Assembly: GCA_013152325.1 (NCBI GenBank)
Contig: JAADGN010000001.1
Span: 1 to 48,680, forward strand
Direction: 5' to 3'
DNA length: 48,680 nucleotides
Source of the DNA: Chloroflexota bacterium
GTDB lineage: Bacteria; Chloroflexota; Anaerolineae; Anaerolineales; Villigracilaceae
Part shown: positions 1-48,680 of the stretch, piece after piece
How the letters are laid out: each line of letters begins with the position of its first letter
How positions within the stretch are numbered: the stretch's first letter is position 1
The notes under the pieces: model-generated
Told to the model about the DNA's origin: nothing
The model's database searches: none
The model's input: only the letters and a program-made list of their open reading frames with translations
Translations under genes and position numbers: made by a program

Positions 1-193
1 GTTGCCAGTTGTGAGTTGTTAGTTGTGAGGCGCGGCGGAACGAAGCACAGCCATCCCGCTTCCCGTCATCGGCGCATTGTGCTTGCCCGTCTTTGGAGCG
101 GCATTTTTTCTTTTTAACGGCAGCCATCCCGTTGTTCGTGCACGAGGCGGTACTGTTCGGCGCAGTCATTCCGTTATTTGAGGCCACATCCGC

Positions 194-199
194 TATAAT
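194..199 (+). promoter_or_regulatory. -10 element of dinB, predicted leaderless promoter
   Basis: A perfect TATAAT lies exactly six bases before the dinB ATG, so transcription should begin at or next to the start codon. No Shine-Dalgarno sequence and no convincing -35 hexamer are visible. The same geometry recurs at three other genes in the window. No LexA-like SOS box was recognised in the preceding 200 bases, which otherwise hold no gene. Confidence 0.6.
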
Positions 200-205
200 T
201 CCCCC

Positions 206-1381
206 ATGCCCCGCAAGATCATCCACATCGACCTGGACGCCTTCTTCTGCGCGGTCGAAGAATTGCACAATCCCGCCCTGCGCGGCAAACCCTTCGCGGT
301 GGGCGGACGTCCCGAAACGCGCGGCGTGGTCGCATCCTGCTCTTACGCGGCGCGGCGGCGCGGCGTCCGTTCGGCGATGCCGATGGCGCGCGCCCTGCGG
401 CTGTGCCCGGACCTGGTCGTCGTCCCGCCGCGACATCGGGCATACAGCGAAGCATCGAAAAAAGTGATGGCGTTGCTGCGACTCGTCACACCGCTGGTCG
501 AGCAGATATCCATTGACGAGGCCTTCCTGGACGTGAGCGACCTTCCGGAGCCGGGGGAAACGATCGGCCGCCGGATGCAGGCCCAAATCCGGGATGGACT
601 CGGGCTGTCATCGTCTGTCGGCGTGGCGGCGAACAAGCTGGTCGCCAAAATCGCCAACGAGGTCGGCAAAAAGGCCTCCACCGGAGCCAAGCCGCCGTTC
701 GCCATCACGGTCGTCCCGCCCGGCGAGGAGACCGCCTTTCTATCCCCCCTGCCCGCCGGGATGCTGTGGGGCGTCGGGCCAAAGACCGCCGCGCGGCTGG
801 CCGAATTGGGCATCCACACCATCGGCGGGATCGCCCGCTGGCCGGAAGATGATTTGATCCGACGCTTCGGGGAACACGGCCGCGACCTGTCCCGTCACGC
901 CCGCGGGGTGGACGAGCGTCCTGTCGTGACAGAGCGCGAGGTCAAATCCATCAGCCAGGAGGTGACCTTCGCCCGCGACGTAAGCGACGACTCCGCGCTG
1001 GAACGCACGCTGCGCGGCCTGGCTGCCAAAGTGGGACGCCGCCTGCGCAAAGCCGACCTGGCCGGAAAGACCGTCAAGCTCAAAATCCGCTGGACGGATT
1101 TCACCACCCTGACACGGCAGGTCACACTCGCCACACCCACCGACCAGGATGACGAGATCGCCGCAGCCGCCTTGTCCCTGCTGGCAAAGGTACGTCCACC
1201 CGGCAAGACAGTGCGCCTGATCGGCGTCGGCGTGAGCGGACTGGGCCCGCCGCTGCGTCAGTTGTCGCTCTGGGAGGCCGGCTCGGAAAGATCCCGCCAT
1301 CTCCAGGAGGCGATTGACGCGCTGCACGAGAAATACGGCCAGGGCGTCATCCAACGCGGGGTGCAATCCACAGACAAATAG
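206..1381 (+). CDS. dinB: DNA polymerase IV (Y-family translesion polymerase)
   Basis: Error-prone Y-family polymerase that extends past lesions or mismatched termini. The N-terminus IHIDLDAFFCAVE carries the first metal-binding aspartates, CSYAARRRGVRSAMP is the conserved finger region, and SIDEAFLDV carries the catalytic Asp-Glu pair. GVAANKLVAKIAN marks the palm/thumb transition, and the C-terminal third (from about residue 240, VKSISQEVTFARDV) is the little-finger domain. At 391 residues it is slightly longer than E. coli Pol IV (351) and of normal length for the family. The C-terminus lacks a clear canonical beta-clamp peptide; QLSLWE near residue 353 is a plausible clamp-binding motif. 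The ATG at 206 is chosen because homology starts there and a TATAAT sits six bases upstream. A DUF6504-like gene, a family I recall near Y-family polymerases, lies 2.3 kb downstream. Confidence 0.96.
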   Translation: MPRKIIHIDLDAFFCAVEELHNPALRGKPFAVGGRPETRGVVASCSYAARRRGVRSAMPMARALRLCPDLVVVPPRHRAYSEASKKVMALLRLVTPLVEQISIDEAFLDVSDLPEPGETIGRRMQAQIRDGLGLSSSVGVAANKLVAKIANEVGKKASTGAKPPFAITVVPPGEETAFLSPLPAGMLWGVGPKTAARLAELGIHTIGGIARWPEDDLIRRFGEHGRDLSRHARGVDERPVVTEREVKSISQEVTFARDVSDDSALERTLRGLAAKVGRRLRKADLAGKTVKLKIRWTDFTTLTRQVTLATPTDQDDEIAAAALSLLAKVRPPGKTVRLIGVGVSGLGPPLRQLSLWEAGSERSRHLQEAIDALHEKYGQGVIQRGVQSTDK

Positions 1382-1434
1382 GGGTTCGCACGCGATCGCC
1401 TGCCCCTGAACGCCCATCCTTCCCAAGCAGGATG

Positions 1435-1440
1435 TATAAT
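1435..1440 (+). promoter_or_regulatory. -10 element before the GyrI-like gene
   Basis: Perfect TATAAT, 38 bases before the preferred ATG at 1479, in the short gap after dinB. No good -35 hexamer is seen at 16-18 bases. It probably gives the GyrI-like/YjbQ genes their own promoter. Confidence 0.45.
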
Positions 1441-1478
1441 AAGGATGTCTTATCCACCACATGTCCGGGAGGGCATCT

Positions 1479-2114
1479 ATGACCAAGCTTGACCTGAGAA
1501 AAGAATTCAAACATCTCTATGCCCCCTCCGCCAGGCGCGTGGACATTGTGGACATCCCCGAATTCAATTTTGTGATGGTGGACGGCAAAATCGAACCCGG
1601 CAAGGAGCCGGCCACATCCGAGGCTTTCCAGGACGCGCTCAACGTCCTGTATGGCATTTCATTCACACTGAAGTTCATATCCAAACTACGCAAGACAAAT
1701 CCCATTGATTACAAGATCATGGCGCTGGAAGGTCTGTGGTGGACAGAAAGCGGCGAGACCGATTTCAACCGCAAGGACAAATGGCAATGGACGCTGATGA
1801 TGATGCAGCCTGCGCACATCACCAACGAGATGTTCGAGCAGGCCGTCGAAAATCTGCGCCAGAAGCGCGGCCACATTCCCGCGCTCACATATTTGCGCTT
1901 CGAAGCTTTCCACGAGGGATTGTGCATGCAGATCATGCATGTCGGGCCATACGACCTGGAACCGATGACCATCGCCCGCATGAACGACTTCGCCCGCGAG
2001 CAGGGATACAAATTGCGCGGCAAACACCACGAGATCTATCTGGGCGACCCGCGCCGCGCCAAACCGGAAAAACTGCGCACCATCCTGCGGCACCCGATCG
2101 AGAGAAACGTTTAA
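1479..2114 (+). CDS. GyrI-like small-molecule-binding domain protein
   Basis: 211-residue soluble protein of the GyrI-like (SOUL/AraC-effector) superfamily, which binds small hydrophobic or cationic ligands; the physiological ligand here is unknown. The C-terminal half has the typical block around HEGLCMQIMHVGPYDLEP followed by YLGDPRRAKPEKLRTILRHPI, the usual ending of stand-alone members. The ORF track starts at 1461, but the ATG at 1479 is preferred because CGGGAGGG lies 6-13 bases before it, and MTKLDLRKEFKHLY is the normal start of this subgroup. It is followed 49 bases later by the yjbQ-type gene on the same strand and probably shares its transcript. Confidence 0.85.
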   Translation: MTKLDLRKEFKHLYAPSARRVDIVDIPEFNFVMVDGKIEPGKEPATSEAFQDALNVLYGISFTLKFISKLRKTNPIDYKIMALEGLWWTESGETDFNRKDKWQWTLMMMQPAHITNEMFEQAVENLRQKRGHIPALTYLRFEAFHEGLCMQIMHVGPYDLEPMTIARMNDFAREQGYKLRGKHHEIYLGDPRRAKPEKLRTILRHPIERNV

Positions 2115-2163
2115 CCTTGGGCGTTCGGACGTCCCAACGTTTTGCCGCCGCCCAGGAGGAAAC

Positions 2164-2583
2164 ATGCCGGTCAAAACCGCGACAATCTCACTGAACACCC
2201 AGGGCAATGCCGACATCCTCGACATCACCACCCAGGTTGCAGACGCCGTCGCCAAAAGCGGGCTGCAAAACGGCGCGGTGACGATCTTCTGTCCGTCCTC
2301 CACCAGCGCACTGACCACCATCGAATACGAATCCGGCTGTCTGGGCGACCTGCGCCGCCTGTTCGACGAGCTCGCGCCGCCGGGACACGGATACGCGCAC
2401 GAAGCCCGCTGGCACGACGGCAACGGTCATTCCCACGTGCGCGCTGCGCTGCTCGGCCCTTCGTTGAGCGTCCCTTTCGTAGACGGGCGTCTCACCCTGG
2501 GAACCTGGCAGCAGATCATCTTCGTCGACTTCGATACCCGCCCGCGACGGCGCGAACTTGTTGCACAAATCATGGGAGAATAG
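2164..2583 (+). CDS. YjbQ/UPF0047 family protein (secondary thiamine-phosphate synthase type)
   Basis: 139-residue small beta-rich protein of the UPF0047 family. E. coli YjbQ has weak thiamine-phosphate synthase activity, but the real role of the family is unsettled. Diagnostic features are ITTQVADAV near the N-terminus, FCPSSTSALTTIEYE, the histidine-rich GNGHSHVRAALLGPS block and LTLGTWQQIIFVDFDTRPRRR at the C-terminus, the expected order and length for the family. An AGGAGGAA ribosome-binding site directly precedes the ATG. It sits between the GyrI-like gene and a small membrane protein, all on the plus strand with short gaps. Confidence 0.92.
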   Translation: MPVKTATISLNTQGNADILDITTQVADAVAKSGLQNGAVTIFCPSSTSALTTIEYESGCLGDLRRLFDELAPPGHGYAHEARWHDGNGHSHVRAALLGPSLSVPFVDGRLTLGTWQQIIFVDFDTRPRRRELVAQIMGE

Positions 2584-2599
2584 TTGCCACGAGGTGTTT

Positions 2600-3205
2600 A
2601 TGCCCACAAAGACAACCGGCACGAAAAAAACGGAACCAAAATCGTCAGCCCCCGCCCTGGATGCCTCCGAATTCCTGACCGCCGAATTCGAATACATCGC
2701 CCAGACCGCCTTCCAGGCGCACGAAGACCGGGCGCGCGTCTCTGCGTTCTACCTGGTCAGCGTGGGCAGCCTGCTCGGCGCCATCTTCGGGACGCAAATC
2801 TCCGCGGTCACAGCACCCTACTACGCTGCCTTTGCGACGCTCTTTCTGCTGCTCTCGGGATTTGGCGTGCTGACGCTGCTGCAACTGATCCGCCTGCGGC
2901 AGGCCTGGTACGACTCGGCAAAAGCCATGAACCACATCAAGGATTTCTACGTCAAGCACGCCAACGCCCTTCATCTGGACAAAGCTTTCCTGTGGACGGC
3001 TGACAGCCTGCCAAGACTCAACAAACCCTGGAGCATCTCTTTCATGCTGGCCCTGCAAGTGGCTCTGCTCGACGCGGTCACGTTGGGCGCAGCCATCTTG
3101 TACGCGGGCCTGGCGGTCAACTATCTGCTGACAATCGGCGCCATCCTCGGCGGACTGGCCTTCTTCGCCGCCCAACTATATTTGTTCCATCGACTCTTGC
3201 GCTAA
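2600..3205 (+). CDS. Small multipass membrane protein of unknown function
   Basis: About 201 residues. The first 40 residues are polar with a Lys/Thr-rich start (MPTKTTGTKKTE). Hydrophobic stretches at about residues 55-75, 80-100, 150-170 and 175-195 predict four membrane segments in two hairpins, separated by a soluble stretch of about 45 residues (RLRQAWYDSAKAMNHIKDFYVKH). The ORF track begins at 2558, inside the yjbQ reading frame; the ATG at 2600 is chosen because GAGGTG sits just before it and it starts 17 bases after the yjbQ stop. I do not recognise the family. Nothing in the sequence points to transport or catalysis. Confidence 0.75.
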   Translation: MPTKTTGTKKTEPKSSAPALDASEFLTAEFEYIAQTAFQAHEDRARVSAFYLVSVGSLLGAIFGTQISAVTAPYYAAFATLFLLLSGFGVLTLLQLIRLRQAWYDSAKAMNHIKDFYVKHANALHLDKAFLWTADSLPRLNKPWSISFMLALQVALLDAVTLGAAILYAGLAVNYLLTIGAILGGLAFFAAQLYLFHRLLR

Positions 3206-3251
3206 CCCTTGCTCATATCCCTCATCACCAGTAAAATAAACCGCTCTTACT

Positions 3252-3298
3252 GGTGACGGAGTTCGCTACTGACTGCCCCTGGGCTGACGGCTCCAGCC
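3252..3298 (+). promoter_or_regulatory. Fluoride riboswitch (crcB RNA motif)
   Basis: The leader of crcB holds GGTGACGGAGTTCGC...CTGCCC-CTGGGCTGACGGCTCC. This matches the known crcB-motif layout: an initial GGNGAUGG-type segment, an internal stem (CTGCCC with GGGC) and a GCUGAYGGCUCC-type segment that pairs back to form the pseudoknot. The element ends about 28 bases before the crcB ATG and just before its ribosome-binding region (GTGGAGAG). The position, motif order and downstream gene agree with fluoride-induced gene expression, known for this RNA class. No strong intrinsic terminator is seen between the aptamer and the ATG, so control may be at translation initiation. Confidence 0.9.
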
Positions 3299-3326
3299 AA
3301 ACCTTATCTGTGGAGAGACGCGGTAC

Positions 3327-3710
3327 ATGGGCAATCTTCTTTTGATCGGCATGGGGGGATTTATCGGCGCGACACTGCGCTACGCGTTGAGTGGCCTGGT
3401 GCAAAGCCTGTCGAAAAGCACACAATTCCCCTTCGGCACGCTGGCTGTCAATCTCGTCGGCTGCCTGCTGATCGGCGCGCTTTCCTACCTGGCCGAATCG
3501 TACAACACCTTCAGCCCTGAAACACATTCTCTCGTCTTTCTCGGTTTCCTGGGAGCCTTCACCACTTTCTCAACCTTCAGTTCCGAGAGCCTGACCCTGC
3601 TGCGCGACGGCCAAAACCTGCTTTCCTACCTGAATATCGGCATCCACGTCCTGTTTGGTCTGGGAGCCGTCTGGCTGGGACGCACAATGGCCGCCCTTCT
3701 CAGCAGCTAA
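3327..3710 (+). CDS. crcB: Fluoride ion channel CrcB (Fluc)
   Basis: 127-residue four-helix membrane protein of the Fluc family, which assembles as an antiparallel dual-topology dimer and exports fluoride. Visible hallmarks are GGFIGATLRY at the N-terminus, GTLAVNLVGCLLIG (conserved Asn of the pore) and GFLGAFTTFSTFSSE (the Phe-box and the Thr/Ser track around the central sodium site). Length is typical. It is preceded by a fluoride riboswitch and a GTGGAGAG ribosome-binding site. Its stop codon overlaps the stop of the convergent DUF6504-like gene by three bases. It is a single-gene system here, with no second crcB paralogue beside it. Confidence 0.97.
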   Translation: MGNLLLIGMGGFIGATLRYALSGLVQSLSKSTQFPFGTLAVNLVGCLLIGALSYLAESYNTFSPETHSLVFLGFLGAFTTFSTFSSESLTLLRDGQNLLSYLNIGIHVLFGLGAVWLGRTMAALLSS

Positions 3711-4063
3711 GCCAACTCACGGAACAAGAACCAGCCCCCCTTGCGATGGTCTGCGTCCCCAGGCTCCCGGTCATAGTACAGATCGAATATCCGCTCCCCC
3801 TCCACCCGCACCCGAAAATAGAAACGCCCCACGCCCCATGAACCGCGTGTGGACGCAGCCGCCGCGTGACTCGGACGCATATTGCGGGCCATTCGTCCAC
3901 GGCGCCGGAAATCCGCCCATTCGTTCAGCATTTCGACGGTGCGGAACGTCTCGCCGCGCCAGATAAAGCCATCCGGGCAGGCAGGTTTCTTCTCCAAAAG
4001 CGGCGGCGCATCAAACGTGACCTCGACCTGCTCGCCGATAAAATGGACTGGAACCAGTCCCAT
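3707..4063 (-). CDS. DUF6504-like protein
   Basis: 118-residue soluble protein. The central motif DGFIWRGETFRTVEMLNEW and the later GRFYFRVRVEGERIFDLYYDRE with a terminal GGWFLFREL resemble the DUF6504 family as I remember it, a small domain often encoded near translesion polymerase genes. The ORF track starts at 4123; the ATG at 4063 is chosen because GGGAGGAA lies just upstream and MGLVPVHFIGEQVEV looks like the domain start. It converges on crcB, with the two stop codons overlapping. It lies near dinB, which supports but does not prove a link to DNA damage tolerance. A biochemical function is not known to me. Confidence 0.65.
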   Translation of the reverse strand: MGLVPVHFIGEQVEVTFDAPPLLEKKPACPDGFIWRGETFRTVEMLNEWADFRRRGRMARNMRPSHAAAASTRGSWGVGRFYFRVRVEGERIFDLYYDREPGDADHRKGGWFLFRELA

Positions 4064-4143
4064 GGCATTCCTCCCGCGCCCGGCGCAACCTTCCGGGTGC
4101 GTTTTCGTAAGTAGGGGTAGCATGAAACGAAAAGGAGAACAAA

Positions 4144-4350
4144 ATGGCTGAGAATTACAAGCAATTGTACCGCAGCACCACCGACAGTATGCTGGCCGGC
4201 GTCTGCGGCGGACTGGGCGAATACGCCGCCCTCGACCCGACCGTCGTCCGGCTGCTGTTCGTGCTGGCTTTCTTCCTGACCGGGCCGGGCATCTTGCTGG
4301 CCTATTTGATCATGATGCTCATCATCCCGCCTGCGCCGGTGAGCCAATAA
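4144..4350 (+). CDS. PspC domain membrane protein
   Basis: 68-residue PspC-type protein consisting almost only of the domain: YRSTTDSMLAGVCGGLGEYAALDPTVVRLLFVL, then a hydrophobic hairpin ending LLAYLIMMLIIP. In enteric bacteria PspC is part of the phage-shock envelope stress response; stand-alone versions in other phyla are less well understood. An AAAGGAG ribosome-binding site precedes the ATG. It is divergent from the DUF6504-like gene and followed by a stem-loop repeat and a bidirectional terminator. Confidence 0.93.
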   Translation: MAENYKQLYRSTTDSMLAGVCGGLGEYAALDPTVVRLLFVLAFFLTGPGILLAYLIMMLIIPPAPVSQ

Positions 4351-4357
4351 GTATCTA

Positions 4358-4433
4358 TCCGAAAATTCTTTTGTAGTAACGGCTTCAGCCGTCAAGTAGC
4401 GACTAAAAGTCGCTACTACACATTTTTCGGACA
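4358..4433. repeat. REP-like paired stem-loop element
   Basis: Outer inverted repeat TCCGAAAA/TTTTCGGA encloses two stem-loops: ACGGC-TTCA-GCCGT and a perfect nine-pair GTAGCGACT-AAA-AGTCGCTAC. It opens with GTAGTAACGGCTTCAGCCG, close to GTAGTAGCGACTTCAGTCG at 39321, so both belong to one dispersed family. It is non-coding and lies between a plus-strand and a minus-strand gene end. Confidence 0.65.
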
Positions 4434-4444
4434 GGTTCTAAATC

Positions 4445-4479
4445 AAAGCCTCGGGATTTTTGGAAAATCCTGAGGCTTT
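4445..4479. terminator. Bidirectional intrinsic terminator
   Basis: AAAGCCTCGGGATTTT and AAAATCCTGAGGCTTT form a 16-pair stem with one G-U-type mismatch and a three-base loop. A and T tracts at the outer ends serve both strands. It separates the convergent PspC gene and the ABC export operon. Confidence 0.85.
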
Positions 4480-4487
4480 ATGCTCGT

Positions 4488-5402
4488 TCAATCCCCTTTC
4501 GCCAGCGACAAAAAGACGTCCTCCAGCGTCGGCTCACCGCGTTCGACAGCCGCGACCTCCACGCCCGCGGCTGTCAGCGCCGCGCGCAGACGCCTGACCG
4601 TCATCTTCGGTCGCGTGATGATGCGCAAGTGGTTCCCCGCCAAACCGGTGTGCAGTACGCCGTCGGTAACGGAAAGCGTCTCCAGCCCCGCTTGCAGCGG
4701 TGCAGCGAACACATCCCACACCGGGCCGGGGAGCGTTTGCGCCTTGAGATTGGCAGGCGTGTCCATCGCCAGCAATTTTCCCTCGCGCATGATGCCCACC
4801 CGCTCGCAATATTCAGCCTCGTCCATGTAATGCGTGGTCACGAAGATCGTTACGCCCTCACCTGCCAAATCATAGATCAAATCCCAAAAGACGCGCCGGG
4901 CAGACGGGTCTACGCCGGAGGTCGGCTCGTCAAGAAAGAGCAGTTTCGGCTGATGTACCAGTGCAATCGCCAACGCCAGCCGCTGCCGCCAACCGACGGA
5001 GAGACTGCGGGTCAGCGTTTTCTCGTGCCCGCCCAGCGCCACACGCGCCAGCGTCGCTTCGATGCGGGCGCGCTCGGTCACACCGTACACGCCGCCATAA
5101 AAAGACAGGTTTTCCCAAACGGTCAAGTCATCGTAAATGGCAAATTTCTGCGACATGTACCCGGCGCGGGCGCGCACTTCCTCCGTCTGGAGGAAGGCGT
5201 CGTAGCCCAGCACTGTCGCGCGGCCATCCGACGGTTCGAGCAAGCCCAGCAACATGCGGATGGTGGTCGTCTTGCCCGACCCATTCGGGCCCAGATAGCC
5301 GACCACCTCGCCTGCATTGATGCGAAACGAGACGTGATCCACGGCCACGAAGTCGCCAAACAGGCGGGTCAGGTTTTCAGCAACGACAACTGGTTCCGGC
5401 AT
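4488..5402 (-). CDS. ABC-2 type exporter ATP-binding protein (second ATPase of the operon)
   Basis: 304-residue ATPase of the ABC-2/drug-export class. Walker A is GPNGSGKTTT, the Q-loop region is GYMSQKFAIYDDLTVWEN, and Walker B is LLFLDEPTSGVDP with the switch histidine in TTHYMDEAE. The signature is degenerate: SVGWRQR instead of LSGGQ. The C-terminal 70 residues form a small accessory domain ending PTLEDVFLSLAKGD, typical of this subgroup. It is the last gene of the minus-strand operon, 70 bases after the nucleotidyltransferase. Together with the 315-residue ATPase it resembles the two halves of the fused ATPases YbhF/RbbA. No permease follows it, so both ATPases probably serve the single permease at 8309-9451. 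Confidence 0.9.
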   Translation of the reverse strand: MPEPVVVAENLTRLFGDFVAVDHVSFRINAGEVVGYLGPNGSGKTTTIRMLLGLLEPSDGRATVLGYDAFLQTEEVRARAGYMSQKFAIYDDLTVWENLSFYGGVYGVTERARIEATLARVALGGHEKTLTRSLSVGWRQRLALAIALVHQPKLLFLDEPTSGVDPSARRVFWDLIYDLAGEGVTIFVTTHYMDEAEYCERVGIMREGKLLAMDTPANLKAQTLPGPVWDVFAAPLQAGLETLSVTDGVLHTGLAGNHLRIITRPKMTVRRLRAALTAAGVEVAAVERGEPTLEDVFLSLAKGD

Positions 5403-5472
5403 AATTCACCATTATCTTCCGACACCGGCCCGAAATCCGCAGGCTTCGGAATCCATGTTCCACCACACTGGC

Positions 5473-5961
5473 TCAATTGCGACGTGCATCCAAAACAGCG
5501 CGGATCCTGGCCGCCTTCTCCGCACGGCCCATCTTTACGTAGGCCCCGGCTTCGTAAGCCAGCGGCAAGACAGGCACACGCTGGTCGCGCCAGGTCACGA
5601 AAATGCGCATGGCGATGTCGGGCGGAGCGCCCCACGCACCATCCGGATTTCGGTGCGCCATATCGCCAATCAATTCGACTTCCACGCCCGCGATCTCGGC
5701 CTTGCCGTCCCAGGAACGGACATTTTCCGACTCCCACAGATGCACCGGCGTGCGGATGAACCCATCAAGCCTGCGCTCCATCTCGTACACGCCGAGGCGG
5801 TCGCTTTGCAGGTCAAGGTCGTGGACGGGGATGTCCACGCCCTGCAAACGCAGGCCAGCGCTGCCGGTCAGCGCCCACAGCACGTCCGCAGGCGGGATAC
5901 GCGCCAAGACGGTTTCCAACGCGCGGGCGTGGGCTTCGGGGAGATCAAGGATGGCCTTCAC
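5473..5961 (-). CDS. Nucleotidyltransferase-like protein inserted in the ABC operon
   Basis: 162-residue protein. WALTGSAGLRLQG followed by HDLDLQS resembles the GS-x9-13-DxD core of the nucleotidyltransferase superfamily (MNT/AbiEii/aminoglycoside adenylyltransferase-like). VEVELIGDM supplies a possible third acidic residue. The start is the GTG at 5961, whose GTGA overlaps the stop of the upstream ATPase, indicating translational coupling. The longer ORF-track version (421 aa) is the shadow of that ATPase. The substrate is unknown, and I know of no exporter that needs such a subunit. The alternative is a catalytically inactive family member. Confidence 0.7.
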   Translation of the reverse strand: MKAILDLPEAHARALETVLARIPPADVLWALTGSAGLRLQGVDIPVHDLDLQSDRLGVYEMERRLDGFIRTPVHLWESENVRSWDGKAEIAGVEVELIGDMAHRNPDGAWGAPPDIAMRIFVTWRDQRVPVLPLAYEAGAYVKMGRAEKAARIRAVLDARRN

Positions 5962-6905
5962 AAAACATCCTCGGAGAGATCGATGAACACGTCCTCCAGC
6001 GTGGGCGGAACCTGACGCAAATCGTCCAGCGACCCGCCTCCGGCCCGGATGCGCCGCGGCAGCCGTCGAAGAACGGCTTTCATCCGTTTTTCGCGCACGC
6101 GCAGGTGGAGGCGGTCGCCGAAGGCCCGCGCGTCTTCCACGTCTTCGTCCTGCCCGGCAATCCGGCGCAAGAGGCGCAACGGCTGGCCGCGCAATTCCAG
6201 GATGCGGCCTTCGAGGGTCGCGCACAGCGCGCTGGGCGGGCCCTCCAGCAGGAAACGTCCCGCACGCATGAAGCCGATGCGGTTGCAGCGGGCAGCCTCG
6301 TCCATGTAAGGAGTGCTGATGACGACCGCGACCCCGTCTTCTGCGTCCGGGTTCAGAAGGCGAATGATCAATTGCCAAAAATCCTGGCGGGTGACCGGGT
6401 CTACACCGGTGGTGGGTTCGTCGAGCAATAAAATACGCGGACGATGCACCAGCGCCGTCGCCAGCCCCAGTTTCTGTTTCATGCCGCCCGAAAGTTGCCC
6501 AGCGCGGCGGTCTTTGAATTCCGCCAGTCCGACAAAATCGAGAATCTCCATGCTGCGCGGCAGCCACTCGCCGGTCGAAAGGCCGCGCACTTCGGCAAAG
6601 AAACGGATGTTTTCCAGCACAGTCAGGTCTTCGTAAAGCGAGAAGCGCTGCGAGAGGTAGCCGAGATGCGCCCGCGCCTGCTCGGCCTGGCGGGACATGT
6701 CGTACCCGGCAATGGCGATCTCGCCAGCGTCGGGCCACAGCGCGCCGACCAGCAACCGCAGCGTGGTCGTCTTGCCTGCGCCGTCCGAGCCGACCAAGCC
6801 GAATATCTCGCCTGCGGCGACGCGCAGGGAGATGCCGTCCACAGCGTGGATCGCGCCGAAGGACTTGTGCAAGTCAGAAACGCGGATAGGCCAGTTCGTA
6901 TCCAT
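5958..6905 (-). CDS. ABC-2 type exporter ATP-binding protein (first ATPase of the operon)
   Basis: 315 residues. Walker A is GSDGAGKTTT, the Q-loop is GYLSQRFSLYEDLTV, the signature is LSGGMKQK and Walker B is ILLLDEPTTGVDP. The switch position reads ISTPYMDEA, with Pro where histidine is usual (THYMDEA), so this half may be a degenerate ATPase site. A C-terminal accessory region of about 100 residues ends VPPTLEDVFIDLSEDVL. The stop overlaps the GTG of the nucleotidyltransferase by four bases. The paired ATPases have complementary defects (signature in one, switch His in the other), consistent with an asymmetric heterodimer. Confidence 0.9.
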   Translation of the reverse strand: MDTNWPIRVSDLHKSFGAIHAVDGISLRVAAGEIFGLVGSDGAGKTTTLRLLVGALWPDAGEIAIAGYDMSRQAEQARAHLGYLSQRFSLYEDLTVLENIRFFAEVRGLSTGEWLPRSMEILDFVGLAEFKDRRAGQLSGGMKQKLGLATALVHRPRILLLDEPTTGVDPVTRQDFWQLIIRLLNPDAEDGVAVVISTPYMDEAARCNRIGFMRAGRFLLEGPPSALCATLEGRILELRGQPLRLLRRIAGQDEDVEDARAFGDRLHLRVREKRMKAVLRRLPRRIRAGGGSLDDLRQVPPTLEDVFIDLSEDVL

Positions 6906-6949
6906 CAGGGAATCTCACCACACAGCAACGCAAGCAGACGAAGCGCCGC

Positions 6950-8290
6950 TCAATGGAAGGTCACATCTGCCGGCATGCCCGGCTTGAGTTTGCCCGTCGG
7001 GTCGTCCACTTTCAATTTGACGGCATAGACCGTGGTGGAGCGGCCCTCCACGGTCTGGACATTGCGCGGGGTAAACTCGGCCTGGTCAGAAATGTAGACG
7101 ACGGTCGCGGTGAAGGTCGCCTCGGGGAACGAATCGACCGATACGACGGCCCCTTGTCCAAGATCGATCGCGCCATAGCGATCTTCGGGGACGTATACCG
7201 TGATGGTCAGGTTCTCGAGACGGGCGAGGACAAAAGCCGTCGCGCCGGGTTGAACGACCTCGCCGGGCTGGATGCTGCGGGTCAAGACCACGCCATCCAC
7301 GGGCGCGCGCCGGGTCAGTTTTTCGATCTGCGCGTCGATCAGCGCCAGTTGCGCCTCGGCCTGCGTCACGGCGACCTGCGCCTGCTGGAGGGCGGCCTCC
7401 GCCTGGGCAACTGTGGTCTGCGCGGCATGGACGCGCGGCGAGAAGTCGCCGGTTTCCAACGCGCGCAACTGGTCCAGGGCGGTATAGTACCGCTCGTACG
7501 CGACCGATACGTCCGCGCGGGCGGCCAGCACGTCATCCGCGGCGCGGGTGGTCAGCAGGTCGTCATACTCCTGCTGGGCGCGGTCGAGGGCTTCCTTCGC
7601 GTCCGTATAGACGTCATCCGCCGCGTCGATCAGGTCGCTGTCGTCGCTCATCTGTGAGCGGCTGTAGACTTGCTGCACCACCAGATACGTACGGCGCGCT
7701 TCGGCCAATTGCTGCTCGACCTGCAAGAAGCGGGCATTGTCCACGTCCTGCAGGACGATCTCCAGGTTGGCCTGCGCTTCATCCAGCGCGGCGTTTGCCC
7801 GGTCCACCTCGTCCTGCGCGGCCGCGATCTGCTCGCGGCGCGTGTAGTACCAGTTGGGCTGGTCAAAGCGGCTGACAGCCGGAACCCGCCAATCATCCAG
7901 ACGCGTGCGCGCTTCGGCAGTCCGGGCCGCGTCCAGCGCCAGGTCGTATTGGGCGCGGGCCGAGTCCAGCGCGGCCTGCGCGGTTCGTTCACCAAGGCGC
8001 GCCGCGTCGAGAGCCGCCGCAGCCACTTCCCGTTGGGCGCTGAGCAGGGTATCGTCGAGCCGGAAGAGGACATCGCCCGACCTGACCATATCCCCCTCCG
8101 CGACCATAACTTCGCTCACCAGGCCGGGTAATTCGGGCGCAATATTCACGTCTACGGCTTCGATCGTGCCCGAGGCCCGAAGGGGGCCGTTCCCGCCGTC
8201 TGTATAGGACTGGAACAGAAACCAGCCGCCGACCAGGACGACCAGGACCAGCAGGACAATTATCGGAATGGGGGGACGTTTAGGTGACAT
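6950..8290 (-). CDS. HlyD/YbhG-type membrane fusion (adaptor) protein
   Basis: About 446 residues. One N-terminal membrane anchor (IPIIVLLVLVVLVGGWFLF) is followed by the first half of the lipoyl/barrel-sandwich domain (ASGTIEAVDVNIAPELPGLVSEVMVAEGDMVRSGDVLFRLDD). A very long alpha-helical coiled coil rich in Ala/Gln/Glu spans roughly residues 75-330. The second lipoyl half (RRAPVDGVVLTRSIQPGEVVQPG) and a beta-barrel close the protein. The tip is a long hairpin, as in adaptors for ABC-2 exporters. The ORF track begins with a GTG at 8293; the adjacent ATG at 8290 fits the GGAG site better. It lies between the permease and the ATPase in the export operon. Confidence 0.92.
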   Translation of the reverse strand: MSPKRPPIPIIVLLVLVVLVGGWFLFQSYTDGGNGPLRASGTIEAVDVNIAPELPGLVSEVMVAEGDMVRSGDVLFRLDDTLLSAQREVAAAALDAARLGERTAQAALDSARAQYDLALDAARTAEARTRLDDWRVPAVSRFDQPNWYYTRREQIAAAQDEVDRANAALDEAQANLEIVLQDVDNARFLQVEQQLAEARRTYLVVQQVYSRSQMSDDSDLIDAADDVYTDAKEALDRAQQEYDDLLTTRAADDVLAARADVSVAYERYYTALDQLRALETGDFSPRVHAAQTTVAQAEAALQQAQVAVTQAEAQLALIDAQIEKLTRRAPVDGVVLTRSIQPGEVVQPGATAFVLARLENLTITVYVPEDRYGAIDLGQGAVVSVDSFPEATFTATVVYISDQAEFTPRNVQTVEGRSTTVYAVKLKVDDPTGKLKPGMPADVTFH

Positions 8291-8308
8291 CACAAAACTC
8301 CTTTGCTG

Positions 8309-9451
8309 TCAATCCAGCCGTTTGCGGAAGTGCAGCGCCGCGGCGCCCATGATGGCGACGCCAAAAACGGCCAGCGCGATGATCTCATTCTGAATCGCAG
8401 CCGCGCCCACACCTTTGAGCAGGATGGCGCGGATAATGATCAGGTAATAACGCAGAGGGATGGCATACGAGACCCATTGCAGCACCTTGGGCATGGCCTC
8501 GAGCGGGAAGAAAAAGCCGGAGAGGAAGATGCCCGGCAGAAGCGTCATCCAGGAGATCAGCATGGCCTCCTGCTGCGTGTTGGCGATGGTGGAGGCGTAC
8601 AGCCCAATCCCCAGGCCGGAAAGCAGCAACAAACCGGAGAGCGCCAACAGCAACGCCAAGCTGCCGCGCACCGGCACGCCGAACCACCAGTGCCCAATCG
8701 CCAGCACTTCCAGCGTATCCAGCAGCGCCAGGATGACATAGGGCAGGATCTTGCCGACCATCAGCTCCCACGAGCGGATGGGGGTGACGATCAACTGCTC
8801 GATCGTGCCGCGTTCACGCTCGCGCACGATGGCCGTGGCCGTGAGCATGGACGTAATGGCATACAGGATCATGCCGATCACGCCCGGGATCATGAAGTAG
8901 GCGCTGACCAGATCCGGGTTGTACCAGACCTGGGTGCGCACCTCCAGCGGCGGCTGGAGCGAAAACGTCGCGCCGGCGCGCTGCATCCGCTCGTTCAAAA
9001 TGCGGGTCGCGTGCGCCTGACCGATCAACTGCGCCGCGGAGAGCGCGGTCGAGCCGACGGTCGGATCCGAACCGTCCAACACCATCGCAACCTGCGCAGT
9101 CCCGTCCAGGAAACGCAGGTCGTAGTCAGCAGGGATGAGCAGCCCGACGCGGGCGCGGCCCATTTCGATGAGCGTACGCAGTTCAGCCTCCGAGCCGACA
9201 TCATAGGCGATTCTGAAATAATCGGCCGCGCGGAAAGCATCCAGCAAGGCCCGCGAGGCCGGGGTGCGGTTCTGGTCCCAGACGGCCATCGGGATGTTGC
9301 GTACATCGCTGGTGGCCGCGTACCCCAGCAGGAACAACTGCATGATCGGGATGAAGAGACTGATCGCCAGCGTGCGCGGGTCGCGCAAAATCTGGATAAA
9401 TTCCTTGCGGATGATGGAACGCAATCTGGAATTCAACATGATTCTTCTCAC
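8309..9451 (-). CDS. ABC-2 type export permease (YbhR/YbhS/YhhJ type)
   Basis: 380-residue permease. It has a first membrane helix (RTLAISLFIPIMQLFLLGYA), a large extracytoplasmic domain of about 150 residues containing YNPDLVSAYFMIPG, and five C-terminal helices. The elbow motif RERERGTIEQLIVTPIRSWELMVGKILPY and the helix around FLSGFFFPLEAMPKVLQWVSYAIPLRYYL are family hallmarks. The start is either the GTG at 9451, overlapping the TetR stop as GTGA, or the ATG at 9439; the overlap favours coupling. Relatives usually come as pairs of permeases, but only one is encoded here, so it should homodimerise. Confidence 0.92.
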   Translation of the reverse strand: MRRIMLNSRLRSIIRKEFIQILRDPRTLAISLFIPIMQLFLLGYAATSDVRNIPMAVWDQNRTPASRALLDAFRAADYFRIAYDVGSEAELRTLIEMGRARVGLLIPADYDLRFLDGTAQVAMVLDGSDPTVGSTALSAAQLIGQAHATRILNERMQRAGATFSLQPPLEVRTQVWYNPDLVSAYFMIPGVIGMILYAITSMLTATAIVRERERGTIEQLIVTPIRSWELMVGKILPYVILALLDTLEVLAIGHWWFGVPVRGSLALLLALSGLLLLSGLGIGLYASTIANTQQEAMLISWMTLLPGIFLSGFFFPLEAMPKVLQWVSYAIPLRYYLIIIRAILLKGVGAAAIQNEIIALAVFGVAIMGAAALHFRKRLD

Positions 9452-10059
9452 TTCATTTCGTCAGATAAAATGCCGTGCAAGAAAATGTCCACGAAATGGT
9501 CGAAGGCATCGGCCTGCATCTCGGGAATCAGCGCATCGCCCAGCAGAAGCCCGGTCATGTAATAGGAGAAAAACAACCCCAAAAAAGCGCGCAGCAGGAT
9601 TTGCGGCGGCAATGGGCGCAGCGCGTCGCTGGCGCTGGTAAAGCGTTGAATCAGGGGCAAAACTTCCGGGAAGACGGCTTCGAAAATGGCCGGATAATGC
9701 CGTCCGTCAAACTCGATCAACTCGATGAACAGCAGGCGAACGAAATCCGGCCGCCGCTCCAGTTCACTGACCATGGCCTGCGCCGCGTTGTGGATGAACT
9801 CATCCACCGAGTTGCCGGGCGCGGCCGAAACAAGCTGCAAGATTTTCTTGTACGGATGCCTGGACAAAACAATGGCGGTGAAAAGATCATCCTTGCCGGA
9901 AAAGTGGTTGTAAAGCCCGCCCAGCGCCAAACCGGCACGCTCTGCAATCTGGCGCATGGAGGTCGCATGAAAACCCTGTTCCAGGAAAAGATCATACGCC
10001 GCGTCCATGATAGCCTGCCGCGTGCGCTCGCCTTTGGTAAGAAGGTTGGTCTCAGTCAT
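9448..10059 (-). CDS. TetR/AcrR family repressor of the ABC export operon
   Basis: 203 residues. The helix-turn-helix is at about residues 12-58: TRQAIMDAAYDLFLEQGFHATSMRQIAERAGLALGGLYNHFSGKDDLF. The C-terminal ligand and dimer domain is divergent, as usual. It is the first gene of the minus-strand export operon, with a four-base stop/start overlap to the permease, and lies behind a promoter with a perfect palindrome. This arrangement indicates an autoregulated, ligand-inducible efflux operon. The ligand cannot be deduced. Confidence 0.95.
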   Translation of the reverse strand: MTETNLLTKGERTRQAIMDAAYDLFLEQGFHATSMRQIAERAGLALGGLYNHFSGKDDLFTAIVLSRHPYKKILQLVSAAPGNSVDEFIHNAAQAMVSELERRPDFVRLLFIELIEFDGRHYPAIFEAVFPEVLPLIQRFTSASDALRPLPPQILLRAFLGLFFSYYMTGLLLGDALIPEMQADAFDHFVDIFLHGILSDEMK

Positions 10060-10083
10060 AAGTTGCTCGCAACCATAGAAATG

Positions 10084-10097
10084 AACGAACGTTCGTT
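10084..10097. promoter_or_regulatory. Palindromic operator, probably for the TetR regulator
   Basis: AACGAACGTTCGTT is a perfect 14-base palindrome between the -10 element and the tetR ATG, roughly at the transcription start, where a repressor would block initiation. It could also affect the divergent thiolase promoter 100 bases away. Confidence 0.75.
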
Positions 10098-10100
10098 TTT

Positions 10101-10128
10101 ATTGTAGTCATTTTCGAAAAAATGTCAA
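10101..10128 (-). promoter_or_regulatory. Sigma70-type promoter of the tetR-ABC export operon
   Basis: On the minus strand, TTGACA and TACAAT are separated by 16 bases, followed after three bases by the palindromic operator. It is one of the best consensus promoters in the window. Confidence 0.8.
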
Positions 10129-10218
10129 GAGAGAAATTCCCGGTTTCGTGTTTCTGATAGCCCCTGAGAGCACCATCGATTACAATTATCGCCAGCATAT
10201 CCCAAAACGAGGTATACC

Positions 10219-11370
10219 ATGCGACAAGTCGCCATCACCGGCATCGGACAAACAAAAATCGGCGAACACTGGGAACGCTCCCTGCGCGACCTGGCGGGTG
10301 AGGCCCTGCTGGCAGCCTTGCAAGACGCGGGCCGCGAGACCGCCGACGCCCTGTTCGTCGGCAACATGCTCTCGGGCATGATCGATCGTCAAAACCAGCT
10401 CGGCACAGCCGTCGCCGACTGGATCGGCTTTCACGGCGGGGTCGTCAAAATCGAATCGGCCTGCTCCTCCGGCGCATCGGCCTTTCGCGCCGGGCTGATG
10501 GCAGTCGCTTCGGGCGAGATGGATTCGGCGCTGGTGGTCGGCGTCGAAAAGATGACCGACGCGGCCCCAACCGAGGTCACCTCCGCGCTGGCCACCGCCG
10601 CCGACTCCGACTGGGAGCTGGAGCAGGGCGTCTCGTTCGTCGGGCTGAACGCGCTCATCATGCGCCGCTACATGCACGAATACGGCTGGCAGCACAGCGA
10701 CTTCGCCCCCTTTTCGATCAACGCCCACGCCAACGCGGTCCATAACCCCAACGCGCGGCTGCCATTCCCCATTTCCGCAGAGATGTTTCAACAGGCAAAT
10801 ATGATCGCTGCGCCCATCAATCTTTTGGACGCTTCGCCAATCGGGGACGGCGCGGCCGCGGCGCTGATCGTCCCCGCCGAAAATGTCCGCAGCGAGGAAC
10901 GCGCCGTACTCGTGGCCGGATCCGGGTCCGCCACCGACACGATCAGCATCCACAGCCGAAAGGATGCGCTTTTCCTGCAAGCCGCGTACCAGTCCGCCCA
11001 ACGCGCCTACGCGCAAGCCAACGTTGGCCCACAAGATATTGATCTCTTCGAGCTGCACGACGCCTTCTCGATCATGTCGGCGCTCTCGCTGGAGGCCTGC
11101 GGATTCGCGGAGCGCGGCCAGGGGCCAAGGCTCGGCCTGGACAACGAGATCGCGCCAAAAGGCGGTCGCATCCCCATTTGTACACGCGGGGGGTTGAAAG
11201 CGCGCGGGCATCCGGTCGGCGCGACGGGCATGTACCAGATCGTCGAAGTCGTCCAACAATTACGCGGTGAATGCGGCGAGACGCAGGTGGACGGGGCGCG
11301 CATCGGCATGGCGCAAAATATCGGCGGCTCCGGCGCGAGCATCGTGACGCACATCCTGAAGGCCATCTGA
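10219..11370 (+). CDS. Thiolase family acetyl-CoA acyltransferase
   Basis: 383-residue thiolase-superfamily enzyme of the SCP2/archaeal-like thiolase group. The nucleophilic cysteine is in KIESACSSGASAF, followed by ELHDAFSIM (conserved His region) and the C-terminal GGLKARGHPVGATG plus AQNIGGSGAS. Such enzymes condense or cleave acyl-CoA; the direction and chain length cannot be read from sequence. An ACGAGGT ribosome-binding site precedes the ATG, and a TACAAT at 10181 is a possible -10. No DUF35/OB partner gene, often paired with this group, follows. Instead a PlsC gene starts two bases after the stop, suggesting a lipid-related operon. Confidence 0.93.
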   Translation: MRQVAITGIGQTKIGEHWERSLRDLAGEALLAALQDAGRETADALFVGNMLSGMIDRQNQLGTAVADWIGFHGGVVKIESACSSGASAFRAGLMAVASGEMDSALVVGVEKMTDAAPTEVTSALATAADSDWELEQGVSFVGLNALIMRRYMHEYGWQHSDFAPFSINAHANAVHNPNARLPFPISAEMFQQANMIAAPINLLDASPIGDGAAAALIVPAENVRSEERAVLVAGSGSATDTISIHSRKDALFLQAAYQSAQRAYAQANVGPQDIDLFELHDAFSIMSALSLEACGFAERGQGPRLGLDNEIAPKGGRIPICTRGGLKARGHPVGATGMYQIVEVVQQLRGECGETQVDGARIGMAQNIGGSGASIVTHILKAI

Positions 11371-11372
11371 AC

Positions 11373-12044
11373 ATGGCGCGCTATCTGCTGCGTCTTCTCA
11401 TCCGGGTTGTGATCAATACCCTCACCCGCATCGAAATCCGCGGACTGGAAAACCTGCCAACGGAAGGCGGGTATGTGATCGCATCGAACCATCTGGGGAT
11501 ATTGGACGCCACGCTGGTTTATTACGTTTTCGACCGCAAGGATCTGTTTATCCCCGTGGCAGAAAAGTGGGCGAACCACGCCTTCCTGCGCTGGGCGGGC
11601 AAATACCTGAACTTCGTCTTCATTGACCGTTTCAACCCCGATCTGCACGCGATGCGCGAAATCCTGCGCCGCATGCAAAATGGACAGGTACTCGTCATCG
11701 CGCCGGAGGGAACACGCAGCCGGGTGGAAAGCATGCAGGAAGCCAAGCCGGGCGTCAGTTACCTGGCGGTCAAAATGGGATTCCCCATCGTGCCAGTCGC
11801 GCTGGTCGGGACGGAGGATCGGGTCGTTTTCGGGAATTTGAAACGGCTGCGCCGCTCGGACATCATCGTCACGGCGGGGAAACCCTTTACACTGCCCCCC
11901 CTGCCCCTGTCGGCGCAAGCGCGCGATGCCGCCTTGAAAGAGTACACGGACGAAATCATGTGCCGCATCGCGGCCATGCTGCCAGAAAAGTACCGCGGGG
12001 TGTACGCGGAGCATCCGCGATTGAGAGAGCTGCTCAAGGATTGA
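11373..12044 (+). CDS. plsC: 1-acyl-sn-glycerol-3-phosphate acyltransferase (PlsC family)
   Basis: 223-residue membrane-associated acyltransferase that adds the second acyl chain to lysophosphatidic acid. The catalytic HX4D motif is in ASNHLGILDATL, with FIDRF, APEGTRSRVES and PIVPVALVGTED as the other motifs in the normal order. An amphipathic, hydrophobic N-terminus (YLLRLLIRVVINTL) can anchor it to the membrane. The ORF-track start at 11271 lies within the thiolase; the ATG at 11373, two bases after the thiolase stop, is correct by homology. A strong terminator follows. Confidence 0.92.
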   Translation: MARYLLRLLIRVVINTLTRIEIRGLENLPTEGGYVIASNHLGILDATLVYYVFDRKDLFIPVAEKWANHAFLRWAGKYLNFVFIDRFNPDLHAMREILRRMQNGQVLVIAPEGTRSRVESMQEAKPGVSYLAVKMGFPIVPVALVGTEDRVVFGNLKRLRRSDIIVTAGKPFTLPPLPLSAQARDAALKEYTDEIMCRIAAMLPEKYRGVYAEHPRLRELLKD

Positions 12045-12065
12045 CCACAGGGTACGCGAAGAGAC

Positions 12066-12096
12066 AAAAAAAGCGAAGAAGTTACTTCGCTTTTTT
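12066..12096. terminator. Bidirectional intrinsic terminator
   Basis: AAAAAAGCGAAG and CTTCGCTTTTTT form a 12-pair stem with a short loop. It ends the thiolase-plsC transcript and the convergent dihydropyrimidinase transcript. Confidence 0.9.
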
Positions 12097-12128
12097 GACA
12101 GACTTTTCGCCCTTCGCCCCTGCGCGGT

Positions 12129-13547
12129 TCAGAGAATCATTCCATCCCCGCGCGACAAAAACCGTCCCATGCCACGCTTGCCAAGCCATTGCTCCCCGTC
12201 CACGATCAACCGGCCGCGCAGGAATACTTTCTCGGGATAGCCGGTCAATTCCCAGCCTTCGTACAGGTTGTAATCGGTGCGGTGCTGCGCCATCGCAACG
12301 CCATATTTCACCTTTCGGTCAGGGTCCCAGATCACAATATCCGCATCCGAGCCGGGCAGCAGCGCCCCCTTGCGCGGGTACATGCCAAAGATCTTGGCGG
12401 GGTTCGTGCTGCTCAGCGCCACAAACTGATTCGCCGTCATACGCCCCTTCACCACCCCCTCCGTCCACAACACGGGCAAACGGTCGCCCACAGCAGGCAG
12501 ACCATTCGGCGTTTTGGTGAAATCATCCACCCCCAGCTCCTTGCCCGGGATGGCGATCTCCCGCCCCTCGTACAGGATCGGCTTCGTCCCGTCGTAGAAA
12601 AACGGGCAGTGATCGGTGCCGATCGTCTGCATCGTCCCGTCCGCCACCGCCTGCCAGAGCCGCGCGTTATCCGCCTGCGTGCGCATCGGCGGCGAGCAGA
12701 CCCACTTGGCGCCATCCGGTCGGCGCATCTCGTCAATGGTGAAAAAGAGATACTGCGGGCAAGTCTCGCCCATGATCTTGATGCCGCGCTCGCGGGAATA
12801 CTCGAGCATATCCACGCCGATGGCAGTGTTCATGTGGACGACATAGAGCGGCGCGCCCGCCGCTTGCGCCATGCCTGCCACCCTTAAAATGGCGTCTCCT
12901 GCGCCCCAAGCCGGTCTCGTTAAAGCGTGCCACTCCGTCGACGTGTGTCCCGCCGCCAGCGCGTCTGCAACGAGAGCCTCGATCACATCGCCGTTTTCGG
13001 CGTGGAGCATCGTCAGCATGCCATGTTCGGCAGCAATGCGCAGCACACGGAAGATGTCGCCATCCTCCAGGCGCAGCACGCCATTGTAAGCCGTGAACAC
13101 TTTCAGCGTGGTGATGCCTTCGTCCAGCAGCGCGGGGATTTCCGCCGCGACCTGCTCGTCGAACCGCGTCATGTTCATGTGGAAGGAGAAGTCAATCGCG
13201 GCTTTATCGTCCGCTTTGGCATGCCAGGCGTCCACACATTGCTTCAGGGACGGGAAATCCTGCGAGACGAAGTCGATCACCGTGGTCGTGCCGCCAAACG
13301 CCGCAGCCTTGTGCCCGGTGTAGTGGTCATCGGAAGAAACCGTCCCGAACATGGGCAGATCAAAATGGGTGTGCGGGTCCACGCCGCCGGGCATGATGAG
13401 TTTGCCGCCGGCGTCGATCACTTCGGCATCGGGGGTTTGCAAGTCCTGTCCGATGGCGGCGATTTTCCCGTTCTCGACAAGAATGTCCGCCTGGAAAGTT
13501 TCAGAGGCGGTGATGAGCGTACCGGATTTGATGATCTTCTTTACCAT
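12129..13547 (-). CDS. hydA: Dihydropyrimidinase / D-hydantoinase-type cyclic amidohydrolase
   Basis: 472-residue cyclic amidohydrolase. The metal-binding HTH is in GGVDPHTHFDLP, the carboxylated lysine is in TTLKVFTAYNG, further ligands are in MLHAENGD and YVVHMNT, and the catalytic Asp is in IGTDHCPF. It ends with the usual NPAKIFGMYPRKGALLPGSDADIVIWDP. The family hydrolyses six- or five-membered cyclic imides: dihydropyrimidines, hydantoins, and in the HyuA/YgeZ branch possibly intermediates of purine breakdown. The start ATG has GAGGAG upstream and overlaps the preceding gene by seven bases. Context with deaminases, a molybdenum hydroxylase and carbamate kinase favours a purine or hydantoin substrate. 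Confidence 0.93.
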   Translation of the reverse strand: MVKKIIKSGTLITASETFQADILVENGKIAAIGQDLQTPDAEVIDAGGKLIMPGGVDPHTHFDLPMFGTVSSDDHYTGHKAAAFGGTTTVIDFVSQDFPSLKQCVDAWHAKADDKAAIDFSFHMNMTRFDEQVAAEIPALLDEGITTLKVFTAYNGVLRLEDGDIFRVLRIAAEHGMLTMLHAENGDVIEALVADALAAGHTSTEWHALTRPAWGAGDAILRVAGMAQAAGAPLYVVHMNTAIGVDMLEYSRERGIKIMGETCPQYLFFTIDEMRRPDGAKWVCSPPMRTQADNARLWQAVADGTMQTIGTDHCPFFYDGTKPILYEGREIAIPGKELGVDDFTKTPNGLPAVGDRLPVLWTEGVVKGRMTANQFVALSSTNPAKIFGMYPRKGALLPGSDADIVIWDPDRKVKYGVAMAQHRTDYNLYEGWELTGYPEKVFLRGRLIVDGEQWLGKRGMGRFLSRGDGMIL

Positions 13548-14113
13548 TCCTGCTCCTCTGCTTCGTACGACCGGCTCATTTCCTTGATGCCCAACAATGC
13601 AACCAGCACGGCAGGGTCAATATCCGCATCCGGCAGATCTGTTTTGTACTGCTGCGCCTGTTCCGCCCGCTCTCGCAGCGACCGCCACAACACGGCGCGT
13701 TCCTCGCTGCGAACAACCAGGTCGTTGAGAGTCTTCGCTTTCGAAAGATATTCCCCCGTGGTGTAGAGAAAGGTCAACCGTTTCCACTTCCCGGCCACGA
13801 CAGGACGCGGCAGTTTCTCCAGCGGGCCGAGTTGGATCTTGTAATATTCCTCGCCGGCGCGGGGATGATCCGCTTCGTCACGCAGGAGTTCGGCGCGGGT
13901 GGCAAGTTCGTGGCCGCGCACAGGGGCGATGAATTCGATCCGTCCGCCGCGCGCGCCGAAGGCCGAGGGCTGGTAGAACGCCAGGTAGTCCACGGAGACA
14001 ACTTTCGGCGCGGTGCGAAGCGGGACGCGGTACCAGCCCAAAAGGCGCGCGATTTCCAAATCCCGTGGACGGGGCAAAACGGCGACAAGGATCAGGTCGG
14101 TCGGCGAGAGCAT
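13541..14113 (-). CDS. Protein of unknown function upstream of dihydropyrimidinase
   Basis: 190-residue soluble protein with no recognised family. The first 130 residues are mixed beta with WYRVPLRTAPKVVSVDYLAFYQPSAFG and YYKIQLGPLEKLPRPV, suggestive of a PUA/EVE-like small-molecule or RNA-binding fold, but this is only an impression. The C-terminal 60 residues are helical and highly charged (LRERAEQAQQYKTDLPDADIDP). Its end overlaps the dihydropyrimidinase start by seven bases, so the two are translationally coupled. A TAGAAT lies six bases before the ATG and no good ribosome-binding site is present, so the mRNA is probably leaderless. A strong terminator separates it from the PLP enzyme gene. 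Confidence 0.75.
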   Translation of the reverse strand: MLSPTDLILVAVLPRPRDLEIARLLGWYRVPLRTAPKVVSVDYLAFYQPSAFGARGGRIEFIAPVRGHELATRAELLRDEADHPRAGEEYYKIQLGPLEKLPRPVVAGKWKRLTFLYTTGEYLSKAKTLNDLVVRSEERAVLWRSLRERAEQAQQYKTDLPDADIDPAVLVALLGIKEMSRSYEAEEQEW

Positions 14114-14119
14114 ATCCTA

Positions 14120-14125
14120 ATTCTA
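14120..14125 (-). promoter_or_regulatory. -10 element, predicted leaderless promoter
   Basis: TAGAAT on the minus strand, exactly six bases before the ATG of the 190-residue unknown gene, matching the geometry seen at dinB. It lies immediately after the terminator of the PLP enzyme gene, so it would restart transcription for the unknown gene and dihydropyrimidinase. Confidence 0.5.
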
Positions 14126-14129
14126 TCCC

Positions 14130-14168
14130 AAAAAGAAAACTTCCGAAGCCCTGATGGCTTCGGAAGTT
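14130..14168 (-). terminator. Intrinsic terminator of the PLP enzyme gene
   Basis: AACTTCCGAAGCC and GGCTTCGGAAGTT form a perfect 13-pair stem with a five-base loop, followed on the minus strand by TTTTCTTTTT. It lies just after the PLP enzyme stop codon. Confidence 0.9.
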
Positions 14169-14175
14169 CGTTCGT

Positions 14176-15642
14176 TCAGGCCAGTCCAACTTCAGCGTTG
14201 AACTCTTCGATCTGGGCATCGATCTCCGAGATCTGTTCCTGGACTTCCGTCCAGTAGTCCGTGCGATACCACATATCCTGAATCTCTTCGTAGGTCTTGC
14301 CCTGCTGTTCGACCCAGGTGAAGTACTTCAAGTTGTGGATACGGCGGCGATCCGTGTAACGCAGTTCGAGCAAATTGTCGGTATCCTGCCCCATCAGGTA
14401 ACGAGCAAAATCGGCGGCGGCATCCGTCTCAGAGTATTGGCCGAATTCCGCGTGCATTTCCTGCAGGCGTGACTGGTAGAGTTCCATCGAGTCGGTCAGC
14501 ACCGTCAACATAATGTCGTTCTCGCCCATCTCGTAATACTTGGCAGTCTTGATGGCTGTCAGCACGTTGGAGATGCCGGAGAAGCCCATCAGGTCGAGTT
14601 GTGAGACGATCCCTTCCGGCACGCCCTGCTCGACGAGATATTTGCGGCCCGCCGGTTCGTTGAACAGGCGCGACAGGTTGACCACGGCGTTATCGTCAAT
14701 CGCCACGACCATGTCGGTATTCTTCGAGTTGTGGATCCAAGGCACGTGCTTGTCGCCGATCCCCTCGATACGGTGTGCGCCGAAGCCGTTTTCGAGCAGC
14801 GTCGGGCACTGCAGCGCCTCGCTGGCGACGATCTTGCTGTCCGGGAAAAGCTGCTTCATGTAGTCGCCGCTGGCAATCGTTCCGGCGGAGCCAGTGGCGG
14901 AGGCGATGCCGCGATACCTGTCTTGCGGTCCCATGACCTGCTTGAGCACTTCTTCCATGGCGTGACCGGTGATCTCGTAATGCCACAGATAGTTGCCGAA
15001 TTCGTCGAACTGATTGAAGATCATCAGGTCTTCGCCCGAATTGCGCAGTTCCCAGCATTTATCGAAAATCTCTTTGACGTTCGATTCGCTGCCCGGTGTT
15101 TTGATCGTCTCACCGGCAATACTCGCCAGCCAGTCAAAGCGCTCTTTGGACATCCCTTCGGGCAAAATGGCGATGGACTCACAGGCCAGCAGCGCCGAAT
15201 CGTACGCCCCGCCGCGGCAGTAGTTGCCCGTCGAAGGCCAGACCGCCTTTTGGGTGGTCGGATCGAACTGACCCGTGACCAGCCGCGGCACAAGACAGCC
15301 GAACGCAGCCCCGACTTTATGCGCGCCGGTCGGGAACCATTTGCCCACCAGGACAATGATGCGTGCGTCCACGCCGGTCAGAGACTTGGGCAGTTCGAGG
15401 TAATTCACACCGCCAAACCCGCCGCCGCTGGCTTTCGGCTCATTGTGCCAGGTGATGCGGAACAGGTTGCGCGGGTGCAAATCCCACAAACCGATACTCG
15501 CCAGTTCTTCCTTGACCTTGTCCGAAATCAAAGAGGGGTCTTTCATTTGAGCAAAGGTAGGGATAATAATATTGCGCTCGCGGGCGCGGCGAATGGCGCG
15601 GGCGCGGCGGTCTTTCTGGATCGTCAAATCAATTGTGGACAT
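14176..15642 (-). CDS. Fold-type II PLP-dependent enzyme, cysteine synthase/lyase superfamily, unknown substrate
   Basis: 488 residues, longer than normal fold-type II enzymes (about 310-400). The PLP lysine is probably in TGAHKVGAAFG; the substrate-carboxylate loop is STGNYCRGGAYDS, and ASATGSAGTIASGD is the phosphate-binding glycine loop. It is not an obvious orthologue of 2,3-diaminopropionate ammonia-lyase (YgeX), cysteine synthase or threonine synthase. The N-terminal 70 residues (ARAIRRARERNIIIPTFAQM) and a highly acidic C-terminal helical tail of about 100 residues are extra. A perfect 17-base palindrome containing TTGTCAGACAA overlaps its predicted transcription start, as at the purine deaminase and formate-channel promoters. 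I infer an ammonia-lyase-type role in the same pathway; this is not shown. Confidence 0.85.
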   Translation of the reverse strand: MSTIDLTIQKDRRARAIRRARERNIIIPTFAQMKDPSLISDKVKEELASIGLWDLHPRNLFRITWHNEPKASGGGFGGVNYLELPKSLTGVDARIIVLVGKWFPTGAHKVGAAFGCLVPRLVTGQFDPTTQKAVWPSTGNYCRGGAYDSALLACESIAILPEGMSKERFDWLASIAGETIKTPGSESNVKEIFDKCWELRNSGEDLMIFNQFDEFGNYLWHYEITGHAMEEVLKQVMGPQDRYRGIASATGSAGTIASGDYMKQLFPDSKIVASEALQCPTLLENGFGAHRIEGIGDKHVPWIHNSKNTDMVVAIDDNAVVNLSRLFNEPAGRKYLVEQGVPEGIVSQLDLMGFSGISNVLTAIKTAKYYEMGENDIMLTVLTDSMELYQSRLQEMHAEFGQYSETDAAADFARYLMGQDTDNLLELRYTDRRRIHNLKYFTWVEQQGKTYEEIQDMWYRTDYWTEVQEQISEIDAQIEEFNAEVGLA

Positions 15643-15657
15643 AGAAATCTCCTGAGA

Positions 15658-15674
15658 AAGTTGTCAGACAACTT
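15658..15674. promoter_or_regulatory. TTGTCWGACAA operator at the PLP enzyme promoter
   Basis: AAGTTGTC-A-GACAACTT is a perfect 17-base palindrome centred on one A. It starts three bases after the -10 element of the PLP enzyme gene, covers the expected start point and ends 15 bases before the ATG. The core matches the operators at 39171, 39224 and 43946. Confidence 0.75.
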
Positions 15675-15676
15675 TA

Positions 15677-15682
15677 ATTATA
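15677..15682 (-). promoter_or_regulatory. -10 element of the PLP enzyme gene
   Basis: TATAAT on the minus strand, 34 bases before the ATG and adjoining the palindrome. No good -35 hexamer is seen at 16-18 bases. Confidence 0.6.
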
Positions 15683-15768
15683 TCTTAAAAACCACCAGCT
15701 TCTCACATCCACTTCCGTTGCAAAAAGCCTCGTCTCAGTGATGAATATCGTGCGTTAAAAATGCACGC

Positions 15769-16956
15769 TCAAACCGTAGCCAGCGCTGCTTTCATCCTCT
15801 CCAACGCCTCGACCAGCGTTTCACGCGGGCAGCCGAAATTCAGGCGCACGAAACCATCCCCGCCGGGGCCGAAGGTCGCGCCGTCGTTCAGGGCCACTTT
15901 GGCCTCGTTCAGGAAAAACTCGTGCGGCGAACCTTCGATTTTCCCGCTCCCGATCAACTCGTTGCAATCCAGCCAGGCCAGGTAGGTCGCGTCCGGCACA
16001 GTCGTACGGATGCCGGGCAGATTGTCGCGCACATAGTCGGCCACAAAATCACGGTTGGCGGTCAGATAGCGATTCAGCGCGGCCAGCCAGTCATCACATT
16101 CGCCGGTCAATGCGGCCTGGGCCGAGATCAATCCCAGGCTGTTGACGTGCAGAGTCAGGCGCTTCACTTCTTTCACGAAACGCTCGCGCAGGTCGGCATC
16201 CTGAATAACGGCAAAGCCGCAAAACAATCCGGCCACGTTGAAGGTCTTGCTCGGCGCGACCAGCGTGATCGTCCGCGCCGCGATCTTCGGGGAGAGCGAC
16301 GCGATGGGAATGTGCTGCGTCTCTCCCAGCAGCAATTCACTGTGAATTTCGTCCGAACAGATGAGAATGTCCTCCCGGTCGCAAATTTCGGCCATGCGCG
16401 TCAGGTCGGCGCGGCTGTAGGCGATCCCGGTCGGATTGTGCGGGTTGCAAAGCAGGAACATACGCGTGCGCGCTCCGCCCGCGTGGACAGCTGATTCGAA
16501 GAGATCCCAGTCCACCTCGTAACGCAGTGTGCGCCCATGGGAGACGGGTTTCAGCGGGGCTGTCTGGCGCACCAGACCCACATTCTCGTGGACGCTCAGG
16601 AACGGGAAGTACACCGGCGTCTGCATCAGAATCCCATCCCCAGGAGCGGCAGCGATGCGCGCCGCGACGTTGAAGCCGGTTACCAGGCCGGGGACAGCGA
16701 CCACCTGCTCCGGCGCGACCTGCCAATCGTAGAGACGCGTCATGCGTTGGGCGACGACCTCGTACATTTTTGGCGAGGGCAGCTCATAGCCGAAAACGCC
16801 GTGTTCCACGGCTGCACGCAGCGCCTCGATAACGGGAGCCGGCGCGGGGAAGTCCATGTCCGCCACCCAAAGGGGCAGTACGTCTCCGGGGTAGAATCCC
16901 CATTTGATGCTGTTGCTGGCACGGCGGTCAGTCAGCCTGTCAAAATCATAAGACAT
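15769..16956 (-). CDS. PatB/MalY-type pyridoxal-phosphate C-S lyase (aminotransferase class I/II fold)
   Basis: 395-residue fold-type I PLP enzyme. The N-terminal NSIKWGFYPGDVLPLWVADMDFPAPAPVIEAL is diagnostic for the PatB/MalY cystathionine beta-lyase group. LCNPHNPTGIAYS, CSDEIHSELLL and the lysine in APSKTFNVAGLFCGF are the cofactor-binding blocks. These enzymes split cystathionine or cysteine conjugates to thiol, pyruvate and ammonia. CGGAGTG precedes the ATG. It appears to be a single-gene unit, transcribed in the same direction as the PLP enzyme but 126 bases upstream of it and without the operator of that gene. Confidence 0.92.
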   Translation of the reverse strand: MSYDFDRLTDRRASNSIKWGFYPGDVLPLWVADMDFPAPAPVIEALRAAVEHGVFGYELPSPKMYEVVAQRMTRLYDWQVAPEQVVAVPGLVTGFNVAARIAAAPGDGILMQTPVYFPFLSVHENVGLVRQTAPLKPVSHGRTLRYEVDWDLFESAVHAGGARTRMFLLCNPHNPTGIAYSRADLTRMAEICDREDILICSDEIHSELLLGETQHIPIASLSPKIAARTITLVAPSKTFNVAGLFCGFAVIQDADLRERFVKEVKRLTLHVNSLGLISAQAALTGECDDWLAALNRYLTANRDFVADYVRDNLPGIRTTVPDATYLAWLDCNELIGSGKIEGSPHEFFLNEAKVALNDGATFGPGGDGFVRLNFGCPRETLVEALERMKAALATV

Positions 16957-17018
16957 TGTTCATCACTCCGTGTAAGTTCTAATGCTTGATCCCCCACCAT
17001 GCTTATATGGCAACATAC

Positions 17019-17966
17019 TTACGTTTTTCTCTCGTCTTCCGGCGCTTCGCGGACAACATAAAGCGGCCTGCCTTTGGCTTCGTCGTACAAGCGCCCGACA
17101 TACTCCCCCAAAATACCCAGCGAGATCAATTGCACGCCGCCGAGAAACAGAACTGCGATCAAGGTGGTGGCCTGTCCGGCAAACTGCTGCGATCCGGCCA
17201 CGCGCAGAACGATCACGACAGGGATGGCCACGATGGCTATCCCCGCCGAGGCAAAACCAAAAAAGGTGGCCACTTGCAGCGGGAAATATGAGAATCCCGT
17301 CACAGCGTTGAGGGCCAATTTGAGCATCTTCCTGAAGGGATATTTGGTCTCACCCGCAAAACGGGCTGCGCGCCTATATTCCACGCCAATCTGGCGAAAT
17401 CCCACCCAGGCCGACATGCCGCGCAGAAAACGATGGCGCTCACGCATATTGTTCATCACATCCACAACTTTGCGGTCGAGCAGACGGAAGTCGCCGGTAT
17501 CGAGCGGAATCTTCACGTCCGTGATGCGGTAAATCATGCGGTAGAAAAGCGTAGCGGTGCTCTTCTTGAACCAGGTCTCGCCTTCACGTTCGGCGCGCAC
17601 CGCGTAGACCACTTCGTACCCCTCGCGCCATTTAGCGACCAGGTCGAGGATGGTCTCGGGTGGGTCTTGCAGGTCCGCGTCGATGATGACCATCGCCTGC
17701 CCGCGACTGTAGTCCAGCCCGGCGGTGACGGCGATCTGGTGGCCGAAATTGCGCGCAAATATCACCGGGCGGACGCGCTTGTCGTCCGCGGCCAGCTCGC
17801 GGATTCGTTCGGTCGAACCGTCGGTCGAACCGTCGTCCACGAGGACCAGTTCCCAGGGTTCGCCGGTCGAGTCCATCACGTCCCTGACGCGGCGGTAGAA
17901 TTCGGGGATATTGTCAATTTCGTTGTATATGGGGGCAACGACAGAGAAAGTAACAGTTTTATCCAT
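17019..17966 (-). CDS. Family 2 glycosyltransferase, GtrB/dolichol-phosphate-mannosyltransferase-like
   Basis: 315 residues. The catalytic GT-A domain holds [37 protein letters not shown] and [13 protein letters not shown] (DxD-type metal site), then [14 protein letters not shown]. Two C-terminal membrane helices (about residues 222-250 and 265-288, [21 protein letters not shown] and [35 protein letters not shown]) match the GtrB/ArnC-like group, which moves a sugar onto undecaprenyl phosphate. The ATG at 17966 is preferred over the upstream TTG of the ORF track because GGAAAAG precedes it and [16 protein letters not shown] is the normal start. Confidence 0.93.
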
Positions 17967-18028
17967 TCTTTTCCAATTCAGCACCAGCAAGTCCCGCCGA
18001 CGGACAAATCCAACGGCCGGTTTTAGAA

Positions 18029-18046
18029 AGCCGTCTGAATACGGCT
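18029..18046 (-). terminator. Possible weak terminator after the AI-2E transporter gene
   Basis: AGCCGT-ATTCAG-ACGGCT can form a six-pair hairpin followed on the minus strand by TTCTAAAA, within a short intergenic gap. The stem is short and the T tract poor. Confidence 0.35.
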
Positions 18047-18058
18047 GAAAACAGGCTT

Positions 18059-19189
18059 TCAGTCCGCCACAGATTCCCCTTCCGGTTCCAGTTCGACTGG
18101 CAGGGGCCCGGAGGGCATTTCATCCTCCGGAAACGGCGGCAGGCCCAACACCCGGCGGCGCAGGTACCTGCCGACCACCATCAAAGAGGCCAGCAGCGGT
18201 ACAACGATCAGCACGCCAAGTACCCCCTGAATGATCAGGGCAGCGATGATGGCGACAAAAACCACCCCGTCGTGCAGCTTTAGACTGCGCCCAACCACAC
18301 GCGGCAGCAACCAGATATTCTTGGCGTAATTCAGGACACTGTAAACCCCCAGGACCAACACGGAAAACCACAGATTCGAAATCGGCAGGAAAGTCGACCC
18401 TTCCACCAAAGCGACGGCCACAGCAAGCGTCACTGCCACAAACGGGCCAAGCTCAGGAATGATATTCAGCACTCCTGCCAACGCCCCCAGGACAAGCGCG
18501 CCCGGCAAACCAATCGCCAGCCAGGCGATGGTGTAGATAACGACCAAAAGGGCCATGAGCGCTATCTGACCGCGCATGTAGGCGCTCCAAATTTCTGTGA
18601 TCTCGTCGTATAACCGGCGAACGTCCGGCTGATATTGTGCAGGAGGCAGGCGGAAGAACCACTCTCGCAACCGGTCCCAATCGATCAGCAGGTAGTAGAT
18701 CGTGATAATGATGACCAGCAACCAGGCTACATTCCGGGAAGTACTTTCGATCAACTTCAACGTACTTTCCGGCACCAAATTAATCAGCGTCGAAAGCGGC
18801 TCGGTAATGTCAGGGACGAGTGTCGTCAGGCTCAATGTGAACCCGCCAATAACCAAAGGCTGGGAGAACAAATTCTGGACGTAGACCGGCAGCCCCGTCA
18901 AATCGCTCAACAATTCCTGCAGCTCCCCCACCAAAATCGGCACGACCGTGGCCGGGATAGCCAAGACGATTGCCAAAGTAATGAAATACACCAGATTGAC
19001 TGCCAGCCGATGCGACATGCGCGCTGAAGACTTCAAAAAGTCCACCACGGGGTTGAGCACATACGCAACCAGCCCCGCGATAATCAGCGGCTGGAACACC
19101 GGGCGGACATACCAGGCCGTAAAAGCCAGCCCAACGACGATTATCGTCAGCGTAAAATACCGCGCTCTGGGGCTCCAGTTTGCACTCAT
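18059..19189 (-). CDS. AI-2E family transporter (PerM/YdiK type)
   Basis: 376-residue multipass membrane protein. It starts with paired helices ([39 protein letters not shown]), has a poorly conserved middle segment of about 80 residues, and ends with the conserved helices around [35 protein letters not shown] and [48 protein letters not shown]. The family includes autoinducer-2 exporters and sodium/proton antiporters, so the substrate is open. A proline- and glutamate-rich cytoplasmic tail follows. The ATG overlaps the stop of the threonine synthase-like gene by four bases (ATGA). Confidence 0.92.
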
Positions 19190-20427
19190 AGAAGGTCCTT
19201 CACAGCTTGCAGCGTCGGCTCAATGATCGGCGCTGCGGCCACAGCCTGCATAGCTGCCTTGACATCTTTCAAGCCGCTGCCAGTATTCACCACCAGGACG
19301 GGATCCTCGGGCCGCACCAGGCCCTGGGCTGCCGCGCTGACCAATCCGGCATATGCTGTGGCCCCGGCCGGTTCCGCGAAAACGCCCACCCGGCCCAGGT
19401 CTGCGATCGCGGACAGGATATCCTCGTCGCGGACAGTGATGTACGTGCCGCCCGTCTCGCGTGCGGCGCGCACTGCACGAACGCCATCGCGCGGCAGATC
19501 CACCGAGATGCTGTCGGCCAGCGTCTGCGCCGAGACCGGCTCGATCTGTTCCGTGCCCGCATTGAAGGCATTGGCTATCGCCGCCGACCCTTCGGCCTGC
19601 ACGCCGATAATACGCGGCATTTTTTCAATCCAGCCCAATGCGAGCAAATCCTTGAAGCCCTTATGGATGCCGGAGATAATGTTGCCATCGCCCACCGAGA
19701 CAAAAATCGTCAGCGGAGTCGATGTCTCGCCCAAAGTCTCCAGCGACCATTCCCAGATCTCGAAGGCGGCGGTCTTCTTGCCCTCGGCGGTAAACGGATT
19801 GTAGCCCGTATTGCGGCAATACCAGCCGAATTCCTGCGAGGCTTTGACCGACAGGTCGAAAGCATCGTCGTAGGTGCCATCCACCAGCATGACGCGCGCG
19901 CCAAAGATCAGCAACTGGGCAATCTTGGCAGGCGGGGCAGACTTGGGTGCAAAGATGACCGCTTTTTGCCCGATGGCTGCCGCCATCCCGGCCAGCGCCG
20001 CGCCGGCGTTCCCGGTCGAAGCGGTGACCACGATCTCCGCGCCGATCTCGCGGGCGCGCGCCACCACGACCGCGCTGGCGCGGTCTTTGAAGGAGGCCGT
20101 CGGATTGCGGCTCTCGTCTTTGAGCCACACATCGCGCAAGCCGAGTTTCTCCGCCAAGCGGGGCAGCGCAAAGACCGGCGTCCACCCAGCCGCGTGCAGC
20201 GGGGTTGCCTCGCCGCCAGGGTCAGAGACCGGCAGCATGGGCAAATAGCGCCAGAGTGAGGCTTCCGTCCGGCAGGTAATATCTTCGGGATGGTACTTGT
20301 GCCGAATGGCTTCGTAGTCCAAAATAATATCCAGGTTGCCGCCATCCGTCGGGCAGGTATAGGTCACCTGGTCGGGACGATATTTCTGTCCACACAGGGA
20401 ACATCGGTAGCCAACAAATTTATCCAT
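19186..20427 (-). CDS. thrC: Threonine synthase-like PLP enzyme with N-terminal zinc ribbon
   Basis: 413-residue fold-type II PLP enzyme. RNPTASFKDRASAVVV carries the PLP lysine, TASTGNAGAALAG the substrate loop and VSVGDGNIISG the phosphate loop. The N-terminal ribbon YRCSLCGQKYRPDQVTYTCPTDGGNL has three of the usual four zinc cysteines; the fourth position is Asp. Threonine synthase converts O-phosphohomoserine to threonine. Because divergent relatives act on other amino acids, the annotation is by family. It is coupled to the AI-2E transporter, and a 294-base non-coding region with strong stem-loops precedes it. No homoserine kinase or dehydrogenase is nearby. Confidence 0.85.
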   Translation of the reverse strand: MDKFVGYRCSLCGQKYRPDQVTYTCPTDGGNLDIILDYEAIRHKYHPEDITCRTEASLWRYLPMLPVSDPGGEATPLHAAGWTPVFALPRLAEKLGLRDVWLKDESRNPTASFKDRASAVVVARAREIGAEIVVTASTGNAGAALAGMAAAIGQKAVIFAPKSAPPAKIAQLLIFGARVMLVDGTYDDAFDLSVKASQEFGWYCRNTGYNPFTAEGKKTAAFEIWEWSLETLGETSTPLTIFVSVGDGNIISGIHKGFKDLLALGWIEKMPRIIGVQAEGSAAIANAFNAGTEQIEPVSAQTLADSISVDLPRDGVRAVRAARETGGTYITVRDEDILSAIADLGRVGVFAEPAGATAYAGLVSAAAQGLVRPEDPVLVVNTGSGLKDVKAAMQAVAAAPIIEPTLQAVKDLL

Positions 20428-20648
20428 AGTTTTTTGCCTTCGAATTGCTGCACCCCCAGAGGTGGTGAAGCAACGACGTTGTAAAGATATTTTCGACCAA
20501 CTGCATATCGAATTGACCTATTTTACTGTACTTTCGTCAAAGCTGCATTCGCGGCAATCCTGCGCTTAAAGACAGCACTTTTCGCGAATGGTCCTCCCCC
20601 CTGTATGCGGGCAGCCAACCCGCGCACCGCAGTATACGGGGGCACGAG
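20428..20648 (-). other. Structured non-coding region upstream of the threonine synthase-like gene
   Basis: No gene is seen. Two base-paired regions stand out: 20596-20642, where CCCCCTGTATGCGGG faces CCGCAGTATACGGGGG with small bulges, and 20547-20589, where ATTCGCG faces CGCGAAT around a 29-base loop. They lie on the threonine synthase transcript side, after the Mo-hydroxylase terminator. I could not match them to a known riboswitch or T-box (no GGGTGGNACCGCG element read in the correct orientation). Confidence 0.4.
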
Positions 20649-20668
20649 AAAAAAGGCGGAACTACCGC
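20649..20668 (-). terminator. Short intrinsic terminator of the molybdenum hydroxylase gene
   Basis: On the minus strand GCGG-TAGTT-CCGC followed by CTTTTTT, 54 bases after the xdh-type stop codon. The stem has only four G-C pairs. Confidence 0.5.
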
Positions 20669-20721
20669 TATTTTATCATTTGCGCACGGTCAAACCATCG
20701 AGACGACCATACAAATTCGAG

Positions 20722-23556
20722 TTACGCTTTGATGGCCTGCAAAATCTTCTCTTGGTCTACGGGCAGGCTGTCAACGCGCACGCCTACGGCGTTGTAAATC
20801 GCATTGGTAATCGCGGGAGTAGTTGGAATGCTGACGATCTCGCCAATCCCTTTTGCCCCATACGGCCCCTCGGAGGTGGGATGCTCGACCACGATCGGGA
20901 TGATCTCAGGGGTCTGCACAATGGACGGGATGCGGTAACGCGCCAGCCGGTCGGTGACGACGTAGCCATCTTCGACGATGAACTGCTCGGTCAGGGCGTT
21001 GCCCAGCCCCATCATCACGCCGCCCTCGATCTGGCCTTTCAGCCCCAGCGGGTTGACGGCCTGTCCGACATCGTTGGCCGCGACGATGCGCAGCACACGC
21101 ACTTCACCCGTCAGCGTGTTCACTTCCACCTCGGCGGCCTGGGCCGCGAAAGCAAAGGCAAAGTGCATATCGCCGCCCTGCCCCAACGGTTTGGTGGCCG
21201 GCGCCCGATATTCATAGACGGCATACGACTGGCGTCCTTCGGAATGCATGGCGGCATAGACCTCCGCCAGCGGGAGCGAACGGCCGCCAACGCGCACCGT
21301 CCCGTCGGCAAAGATGATCTGCTCCGGCGGTTGGTCGTATTTCTCGGCCAGCGTGGAGGCGATGGCCTGTCGCAGGGACTGCGCGGCCAGACGCGCCGCG
21401 TTGCCCGTGACGTAGGTCTGGCGGGAGGCGGTCGTCGGGCCGCCGTCGGGCGTCAGGTCGGTGTCCATGACGAGCACATTGACCTGAGACAACGGCGCGC
21501 CGAGTTCCTCGGCCACGATCATTTGCAAGACCGTCACCAACCCCTGCCCCAATTCTGCGGAGGAGGTGCGCACTTCCAGTTTGCCGTCCGGGAACAAATG
21601 CACTTCTGCGCCGGCTTTATCGTCCGCGCCGCCGCCCAGGCCGGTATTCTTGAAGGCCGCCGAAAAACCCCAGGCGCGCCGCTTGTGGGGCGCACCCGGC
21701 ACAGGTCGGGGGGCAAAAATCGATTGAACGGAATCCGGCCCACCCTGAGGCCGATGCGAGGCCTCGTCCTGCTTTATCAGGCGGCGCACCTCGGCTTCCA
21801 CCTTGTCGATGCATTCGAGCAAGCCCACGCTTTCACGCAGTTCCTGCCCGGTGCTGGTCGTACTGCCTATGCGCAGAGCATTCTTGCGGCGCAATGCCAC
21901 CGGGTCCATATCCAGCGTCTCGGCCAGCATGTCCATCATGCTCTCGACGGCAAAAGCCGACTGGGTGACGCCGAAGCCGCGGAACGCGCCCGCGGGCGGG
22001 TTGTTGGTGTACATGGCGTAGCAATCGGAGCGCGCGTCGGGAATTTCGTAAGGGCCAACGGAGTGCGTCGTGGCGCGCCCCATTACCTTCTCGCCCAGGG
22101 ATGCGTACGCGCCGCTGTCGCCATAGAGTTCGGTTTCAACCGCGGTCAGGCGGCCGTCCTTGGTTGCGCCCAACTTGACGCGGATCCGGGTGGCGTGCCG
22201 TTTGGGGTGCACGATCAGGCTTTCGTGCCGGTCGAAGAGCAATTTGACCGGACGCCCAGTAGCGTTTGCCAGCAACGCGGCGTGAATTTGCCCGGCAATA
22301 TCCTCTTTGCCGCCAAAGCCGCCGCCCATCAACTGCCCGACGATGTGCACCCGCTCGTGCGGCCAGCCCAGGGCGTCAGCTACCTGTTGCCGGTCTGAAT
22401 AGGGAATTTGCGAACCGACGTAGACTTCCATGCGCCCGTCCTCGGTGGGGACGGCCACGCTGCACTCCGGTTCAAGAAACGCGTGGTCGGTGGTCGGCGT
22501 GTGAAAGGTGTGCTCCAGGATCACGTCAGCGGCGGCGAAGCCCGCCTCCAGGTCGCCTTTGCGCACCTTGATGTGCTTGAGCAGATTGCCGCTCTCGTGC
22601 AACACGGGCGCGTCCGGCCGGCGAGCCTGCACCGGATTGCTGACAACAGGCAGTTCTTCGAATTCAGCCGTCATCAAATCCAGCGCAGCGGCGGCAGCGG
22701 CTTCACTCTCTGCGGCCACGATGGCCAGCGCATCGCCAACGTAGCGCACCCGTTCGCCGACGCCAACCATGATCGGCCAGTCGGGGACGATCAGTCCGTG
22801 GTTGTGTACGCCCGGCAGATCCTCCGCCGTCAACACAGCGACGACGCCGGGCAGGGCACGCGCCTGCTCCACGTCCAGTTTTCGCAAAATCGCATGGGGG
22901 ACGCCAGCGCGTTTGACGCGGGCATGGAGCATACCCTCGAAGACCAGATCGTCGGTGAAGATGGCCTCGCCGGTCACCTTCTGGATGGCGTCCGGGCGGA
23001 TGTGGCTGTGGCCGATGACGCGATGTCCGTCCCCGGACTCTTTCACGTCCGGAGGAGGAAGCGGCTCGCCCGTTCTCAACGTATGCGCCGCGGCCTGGAT
23101 CGCGCTCTCGATGGACGGATAGCCCGCACAGCGGCAGAGCGTATCCTTGAGCGCGCGGCGAATCTCGTCCGAAGATGGTTCCGGATTGCGCTGCAAAAGG
23201 GCGTGGGAGGTCATAATCTGCCCGGGGATGCAGAAACCACACTGGACCGCGCCGTGCTCAACAAAGGCTTCCTGCAAAGGGTGCAATTTGACCCCTTCAT
23301 CGCCCCGCTCGGCCAGGCCCTCGATGGTCAGCACGGTTTTGCCGTCCGCGCGTTGGGCCGGATAGGTACAAGAAAGCACCGGCTCGCCGTCCACGACGAC
23401 CGTACACGCGCCGCACTCGGCCTCGTTGCAGCCAATTTTGGTGCCGGTCAGACGCAGGCGTTTGCGCAGCAAATCGGCCAGCGTTTCGCCGGGAACGGCG
23501 GGCAGTTGATAAAGCTGCCCGTTAACTGTGAGAGAAATTTGGGGTTGACGCTCCAT
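20722..23556 (-). CDS. Xanthine dehydrogenase-family molybdenum hydroxylase, fused [2Fe-2S] and Mo-binding domains
   Basis: 944-residue molybdenum hydroxylase chain with two domain groups. Residues 1-155 are the double [2Fe-2S] domain: a plant-type cluster in GCNEAECGACTVVVDGEPVLSC and a second in QCGFCIPGQIM plus DTLCRCAGYPSI. The remainder is the molybdopterin-cytosine-dinucleotide domain: QLMGGGFGGKEDIAG (Mo-cofactor glycine loop), GAFRGFGVTQSAFAVE (substrate arginine region) and the catalytic Glu in EGPYGAKGIGEI. The size and fusion resemble E. coli XdhD (956 aa). With the adjacent FAD subunit it should oxidise hypoxanthine or xanthine, or run in reverse on urate; aldehydes or other heterocycles are alternatives. 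The ATG at 23556 has AGAGGT upstream; the ORF-track extension overlaps the FAD gene and is rejected. Confidence 0.9.
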   Translation of the reverse strand: MERQPQISLTVNGQLYQLPAVPGETLADLLRKRLRLTGTKIGCNEAECGACTVVVDGEPVLSCTYPAQRADGKTVLTIEGLAERGDEGVKLHPLQEAFVEHGAVQCGFCIPGQIMTSHALLQRNPEPSSDEIRRALKDTLCRCAGYPSIESAIQAAAHTLRTGEPLPPPDVKESGDGHRVIGHSHIRPDAIQKVTGEAIFTDDLVFEGMLHARVKRAGVPHAILRKLDVEQARALPGVVAVLTAEDLPGVHNHGLIVPDWPIMVGVGERVRYVGDALAIVAAESEAAAAAALDLMTAEFEELPVVSNPVQARRPDAPVLHESGNLLKHIKVRKGDLEAGFAAADVILEHTFHTPTTDHAFLEPECSVAVPTEDGRMEVYVGSQIPYSDRQQVADALGWPHERVHIVGQLMGGGFGGKEDIAGQIHAALLANATGRPVKLLFDRHESLIVHPKRHATRIRVKLGATKDGRLTAVETELYGDSGAYASLGEKVMGRATTHSVGPYEIPDARSDCYAMYTNNPPAGAFRGFGVTQSAFAVESMMDMLAETLDMDPVALRRKNALRIGSTTSTGQELRESVGLLECIDKVEAEVRRLIKQDEASHRPQGGPDSVQSIFAPRPVPGAPHKRRAWGFSAAFKNTGLGGGADDKAGAEVHLFPDGKLEVRTSSAELGQGLVTVLQMIVAEELGAPLSQVNVLVMDTDLTPDGGPTTASRQTYVTGNAARLAAQSLRQAIASTLAEKYDQPPEQIIFADGTVRVGGRSLPLAEVYAAMHSEGRQSYAVYEYRAPATKPLGQGGDMHFAFAFAAQAAEVEVNTLTGEVRVLRIVAANDVGQAVNPLGLKGQIEGGVMMGLGNALTEQFIVEDGYVVTDRLARYRIPSIVQTPEIIPIVVEHPTSEGPYGAKGIGEIVSIPTTPAITNAIYNAVGVRVDSLPVDQEKILQAIKA

Positions 23557-23609
23557 GGTACCTCTATAAAAGGCTTCTTCGTGTCGGCACGCCGCAAGCA
23601 TGCCCTCGT

Positions 23610-24479
23610 TCATTCCGCCCGCTGCCAGGCGGTTTGCAAAACATCCTGCAGCAGCACGCCGGCCAGATGACGGCGGTAGTCTGCGGTGGCGCGATAAGCG
23701 CTGGTGCGGAAGCGCGCTTCGCCCAGCAGGGCATCCAGCGCTTGCGCCAGGACCGCACCTGTCAACGGCTGGCCGCGCAGCACATCTTCCGCGGCGAGAG
23801 CCCGGCGCGGCGTGGGACCAAACGGGCCGACCGCGATGCGCACATCGGCGATCCGGTCGTCGTCGCGCGCCAACCAAAGCGCCAGATTGAGGATCGGCAA
23901 GGCGACGCCCTGCGTGCGCATGATGCGTTCGAAGGCCGAGGCCTGGTGCGGCGCACGCAGCGGCAGGCAAAAGCCGACCAGCAATTCGTCCGGCTGAAGC
24001 GCCGATTTGCCGGGGCCCAGGAACAGGTCCAGGAGCGGCACGCGGCGCTCTCCGTCCGGGTTGGCGACGACAGCCCGGGCGTCCAACGCGACGAGGGCGA
24101 TCATCCCGTCGGCGGCGGGCAGCGCATGGGCCACATTACCGCCCAGCGTCGCCACGTTGCGCACCTGCGGGCCGCCAATCAAGCTGCCGGCCTCGACCAG
24201 CGCCTGAGCATGTTCCTGCACCAGCGGCGAGGCAACCACCCGGTTGATGGGTACGGCCGCGCCCACGTACAGCTCATCCCCGCGAATTTCCAACGCCTTC
24301 ATTTCCGAGACATCGGTCACGTCCACCAGCGTATGGACAGGCGCACGATGTCCCTGCTGCAAATCCAGCATGAGATCCGTCCCGCCCGCGATGATGGAAA
24401 CAGGGGGCGGCGCAGAGGTCAGGGCATGCAGCGCATCAGAGACATTTTTTGGGCAAAGATATTGCTTCCAAAGATTCAT
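23610..24479 (-). CDS. FAD-binding subunit of molybdenum hydroxylase (CoxM/YgfM type)
   Basis: 289-residue flavoprotein subunit passing electrons from the [2Fe-2S] clusters to an acceptor. IIAGGTDLMLDLQQG is the FAD pyrophosphate loop, GGPQVRNVATLGGNVAHALPAAD is the second FAD-binding block, and the C-terminal CO-dehydrogenase flavoprotein domain includes FERIMRTQGVALPILNLALWL. TAGGTGA lies eight bases before the ATG at 24479, which is preferred over the GTG at 24491. It precedes the fused Mo/FeS gene by 53 bases. The order FAD then FeS-Mo gives a complete two-gene enzyme. No MCD-insertion chaperone (XdhC) or cytidylyltransferase (MocA) is in the window. Confidence 0.92.
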   Translation of the reverse strand: MNLWKQYLCPKNVSDALHALTSAPPPVSIIAGGTDLMLDLQQGHRAPVHTLVDVTDVSEMKALEIRGDELYVGAAVPINRVVASPLVQEHAQALVEAGSLIGGPQVRNVATLGGNVAHALPAADGMIALVALDARAVVANPDGERRVPLLDLFLGPGKSALQPDELLVGFCLPLRAPHQASAFERIMRTQGVALPILNLALWLARDDDRIADVRIAVGPFGPTPRRALAAEDVLRGQPLTGAVLAQALDALLGEARFRTSAYRATADYRRHLAGVLLQDVLQTAWQRAE

Positions 24480-24521
24480 GAGATATTTCACCTACCGACA
24501 CGCCAACAATCGTATTTTATA

Positions 24522-24551
24522 AAATCTCACGGAGAAAAATCCGTGAGATTT
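24522..24551. terminator. Intrinsic terminator between the ABC transporter and the Mo hydroxylase genes
   Basis: AAATCTCACGGA and TCCGTGAGATTT form a perfect 12-pair stem with loop GAAAAA and A/T tracts on both sides. It ends the BMP transporter operon, so the FAD/Mo genes likely have their own promoter in the next 40 bases. Confidence 0.85.
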
Positions 24552-24577
24552 ACGCACAACTTCAACTGGGCAAAAAA

Positions 24578-25546
24578 TCAGAGGCCTCGTTCGCCGCGGA
24601 CATAAGGGACGCCCAGCGCCGCCGGAGATCCCAGCCGCTTGCGCACAGCCTCGCGCGAGCCGATCACCAACACGATGATCGTGAAAGCATACGGCAACAT
24701 CTGGAGAAAGAAACCCCAGTAGGGATTGTAATAAAAAGGATTGCGCAGGCCAAAGAGCGTTAACGGCCCCTGGATGTCCAAAATGAGACGGCGCAGCGCG
24801 CCAAAGGCGTACGAACCGGCCGCCGCCCGAATCGGATCCCACTGTGCGAAGATGACCAGGCCGACCGCGATCCAGCCCTGCCCGGCGGTCGTCAATTCGC
24901 TGAACCAGCCGGGTGAAACAGCAAGGCTGATGGTTGCTCCGGCCAGGCCTGCCAGCATACCGCCGACGAAGACATACAGGTAACGCAGACGATACACGCT
25001 GATACCCAACGCGTCGGCTGCGGCAGGATACTCCCCCACCGCTCGCAGGTGCATGCCGGGACGCGTGCGGTTGATGTAATACCAGGCCAGCGGGGCGAAC
25101 AGATAACCAACGTAAACCAGCACGCTCTGGCTGGTGAAAAAGATTGGCCCCAAAACAGGGATCTTTGAAAGCAGCGGAATGGAGAACATCGGCAGCAACG
25201 ACACCGCGCCAGCCTTGCTCAATCCCTCGCCCAGCACCAGGCTGATACCCGTACCCAAAAAGGTCAACGCCAGGCCGCTGACAACCTGATCGGCCTGAAG
25301 GGTAATCACAATAAAAGCGTGAATTTGGCTGAGAAGCCCGGCGACGAACATTGCCACCAACACGCCCAGCCAGGGATTGCCCGTCGCCAGCGCCACACTG
25401 TATCCGCTCATCGCGCCGATCAACATCATCCCTTCTACACCCAGGTTGAGCACGCCGGAGCGTTCGGCAAAAAGCTCGCCAATCGTGGCAAAGAGTAATA
25501 CGGTTCCGCTGGCAACACCGGCTTGCAGGATAATAATTGGATCCAT
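24578..25546 (-). CDS. Nucleoside ABC transporter permease (NupQ/YufQ type)
   Basis: 322-residue BPD_transp_2-type permease with about nine or ten helices. LFATIGELFAERSGVLNLGVEGMMLIGAM is the near-invariant N-terminal block of BMP-type permeases; GMHLRAVGEYPAAADALGISVYRLRYLYV is the cytoplasmic coupling region. It pairs with the 378-residue permease encoded three bases upstream; the ATG follows GGAGG. The B. subtilis NupNOPQ system of this layout imports guanosine, and other members import various nucleosides, so purine nucleoside uptake is expected. Confidence 0.94.
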   Translation of the reverse strand: MDPIIILQAGVASGTVLLFATIGELFAERSGVLNLGVEGMMLIGAMSGYSVALATGNPWLGVLVAMFVAGLLSQIHAFIVITLQADQVVSGLALTFLGTGISLVLGEGLSKAGAVSLLPMFSIPLLSKIPVLGPIFFTSQSVLVYVGYLFAPLAWYYINRTRPGMHLRAVGEYPAAADALGISVYRLRYLYVFVGGMLAGLAGATISLAVSPGWFSELTTAGQGWIAVGLVIFAQWDPIRAAAGSYAFGALRRLILDIQGPLTLFGLRNPFYYNPYWGFFLQMLPYAFTIIVLVIGSREAVRKRLGSPAALGVPYVRGERGL

Positions 25547-25549
25547 GCT

Positions 25550-26686
25550 CTACGCCTCCACACCTGTGCGCACAATCCGAACCCGATAGCGCATCAAGAA
25601 ATCACTTGCAATGAGACAAACCAGGATGGTGCCCTGAATCATTTTGGGGACACCCGAAGGCTGAATCTCCCGTCCGGCCAGGATCAAAGCCCCGAACAAG
25701 ATCGAGACCAGGATCGTGGCAAAGGGATTCAGTTTCGCCAGCCAGGCCACGATGATGCCGGTAAAGCCGTATCCGGCCGCGATCGGAGAAGTTTGGAGGC
25801 GGTGTACCACGCCGGTCACCTCGGCCATACCGCCTAACCCGGCCAACGCACCCGAAAGCATCATAACCAGCACCGTATTGCGGGTGATGTTGATCCCGGC
25901 ATATTTTGCCGCACGCGGATTGTCGCCGATCAGACGAATTTCGTATCCCCAGCGACTTCGATAGACAATGAGCCACAAGACAATCGCGGCAGCAATGCCC
26001 AAGAACAATCCCATATGCGTGGTCAGGCCGCGAAAGAGCGGGATTTCCTTTGCGTAGTCGCTCAGGCGAGGCAGCCAGGCATTCTTGGGGAACTTGGGAC
26101 TCATCTGAAAGCCGCCTTCACTCCACACCCCGAAGATGAAAAAGTTGACCCACGAAACAGCGATATAGTTCATCATCAGGGTGCTGATGATCTCATTGAC
26201 GTTAAAGCGCGCTTTTAGATAACCGGGGACAAATCCCCACAGCGCGCCGGCAGCAATGCCAGCCAATGCCATGACCGGGATAAAAATCCAGGGGGACGTC
26301 TCCGGCGGCAGAACGGGCAGCAACACGACCGCGCTGGCCCCGAACGCGCCCATGATGAATTGTCCCTCCGCCCCGATATTCCACAACTTCATGCGGAAGG
26401 CAATCGAACACGCCAGACTGGTCAACAAAATAGGCGTGGCCTTGACGATGGTATCGGAAATGACGCCAATACCGCCAAAAGAGGCTTTGGCAATATGGAT
26501 ATAGGAGCGAAGAGGGTCCCCGCCAGCCAGGGAAATCAAGATGCCGCCAAGAAACAAGGCAACAACGATAGCCCCAAAAGAAATCGCAGCCGGATACCAG
26601 CGCGGCGGTTCATTCAGTCGCGGTTCCAAACGCACAGAAAAAGGAAAGCGCCTGCGTGGCTTCGGTAATACGGTCGGTTCAGACAT
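25550..26686 (-). CDS. Nucleoside ABC transporter permease (NupP/YufP type)
   Basis: 378-residue permease. A polar N-terminus is followed by about nine helices. The cores are KATPILLTSLACSIAFRMKLWNIGAEGQFIMGAFGASAVVLL and RSRWGYEIRLIGDNPRAAKYAGINITRNTVLVMMLSGALAGLGGM, both typical for the larger permease of BMP-type importers. The ATG at 26686 is chosen because AAGGAG lies upstream and it overlaps the end of the ATPase gene by eight bases; the longer ORF-track start lies inside the ATPase. It forms a heterodimer with the next permease. Confidence 0.94.
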   Translation of the reverse strand: MSEPTVLPKPRRRFPFSVRLEPRLNEPPRWYPAAISFGAIVVALFLGGILISLAGGDPLRSYIHIAKASFGGIGVISDTIVKATPILLTSLACSIAFRMKLWNIGAEGQFIMGAFGASAVVLLPVLPPETSPWIFIPVMALAGIAAGALWGFVPGYLKARFNVNEIISTLMMNYIAVSWVNFFIFGVWSEGGFQMSPKFPKNAWLPRLSDYAKEIPLFRGLTTHMGLFLGIAAAIVLWLIVYRSRWGYEIRLIGDNPRAAKYAGINITRNTVLVMMLSGALAGLGGMAEVTGVVHRLQTSPIAAGYGFTGIIVAWLAKLNPFATILVSILFGALILAGREIQPSGVPKMIQGTILVCLIASDFLMRYRVRIVRTGVEA

Positions 26687-28280
26687 GAGCAGCGGCTCCT
26701 TCTCTTTCAATCTGTTCGAGCGGTGTACCGGTCATCATCAAGCCAATGGTCTCGATCAGCGATTCGGACGGTTCGCCCGATCCAACCTGCACTTCGCCCA
26801 TAATGCGGCCCTCGTAAATAACATAGACGCGATCGCTCAAGGCGAACAGCTCTTCCAACTCTTCAGAAATGAGCAGGGTGGCGGCGCCGGCTTCGCGCTG
26901 CGCCAACAACAAACGCTGCACGCCCTCGATGGCGCCCACGTCCAGACCGCGCGTCGGCTGGACGGCCACCAACAGGGAAGGCTGTCCGGAAATTTCACGC
27001 GCCAGGATCACCCGCTGCAAATTTCCGCCCGAAAGCAAACGCACCGGCGTCTCAACGCTGGGCACGACAATGTCATAGGCATCTTTGAGCCTCTTGGCGA
27101 ATTTGGTCGCGGCCAGCATGTTCAGCATCCCGTAGCGGGCAATCGGCGGTTTACGATACTGCTTCATGATGACGTTATCGGTCACGCTCAGGTTTGGCGC
27201 GGTCCCTACGTGGGTACGATCCTCGGGGACATGCGCCACGCCACGCTGGATACCAAACCGAGCGGAACGGTTGTTGATCGGCTCACCATTCAGGGTAATC
27301 TTCCCGGAAATACTTTTCCGCATCCCCGTAATGACCTGCGCCAACTCGCGCTGACCGTTGCCTGCCACCCCAGCCACTCCGACAATCTCGCCCGCACGCA
27401 CCTTGAGCGAAACGCCATTCAACGACGGCAGGCCTTTGTCGTTTTCAGCACAAACATCGATGACTTCCAAGACAACCTCACCCGGTTCCTGGGGCTTTTT
27501 GTCCACATGGAAGATTACTTCCCGCCCGACCATCTGCCGCGCCAATTCCTGGCGTGTGATCCGCCGGGTATCCAGGCCAGCAGCCGTAACCTTGCCTCGC
27601 CGCAACACAGTGGTGCGGTCCGAAATCGCCATGACCTCCTGCAATTTGTGACTGATGAAAATAATGGACTTGCCGTCCGCCACCATCGTCCGCAAAGTTT
27701 TGAACAGGTCCTTAATTTCTTGCGGCGCAAGGACAGCCGTCGGTTCGTCCATAATAAGCACGTCTGCCCCGCGATAGAGCATCTTCAAAATCTCCACGCG
27801 CTGCTGCTCACCCACTGACAATTGCCAGACGTGGGCCTGAGGATCCACCTTCAACCCAAAGCGCTCCCCCAACTCCGCAATCACGCGATCATACTCGTGC
27901 AAATTAAGCCGGAAACGGGGTTCGTCCAGACCGAGCAAAATATTCTCGGTGACGGTTTGGGAGGGTACCAACATGAAATGTTGATGGATCATCCCGATCC
28001 CAGCCTGAATGGCATCCCGCGGCGAAGAAAAAATGACCGGCCGTCCCTTGATGATGATCGTGCCCGCTTCCTGCCGATACAAACCGGCCAGCACATTCAT
28101 CAACGTGCTCTTCCCGGCCCCGTTTTCCCCCAACAAAGCATGAATCTCGCCGTGCCGCAGCTCGAAATCTACGTGATCATTTGCCAGCACCCCCGGAAAA
28201 CGTTTGACGATTCCTCGCATTTCGACAACAAGGTCATCAGTTTGTGAAGATTGGGATTTTGGGTTTTGTTCACTTGTCAT
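26679..28280 (-). CDS. Nucleoside ABC transporter ATP-binding protein with two ABC domains (NupO/YufO type)
   Basis: 533 residues in two tandem ABC domains. Domain 1 has Walker A GENGAGKST, signature LSVGEQQR and Walker B VLIMDEPTAVLAP with ISHKL. Domain 2 (from about residue 270) has a degenerate Walker A (GVAGNGQREL, without the GKS/T), signature LSGGNLQR and a Walker B-like LVAVQPTRGLDVG. This asymmetric pattern is normal for BMP-type and sugar importers. GAGGATG precedes the ATG. It is separated from the binding-protein gene by a hairpin-rich 209-base gap, so the binding protein can be made in excess. Confidence 0.95.
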   Translation of the reverse strand: MTSEQNPKSQSSQTDDLVVEMRGIVKRFPGVLANDHVDFELRHGEIHALLGENGAGKSTLMNVLAGLYRQEAGTIIIKGRPVIFSSPRDAIQAGIGMIHQHFMLVPSQTVTENILLGLDEPRFRLNLHEYDRVIAELGERFGLKVDPQAHVWQLSVGEQQRVEILKMLYRGADVLIMDEPTAVLAPQEIKDLFKTLRTMVADGKSIIFISHKLQEVMAISDRTTVLRRGKVTAAGLDTRRITRQELARQMVGREVIFHVDKKPQEPGEVVLEVIDVCAENDKGLPSLNGVSLKVRAGEIVGVAGVAGNGQRELAQVITGMRKSISGKITLNGEPINNRSARFGIQRGVAHVPEDRTHVGTAPNLSVTDNVIMKQYRKPPIARYGMLNMLAATKFAKRLKDAYDIVVPSVETPVRLLSGGNLQRVILAREISGQPSLLVAVQPTRGLDVGAIEGVQRLLLAQREAGAATLLISEELEELFALSDRVYVIYEGRIMGEVQVGSGEPSESLIETIGLMMTGTPLEQIEREGAAAHV

Positions 28281-28376
28281 AAGGCATCCTCGGGGTCATG
28301 GTTGCGAAAACAACTTCAGCAGATCGCCACTTGGCTTGCTCGACATTGAAAACTGTAAATGCTGTAATCTACTGAA

Positions 28377-28425
28377 ATTGTCAATCGTGAATAGTCGCGA
28401 TGGATCCAAATTCACGATTGACAAT
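28377..28425. repeat. Long inverted repeat in the BMP-ATPase intergenic region
   Basis: ATTGTCAATCGTGAAT and ATTCACGATTGACAAT are perfect 16-base inverted arms around a 17-base spacer. They lie inside the transporter transcript, 97 bases before the ATPase start. A role in mRNA stability or partial termination is possible; the AATCGTGAAT-type wording also occurs as low-complexity spacer DNA elsewhere in the window. Confidence 0.6.
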
Positions 28426-28445
28426 TAACGACTGACTTAAGGGAA

Positions 28446-28475
28446 GGGGCAAACTCCAGAAACGGAGTTTGCCCC
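28446..28475 (-). terminator. Hairpin after the BMP lipoprotein gene (attenuator or partial terminator)
   Basis: GGGGCAAACTCC and GGAGTTTGCCCC form a perfect 12-pair stem with a six-base loop, 14 bases after the stop codon. The minus strand lacks a proper T tract after it, so readthrough into the ATPase gene is expected, as is common after binding-protein genes. Confidence 0.65.
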
Positions 28476-28489
28476 CAAAAAGCATCGAA

Positions 28490-29698
28490 CTACTCAGTAG
28501 CAGGCAATTCAGCGGTGATGCCTTCAGCCCACCACTTCATACAATATTCACAACCCAGACCAAACTCGGGGAATGCATCCAGGTCAACCTGCTCCAGCGA
28601 TTTTCCTTCAGGAACAAGCAGGTTGCCCTGATTGTCGTAGATCGGGCCAGAGAAAACATCAAAGCGGGTAAACTCGCCAGCCAGCATCTTGGCCAGGATA
28701 TCGCGCACTTCCTGGATCACTTCTTCGGGCAGCTCGGCCACGCCGGAGGTCAACTCCTGGCCTTCCATGAAGCCATAGAGGCCCAGCGCGCCGGTATCGG
28801 CATCAAAGTAGTCCCAGCCGGGGGTATACGTACCTGCGATAACCTTCTCGGTAATGTCAGCATACACCGGTCCCCAAACCCAATAAGGTGCGGTGAGGCA
28901 AGCTTCTACTTTGCAGGAGCCGTACCAGTCATAGGTCACGCCCCACTTGCCTTTTTCCTGGGCTACGTCGGCGACGGCGGGAGTATCAGCGCCGGTGAAG
29001 ACGACCTGTGCGCCGGCGTCGAAGAGGGAGGCCGCGGCCTCTTTCTCCAGGATGGGATCGTGCCAGGTGTTGATCCAGCGCACGTCCATAGTGCACTCAG
29101 GGCAGGTTTTCTTCATGCCCAGAGCAATGGCATTGCCCAGACGCAGTTCTTCAGGAATGGGGAAAGTAGCCATATAACCCAGCTTGGGATTGCCGTCCAT
29201 TTTCGCGCGGGCGCCAGCCAGCATGCCGGCCAAGTACTTCATGTCTTCCATCGCGCCCATCAGGTTGCCAAAGTTCTCCATGTTGGATTTGATGCCCGTC
29301 AGGTGGATGTACATGATGTCAGGAAATTCGCCAGCGACGACTTCCATCGGATCCATATATCCAAAGGACGTACCGAAGATCATGTCAAAGCCCTTGCGGG
29401 AGAGGCTGCGGAACACCTGCTCGGAGTCGGCGCCTTCCGGCACGTTCTCGATATAGGCAACATGCACGTTAGGAACATTCTCTTCGATATAGAGCAAGCC
29501 CTCGTAGTGAGCCTGAGACCAGCCGCCGTCATCGTGCGGGCCAATCAGCACCATGGCGACATTGAATTTACCTTCTTCAATTTCGGGGATTTGAAGGCCG
29601 CCCACGGTTTCAGGCGCAGCTTCTTTCGGCCCGCAGGCTACCAGAACCATCATCAAGGCAGTTGCGAGTAAGACGATATTCAAAAATTTTTTACGCAT
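28490..29698 (-). CDS. BMP family nucleoside-binding lipoprotein
   Basis: 402-residue extracytoplasmic solute-binding protein. The lipoprotein signal MRKKFLNIVLLATALMMVLVACG has its lipobox at LVAC. The mature part shows the BMP/PnrA pattern: NVAMVLIGPHDDGGWSQAHYEGL, GFDMIFGTSFGYMDPM, and GAQVVFTGADTPAVADVAQEKGKWGVTYD. Relatives bind purine and pyrimidine nucleosides (PnrA, NupN), so import of purine nucleosides or bases is likely. GAGGAGAA precedes the ATG. It is the first gene of the transporter operon. TACAAT on the minus strand about 130 bases upstream could be its -10. No TTGTCWGACAA operator or purine riboswitch was found in its leader. Confidence 0.94.
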   Translation of the reverse strand: MRKKFLNIVLLATALMMVLVACGPKEAAPETVGGLQIPEIEEGKFNVAMVLIGPHDDGGWSQAHYEGLLYIEENVPNVHVAYIENVPEGADSEQVFRSLSRKGFDMIFGTSFGYMDPMEVVAGEFPDIMYIHLTGIKSNMENFGNLMGAMEDMKYLAGMLAGARAKMDGNPKLGYMATFPIPEELRLGNAIALGMKKTCPECTMDVRWINTWHDPILEKEAAASLFDAGAQVVFTGADTPAVADVAQEKGKWGVTYDWYGSCKVEACLTAPYWVWGPVYADITEKVIAGTYTPGWDYFDADTGALGLYGFMEGQELTSGVAELPEEVIQEVRDILAKMLAGEFTRFDVFSGPIYDNQGNLLVPEGKSLEQVDLDAFPEFGLGCEYCMKWWAEGITAELPATE

Positions 29699-29868
29699 GG
29701 AAACTTCTCCTCATATGGAATCTACATAGGGGAACAGCAGAAAAACAGTAAGGGACAACGTGGGTGTTCGTTTGTGGGGATTACCGCCTCCTTTCCTCGC
29801 AGATCAGACACATTTTTGCTTATTGTAGCATGAATAGATAATAAGGCCTTTAAGAACAATGTCACATT

Positions 29869-31858
29869 TTACGGCGAGCAGGCAAATTTTGCACGCATTG
29901 CTGCAATCGAAGTCTGTTTCTCAGTGCTGTCCTGTGTGGACACGTCTATCCGTTCCCACAAGCGGCAAAGTATGGGAGCAACGTAATCCGGCGAGACCCG
30001 ATACGATTGCACAGATAACTCCTGCGCTTGTTCCCAATCGCCAACGTGGGCATAGCCTTCGATAAAGACAAATCTCTCGCTCGGGTCGTTGGGGTAATCA
30101 TCCAGGGCAAAAGCCTGGTCGCCCAATTCGGCAACCTGCTCCCAATCACCCTGCTGACGGGCCAGGTCCGCCCGCTCGAAGTAGTAACACCAGCGGTGAG
30201 GCGGTTCGGGGGCGTAGATTTCGGGCATGCGCGGCAGGCCCTGGGTCAGGATGAGATCCGGACGCGACAAGGACGCAGCATCACGAATCAACGGATCCGA
30301 AATCAAACGGTTATCGGGGTCTATCTCCGGGTCCAGGACGTGCAAACAGCCCGGCGGCGAGAAGTACAAGACAACCGCCTGAGAAGTGTTGCCGTGAAAT
30401 TCGCCAGCCAGGAAATCATGCGAAACCGGTTGGTTCTCTTCCAAAGCAGGCAAACTGCCGCCCAAACGTGTGCTGGGATAAAAGAGCATGTAGTAAATGT
30501 GCTCCGAACGATTCTCCGGGGCATAGACCCAGTTAAGGGGCGCGCTGAGCGAGTTGTCTGCATAGAACTTGAGCGCGCCTTCGTTCAACAAAAGCAGCGT
30601 ATCCGGCTGCAAGGCCGGCATGCGCCAGGACATCTGCCAAAACAACGATTTCTGCACGTTCCAATCGCGGCGGTATTCATCCGTCCACAAAAACTGGCGT
30701 CCCGCCGACAGCGCGATCAGGAGAGCCAGCAAAATCACACGCAGGTTCGGGCGCGGGACCAACGCCAGCAACCCGGCCAGCATGAGCGCGCTCCCCAGCA
30801 TGAATGGCAGCGTAAAACGATTGCCCGGAAAGCCCAGGGAAACCGGCAAATCGATCAACCAAAAGGGCCATCCGGCCATCAGGCAGGCCAGCAGCCCGAG
30901 GGCAATCGTCCACAGCGCATCGTTCCGACGGGCTGCATCCTCCTCGTCCCGTGTCTTGAAGAGCGCGACAAGCGCCGCTGCCAGGACAAGCACAACGACG
31001 CCAACGTAAACCAGGATCGTACGCGTCCCCTGCAGGGCAAAGTCGGGCGGAGAAAAAGCCCGCCCCCAGGCTGCCGCGGTCACCGTCCACAGGCTCAGCA
31101 AGATCGTTTTCAACAAATACAACACCATCGAGCGGCTGTGCGCTGAACCCGGCGAGCAAATTGTATTCATACGTCTGGTTGTTGAAAAAGAACATCCGCC
31201 CGACGACTGCGGCCAGGAAAATGATCAGATAAGGGAACCAGGCCCAAACGACGCGCCGCAGCCGTTCTTTTCGGTCAGGGATATTCCGAAAGGCGATCCA
31301 GAGAATGAACGGGCGCAGTACGTCCAAAAAGAAGAAATATTCCCCCATCACAAGATTGCCGGCCGCGAACAGCATCCCCAGCAGGGTCAAAGCCCAGGCA
31401 GCGCGCGGTCTCTTGAGCGCCCAAAGCATGCACAGCAGGGAGAACAAGTAAACCGAAAGGGTTAGAAAATGATAGCCATATACAAACGAGACCGACTGTT
31501 GGTTGAAACCGGGGTAAACCAAAAAGAGCAGGCTGACAGCAAGCGCCATGCGCTTGCGCTGCGGCCATATCTGGCGCACCACCGCCCAGACAAGGAGGCC
31601 CGTCATCCAGCGCCAGAACAATGCCAAGACCTGCCAGGGAAGCGGCTGCTGCGGAAGGATACGCGTGAACACCTGGTAGACCAATCCCCAGGCAGGCCGG
31701 TTGGTGGAGAAGTAACGCGTCAGCGCATCCGGCCCCAGTTGGTAGCGAATCCAACTGATCGGCAAATCGTCCCAGTAGAACCCCAACTTTGGGATGAGCA
31801 GGCCATAGGCCAGCACAGATACGAGCAGGAGCAATGCAGCGGGGCGCAGGCGTTTCAT
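29869..31858 (-). pseudogene. Frameshifted multipass membrane protein with soluble C-terminal repeat region
   Basis: Two overlapping reading frames make one protein of about 660 residues. The first (MKRLRPAALLLLVSVLAYGLL, from the ATG at 31858) has about eight hydrophobic helices, resembling a polytopic glycosyltransferase-like or O-antigen-like protein, and includes GFYWDDLPISWIR near the N-terminus. It reads well to about FNNQTYEYNLLAGFSAQ, then loses sense. The second frame picks up at about MVLYLLKTILLSLWTV with more helices, a soluble domain and a TPR-like end (ERADLARQQGDWEQVAELGDQAF). One extra base, or two missing bases, near 31095-31150 explains this. Either the gene is broken or the assembly has an error there. 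The GFYWDD motif, similar to the Asp-containing loop of GT-C enzymes, suggests a membrane glycosyltransferase, but this is tentative. Confidence 0.8.
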
Positions 31859-31865
31859 GAAAAGC

Positions 31866-31960
31866 AGGTGTCCAATTGGTCTGATTGGTCCAAGCGGTCG
31901 GGTAATCTGGCTGGTCTTACCGGTCATCTGCGGCCAATAAGACCAGCCAGGCAATTCAGG
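31866..31960. repeat. Low-complexity spacer of GGTC/TGGT words
   Basis: Non-coding spacer built from repeated short words (GATTGGTCTGATTGGTCC, CTGGTCTTACCGGTC, AAGACCAGCCAGG). A similar spacer lies at 39078-39170. In both places the ORF track reads through it as a false N-terminal extension rich in Gly/Pro/Leu. Confidence 0.5.
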
Positions 31961-31968
31961 TTGTGAAA

Positions 31969-32916
31969 CTAGGGAACGATCCAGGTGCCGGTTTCGCCTT
32001 TCAGGGCGCGGCCGATATTTTCCGGATCGGTGATGAGGGCTTTTTTGCCGCCTTCCTTCAGGAATTTGACAATCGCCTTTACCTTGGGGAGCATGCTCCC
32101 CGGCGCAAAATGTCCTTCTTCCATGTATTGCTCAGCTTCGGCAACGGTCATTTCGTCCAGCCATCGTTGATCGGGTTTGTTGAAATTAATGGCCACCTTT
32201 TCAACTGCGGTGGAAATTAACAGCAGGTCGGCATCGATCAGTTTCGCCAGCAAACCGGAGGCAAAATCCTTGTCGATGACGGCTTCCACGCCGCGCAAAC
32301 TTCCATTCTCTTTTTCGACGACCGGGATTCCGCCGCCGCCAACCGCGACGACACTGAAACCCTTCCCGAGCAGCGTTCTAATCGCGTTCACCTCGACAAT
32401 ATCCTGCGGAATGGGCGAAGGCACGACCCGCCGCCAGCCGCGGCCGGCATCCTCGATAAAAGCATGGCCCTGCGCCATACGCTCACGCGCGGTCGCCTCG
32501 TCCAGGAAGGAGCCAACCGGTTTGGTCGGTTTCTGGAATGCCGGATCATCCGCGTCGACCCGCACCTGCGTGACGACCGTAACGGCCTCTTTTCCCATGC
32601 CGCGACGCTTGAACTCATTGTGCAGGGCTTTTTGCATCATATAACCAATCGCGCCCTGCGTATCCGCGCCGCAGTAATCCAGCGGAACGGGATGCAGTTC
32701 GTGGATGGACAGTTCCGAGCGGCGCAAGATAAAGCCAACCTGCGGCCCGTTGCCGTGTGTGACGACGACATCCCAACCGGTTTCGATCATGTCGGCAATG
32801 TGCTTCATGGTCTGCCTGACCGCGTCAAACTGATCGGGAATCGTCTTTTTGTTTTTGTCCACAATAAGCGCATTACCGCCCACAGCGACAACGGCTACCT
32901 TACGGTTTTCTGACAT
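31969..32916 (-). CDS. arcC: Carbamate kinase
   Basis: 315-residue amino-acid-kinase-fold enzyme that makes ATP from carbamoyl phosphate and ADP, releasing carbamate that decays to ammonia and CO2. VAVGGNALIV is the phosphate-binding start, VVVTHGNGPQVGFILRRSE, PLDYCGADTQGAIGYMMQKAL and VAVGGGGIPVV are carbamate kinase signatures, and the late PGSMLPKVKAIVKFLKEGGKKALITDPENI is typical. Length is standard. TTGAGGAG precedes the ATG. It follows two carbamoyltransferases on the same strand without a deiminase (ArcA), which argues against the arginine deiminase pathway and for energy recovery from another carbamoylated intermediate, as in purine or allantoin fermentation. Confidence 0.97.
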   Translation of the reverse strand: MSENRKVAVVAVGGNALIVDKNKKTIPDQFDAVRQTMKHIADMIETGWDVVVTHGNGPQVGFILRRSELSIHELHPVPLDYCGADTQGAIGYMMQKALHNEFKRRGMGKEAVTVVTQVRVDADDPAFQKPTKPVGSFLDEATARERMAQGHAFIEDAGRGWRRVVPSPIPQDIVEVNAIRTLLGKGFSVVAVGGGGIPVVEKENGSLRGVEAVIDKDFASGLLAKLIDADLLLISTAVEKVAINFNKPDQRWLDEMTVAEAEQYMEEGHFAPGSMLPKVKAIVKFLKEGGKKALITDPENIGRALKGETGTWIVP

Positions 32917-32933
32917 ATAAATCTCCTCAAGAA

Positions 32934-33000
32934 AAGTAACGAGTAAAAATCAATCAGAACCGAGTTGCAAGGCAGCTCGTTCCACATTTACCCGTTACTT
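32934..33000. repeat. Inverted repeat between the carbamoyltransferase and carbamate kinase genes
   Basis: AAGTAACGAGTAAA and TTTACCCGTTACTT pair with one mismatch over 14 bases; inside them CGAG and CTCG form a second small stem. It lies 18 bases upstream of the arcC start on the transcript and could affect processing or partial termination. Confidence 0.55.
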
Positions 33001-33013
33001 GTTTCTGTTTTTT

Positions 33014-33994
33014 TTACCGCATCGTCAAGGCCATCACAGCCTTCTGCGCGTGCAGGCGATTTTCGGCTTCGTCGAAGACGACCGAATTCGGGCCGTCCAT
33101 CACTTCGCTGGTGACCTCGACATCGCGGTCGGCGGGAAGCGGGTGCATGTAGATGGCGTCCTCCTTGGCGAGGGCCATCTTGCGGGCATCGGTGATCCAG
33201 TCTTTGTATTTATCCTGGATCTGCTTACCTTCGTCGGGGTCCTGGGTGGTCATCAGCGGGCCCCAGGATTTGGCGTAGACAACATCGGCATCCTTGAACG
33301 CCTCTTCCATATTGTCCGTCACTTCGAAGCCGGCGCCGTATTTGCGCGCCTGCTCGCGAGCCTGCTCCATGATGTCGGGCATCAACTTGAACTCCGGCGG
33401 GTGCGCCAGCACCACGTCCATGCCGAAGCGAGGCATTTGCAGGATCAGCGATTGCGGCACAGACATCGGTTTGAGATAGGAGGACGCATAAGCCCACGAG
33501 ACAACCATCTTCCGGCGGCGCAGGTTGCGGCCTTTCTTTTCCATGATGGTCATCAGGTCGGCCAGGCACTGGTGGGGATGGTAAATCTCGCACTGCATGT
33601 TGAGCACCGGGACGCGGGAGGCCTCGGCCACCAAATTGAGATAGCGGTTGCCAATGCCCATGTCCACATGACGGATGGCGATGCCATCGAAGTATCGGCC
33701 AAAGATCTCGCCTAATTCTTTTTCGGTATCGCCATGAGAGATCTGGGTCGTGCGGCTCTCGATGAAGGCAGCGTGCCCGCCCAGTTGGGCCATACCAGAT
33801 TCGAACGAGCCGCGCGTGCGCGTGCTGGAGAAGAAAAAGAGCATCGCCAGCGTCTTGTCGCGCAGGTACGCGTGAGGTTCGCCCAAAGCACGTTTGCGCT
33901 TCAGGTCCCAGGCCACATCCAAAATGGTTTCGACTTCTTCCTTGCTAAAGTCCAGGTCGCCGATCAGATCGCGACCGCGTAAATCGGTTTGCAT
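33014..33994 (-). CDS. Ornithine-carbamoyltransferase-family enzyme, YgeW/acetylornithine-type, unknown acceptor
   Basis: 326-residue carbamoyltransferase. The carbamoyl phosphate loop is FSSTRTRGSFESGMAQLGG, the second binding block is IYHPHQCLADLMT, and the C-terminal block is HPLPADRDVEVTSEVMDGPNSVVFDEAENRLHAQKAVM. Canonical ornithine enzymes have HCLPxxR; Pro replaces Cys here, and GSF replaces the usual MSF/CSF. VVYAKSWGPL and the AYASSYLKPMSVPQSL stretch resemble the knotted acetylornithine/succinylornithine/YgeW branch, so the acceptor is probably not ornithine. GGAGTG precedes the ATG. Next to carbamate kinase it likely runs phosphorolytically, splitting a carbamoylated (ureido) compound to carbamoyl phosphate. 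Confidence 0.85.
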   Translation of the reverse strand: MQTDLRGRDLIGDLDFSKEEVETILDVAWDLKRKRALGEPHAYLRDKTLAMLFFFSSTRTRGSFESGMAQLGGHAAFIESRTTQISHGDTEKELGEIFGRYFDGIAIRHVDMGIGNRYLNLVAEASRVPVLNMQCEIYHPHQCLADLMTIMEKKGRNLRRRKMVVSWAYASSYLKPMSVPQSLILQMPRFGMDVVLAHPPEFKLMPDIMEQAREQARKYGAGFEVTDNMEEAFKDADVVYAKSWGPLMTTQDPDEGKQIQDKYKDWITDARKMALAKEDAIYMHPLPADRDVEVTSEVMDGPNSVVFDEAENRLHAQKAVMALTMR

Positions 33995-34077
33995 AGTTCA
34001 CTCCAGTTTCTTGGTTCATTGGTTGCATTCGTTGCGTTGGCCGCATCGATTGAAGCGAATGAACGAATACGACAAGA

Positions 34078-35031
34078 TCACTCCATCGCGCCGGTGATCA
34101 GCGCCAGCAGCGCCATGCGCATGACAACGCCGTTGAAGGCTTCCTGCCAGTAGCGGGACCAGCGGCTGATGTCCACGTTGGGGGGAATCTCGTCCATGCG
34201 CGGCAGGGAGTGCAGCAGGATGGCGTCCGATTTCGCCTTGTTTTTGAGCAAATCCAGGGTGATCTTGTAATTTTCGGGTGTGGTGGGCACTTCACCCTTG
34301 CGCTCATCGCGGGACTTGGTGTAGTCCGGCTGAATGGTCGGCTCGACAAGGATAACGTCCGCCTCCCCAATCACGTCGCCGACATGGTCGGCAAAGCCGA
34401 AATCGAGGCCCATCGCATCGAAGTCATCTTTGTAGTTGTCGGGCATTTCCATGCCGGGAGGCGCCACAAAGGTGATCGGGCAGTCGAATTGCGTCAGGGC
34501 ATAGCCCAGGGAGTGCATGGTGCGCATGCGCATGTCGCCAACAGCCACCCAGCGCAAGCCGTCCAGCGTGCCCTTTTCGTTCAGGACGGTGTACAAGTCA
34601 GTCAGGATCTGTGTCGGGTGTTCGCCCCAGCCATCGCCGCCGTTGATGATCGGAATACTGGCCCATTTGGCGGCCTCGTGGGGCGCGCCCTGCTGGAAGT
34701 GGCGCATGACAATCACGTCGCCGTAGAACTCCAGCATCTTGACGGTGTCCTTAATGGACTCCTGATAGAAATCGCCCGCGCGGGTCATCTTGGCATCCGC
34801 GAAGCCGGTCACCTGTCCGCCCAGGCGGATCATGGCGGCCTCGTGCGCCAGGCGGGTGCGTGTGGACGGCTGGTAGAAAGCCGTCACCAGCGTTTTCTCT
34901 TTGAGCAAGTCCACGTTGCGCCGGTTGCGGGCAATCGGCTCCAGCTCTTCGGCAATCTCAAAGACGCGGAAGAACTCGTTGCGCTCAAAATCTTTCAAAG
35001 ATAAAATGTCACGACCAGCAAAACTACGCAT
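34078..35031 (-). CDS. Aspartate-carbamoyltransferase-like enzyme, unknown acceptor
   Basis: 317-residue PyrB-like protein. PSTRTRLAHEAAMIRLGG is the carbamoyl phosphate loop; canonical enzymes have STRTRxSFE. INGGDGWGEHPTQILTDLYTV matches the GDGxxxHPTQ block, and the C-terminal HSLPRMDEIPPNVD has Ser where PyrB has Pro (HPLPR). The changes lie next to the aspartate site, so a different acceptor is plausible. No regulatory chain gene (pyrI) is present and the locus holds no other pyrimidine synthesis gene. CTGGAGG precedes the ATG. It lies between the GntR regulator and the second carbamoyltransferase. Confidence 0.85.
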   Translation of the reverse strand: MRSFAGRDILSLKDFERNEFFRVFEIAEELEPIARNRRNVDLLKEKTLVTAFYQPSTRTRLAHEAAMIRLGGQVTGFADAKMTRAGDFYQESIKDTVKMLEFYGDVIVMRHFQQGAPHEAAKWASIPIINGGDGWGEHPTQILTDLYTVLNEKGTLDGLRWVAVGDMRMRTMHSLGYALTQFDCPITFVAPPGMEMPDNYKDDFDAMGLDFGFADHVGDVIGEADVILVEPTIQPDYTKSRDERKGEVPTTPENYKITLDLLKNKAKSDAILLHSLPRMDEIPPNVDISRWSRYWQEAFNGVVMRMALLALITGAME

Positions 35032-35116
35032 TGTAAAAACCTCCAGTTTTCAATAAATCAGTTTTTGGCTATCAGTCATCCGCACTGGTCATTGTTCGCC
35101 GATGACCGGCAACCGG

Positions 35117-35839
35117 TTAATAACCCACCCGGCGCACCACATGGAAGTGGAAATAACCGGGCAGGAAATAACTACTTGAATGATCCACCACACGGCCGGA
35201 TTCAGCGTACAACTGCGAGACAAAGTGCAGCAGCACATCGCCGCGCTGAATTTCGAGCGCCTTGGCAACATCCGACCGCGCGCCGAGCGCGCTGACCGCT
35301 GTCCGGGCGACGTTCAGCGCCGGGTCGCCGCGCGCCAGCAAAAAGTCCAGCACCGAACCGGTGAATTGCGGGGATTCCAGATCGTCCGGATGCAGGATGC
35401 CCTGCGGCAGGGTATCTATCAGATAGGCCACCGGACGGTCATCGGCCTGCATCACGCGCCGGACACGAGTCAGAGGCGTCCCCAGCGGAACGTCCAGGAT
35501 GCCGGCCTGCTTCTCGTCCGCGAGGATCTGCGTCACATCCAGGTCGCTCGCCGAGACATCCAGATCGATGCGTTCGGCCAGCGTCTCGATACTCTCCAAC
35601 ACTTCCAGGCCGCTCTCCAAGACCGGCACCTGTCCAACGACGAACGTCCCCGCGCCCTGGCGGCGGCGGATCAAGCCCTGGGTCTCAAAGGTGCGCATGG
35701 CCTCGCGCAGCGTGGCGCGCGAGACGCCCAACTGTTTGGCCAGCTTCGGCTCGGAGGGCAAACGTTCTCCCGCCGGGGTAGCGGCGATCAGTTTACCCAG
35801 CTTGACTTGCAAGCGTTGAAAGGGTGTGTTTGCGAGCAT
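35117..35839 (-). CDS. GntR family regulator with UTRA effector domain (HutC subfamily)
   Basis: 240 residues. The winged helix-turn-helix is at residues 6-70: [63 protein letters not shown] ligand domain fills the rest and ends in the typical [20 protein letters not shown]. It starts one base after the adenine deaminase stop codon, so it is in the same operon. It is the best candidate for binding TTGTCWGACAA, which sits at the promoter of its own operon and two others. UTRA regulators usually sense small metabolites; a purine breakdown product is inferred. A caution: the operator spacing resembles FadR-type more than HutC-type sites. Confidence 0.94.
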
Positions 35840-35840
35840 C

Positions 35841-37637
35841 TTAACTCCCGGGCTCGATCACAGGGACGAACTCAAGGTTGGTCACATCCACCAGGCCTTT
35901 GTCTGAAATACGCAATTCCGGGATAACGACCAACGCCAGCAAACTCAGTTGCATATTCGGGTTGTTCAGCGAACAGCCACAGGCGCGGAAACCTTCCAAA
36001 ACTGTATCGGCCTTCTGCGCCACCACATCAGCCCGCTCAGTGGACATCAGCCCGGCGATCTTCAACTCCACCAGCCCGATGACCTTCCCATCCTTGACGA
36101 CCACCTGCCCGCCGCCGACTTCGGCCAGCTTGTTGGCAGCGACGGCCATGCTGGCCTCGTCCGTGCCGACGACGATCATGTGATGGCTGTCATGCGCCAC
36201 CGTCGAGGCGACCGCGCACGGCTGGTTGAAACCGAATCCGCTTACCAGGCCAACCTGCACGCCGCCCGTGCCGCGGTGCCGCTCCACCAGCGCTACCTTC
36301 GCCACATCCTTCCCGGCATCAGAATGGACTTCGCCAGCGTTGACCGCCATCTCCATTTTGAGATGACGCGTCGGCGCCTGATTCTCAATGACGCCGATGA
36401 CGTTGGCGGTCACGGACTCCCCGTCCCCGGCTCCCGTTTTCAGGGCAAAATCCTGCGCCTTGAGCGCGCGCTTCAAATGCACCGATTGCCTGGCCCAGTC
36501 GGGATACGCAACCTGAGGCAAATCCGTCAGCAATTCGCCGTTCTGGGCAATGACCTGCCCTTTAGCGACCACCAACTCGGCGCGGAAATCGGACAAATCG
36601 TCCACAATGAGCACGTCGGCCCATCGTCCGGGAGCGATCATGCCCATCTCGCGTGACAGGCCAAAATGTTCGGCGGCGTTGAGCGTCGCCATCTGGATGG
36701 CCGTCATCGGCTCCAGCCCCTCGCTGATCGCATGCCGCAGGACGCGGTCCATGTGTCCGTCACTCGAGAGCGTTCCGGCATGCGAATCGTCGGTGCACAA
36801 GATGAAATGACGCGGGGCCAGTTTGTGTTTGGTCACTGCCCTGACCTGCTCGGAAACATCGTGCCAGGCAGAGCCATAACGCAGCATGACTTTCATGCCC
36901 TGCCGGACGCGAGCGATCGCATCGTCAACGTTCGTGCCCTCGTGGTCGTCTTCCGCGCCGCCCGCCACGTAGCCGTGGAAAGGCAAGCCCAAATCCGGCG
37001 AGGCGTAATGTCCGCCGACGACCTTATGGGCCTGGTGGGTGACGACCATTTCGGCCAGCATTTTCTCGTCGCCGCCAGATACGCCGGTGAAATTCATCAT
37101 TTCGCCCAGCCCGATGATGCCATCCCATTGCATGGCTTCGGCGACTTCGTCAGGCCCGATGACCGCGCCCGGGGTCTCTAATCCCGGCGCGGAGGGCACG
37201 CAAGACGGCATCTGCACCCAAACATGAATCGGCTGCCCGGCGGCTTCGTCCACCATCAACTTGACGCCCTTCAGCCCGAAGACGTTGGCGATCTCGTGCG
37301 GATCGATGAACATGCCGGTCGTGCCGTGCGGCGCAACGGCGCGCACAAACTCGGTCACAGTGATCATGCCTGACTCGACATGCATATGCGCATCCAGCAG
37401 GCCAGGGACGAGATATTTGCCGCCCGCATCGATGACGACCGTATCTTTGGAGACGGTATGCGAGGCATCCGGCCCAACGTAGGCAATACGCCCATCAACA
37501 ATGGCAATATCGGTATCCGGCACGTACTCGCCCGACTGTACGCTGACCCAGACTCCATGGCGGACAACCAGATCAGCAGACTTGCGTCCCATGGCAACGT
37601 CAACAAGTTTTTTGGTGAGGGTGATGTTAGGCATCAT
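35841..37637 (-). CDS. ade: Adenine deaminase
   Basis: 598-residue amidohydrolase converting adenine to hypoxanthine and ammonia. [22 protein letters not shown] has the first metal ligands, [45 protein letters not shown] and [12 protein letters not shown] carry further ligands and the catalytic acid. The C-terminal domain contains [22 protein letters not shown], diagnostic for the Ade (YerA) family. The start is one of two adjacent ATGs (37637/37634). It sits between the 8-oxoguanine deaminase-like gene and gntR. It feeds hypoxanthine to the Mo hydroxylase. Confidence 0.97.
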
Positions 37638-37691
37638 GAATTCTCCATTTTCCGCATGCCGTTGCGAGGGCGGCAGCCCGAAGCAATGACA

Positions 37692-39074
<1,383 letters not shown>

Positions 39075-39170
39075 CGGCTGATCCAAGTAGTCCAACTGGT
39101 TTGGGTGGTCCGCTGGTCCAATTAGCCTGACTGGGCTGACCAGCGAGGCGTGAAGACCAGTCAGACCAAC

Positions 39171-39181
39171 TTGTCTGACAA
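39171..39181. promoter_or_regulatory. TTGTCWGACAA operator, downstream copy at the deaminase promoter
   Basis: TTGTCTGACAA, a perfect palindrome about a central base. It begins nine bases after the -10 element, just downstream of the expected start point. Confidence 0.75.
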
Positions 39182-39190
39182 ATTTTATAT

Positions 39191-39219
39191 AGTGTAGCAA
39201 ATTTTGGTGTGAATGTCAA
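39191..39219 (-). promoter_or_regulatory. Sigma70-type promoter of the deaminase-gntR-carbamoyltransferase operon
   Basis: On the minus strand TTGACA and TACACT are separated by exactly 17 bases. It lies between the two TTGTCTGACAA copies, so repressor binding at both could form a loop or block the polymerase. Confidence 0.85.
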
Positions 39220-39223
39220 CAAG

Positions 39224-39234
39224 TTGTCTGACAA
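39224..39234. promoter_or_regulatory. TTGTCWGACAA operator, upstream copy at the deaminase promoter
   Basis: A second TTGTCTGACAA, four bases upstream of the -35 element. Its centre is 53 bases from the other copy, about five helical turns. It overlaps one end of a 14-base direct repeat that borders the stem-loop element. Confidence 0.75.
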
Positions 39235-39412
39235 ATTCGTGATAAAACAGGCGCGGCCAAGAGGAGACCTTCGGTCGGGAACGTCTCAGGGTCAGGAGAC
39301 CCTGAGACAGCCAGGGGGCTGTAGTAGCGACTTCAGTCGCTTCCTGGCCTCGAAACACGGCTACAGTCATTACTACAAAATCAAAGTGAAAATTGCTGCT
39401 GACAAATTCGTG
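39228..39412. repeat. Stem-loop cluster bordered by 14-base direct repeats
   Basis: CTGACAAATTCGTG occurs at 39228-39241 and 39399-39412. Between them lie a perfect 11-pair stem (GTCTCAGGGTC-AGGA-GACCCTGAGAC, 39283-39308) and a REP-like unit (39321-39376) that starts GTAGTAGCGACTTCAGTCGC and ends TACTAC. The gap 39075-39468 holds no gene; it contains this element, a promoter with two operators and a low-complexity spacer. Confidence 0.65.
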
Positions 39413-39456
39413 CTACCCAGTTACCTTTGACGCGACCGGCGCTTTCGTTTCGCCGG

Positions 39457-39462
39457 TATAAT
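39457..39462 (+). promoter_or_regulatory. -10 element of the SH3-like lipoprotein gene, predicted leaderless promoter
   Basis: TATAAT exactly six bases before the ATG at 39469. A TTGACG lies 24 bases further up, too far to act as a normal -35. No Shine-Dalgarno is present. Confidence 0.6.
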
Positions 39463-39468
39463 GTGCCC

Positions 39469-40218
39469 ATGCAAAAAGCCATCATCCTTGTCGCGCTGAT
39501 ACCGCTGCTCGCGGCTTGCGCTCCCGCCAAAATTCCAACCGCCGTACCGACAGAAACCGCCCCCGCGACCCTCACATCCACGCTGACGCCCTCGCCAACA
39601 GCCTCCGTCACTCCCTCGCCCACCCAAACCGAAACACCCCTCCCGACCATCACCCCGACCTACGCCGTCCTGCGCGGCGAAGTGCTGGAACAAGCCAACT
39701 GCCGCTATGGGCCGGGTTTTCCCTATCTCTACAAATACGGCCTGGTCAAGGGCAGCAACCTGGAAGTCATCGGACGCAACGACCTCGGGACGTGGATCCT
39801 CGTCCAGGCCATCGGCGGGAACAATCCCTGCTGGGTCAAGGCCTCGTTGATGGACGTCAAGGGAGACGTGATGAGCGTCGCGCCGACCTACATTCCACTC
39901 CCCCGCTCGCCCTACTACGGTCCGCCGACGGGGGCCTATGCCACGTGGTACCGGAACGTCGTCACCATCTCCTGGTACGGGATCGATTTGAAACCGGGCG
40001 ATGATTCGGAACAATTCCCCTATCTGGTCGAAGCCTGGGTCTGCACAGATGGACAGATCATCTTTACCCCGGTCGGCTCGTATGAAACCGTGGTCACCAT
40101 CGCCGACGAAGCCGGTTGTTCAGAGCCATCGCACGCCCGGCTCTACGCCGTCGAAAAACACGGCTATTCGCAGCCGGTTGAAATCTCCTGGCCGGCGCCT
40201 CCCACACCAACGCCGTAA
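39469..40218 (+). CDS. Lipoprotein with Thr/Pro-rich linker and SH3-like domain
   Basis: 249 residues. The signal peptide MQKAIILVALIPLLAACAP has its lipobox at LAAC, so this is a membrane-anchored lipoprotein. Residues 20-60 are a Thr/Pro/Ser linker (LTPSPTASVTPSPTQTETPLPT), common in secreted Anaerolineae proteins. Residues 65-125 look like a bacterial SH3 domain (LEQANCRYGPGFPYLYKYGLVKGSNLEVIGRNDLGTWILVQ...CWVKASLM). The remainder resembles a small fibronectin-like module (ISWYGIDL...YLVEAWVCTDG) and ends in PAPPTPTP. It may bind cell-wall material; no enzyme motif is seen. The ATG at 39469 is chosen over the ORF-track TTG because the signal peptide begins there. Confidence 0.85.
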   Translation: MQKAIILVALIPLLAACAPAKIPTAVPTETAPATLTSTLTPSPTASVTPSPTQTETPLPTITPTYAVLRGEVLEQANCRYGPGFPYLYKYGLVKGSNLEVIGRNDLGTWILVQAIGGNNPCWVKASLMDVKGDVMSVAPTYIPLPRSPYYGPPTGAYATWYRNVVTISWYGIDLKPGDDSEQFPYLVEAWVCTDGQIIFTPVGSYETVVTIADEAGCSEPSHARLYAVEKHGYSQPVEISWPAPPTPTP

Positions 40219-40383
40219 GGCTTCGACAGACTTTGATATCATTGCGGAAAGCGCAGCATAAAGCAGTCGTCCCCGCAGGGCAATGACACATGTCCGCTTT
40301 TTCAGCCGCTCCTCCATTTCCCGCACCGCTCCCAATTTCGCACAAATGCGCTGTGATCGCATTGCAAATATACGGATGGTCAT

Positions 40384-41694
40384 ATGCCCTCTCGACTGAA
40401 AAACATCTATCAAGAATACCCGCGTAAATTTTGGCTGGTGGTCGGAGTCTCGTTCATCGACCGCATCGGTGGGACGATGCTCTTCCCATTCTTCAGCCTG
40501 TATATCACGCAGAAATTCGACGTCGGTATGACGCAGGCCGGCATCGTGTTGGGCATTTTCTCGATCTTTGGGCTGTTCGGCAGCATGGTCGGCGGCGCGC
40601 TGACCGACAAACTGGGCCGCCGTAAACTGATCCTGTTCGGGCTGGTCTTCAGCGCACTGAGCACGCTTTCGCTTGGCCTGGTCAACGAACTGGCCATGCT
40701 CTACCCGCTGGCCGTCTTTGTCGGTCTGCTCTCCCAAGTCGCCGGGCCGGCCCAGCAGGCCATGATCGCCGACATCTTGCCCGAAAAACAGCGCGCCGAA
40801 GGATTCGGCATTCTGCGCGTGGTCGCGAATCTGGCCTGGATGATCGGGCCGATCATCGGTGGAATTGTCGCCAACCACTCCTATTTTGCCCTCTTCGTCG
40901 CAGACGCCATCGTCAGTTGTATCGTCGCGGTACTCTTCTACCTGCTCATCCCCGAAACCAAACCTGAGCCCCGTCCCGACGCGGAACAGGAAAACACATA
41001 TACAACCTTCCTGGGCTACTTCCGGGTAATGCGCGACCCGGCCTTTATGGCCTTCATCGTCGCGGCCATTCTGATGGGCATGGTTTACCAACAAATGTAC
41101 AACTCGCTCTCGGTCTACCTGCGTGACAATCACGGTATCCCACCCTCGGCGTATGGCTTCCTGATGACCACCAGCGCCGTCACCGTCGTCCTGCTGCAAT
41201 TCTGGACCACCCGCCGCATCAAACACCGTTCCCCCTTCATAATGATGGCCCTCGGTGCCCTGTTCTATGCCTTCGGATTTGCCATGTTCGGTTTCGACCC
41301 CTTGTACGCCCTCGGCGGCTCTTTCCTTCTCTACAAGTGGACAGTCTCGTTGAGCGGCACGTACATTTGGTTCATGTCCGCCATCGTCATCATCACCATC
41401 GGCGAGATGATCGTTATGCCCGTCAGTCAGGCACTGGCCGCCAACTTCGCTCCGGAGGATATGCGCGGGCGTTACATGGCCATCTTCGGTCTGGCCTGGG
41501 CCATTCCTGCCACCGTTGGGCCGGGGCTGGCAGGTTTGATCCTGGACAACTACAACCCCAACCTGCTCTGGTATCTGGGCGGCGCATTGTGCCTGGTCTC
41601 AGTGCTCAGCTTCTACGCCCTGCATTTGCGGATCGGATCACAGAAGCGCTTCGCTCCTGCGCCAGTGGAAGAACGGGCTGTCAGCCCCGCATAG
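40384..41694 (+). CDS. Major facilitator superfamily transporter
   Basis: 436-residue transporter with about 12 helices. The loop 2-3 motif is GSMVGGALTDKLGRRKLILFG, and the second half shows the related RYMAIFGLAWAIPATVGPGLAGLILD. The family signature DRIGGTMLFPFFSLYIT at the N-terminus and PAQQAMIADILPEKQRAEGFGILRVVANLAWMIGP resemble drug-proton antiporters of the MdtG/MdtH group. The substrate cannot be set. GGATGG just before the ATG can act as a weak ribosome-binding site. A strong terminator follows, shared with folD on the other strand. It appears to be a single-gene unit. Confidence 0.92.
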   Translation: MPSRLKNIYQEYPRKFWLVVGVSFIDRIGGTMLFPFFSLYITQKFDVGMTQAGIVLGIFSIFGLFGSMVGGALTDKLGRRKLILFGLVFSALSTLSLGLVNELAMLYPLAVFVGLLSQVAGPAQQAMIADILPEKQRAEGFGILRVVANLAWMIGPIIGGIVANHSYFALFVADAIVSCIVAVLFYLLIPETKPEPRPDAEQENTYTTFLGYFRVMRDPAFMAFIVAAILMGMVYQQMYNSLSVYLRDNHGIPPSAYGFLMTTSAVTVVLLQFWTTRRIKHRSPFIMMALGALFYAFGFAMFGFDPLYALGGSFLLYKWTVSLSGTYIWFMSAIVIITIGEMIVMPVSQALAANFAPEDMRGRYMAIFGLAWAIPATVGPGLAGLILDNYNPNLLWYLGGALCLVSVLSFYALHLRIGSQKRFAPAPVEERAVSPA

Positions 41695-41732
41695 CTCTTT
41701 CCCCGGGCTCATCCCTTCCGCGCTTAAAAAAC

Positions 41733-41760
41733 AACAGTCCCGTCTTCCGACGGGACTGTT
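41733..41760. terminator. Bidirectional intrinsic terminator
   Basis: AACAGTCCCGTC and GACGGGACTGTT form a perfect 12-pair stem with loop TTCC; AAAAAA precedes it. It separates the convergent MFS and folD genes. Confidence 0.85.
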
Positions 41761-41787
41761 CACTGATTGCTGCCTGCTGTTTACTGA

Positions 41788-42666
41788 TTACTGATCCTGT
41801 ATCTCCGCGGCTCGGAGCGTGTTCTTCATCAGCATGGCAATCGTCATCGGGCCAACGCCGCCGGGAACGGGAGTAATATAACCGGCCACTTCTTTGACCT
41901 CATCAAAATTAACGTCACCGACCAGGCGATAGCCGCGCTTTCGGGTGGCATCAGGCTTGGAATTGATGCCCACATCGATGATCGCCGCGCCAGGTTTGAC
42001 CCAATCGCCGCGCACGAATTCCATCTTGCCAATCGCAGCAATGACGATGTCCGCCCGCCTGACCACCTCGGGGATATTTTGCGTGCGCGAGTGCACCACC
42101 GTCACCGTCGCATTTTCACGCACCAGCAGCAATGCCGCCGGCATGCCGACGATATTCGAGCGCCCCAACACGACCGCGTTCGCGCCTTCGATCTTGACGC
42201 CCGATTCTTTCAGCAGATGGATGCAGCCAAAAGGTGTACAGGGCACAAAGAGCGGTTCACGCCCCTTTTGCGCCAGACGGCCAATATTGATCGGGTGGAA
42301 ACCGTCCACATCTTTGGTAATGTCAATCGCCTGCAACACCTTCTCTTCGTCCAGGTGATCGGGCAGCGGCAACTGCACCAGAATGCCGTTCACCGTTGGG
42401 TCAGCGTTCAGCTCCCTGACCAGATTCTCCACTTCTTCCTGGGTCGAGTCGCTGGGCAGTGGATGATGGAAGGATTCCATGCCCAAGTCCGCACAGGCTT
42501 TCTGCTTCATGCGAACGTAGGTCGCCGAGTCCACACGCTCCCCGACCAGCACGGTCGCCAATCCAGGCTTGGACTTGCCGGCCGCAACGCGTGCCGCAAC
42601 AGCCGCGGCCACATCGTCCTTTACTTTTTGTGCAATCGCCTTGCCATCAATAAGTTGTGCACTCAT
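41788..42666 (-). CDS. folD: Bifunctional methylenetetrahydrofolate dehydrogenase / methenyltetrahydrofolate cyclohydrolase
   Basis: 292-residue FolD. It interconverts 5,10-methylene-, 5,10-methenyl- and 10-formyl-tetrahydrofolate. The active-site lysine is in SATYVRMKQKACADLG, with GILVQLPLPDHL, KDVDGFHPINIGRL, PCTPFGCIHLL, the dinucleotide loop VVLGRSNIVGMP and the C-terminal TPVPGGVGPMTIAMLMKNT all present. CAGGAGAG precedes the ATG. It lies downstream of the formate channel and RAM-domain genes on the same strand (gap of 114 bases to the latter). In purine-fermenting bacteria FolD processes one-carbon units from purine breakdown, so the placement may be functional. Confidence 0.98.
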   Translation of the reverse strand: MSAQLIDGKAIAQKVKDDVAAAVAARVAAGKSKPGLATVLVGERVDSATYVRMKQKACADLGMESFHHPLPSDSTQEEVENLVRELNADPTVNGILVQLPLPDHLDEEKVLQAIDITKDVDGFHPINIGRLAQKGREPLFVPCTPFGCIHLLKESGVKIEGANAVVLGRSNIVGMPAALLLVRENATVTVVHSRTQNIPEVVRRADIVIAAIGKMEFVRGDWVKPGAAIIDVGINSKPDATRKRGYRLVGDVNFDEVKEVAGYITPVPGGVGPMTIAMLMKNTLRAAEIQDQ

Positions 42667-42780
42667 ATGCTCTCCTGATTGTGAAAATTGGAACGCCGTT
42701 ATTATACAACATCCGGCCCTGCCAAAAAGTAACAGATGTCACATTCAACGGTCGGGAAGCGTCGCCAACAGACAGAATCC

Positions 42781-43014
42781 CTACTCGGTATCTGCGGCCA
42801 AACAGGTGAGTGTATCCAGAACGCCCGGGATAGGTTGGATCTGCTGGTAAATCACGCGCCCAATATGTTTAATATCTTCCGCTTCAACGATGGCGACAGC
42901 ATCATAGGGGCCAAAGGTGAAATTGGCTTCGACAACACCTGCCACCCGTTTCAACTGGCGAACGACGTCACCGACTTCCCCGGTGCGAGCATTGATCAAG
43001 ACATATGCTTTCAT
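42781..43014 (-). CDS. Stand-alone Lrp/AsnC ligand-binding (RAM) domain protein
   Basis: 77-residue protein equal to the RAM (ACT-like) domain of Lrp/AsnC regulators, without a DNA-binding domain. AYVLINARTGEVGDVVRQLKRVAGVVEANFTFGPYDAVAIVEAED is the diagnostic beta-alpha-beta fold with the ligand-contact glycines. Stand-alone RAM proteins form decamers or octamers and bind amino acids; their cellular roles are poorly known. AAAGGA precedes the ATG. It lies 21 bases after the formate-channel stop and upstream of folD, so it may sense an amino acid for this operon. Confidence 0.92.
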   Translation of the reverse strand: MKAYVLINARTGEVGDVVRQLKRVAGVVEANFTFGPYDAVAIVEAEDIKHIGRVIYQQIQPIPGVLDTLTCLAADTE

Positions 43015-43035
43015 GGTAAATCCTTTCTCTTCTAG

Positions 43036-43881
43036 TTACTTGTCCTCAGAATTGCGCAAGAAAATCGCCCAATAGATCGCGGCCACAAAGATCGAACCGC
43101 CCAAAATATTGCCGATCGTGACGGGCAACAAGTTGTTGACGAAAAATGCACTCCACGTCAGCCCGGAGAGATCAAGCCCGGTGCCGGCGGCAAAGGCCGG
43201 ATCAAATGTCTTTATCACCAGGCCAATCGGAATAAAATACATATTCGCCACACTGTGTTCAAACCCGGCTGCCACAAAGGCCGTGATGGGAAAAATAATG
43301 GCCGCGATCTTATCCACCGTGCTGCGGGCGCTGAAGGTCAGCCACACAGCCAGACAAACCAGCGCGTTACAGAGCACTCCCAGCGCGACGGCCTGCCCAA
43401 ACCCCAAGGCGACTTTGCCATTGGCAATGCTCAAGGCCGTTTTCCCAATGCCGCCGCCCCCAAAGGTGTATTGCTGGCTCATAAAGACCAGGATCACCGT
43501 CGCGATAGAGCCGACAAAATTGCCAACGTAGACAATGCCCCAGTTGCGCAGCAAAGCCCTGGTAGTCACCTTTCCGCTGGCCCAGGCCATCACGATCAGG
43601 TTATTGCCCGTGAAGAGTTCCGCGCCGCCCACAATGACCAAAACCAGCCCCAGGCAGAACACCAGACCAACCAACAGCTTTGCCACGCCAAAGGGCAGAA
43701 CCCCGGATGCCCCGGTGGCGACGGTCGTAGCAAAAACGGCGCCCAAAGCGATGAATGCGCCAGCCAGCAGGGCCAGCGCGAACATCCGCAGGACAGATGC
43801 TTCCGCTTTGCGCACACCGATATACTCCGCGCGCCGCGCCATCTCTCCCGGAAGCAAGGCATCAATGCGTAATTCACTCAT
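43036..43881 (-). CDS. Formate/nitrite transporter family channel (FocA/NirC type)
   Basis: 281-residue FNT channel with six helices, forming a pentamer. GAELFTGNNLIVMAW is the first re-entrant (omega) loop signature, NWGIVYVGNFVGSIATVIL follows, and GFEHSVANMYFIPIGLVI with the central pore His is the second. Family members pass formate, nitrite, hydrosulfide or lactate; formate is likely here because folD is downstream. The ATG at 43881 is used because AAAAGGAG lies upstream and MSELRIDALLPGEMARRAEYIG is the usual start. Its promoter region holds a TTGTCTGACAA operator and two CRP/FNR-type boxes. Confidence 0.93.
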   Translation of the reverse strand: MSELRIDALLPGEMARRAEYIGVRKAEASVLRMFALALLAGAFIALGAVFATTVATGASGVLPFGVAKLLVGLVFCLGLVLVIVGGAELFTGNNLIVMAWASGKVTTRALLRNWGIVYVGNFVGSIATVILVFMSQQYTFGGGGIGKTALSIANGKVALGFGQAVALGVLCNALVCLAVWLTFSARSTVDKIAAIIFPITAFVAAGFEHSVANMYFIPIGLVIKTFDPAFAAGTGLDLSGLTWSAFFVNNLLPVTIGNILGGSIFVAAIYWAIFLRNSEDK

Positions 43882-43945
43882 ATGGCTATGATCTCCTTTT
43901 CCAAGTTTGTTCCCCAGCCCACATGTTCTCTGGGCTGACAATAAA

Positions 43946-43956
43946 TTGTCTGACAA
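43946..43956. promoter_or_regulatory. TTGTCWGACAA operator at the formate-channel promoter
   Basis: TTGTCTGACAA, identical to the two copies at the deaminase promoter, 64 bases upstream of the channel gene's ATG. A weak -10 candidate (TACCCT on the minus strand, 43961-43966) would place the start point inside it. Confidence 0.7.
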
Positions 43957-43988
43957 CAAGAGGGTACACCAAGTTTATCGACCCCATA

Positions 43989-44027
43989 AGTGATAATTTT
44001 CACATAATATTGTGACAACAATCACAA
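43989..44027. promoter_or_regulatory. Two tandem CRP/FNR-type boxes upstream of the formate-channel gene
   Basis: AGTGA-N6-TCACA at 43989-44004 and TTGTGA-N6-TCACAA at 44010-44027, the second a perfect match to the CRP half-site pair TGTGA-N6-TCACA. Their centres are 22 bases apart, two helical turns. If transcription starts near 43954-43955, they sit at about -41.5 and -63.5, the standard activator positions. No CRP or FNR gene is in the window. Confidence 0.7.
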
Positions 44028-44063
44028 ATCTCCACTCTCTCCCTGAAACAAACTCCCCCACCC

Positions 44064-45068
44064 CTAGGATGCATCGATGGTCAGCACCGCCTCACCGTTG
44101 AAGCGACTCTCTTTCATGTCGCGCAAGGCCTGGTTCGCATCCTTCAGCGGGTACAAATTCACCGTGGAACGGATGCCAATCTCCGCCGCCAATTGCAGGA
44201 ACTCCGCGCCGTCCTGATAGGTCGCATTCGCCACCGAGCGCAGCGTCCGCTCGCCGTAAATGGTCTGATACGGGAACGAGGGAATATCGCTCATGTGGAT
44301 GGCATTGATCGCGACCGTCCCACCGGGGCGCACAAGCTCCAGCGCCCGGACGGCCAACGCCCCTGCCGGAGCAAAGATCACCGCCCGGTCGAGCAACCTG
44401 CCCGGATCTTGACCTGCCACCCCCGCCCAGACCGCGCCCAAGCCCCGTGCGTGATCCTGGTGTCCCAACGAACGCGTGAACACCGATACGTCGCATCCCC
44501 AATGCCGCAGAACCTGGATGCACAGATGCGCGCTGGCCCCAAACCCGAACAGGCCGACATGCTCTCCCGGCTGAATATCCGCCTTTTTCAGCGAACGGTA
44601 GCCGACAATGCCCGCGCAGAGCAGCGGCGCGGCCTGCTCATCAGAAATGGCATCCGGGATGGGCAGCGCATAGCGCGCTTCAGCCAGCATGTACTCGGCA
44701 TAGCCGCCGTCCACGTGAAAGCCGGTGAACCGCGCCTGTGAGCAGAGGTTCTCCTCGCCGCGGCGGCAGAACTCACATTGACCGCAGGCCTCGTACAACC
44801 AGGGAACGCCCACCCGCGTCCCCAGCGCCGATTCCCTGCCGCCCTCCCCAACCGCATCGATCACGCCCACCACCTGATGCCCCGGCGTGACCGGCAATGC
44901 CGGCGGCTTGATGTCGCCTTCCGCGGTATGCAGGTCCGTGTGGCAGACGCCGCACACGTTGATTTTTATCCGCACCTGCCCCGGCCCGGGTTCGGGAGCG
45001 GATAGGTCAGCAGGTTGAATGGGATTGCGTTCAATGGAAGCCGGTTGATAAAGGCGCATTGCAAACAT
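44064..45068 (-). CDS. Zinc-dependent alcohol dehydrogenase (AdhP/AdhA type)
   Basis: 334-residue medium-chain dehydrogenase. Catalytic zinc ligands are in NVCGVCHTDLHTAEG and TPGHQVVGVID; structural zinc cysteines are in CGQCEFCRRGEENLC. The cofactor loop is GLFGFGASAHLC, a slight departure from the usual GxGxxG. The region DVSVFTRSLGHQDHARGLGAVWAG matches the AdhA-like branch that acts on ethanol or other primary alcohols. It may use NADP or NAD; sequence is not decisive. The start is the ATG at 45068 or 45059. It lies upstream of the formate-channel control region on the same strand, but 182 bases from that gene's start. Confidence 0.94.
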   Translation of the reverse strand: MFAMRLYQPASIERNPIQPADLSAPEPGPGQVRIKINVCGVCHTDLHTAEGDIKPPALPVTPGHQVVGVIDAVGEGGRESALGTRVGVPWLYEACGQCEFCRRGEENLCSQARFTGFHVDGGYAEYMLAEARYALPIPDAISDEQAAPLLCAGIVGYRSLKKADIQPGEHVGLFGFGASAHLCIQVLRHWGCDVSVFTRSLGHQDHARGLGAVWAGVAGQDPGRLLDRAVIFAPAGALAVRALELVRPGGTVAINAIHMSDIPSFPYQTIYGERTLRSVANATYQDGAEFLQLAAEIGIRSTVNLYPLKDANQALRDMKESRFNGEAVLTIDAS

Positions 45069-45100
45069 GGTTCATACACTGCCTTTCCTGTAGCGCGTTA

Positions 45101-46396
45101 CTAATTCCTGATCACCCCGCGAATGCCATCGGCCGTCAACTCGTGCAGAACAACATCGTCCACCCGGTTCCACCTCGGCTCGGATGCATACGCATTGATG
45201 CGGATGTAATTGTCCGTCAAACCGCTCATCAGCCAACCCTGCGAACCGTTCTCCCGCACCGACTCCCACAACACAGACCGCGTCTGTCCGAGAAAGCCGC
45301 GTCGGTAAGATGCGCCCATTTCACTGAAGGCCTGCCGCAAGGCGGCGTTGCGTTCCTTGCGGATTTTCTTCGGAACGTGATTCTTCATGCGCGCCGCAGG
45401 CGTGCCCTCACGCGGTGAATAGGTGAAGACGTGTCCGCCCGCAAAATTCATCTCGCGCACAAAGGCCAGTGTCTCGGCAAATTCGTCGTCCGTTTCGCCG
45501 GGGAAACCGGCTATTACGTCGGTGGTGATGGCCGCGTCCGGCATGACAGCGCGCGCCGCGGCGACCAACTCGCGGAACGACTCGCGCGTGGTGTGACGGC
45601 GCATCCGCCGCAGCACCGCCTCGCTGCCCGATTGCAGCGGCAGGTGCAGGTGACGACACAGACGCGGATCCTCCCACAGCGTGAAGAAATCGGCGTCCAG
45701 ATCCCAGGGCTCCAGCGACGAGAGCCGCAAACGCGGCACGTCTGTCTGCGCCAGAATGGATTCGACCAAATGGCGCAGGGGCAGGCCCGAACTTGCGTCG
45801 GGCGTCGCCGAGCCGTCCCGGCCCCACGAACCGAGGTGGACGCCCGTCAGCACGATCTCGCGCGTCCCGCCATCCAGGGCAGACCGAACGTCTGCGATCA
45901 CGTCGTCAACGGAACGGGAACGTCCTTCCCCGCGCGCCACGGTCGTGATGCAAAAAGTGCACGCGTTGTCGCAGCCATCCTGCACCTTGATGAAGGCGCG
46001 TGTGCGCGCCCGCAGACCGGGCAACGGCTGGCGGGCGATCGGTTCCAGTTCAAAAGACTCGGGGGAAATATCCAACAGGTCAGCGACCAGCGACTCTTTC
46101 CTGTCGTTGACGATCACACGCCGGACATTGGGCAGCGCGGCAGCTTTCCCTGGCTCCATCGTCGCCCAACAACCGGTCGCGATGATGTCTTCCACGCCCG
46201 CGCGGGCCGCGCCCCGGATTTTCGCACGCGAATCGGACGCAGCCTCGGAGGTGACCGTACAGGTGTTGACCACGGCCACGTCCGCCTGCGCCGCCTCGCC
46301 AACGATCTCGTGCCCGGCAGCGCGGAATTGACGGGCCATATTTTCAATTTCGGATTGGTTGAGACGACAACCGATGGTATCAAGGAATATCTTCAT
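45101..46396 (-). CDS. MtaB-type tRNA 2-methylthio-N6-threonylcarbamoyladenosine methylthiotransferase
   Basis: 431-residue radical SAM methylthiotransferase. The N-terminal domain holds three cluster cysteines (TIGCRLNQSEIE, VVNTCTVTSEA, IATGCWATMEP). The radical SAM core is QDGCDNACTFCITTVARGEGRSR, followed by ITTDVIAGFPGETDDEF and a C-terminal TRAM-like part. GCRLNQSE with CTFC fits the MtaB/YqeV group rather than MiaB. The enzyme adds methylthio groups to t6A37 of ANN-decoding tRNAs. No ribosome-binding site is clear at the ATG. It sits 33 bases after the lipoprotein gene on the same strand. Confidence 0.93.
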   Translation of the reverse strand: MKIFLDTIGCRLNQSEIENMARQFRAAGHEIVGEAAQADVAVVNTCTVTSEAASDSRAKIRGAARAGVEDIIATGCWATMEPGKAAALPNVRRVIVNDRKESLVADLLDISPESFELEPIARQPLPGLRARTRAFIKVQDGCDNACTFCITTVARGEGRSRSVDDVIADVRSALDGGTREIVLTGVHLGSWGRDGSATPDASSGLPLRHLVESILAQTDVPRLRLSSLEPWDLDADFFTLWEDPRLCRHLHLPLQSGSEAVLRRMRRHTTRESFRELVAAARAVMPDAAITTDVIAGFPGETDDEFAETLAFVREMNFAGGHVFTYSPREGTPAARMKNHVPKKIRKERNAALRQAFSEMGASYRRGFLGQTRSVLWESVRENGSQGWLMSGLTDNYIRINAYASEPRWNRVDDVVLHELTADGIRGVIRN

Positions 46397-46429
46397 ACTT
46401 TTAACTTGCGCCTGCGGGAGGCTCTCATC

Positions 46430-47083
46430 TTACGGCGCGATCACCACAAAATTATCGAAAACCACATCCACCCCCGCTTCGTCAAACGTCCCGGCCAGCA
46501 GGCCGACGTCGCCATCGGGGAAATCGGCATCCTGGGCCAGCGCAACCGGCTGATCGTTGACGAAAAACCGCAGCGTACTGCCCACACATTCGACGCGCAG
46601 GTGGTTGATCGCCAGCCCCTTTTCAATCGCCGGCGAGTATTGCATCTCCGCCTGGCCAAGCAGGGAACGCTGGCCGTCCTTGACTTTGCCAATCGCATAA
46701 TAGCCATCGCTGCTGATGACGGAGAAATAATAGTTCTGCGCATCGCGGTAACGGCAGATCAAACCGATGCGATTCTCGTCCGGACCGGCGAATTTCAGCG
46801 TGTCGGCCTCGAGGCGCACATCCCTGAAGTCCAGGCCGGGTGTGGACCAATAATCGTGGCGCGGCGCGCTGACAAAAATCCGGAAGCCGCCGCCATCGTA
46901 ATCCATGACGCCGCCCTCGTTGGCAAGACGCGTCCAGCCGTTCGTCCGCGCCGAGAAGTCATCCTCGAACAGGACCTCGCCCGGCTGCGTCGTCAGCCCG
47001 GCAAAGTACGCAGACTGACAGGCCAGCATGGTCATGGTCAGGACAATGACGATGGCGCGTTTGGTAGTCATTCGGAGCATCAC
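46430..47083 (-). CDS. Lipoprotein with concanavalin-like (DUF1080/LamG-type) domain
   Basis: About 217 residues. A signal peptide with lipobox (KRAIVIVLTMTMLACQS) is followed by a single beta-sandwich domain: VLFEDDFSARTNGWTRL...VRLEADTLKFAGPDENRIGLICRYRDAQNYYFSVISSDGYYAIGKVKDG, and LRFFVNDQPVALAQDADFPDGDVGLLAGTFDEAGVDVVFDNFVV at the C-terminus. This matches the pattern of sugar-binding or hydrolase-associated lectin-like domains; no catalytic residue is evident. The start is the GTG at 47083 or the ATG at 47080, since a TAGAAT lies six bases before the GTG and no ribosome-binding site exists; the ATG at 47071 is less likely. It is followed by mtaB. Confidence 0.85.
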   Translation of the reverse strand: MMLRMTTKRAIVIVLTMTMLACQSAYFAGLTTQPGEVLFEDDFSARTNGWTRLANEGGVMDYDGGGFRIFVSAPRHDYWSTPGLDFRDVRLEADTLKFAGPDENRIGLICRYRDAQNYYFSVISSDGYYAIGKVKDGQRSLLGQAEMQYSPAIEKGLAINHLRVECVGSTLRFFVNDQPVALAQDADFPDGDVGLLAGTFDEAGVDVVFDNFVVIAP

Positions 47084-47089
47084 AATCCA

Positions 47090-47095
47090 ATTCTA
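47090..47095 (-). promoter_or_regulatory. -10 element, predicted leaderless promoter
   Basis: TAGAAT on the minus strand, exactly six bases before the GTG at 47083. It lies in the short gap after the TPR gene, giving the lipoprotein (and maybe mtaB) a separate leaderless transcript. Confidence 0.5.
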
Positions 47096-47112
47096 TCAGA
47101 GAGACCGGGCTC

Positions 47113-48525
47113 TCAGCGGAAGAACTGATCCAGCATTTGCTGTGCCTGCTGGCCAACCAAATCTCCGCCAGACAGATCGCGCGCGCGCAGGAGGTGATCG
47201 TAGGCCAACGCTTGCTGTCCGTTCCGCAAGTAAAGCATGGCCAGATGCAAATGCGCCGACGCCAGCTCCGGCGCGATCTTCAACGCGCGCGACAGTCTTT
47301 TCTCGGCTTCATCCAATTGATTTAAATCCAGGTAAACCCAGCCCAGAACGTCCAACGCCCGCGGATCATCAGCCGCAAATTGGACAGCCTTCTGGGCGGC
47401 AGGCAAGCCGACCTCGACGAGCTGCACACTGTGCTGCACACAAAAGACGGCCAACAGCCGCCAATAAAGCGATGACTCGGGTTCAAGTTCGACCGCGCGC
47501 TGATAAGCCGCCAGCGCCGGCGGCAAATCACCGGATTGGGCATAGATGTCGCCCAGCGCGGCCTGCCAGGCAGGATTCTCCGGCTCCAACGCGGCCGCGG
47601 CCTGGAATTCGGCCAACGCGCGCGCGGTCTCGCCCTGACGCTGCCAATAAAGGCCTCGCAAAGAGCGCACCAGGACTGAATCGGGATCGAGCTCCAGCGC
47701 CCGCGCCAACTCGGACGAGCCATCCCCTCCCAGGTGCTGCTGCGCCTCCCCCAGCCAGGCCCAGGCGACGGCGCTCTCAGGGTCGGCCTGGGCGGCGCGA
47801 CGAAAGGCATCCGCGGCCAGTTCCCACTCCTGCACCAACGCCAGCGCGCGGCCGGAGATGACGAATTGTCCCGCCGGGTCTGATTCGAGCAGGGACAGGT
47901 TGAGACCGGTGCGCAAAGTCTGGACAACGGGATCATACTCCGGGTCCAGGCGCGATGCGAAAACCAATTCGGACAGCGCGTCCTGCGGCGAGGAGATCGT
48001 CAGCAGCAGGCCGAGACGGTAATGTCCAGCCGCGTCGCCAGGCTGATACAGCAGCCAGCCGCGCAGGGCATCCTCTTCGGCAGCCTTGTCCCCAAGAAGG
48101 TAATAGGCTCCAGCCAGCCGCCCGTACAACTCCGCCGACGGATTGCCCGCCGAGAAAGCCGCCTGCCAGGCCGTCAGCGCGGCCTCCAGATCGCCAGTCT
48201 GCTGATAGGCGTCGCCGAGGGCAACCAAGCCTTCCGTGGAAAGCGCGGCGCGGGACCGGGCTTCTTCCAGCAGACGTCGCGCCTCGGCAGCGTCGCCGCC
48301 GGAGAGCGCGGCGCGGCCGGCCGGCTCCCACAGATCCGCACGCCAGGGGAGCCGCGCTGCCGCCAACGCGTAGTATTCGGCAGCCTGCGCGTAACGTCCC
48401 TCGGCGGCGGCCTGGCGGGCCTGGCTCGCGTCCCATTGGCCGGCCAGCAAGCGCGGCGCAACGACCAGCGCGAACAAGCCGGACAGAATCAGGGGGACGT
48501 AAACCGCAGGTCGGAGAGAACGCAT
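47113..48525 (-). CDS. TPR-repeat protein with N-terminal membrane anchor
   Basis: 470 residues. One N-terminal hydrophobic segment (YVPLILSGLFALVVAPRLLAG) anchors it; the rest is about ten tetratricopeptide-like repeats, seen as recurring A..A..G....A...Y..A....P patterns such as GRYAQAAEYYALAAARLPWRADLWEPAGRAAL and GDLEAALTAWQAAFSAGNPSAELYGRLAGAYY. It is a scaffold-type protein facing the outside or cytoplasm; no partner is obvious. A TATAAT is found 14 bases before the ATG. Its stop is only 17 bases from the -10 element of the next gene. Confidence 0.9.
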   Translation of the reverse strand: MRSLRPAVYVPLILSGLFALVVAPRLLAGQWDASQARQAAAEGRYAQAAEYYALAAARLPWRADLWEPAGRAALSGGDAAEARRLLEEARSRAALSTEGLVALGDAYQQTGDLEAALTAWQAAFSAGNPSAELYGRLAGAYYLLGDKAAEEDALRGWLLYQPGDAAGHYRLGLLLTISSPQDALSELVFASRLDPEYDPVVQTLRTGLNLSLLESDPAGQFVISGRALALVQEWELAADAFRRAAQADPESAVAWAWLGEAQQHLGGDGSSELARALELDPDSVLVRSLRGLYWQRQGETARALAEFQAAAALEPENPAWQAALGDIYAQSGDLPPALAAYQRAVELEPESSLYWRLLAVFCVQHSVQLVEVGLPAAQKAVQFAADDPRALDVLGWVYLDLNQLDEAEKRLSRALKIAPELASAHLHLAMLYLRNGQQALAYDHLLRARDLSGGDLVGQQAQQMLDQFFR

Positions 48526-48539
48526 ATCTTGTCTTGGAT

Positions 48540-48545
48540 ATTATA
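48540..48545 (-). promoter_or_regulatory. -10 element of the TPR gene
   Basis: TATAAT on the minus strand, 14 bases before the ATG at 48525, implying a leader of only about seven bases. No Shine-Dalgarno is visible. Confidence 0.45.
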
Positions 48546-48620
48546 TGCTGATTGGGGCCAATATCATTTGTCAATTTATTTCTAGCCACCGGATACTTTT
48601 GGACGACAAGCCCCTGTGGT

Positions 48621-48673
48621 GTCCGACAGTTGAACTGTCGGACATCGCCAGCCATTCGGCGGACTAAAGTCCG
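48621..48673. repeat. REP-like paired stem-loops at the window edge
   Basis: A perfect ten-pair stem (GTCCGACAGT-TGA-ACTGTCGGAC) is followed by CGGACT-AA-AGTCCG. The second unit resembles the GCGACT-AAA-AGTCGC unit at 4397, so it is a third member of the same family type. The element may continue beyond the window. Confidence 0.6.
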
Positions 48674-48680
48674 GCCTCAG

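Follow-up and report, generated by a model that had tools for sequence, protein, structure and literature searches.

A probable activator-dependent promoter with a candidate purine-regulator operator at a formate-channel operon of uncultured Chloroflexota

Class II CRP/FNR-dependent promoters, of which E. coli galP1 and the FNR-activated focA-pfl promoter are examples, have a TGTGA-type palindrome at about -41.5 and weak core elements. In S. aureus, the operator of Rex is TTGTGAAW4TTCACAA (PMC2883068). The same species provides a published warning of the motif ambiguity that we meet here: Rex has a motif in common with the Crp/Fnr protein ArcR, which bound several promoters carrying it in vitro without affecting transcription (PMC2883068). 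Operators of the GntR family have a GT...AC core, with the consensus NyGTM-N0-1-KACNy for FadR and NyGTMTAKACNy for HutC (PMC4494728). Literature searches on Rex with focA and on Anaerolineae with focA found nothing about the promoter described below.

The window that we analyzed, a stretch of 48,680 nucleotides, belongs to a 2.95-Mb genome assembly (G000), in which it is contig C21, and the nearest relatives of its focA gene are found in MAGs of Anaerolineales (Chloroflexota). On the minus strand, focA is followed by a gene for a small AsnC-type protein and then by folD (Table 1), and we propose that these three genes form a formate-export operon. Purine breakdown yields formate via folate-bound one-carbon units, and the product of an operon that includes folD would export formate from this source. 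As in E. coli focA-pfl, focA is predicted to be under anaerobic control by a CRP/FNR-family protein, but its operon partner here is folD and not pflB. The 182-bp gap between an alcohol dehydrogenase gene and the start of focA at 43881 contains two palindromes and a GntR-type operator; focA may also be transcribed in part by read-through from the alcohol dehydrogenase gene. All genome-wide counts given below come from pattern searches and fetched stretches.

Table 1. Features of the focA promoter region and of associated genes and operator copies in the window
Feature	Position	Strand	Evidence or remark
focA, formate/nitrite-family channel	43036..43881	-	PF01226, E=1e-77; TIGR04060, E=1e-81, slightly below the TIGR04060 cut-off
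Small AsnC/Lrp-type ligand-binding protein	42783..43014	- (focA strand)	Translation and weak NCBIfam matches
folD	41788..42666	-	NCBIfam
Zinc alcohol dehydrogenase gene	44064-45068	-	Upstream neighbour of focA
Distal palindrome TTGTGACAACAATCACAA	44010..44027		Centre 44018.5, about -63.5; sole exact match in the genome; 22-bp partner in 5/5 same-genus focA genomes
Proximal box, GTGA-N6-TCAC core plus TT of -35	43987..44004	-	Centre about -41.5; kept in the genus and in other families, with a fixed 23-nt gap to TAnnnT
Weak -35 position TTATGG	43984..43989	-	Overlaps the end of the box; 17-nt spacing to the -10; from sequence and spacing
-10 hexamer TACCCT	43961..43966	-	TAnnnT at the 23-nt gap, 22/72 box matches vs 0-5 elsewhere
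GntR-type operator TTGTCTGACAA	43946..43956		Over the predicted start (about 43955); 20 relatives have this 11-mer beside the purine operon
Operator copy upstream of 8-oxoguanine deaminase	39171..39181		Conserved in relatives
Second operator copy upstream of 8-oxoguanine deaminase	39224..39234		Paired copies in many relatives
Operator copy upstream of PLP-dependent enzyme gene (14176-15642)	15661..15671		In L296, operator before seemingly the same gene
GntR regulator with UTRA domain, proposed repressor	35117..35839	-	PF00392 and PF07702; orthologues in 75/100 relatives

An earlier note on this DNA had described two palindromic boxes with centres 22 bases apart next to the operator, and this arrangement was borne out: the proximal palindrome, AGTGATAATTTTCACA at 43989-44004, is centred at 43996.5, 22 bp from the centre of the distal one. 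The proximal box resembles TGTGA-N6-TCACA with one mismatch. Read as an 18-mer on the focA strand it is ATGTGAAAATTATCACTT, and the letters given in the note need correction in that its promoter-side end is TCACTT and not TCACAA, because the box adjoins the -35 position. TTGTGA-N6-TCACAA has a single exact match in the 2.95-Mb genome, the distal box; five further sites have one mismatch, some of which we took as chance (that on C48 lies inside a gene end), and a reversed control pattern had no match. All five same-genus genomes with focA (G001-G004, G007) have two boxes in the same place and exactly 22 bp apart, and a more distant relative (L036) also has the pair. The letters kept within the genus differ between the boxes: TTG...TCACAA in the distal box, which is degenerate in its left half in these five genomes, and GTGA...TCACTT in the proximal box.

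The placement of the proximal box relative to the core promoter is conserved. We collected 110 focA upstream regions from relatives, with some genomes represented twice, and used 91 non-redundant regions to count the gap between GTGA-N6-TCAC and TAnnnT. A gap of 23 nt was found for 22 of the 72 box matches, compared with 0-5 for each other gap from 0 to 59; the gap was first spotted by eye and then counted without selecting sequences. About two thirds of the 22 cases come from outside the genus, and the -10 is kept at this distance not only within the genus but also across several other families of the order. When the genus sequences were aligned on the proximal box, TAnnnT fell at one place in each, and the intervening sequence was poorly conserved. 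The TACCCT hexamer at 43966-43961 predicts a start near 43955, inside the operator, with the box centres near -41.5 and -63.5, or one base further upstream if the start is 43954. The conserved gap thus supports the positions that the earlier note had proposed. The weakness of both the -35 (TTATGG) and the -10 fits the expectation for an activator-dependent promoter, and we favour a class II, CRP/FNR-type assignment of the focA promoter on the basis of this placement. It differs from described class II promoters in having a second box just 22 bp upstream and a candidate operator of a purine GntR regulator over +1.

The reading of TTGTCTGACAA as an operator of the purine regulator holds, in that the sequence belongs to the adjacent purine-degradation cluster. 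The pattern TTGTCWGACAA occurs four times in the window, each time exactly, compared with 0.43 expected with one mismatch allowed, and no shuffled sequence reached four. Within 1.5 kb of gntR orthologues the operator was nearly absent, but widening the search to about 20 kb resolved the link: 33 exact copies, compared with 0.35 expected, were found in 363 kb surrounding the orthologous gntR genes of 20 relatives. All 20 of these gntR/purine loci have the sequence, and in 18 of them an exact copy is found at the reading frame of 8-oxoguanine deaminase or a short distance upstream of it. With up to one mismatch it is also present in 12 of 95 focA upstream regions, compared with 0.45 in shuffles. 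The sequence has the GT...AC core of FadR and HutC operators, and the cluster to which it is linked encodes a GntR protein. However, the cluster regulator is of the HutC/UTRA type, for which a 4-nt spacing between GT and AC is expected, whereas GT-CTG-AC has the 3-nt, FadR-type spacing, so the assignment of the operator to this protein rests on location. A different GntR protein may read TTGTCTGACAA.

The explanation that we consider best, with a probability of roughly two in three, is a sigma70-type, class II, activator-dependent promoter controlling the formate-export operon, with the operator of the purine GntR regulator over +1. A CRP/FNR-family protein would bind the proximal box, the end of which abuts the poor -35, and recruit RNA polymerase to the weak -10. 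The distal box lies 22 bp upstream on the same face of the helix, and most likely would bind a second dimer, making activation stronger or adjusting it. The GntR-type regulator would block initiation from TTGTCTGACAA until released by a ligand of the purine pathway. Formate export would then rise during purine degradation via folate-bound one-carbon units, provided that the CRP/FNR protein is active. Energy status and purine use thus probably both bear on formate release, although what binds at each site, which way each effect goes, and which ligands act are read from DNA sequence, as is the logic expressed in the earlier note as export "only when both signals agree".

The module at the focA promoter also occurs at other genes. 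The full module (box, 23 nt, TAnnnT) gave 24 matches in 8 genomes, compared with 4 for a reversed control. Orthologous targets recurred for icd, which encodes isocitrate dehydrogenase (G000 and G007), and for an Rrf2-type regulator (G000 and G004); other targets were ArsR-led octahaem-cytochrome, sulfide-quinone-reductase, and TusA operons and Fur-like genes. The functions of the target genes were read from their sequences, without a family-library scan. The module looks like the mark of a CRP/FNR-type class II regulon of energy metabolism that comprises icd, the Rrf2 regulator, and genes of anaerobic respiration and sulfur metabolism. We found no module near the genome's own rex and CRP genes that would indicate autoregulation, and a match on C98, which lies inside a gene, was taken as chance. 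Three further sites were observed in G000. A nirS-like gene has TTGTGACTTATATCACAG (G000:C31:23122-23139, L011) with an extended -10, TGCTAGAAA, one base closer. At G000:C31:19081-19123 (L236, L250) a class II module has TTGTCAGACAT between the box and the -10, and no convincing gene lies downstream on that strand. Upstream of a formate-THF ligase gene, TTGTGAAAAGGGTGACAA (G000:C44:2277-2294, L012) was rejected as a class II site; it lies between a -35, TTGCCA, and a -10, GACAAT, which is a repressor-like position.

The genome encodes two CRP/FNR-family regulators with an R-E-x3-R recognition helix, whose nearest structures are GlxR and M. tuberculosis CRP, and we infer that the protein at the proximal box is of this family. 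One or the other candidate (at least 50% identity) is present in 8 of the 11 genomes with the module, and neither is present in all. Three genomes (G063, G072, and G076) carry the module without close orthologues of either candidate, and G076 has no HTH_Crp_2 match above the cut-off; the co-occurrence of either candidate with the module is not decisive. In two relatives (L253, G001:C68; L257, G066:C96), tandem CRP/FNR paralogues are encoded beside genes for small membrane proteins. In G066, TTGTGATACTAATCACAA and a near match to it lie among the tandem paralogue genes, and these palindromes have outer TT/AA.

The earlier note had not considered Rex. TTGTGA-N6-TCACAA is equally a Rex consensus, which the distal box fits exactly, and one clear Rex is encoded in the genome, so the palindrome alone does not support the activation by a CRP/FNR-family protein that the note had proposed; the placement does, and the note's reading as a whole is partly supported. 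If both palindromes were Rex operators, Rex-NAD+ would repress focA and high NADH would release it, beside repression by the purine regulator. Half-sites and spacing are shared with the S. aureus operators, and the S. aureus case, with ArcR binding the motif in vitro to no transcriptional effect, also speaks for this possibility. The core of the proximal box, GTGAAAATTATCAC, is found unchanged in Rex-type sites of L070 and L084. In at least about 20 other Anaerolineales focA promoters, including that of G029, a genome with nearly no CRP/FNR match, the palindrome directly follows a strong TATACT and lies over +1. Co-occurrence of Rex with the box is uninformative, because Rex is present in 95 of 100 relatives. 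In contrast to the Rex-type layout of these relatives, in which the operator lies over or downstream of the core promoter, the boxes here precede the -10 at a fixed phase, the proximal one abuts the -35, and the core elements are weak. The proximal box ends in TCACTT, the centre of the distal box is not A/T-only as in the S. aureus operators, and the same module precedes icd and the Rrf2 regulator. We therefore regard control of both boxes by Rex as unlikely.

It is less probable still that each box has a protein of its own (for example, a CRP/FNR protein proximally and either Rex or a second CRP/FNR paralogue distally); the different letters kept in the two boxes and the palindromes with outer TT/AA beside the CRP-family genes of G066 would agree with this, but the comparison of letters rests on six genus sequences only. 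A pair of overlapping class II promoters offset by 22 bp, with one -10 per box, is very improbable: TA follows the distal box by 23 nt in the genus and in L036, and the full TAnnnT does so in some regions (L031 and L036 were counted, others read by eye), but the hexamer of this genome, TATGGG, lacks the final T, and the box end together with the -35 edge would account equally well for the conserved TTA.

The same palindrome thus occurs in activator and repressor positions, which means that it cannot by itself name its protein, and for the focA promoter in the window the placement favours an activator. TATACT followed by TTGTGA-N6-TCACAA over +1 was seen in the focA upstream regions L058, L060, L062-L066, L068, L070, L072-L075, L077, L078, L080, L084, L090, L094, L104, L117, and L258, a repressor geometry for which Rex would be the simplest reading. 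The focA promoter of L067 combines a class II-type box upstream with a separate Rex-type palindrome downstream, indicating that the two positions are distinct inputs. In L117, TATAAT precedes a GntR operator and a Rex-type palindrome that stand one after the other. A third layout (L039, L041, L046, L048, L051, and L071) has a full -35, TTGCCG, and a -10, with one box centred at about -58.5, at a constant distance; five of these six regions have the purine operator over +1. We suggest tentatively, at somewhat less than even odds, that Anaerolineales focA genes use one palindrome with two logics, as a Rex operator over +1 or as a CRP/FNR class II site, with L067 as an intermediate that has both and with the purine operator accompanying either layout (as in L117).

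These results give a concrete, position-anchored prediction for the control of formate release in uncultured Chloroflexota, and would link formate export to purine degradation. They also point to a CRP/FNR-type regulon (icd, the Rrf2 regulator, and sulfur and cytochrome genes) of which we found no description. To assign a TTGTGA-N6-TCACAA sequence to Rex or to CRP/FNR, one needs to know where it lies with respect to the -10. If one palindrome does serve two logics, the focA promoters of the order would provide a natural series for repression turning into activation.
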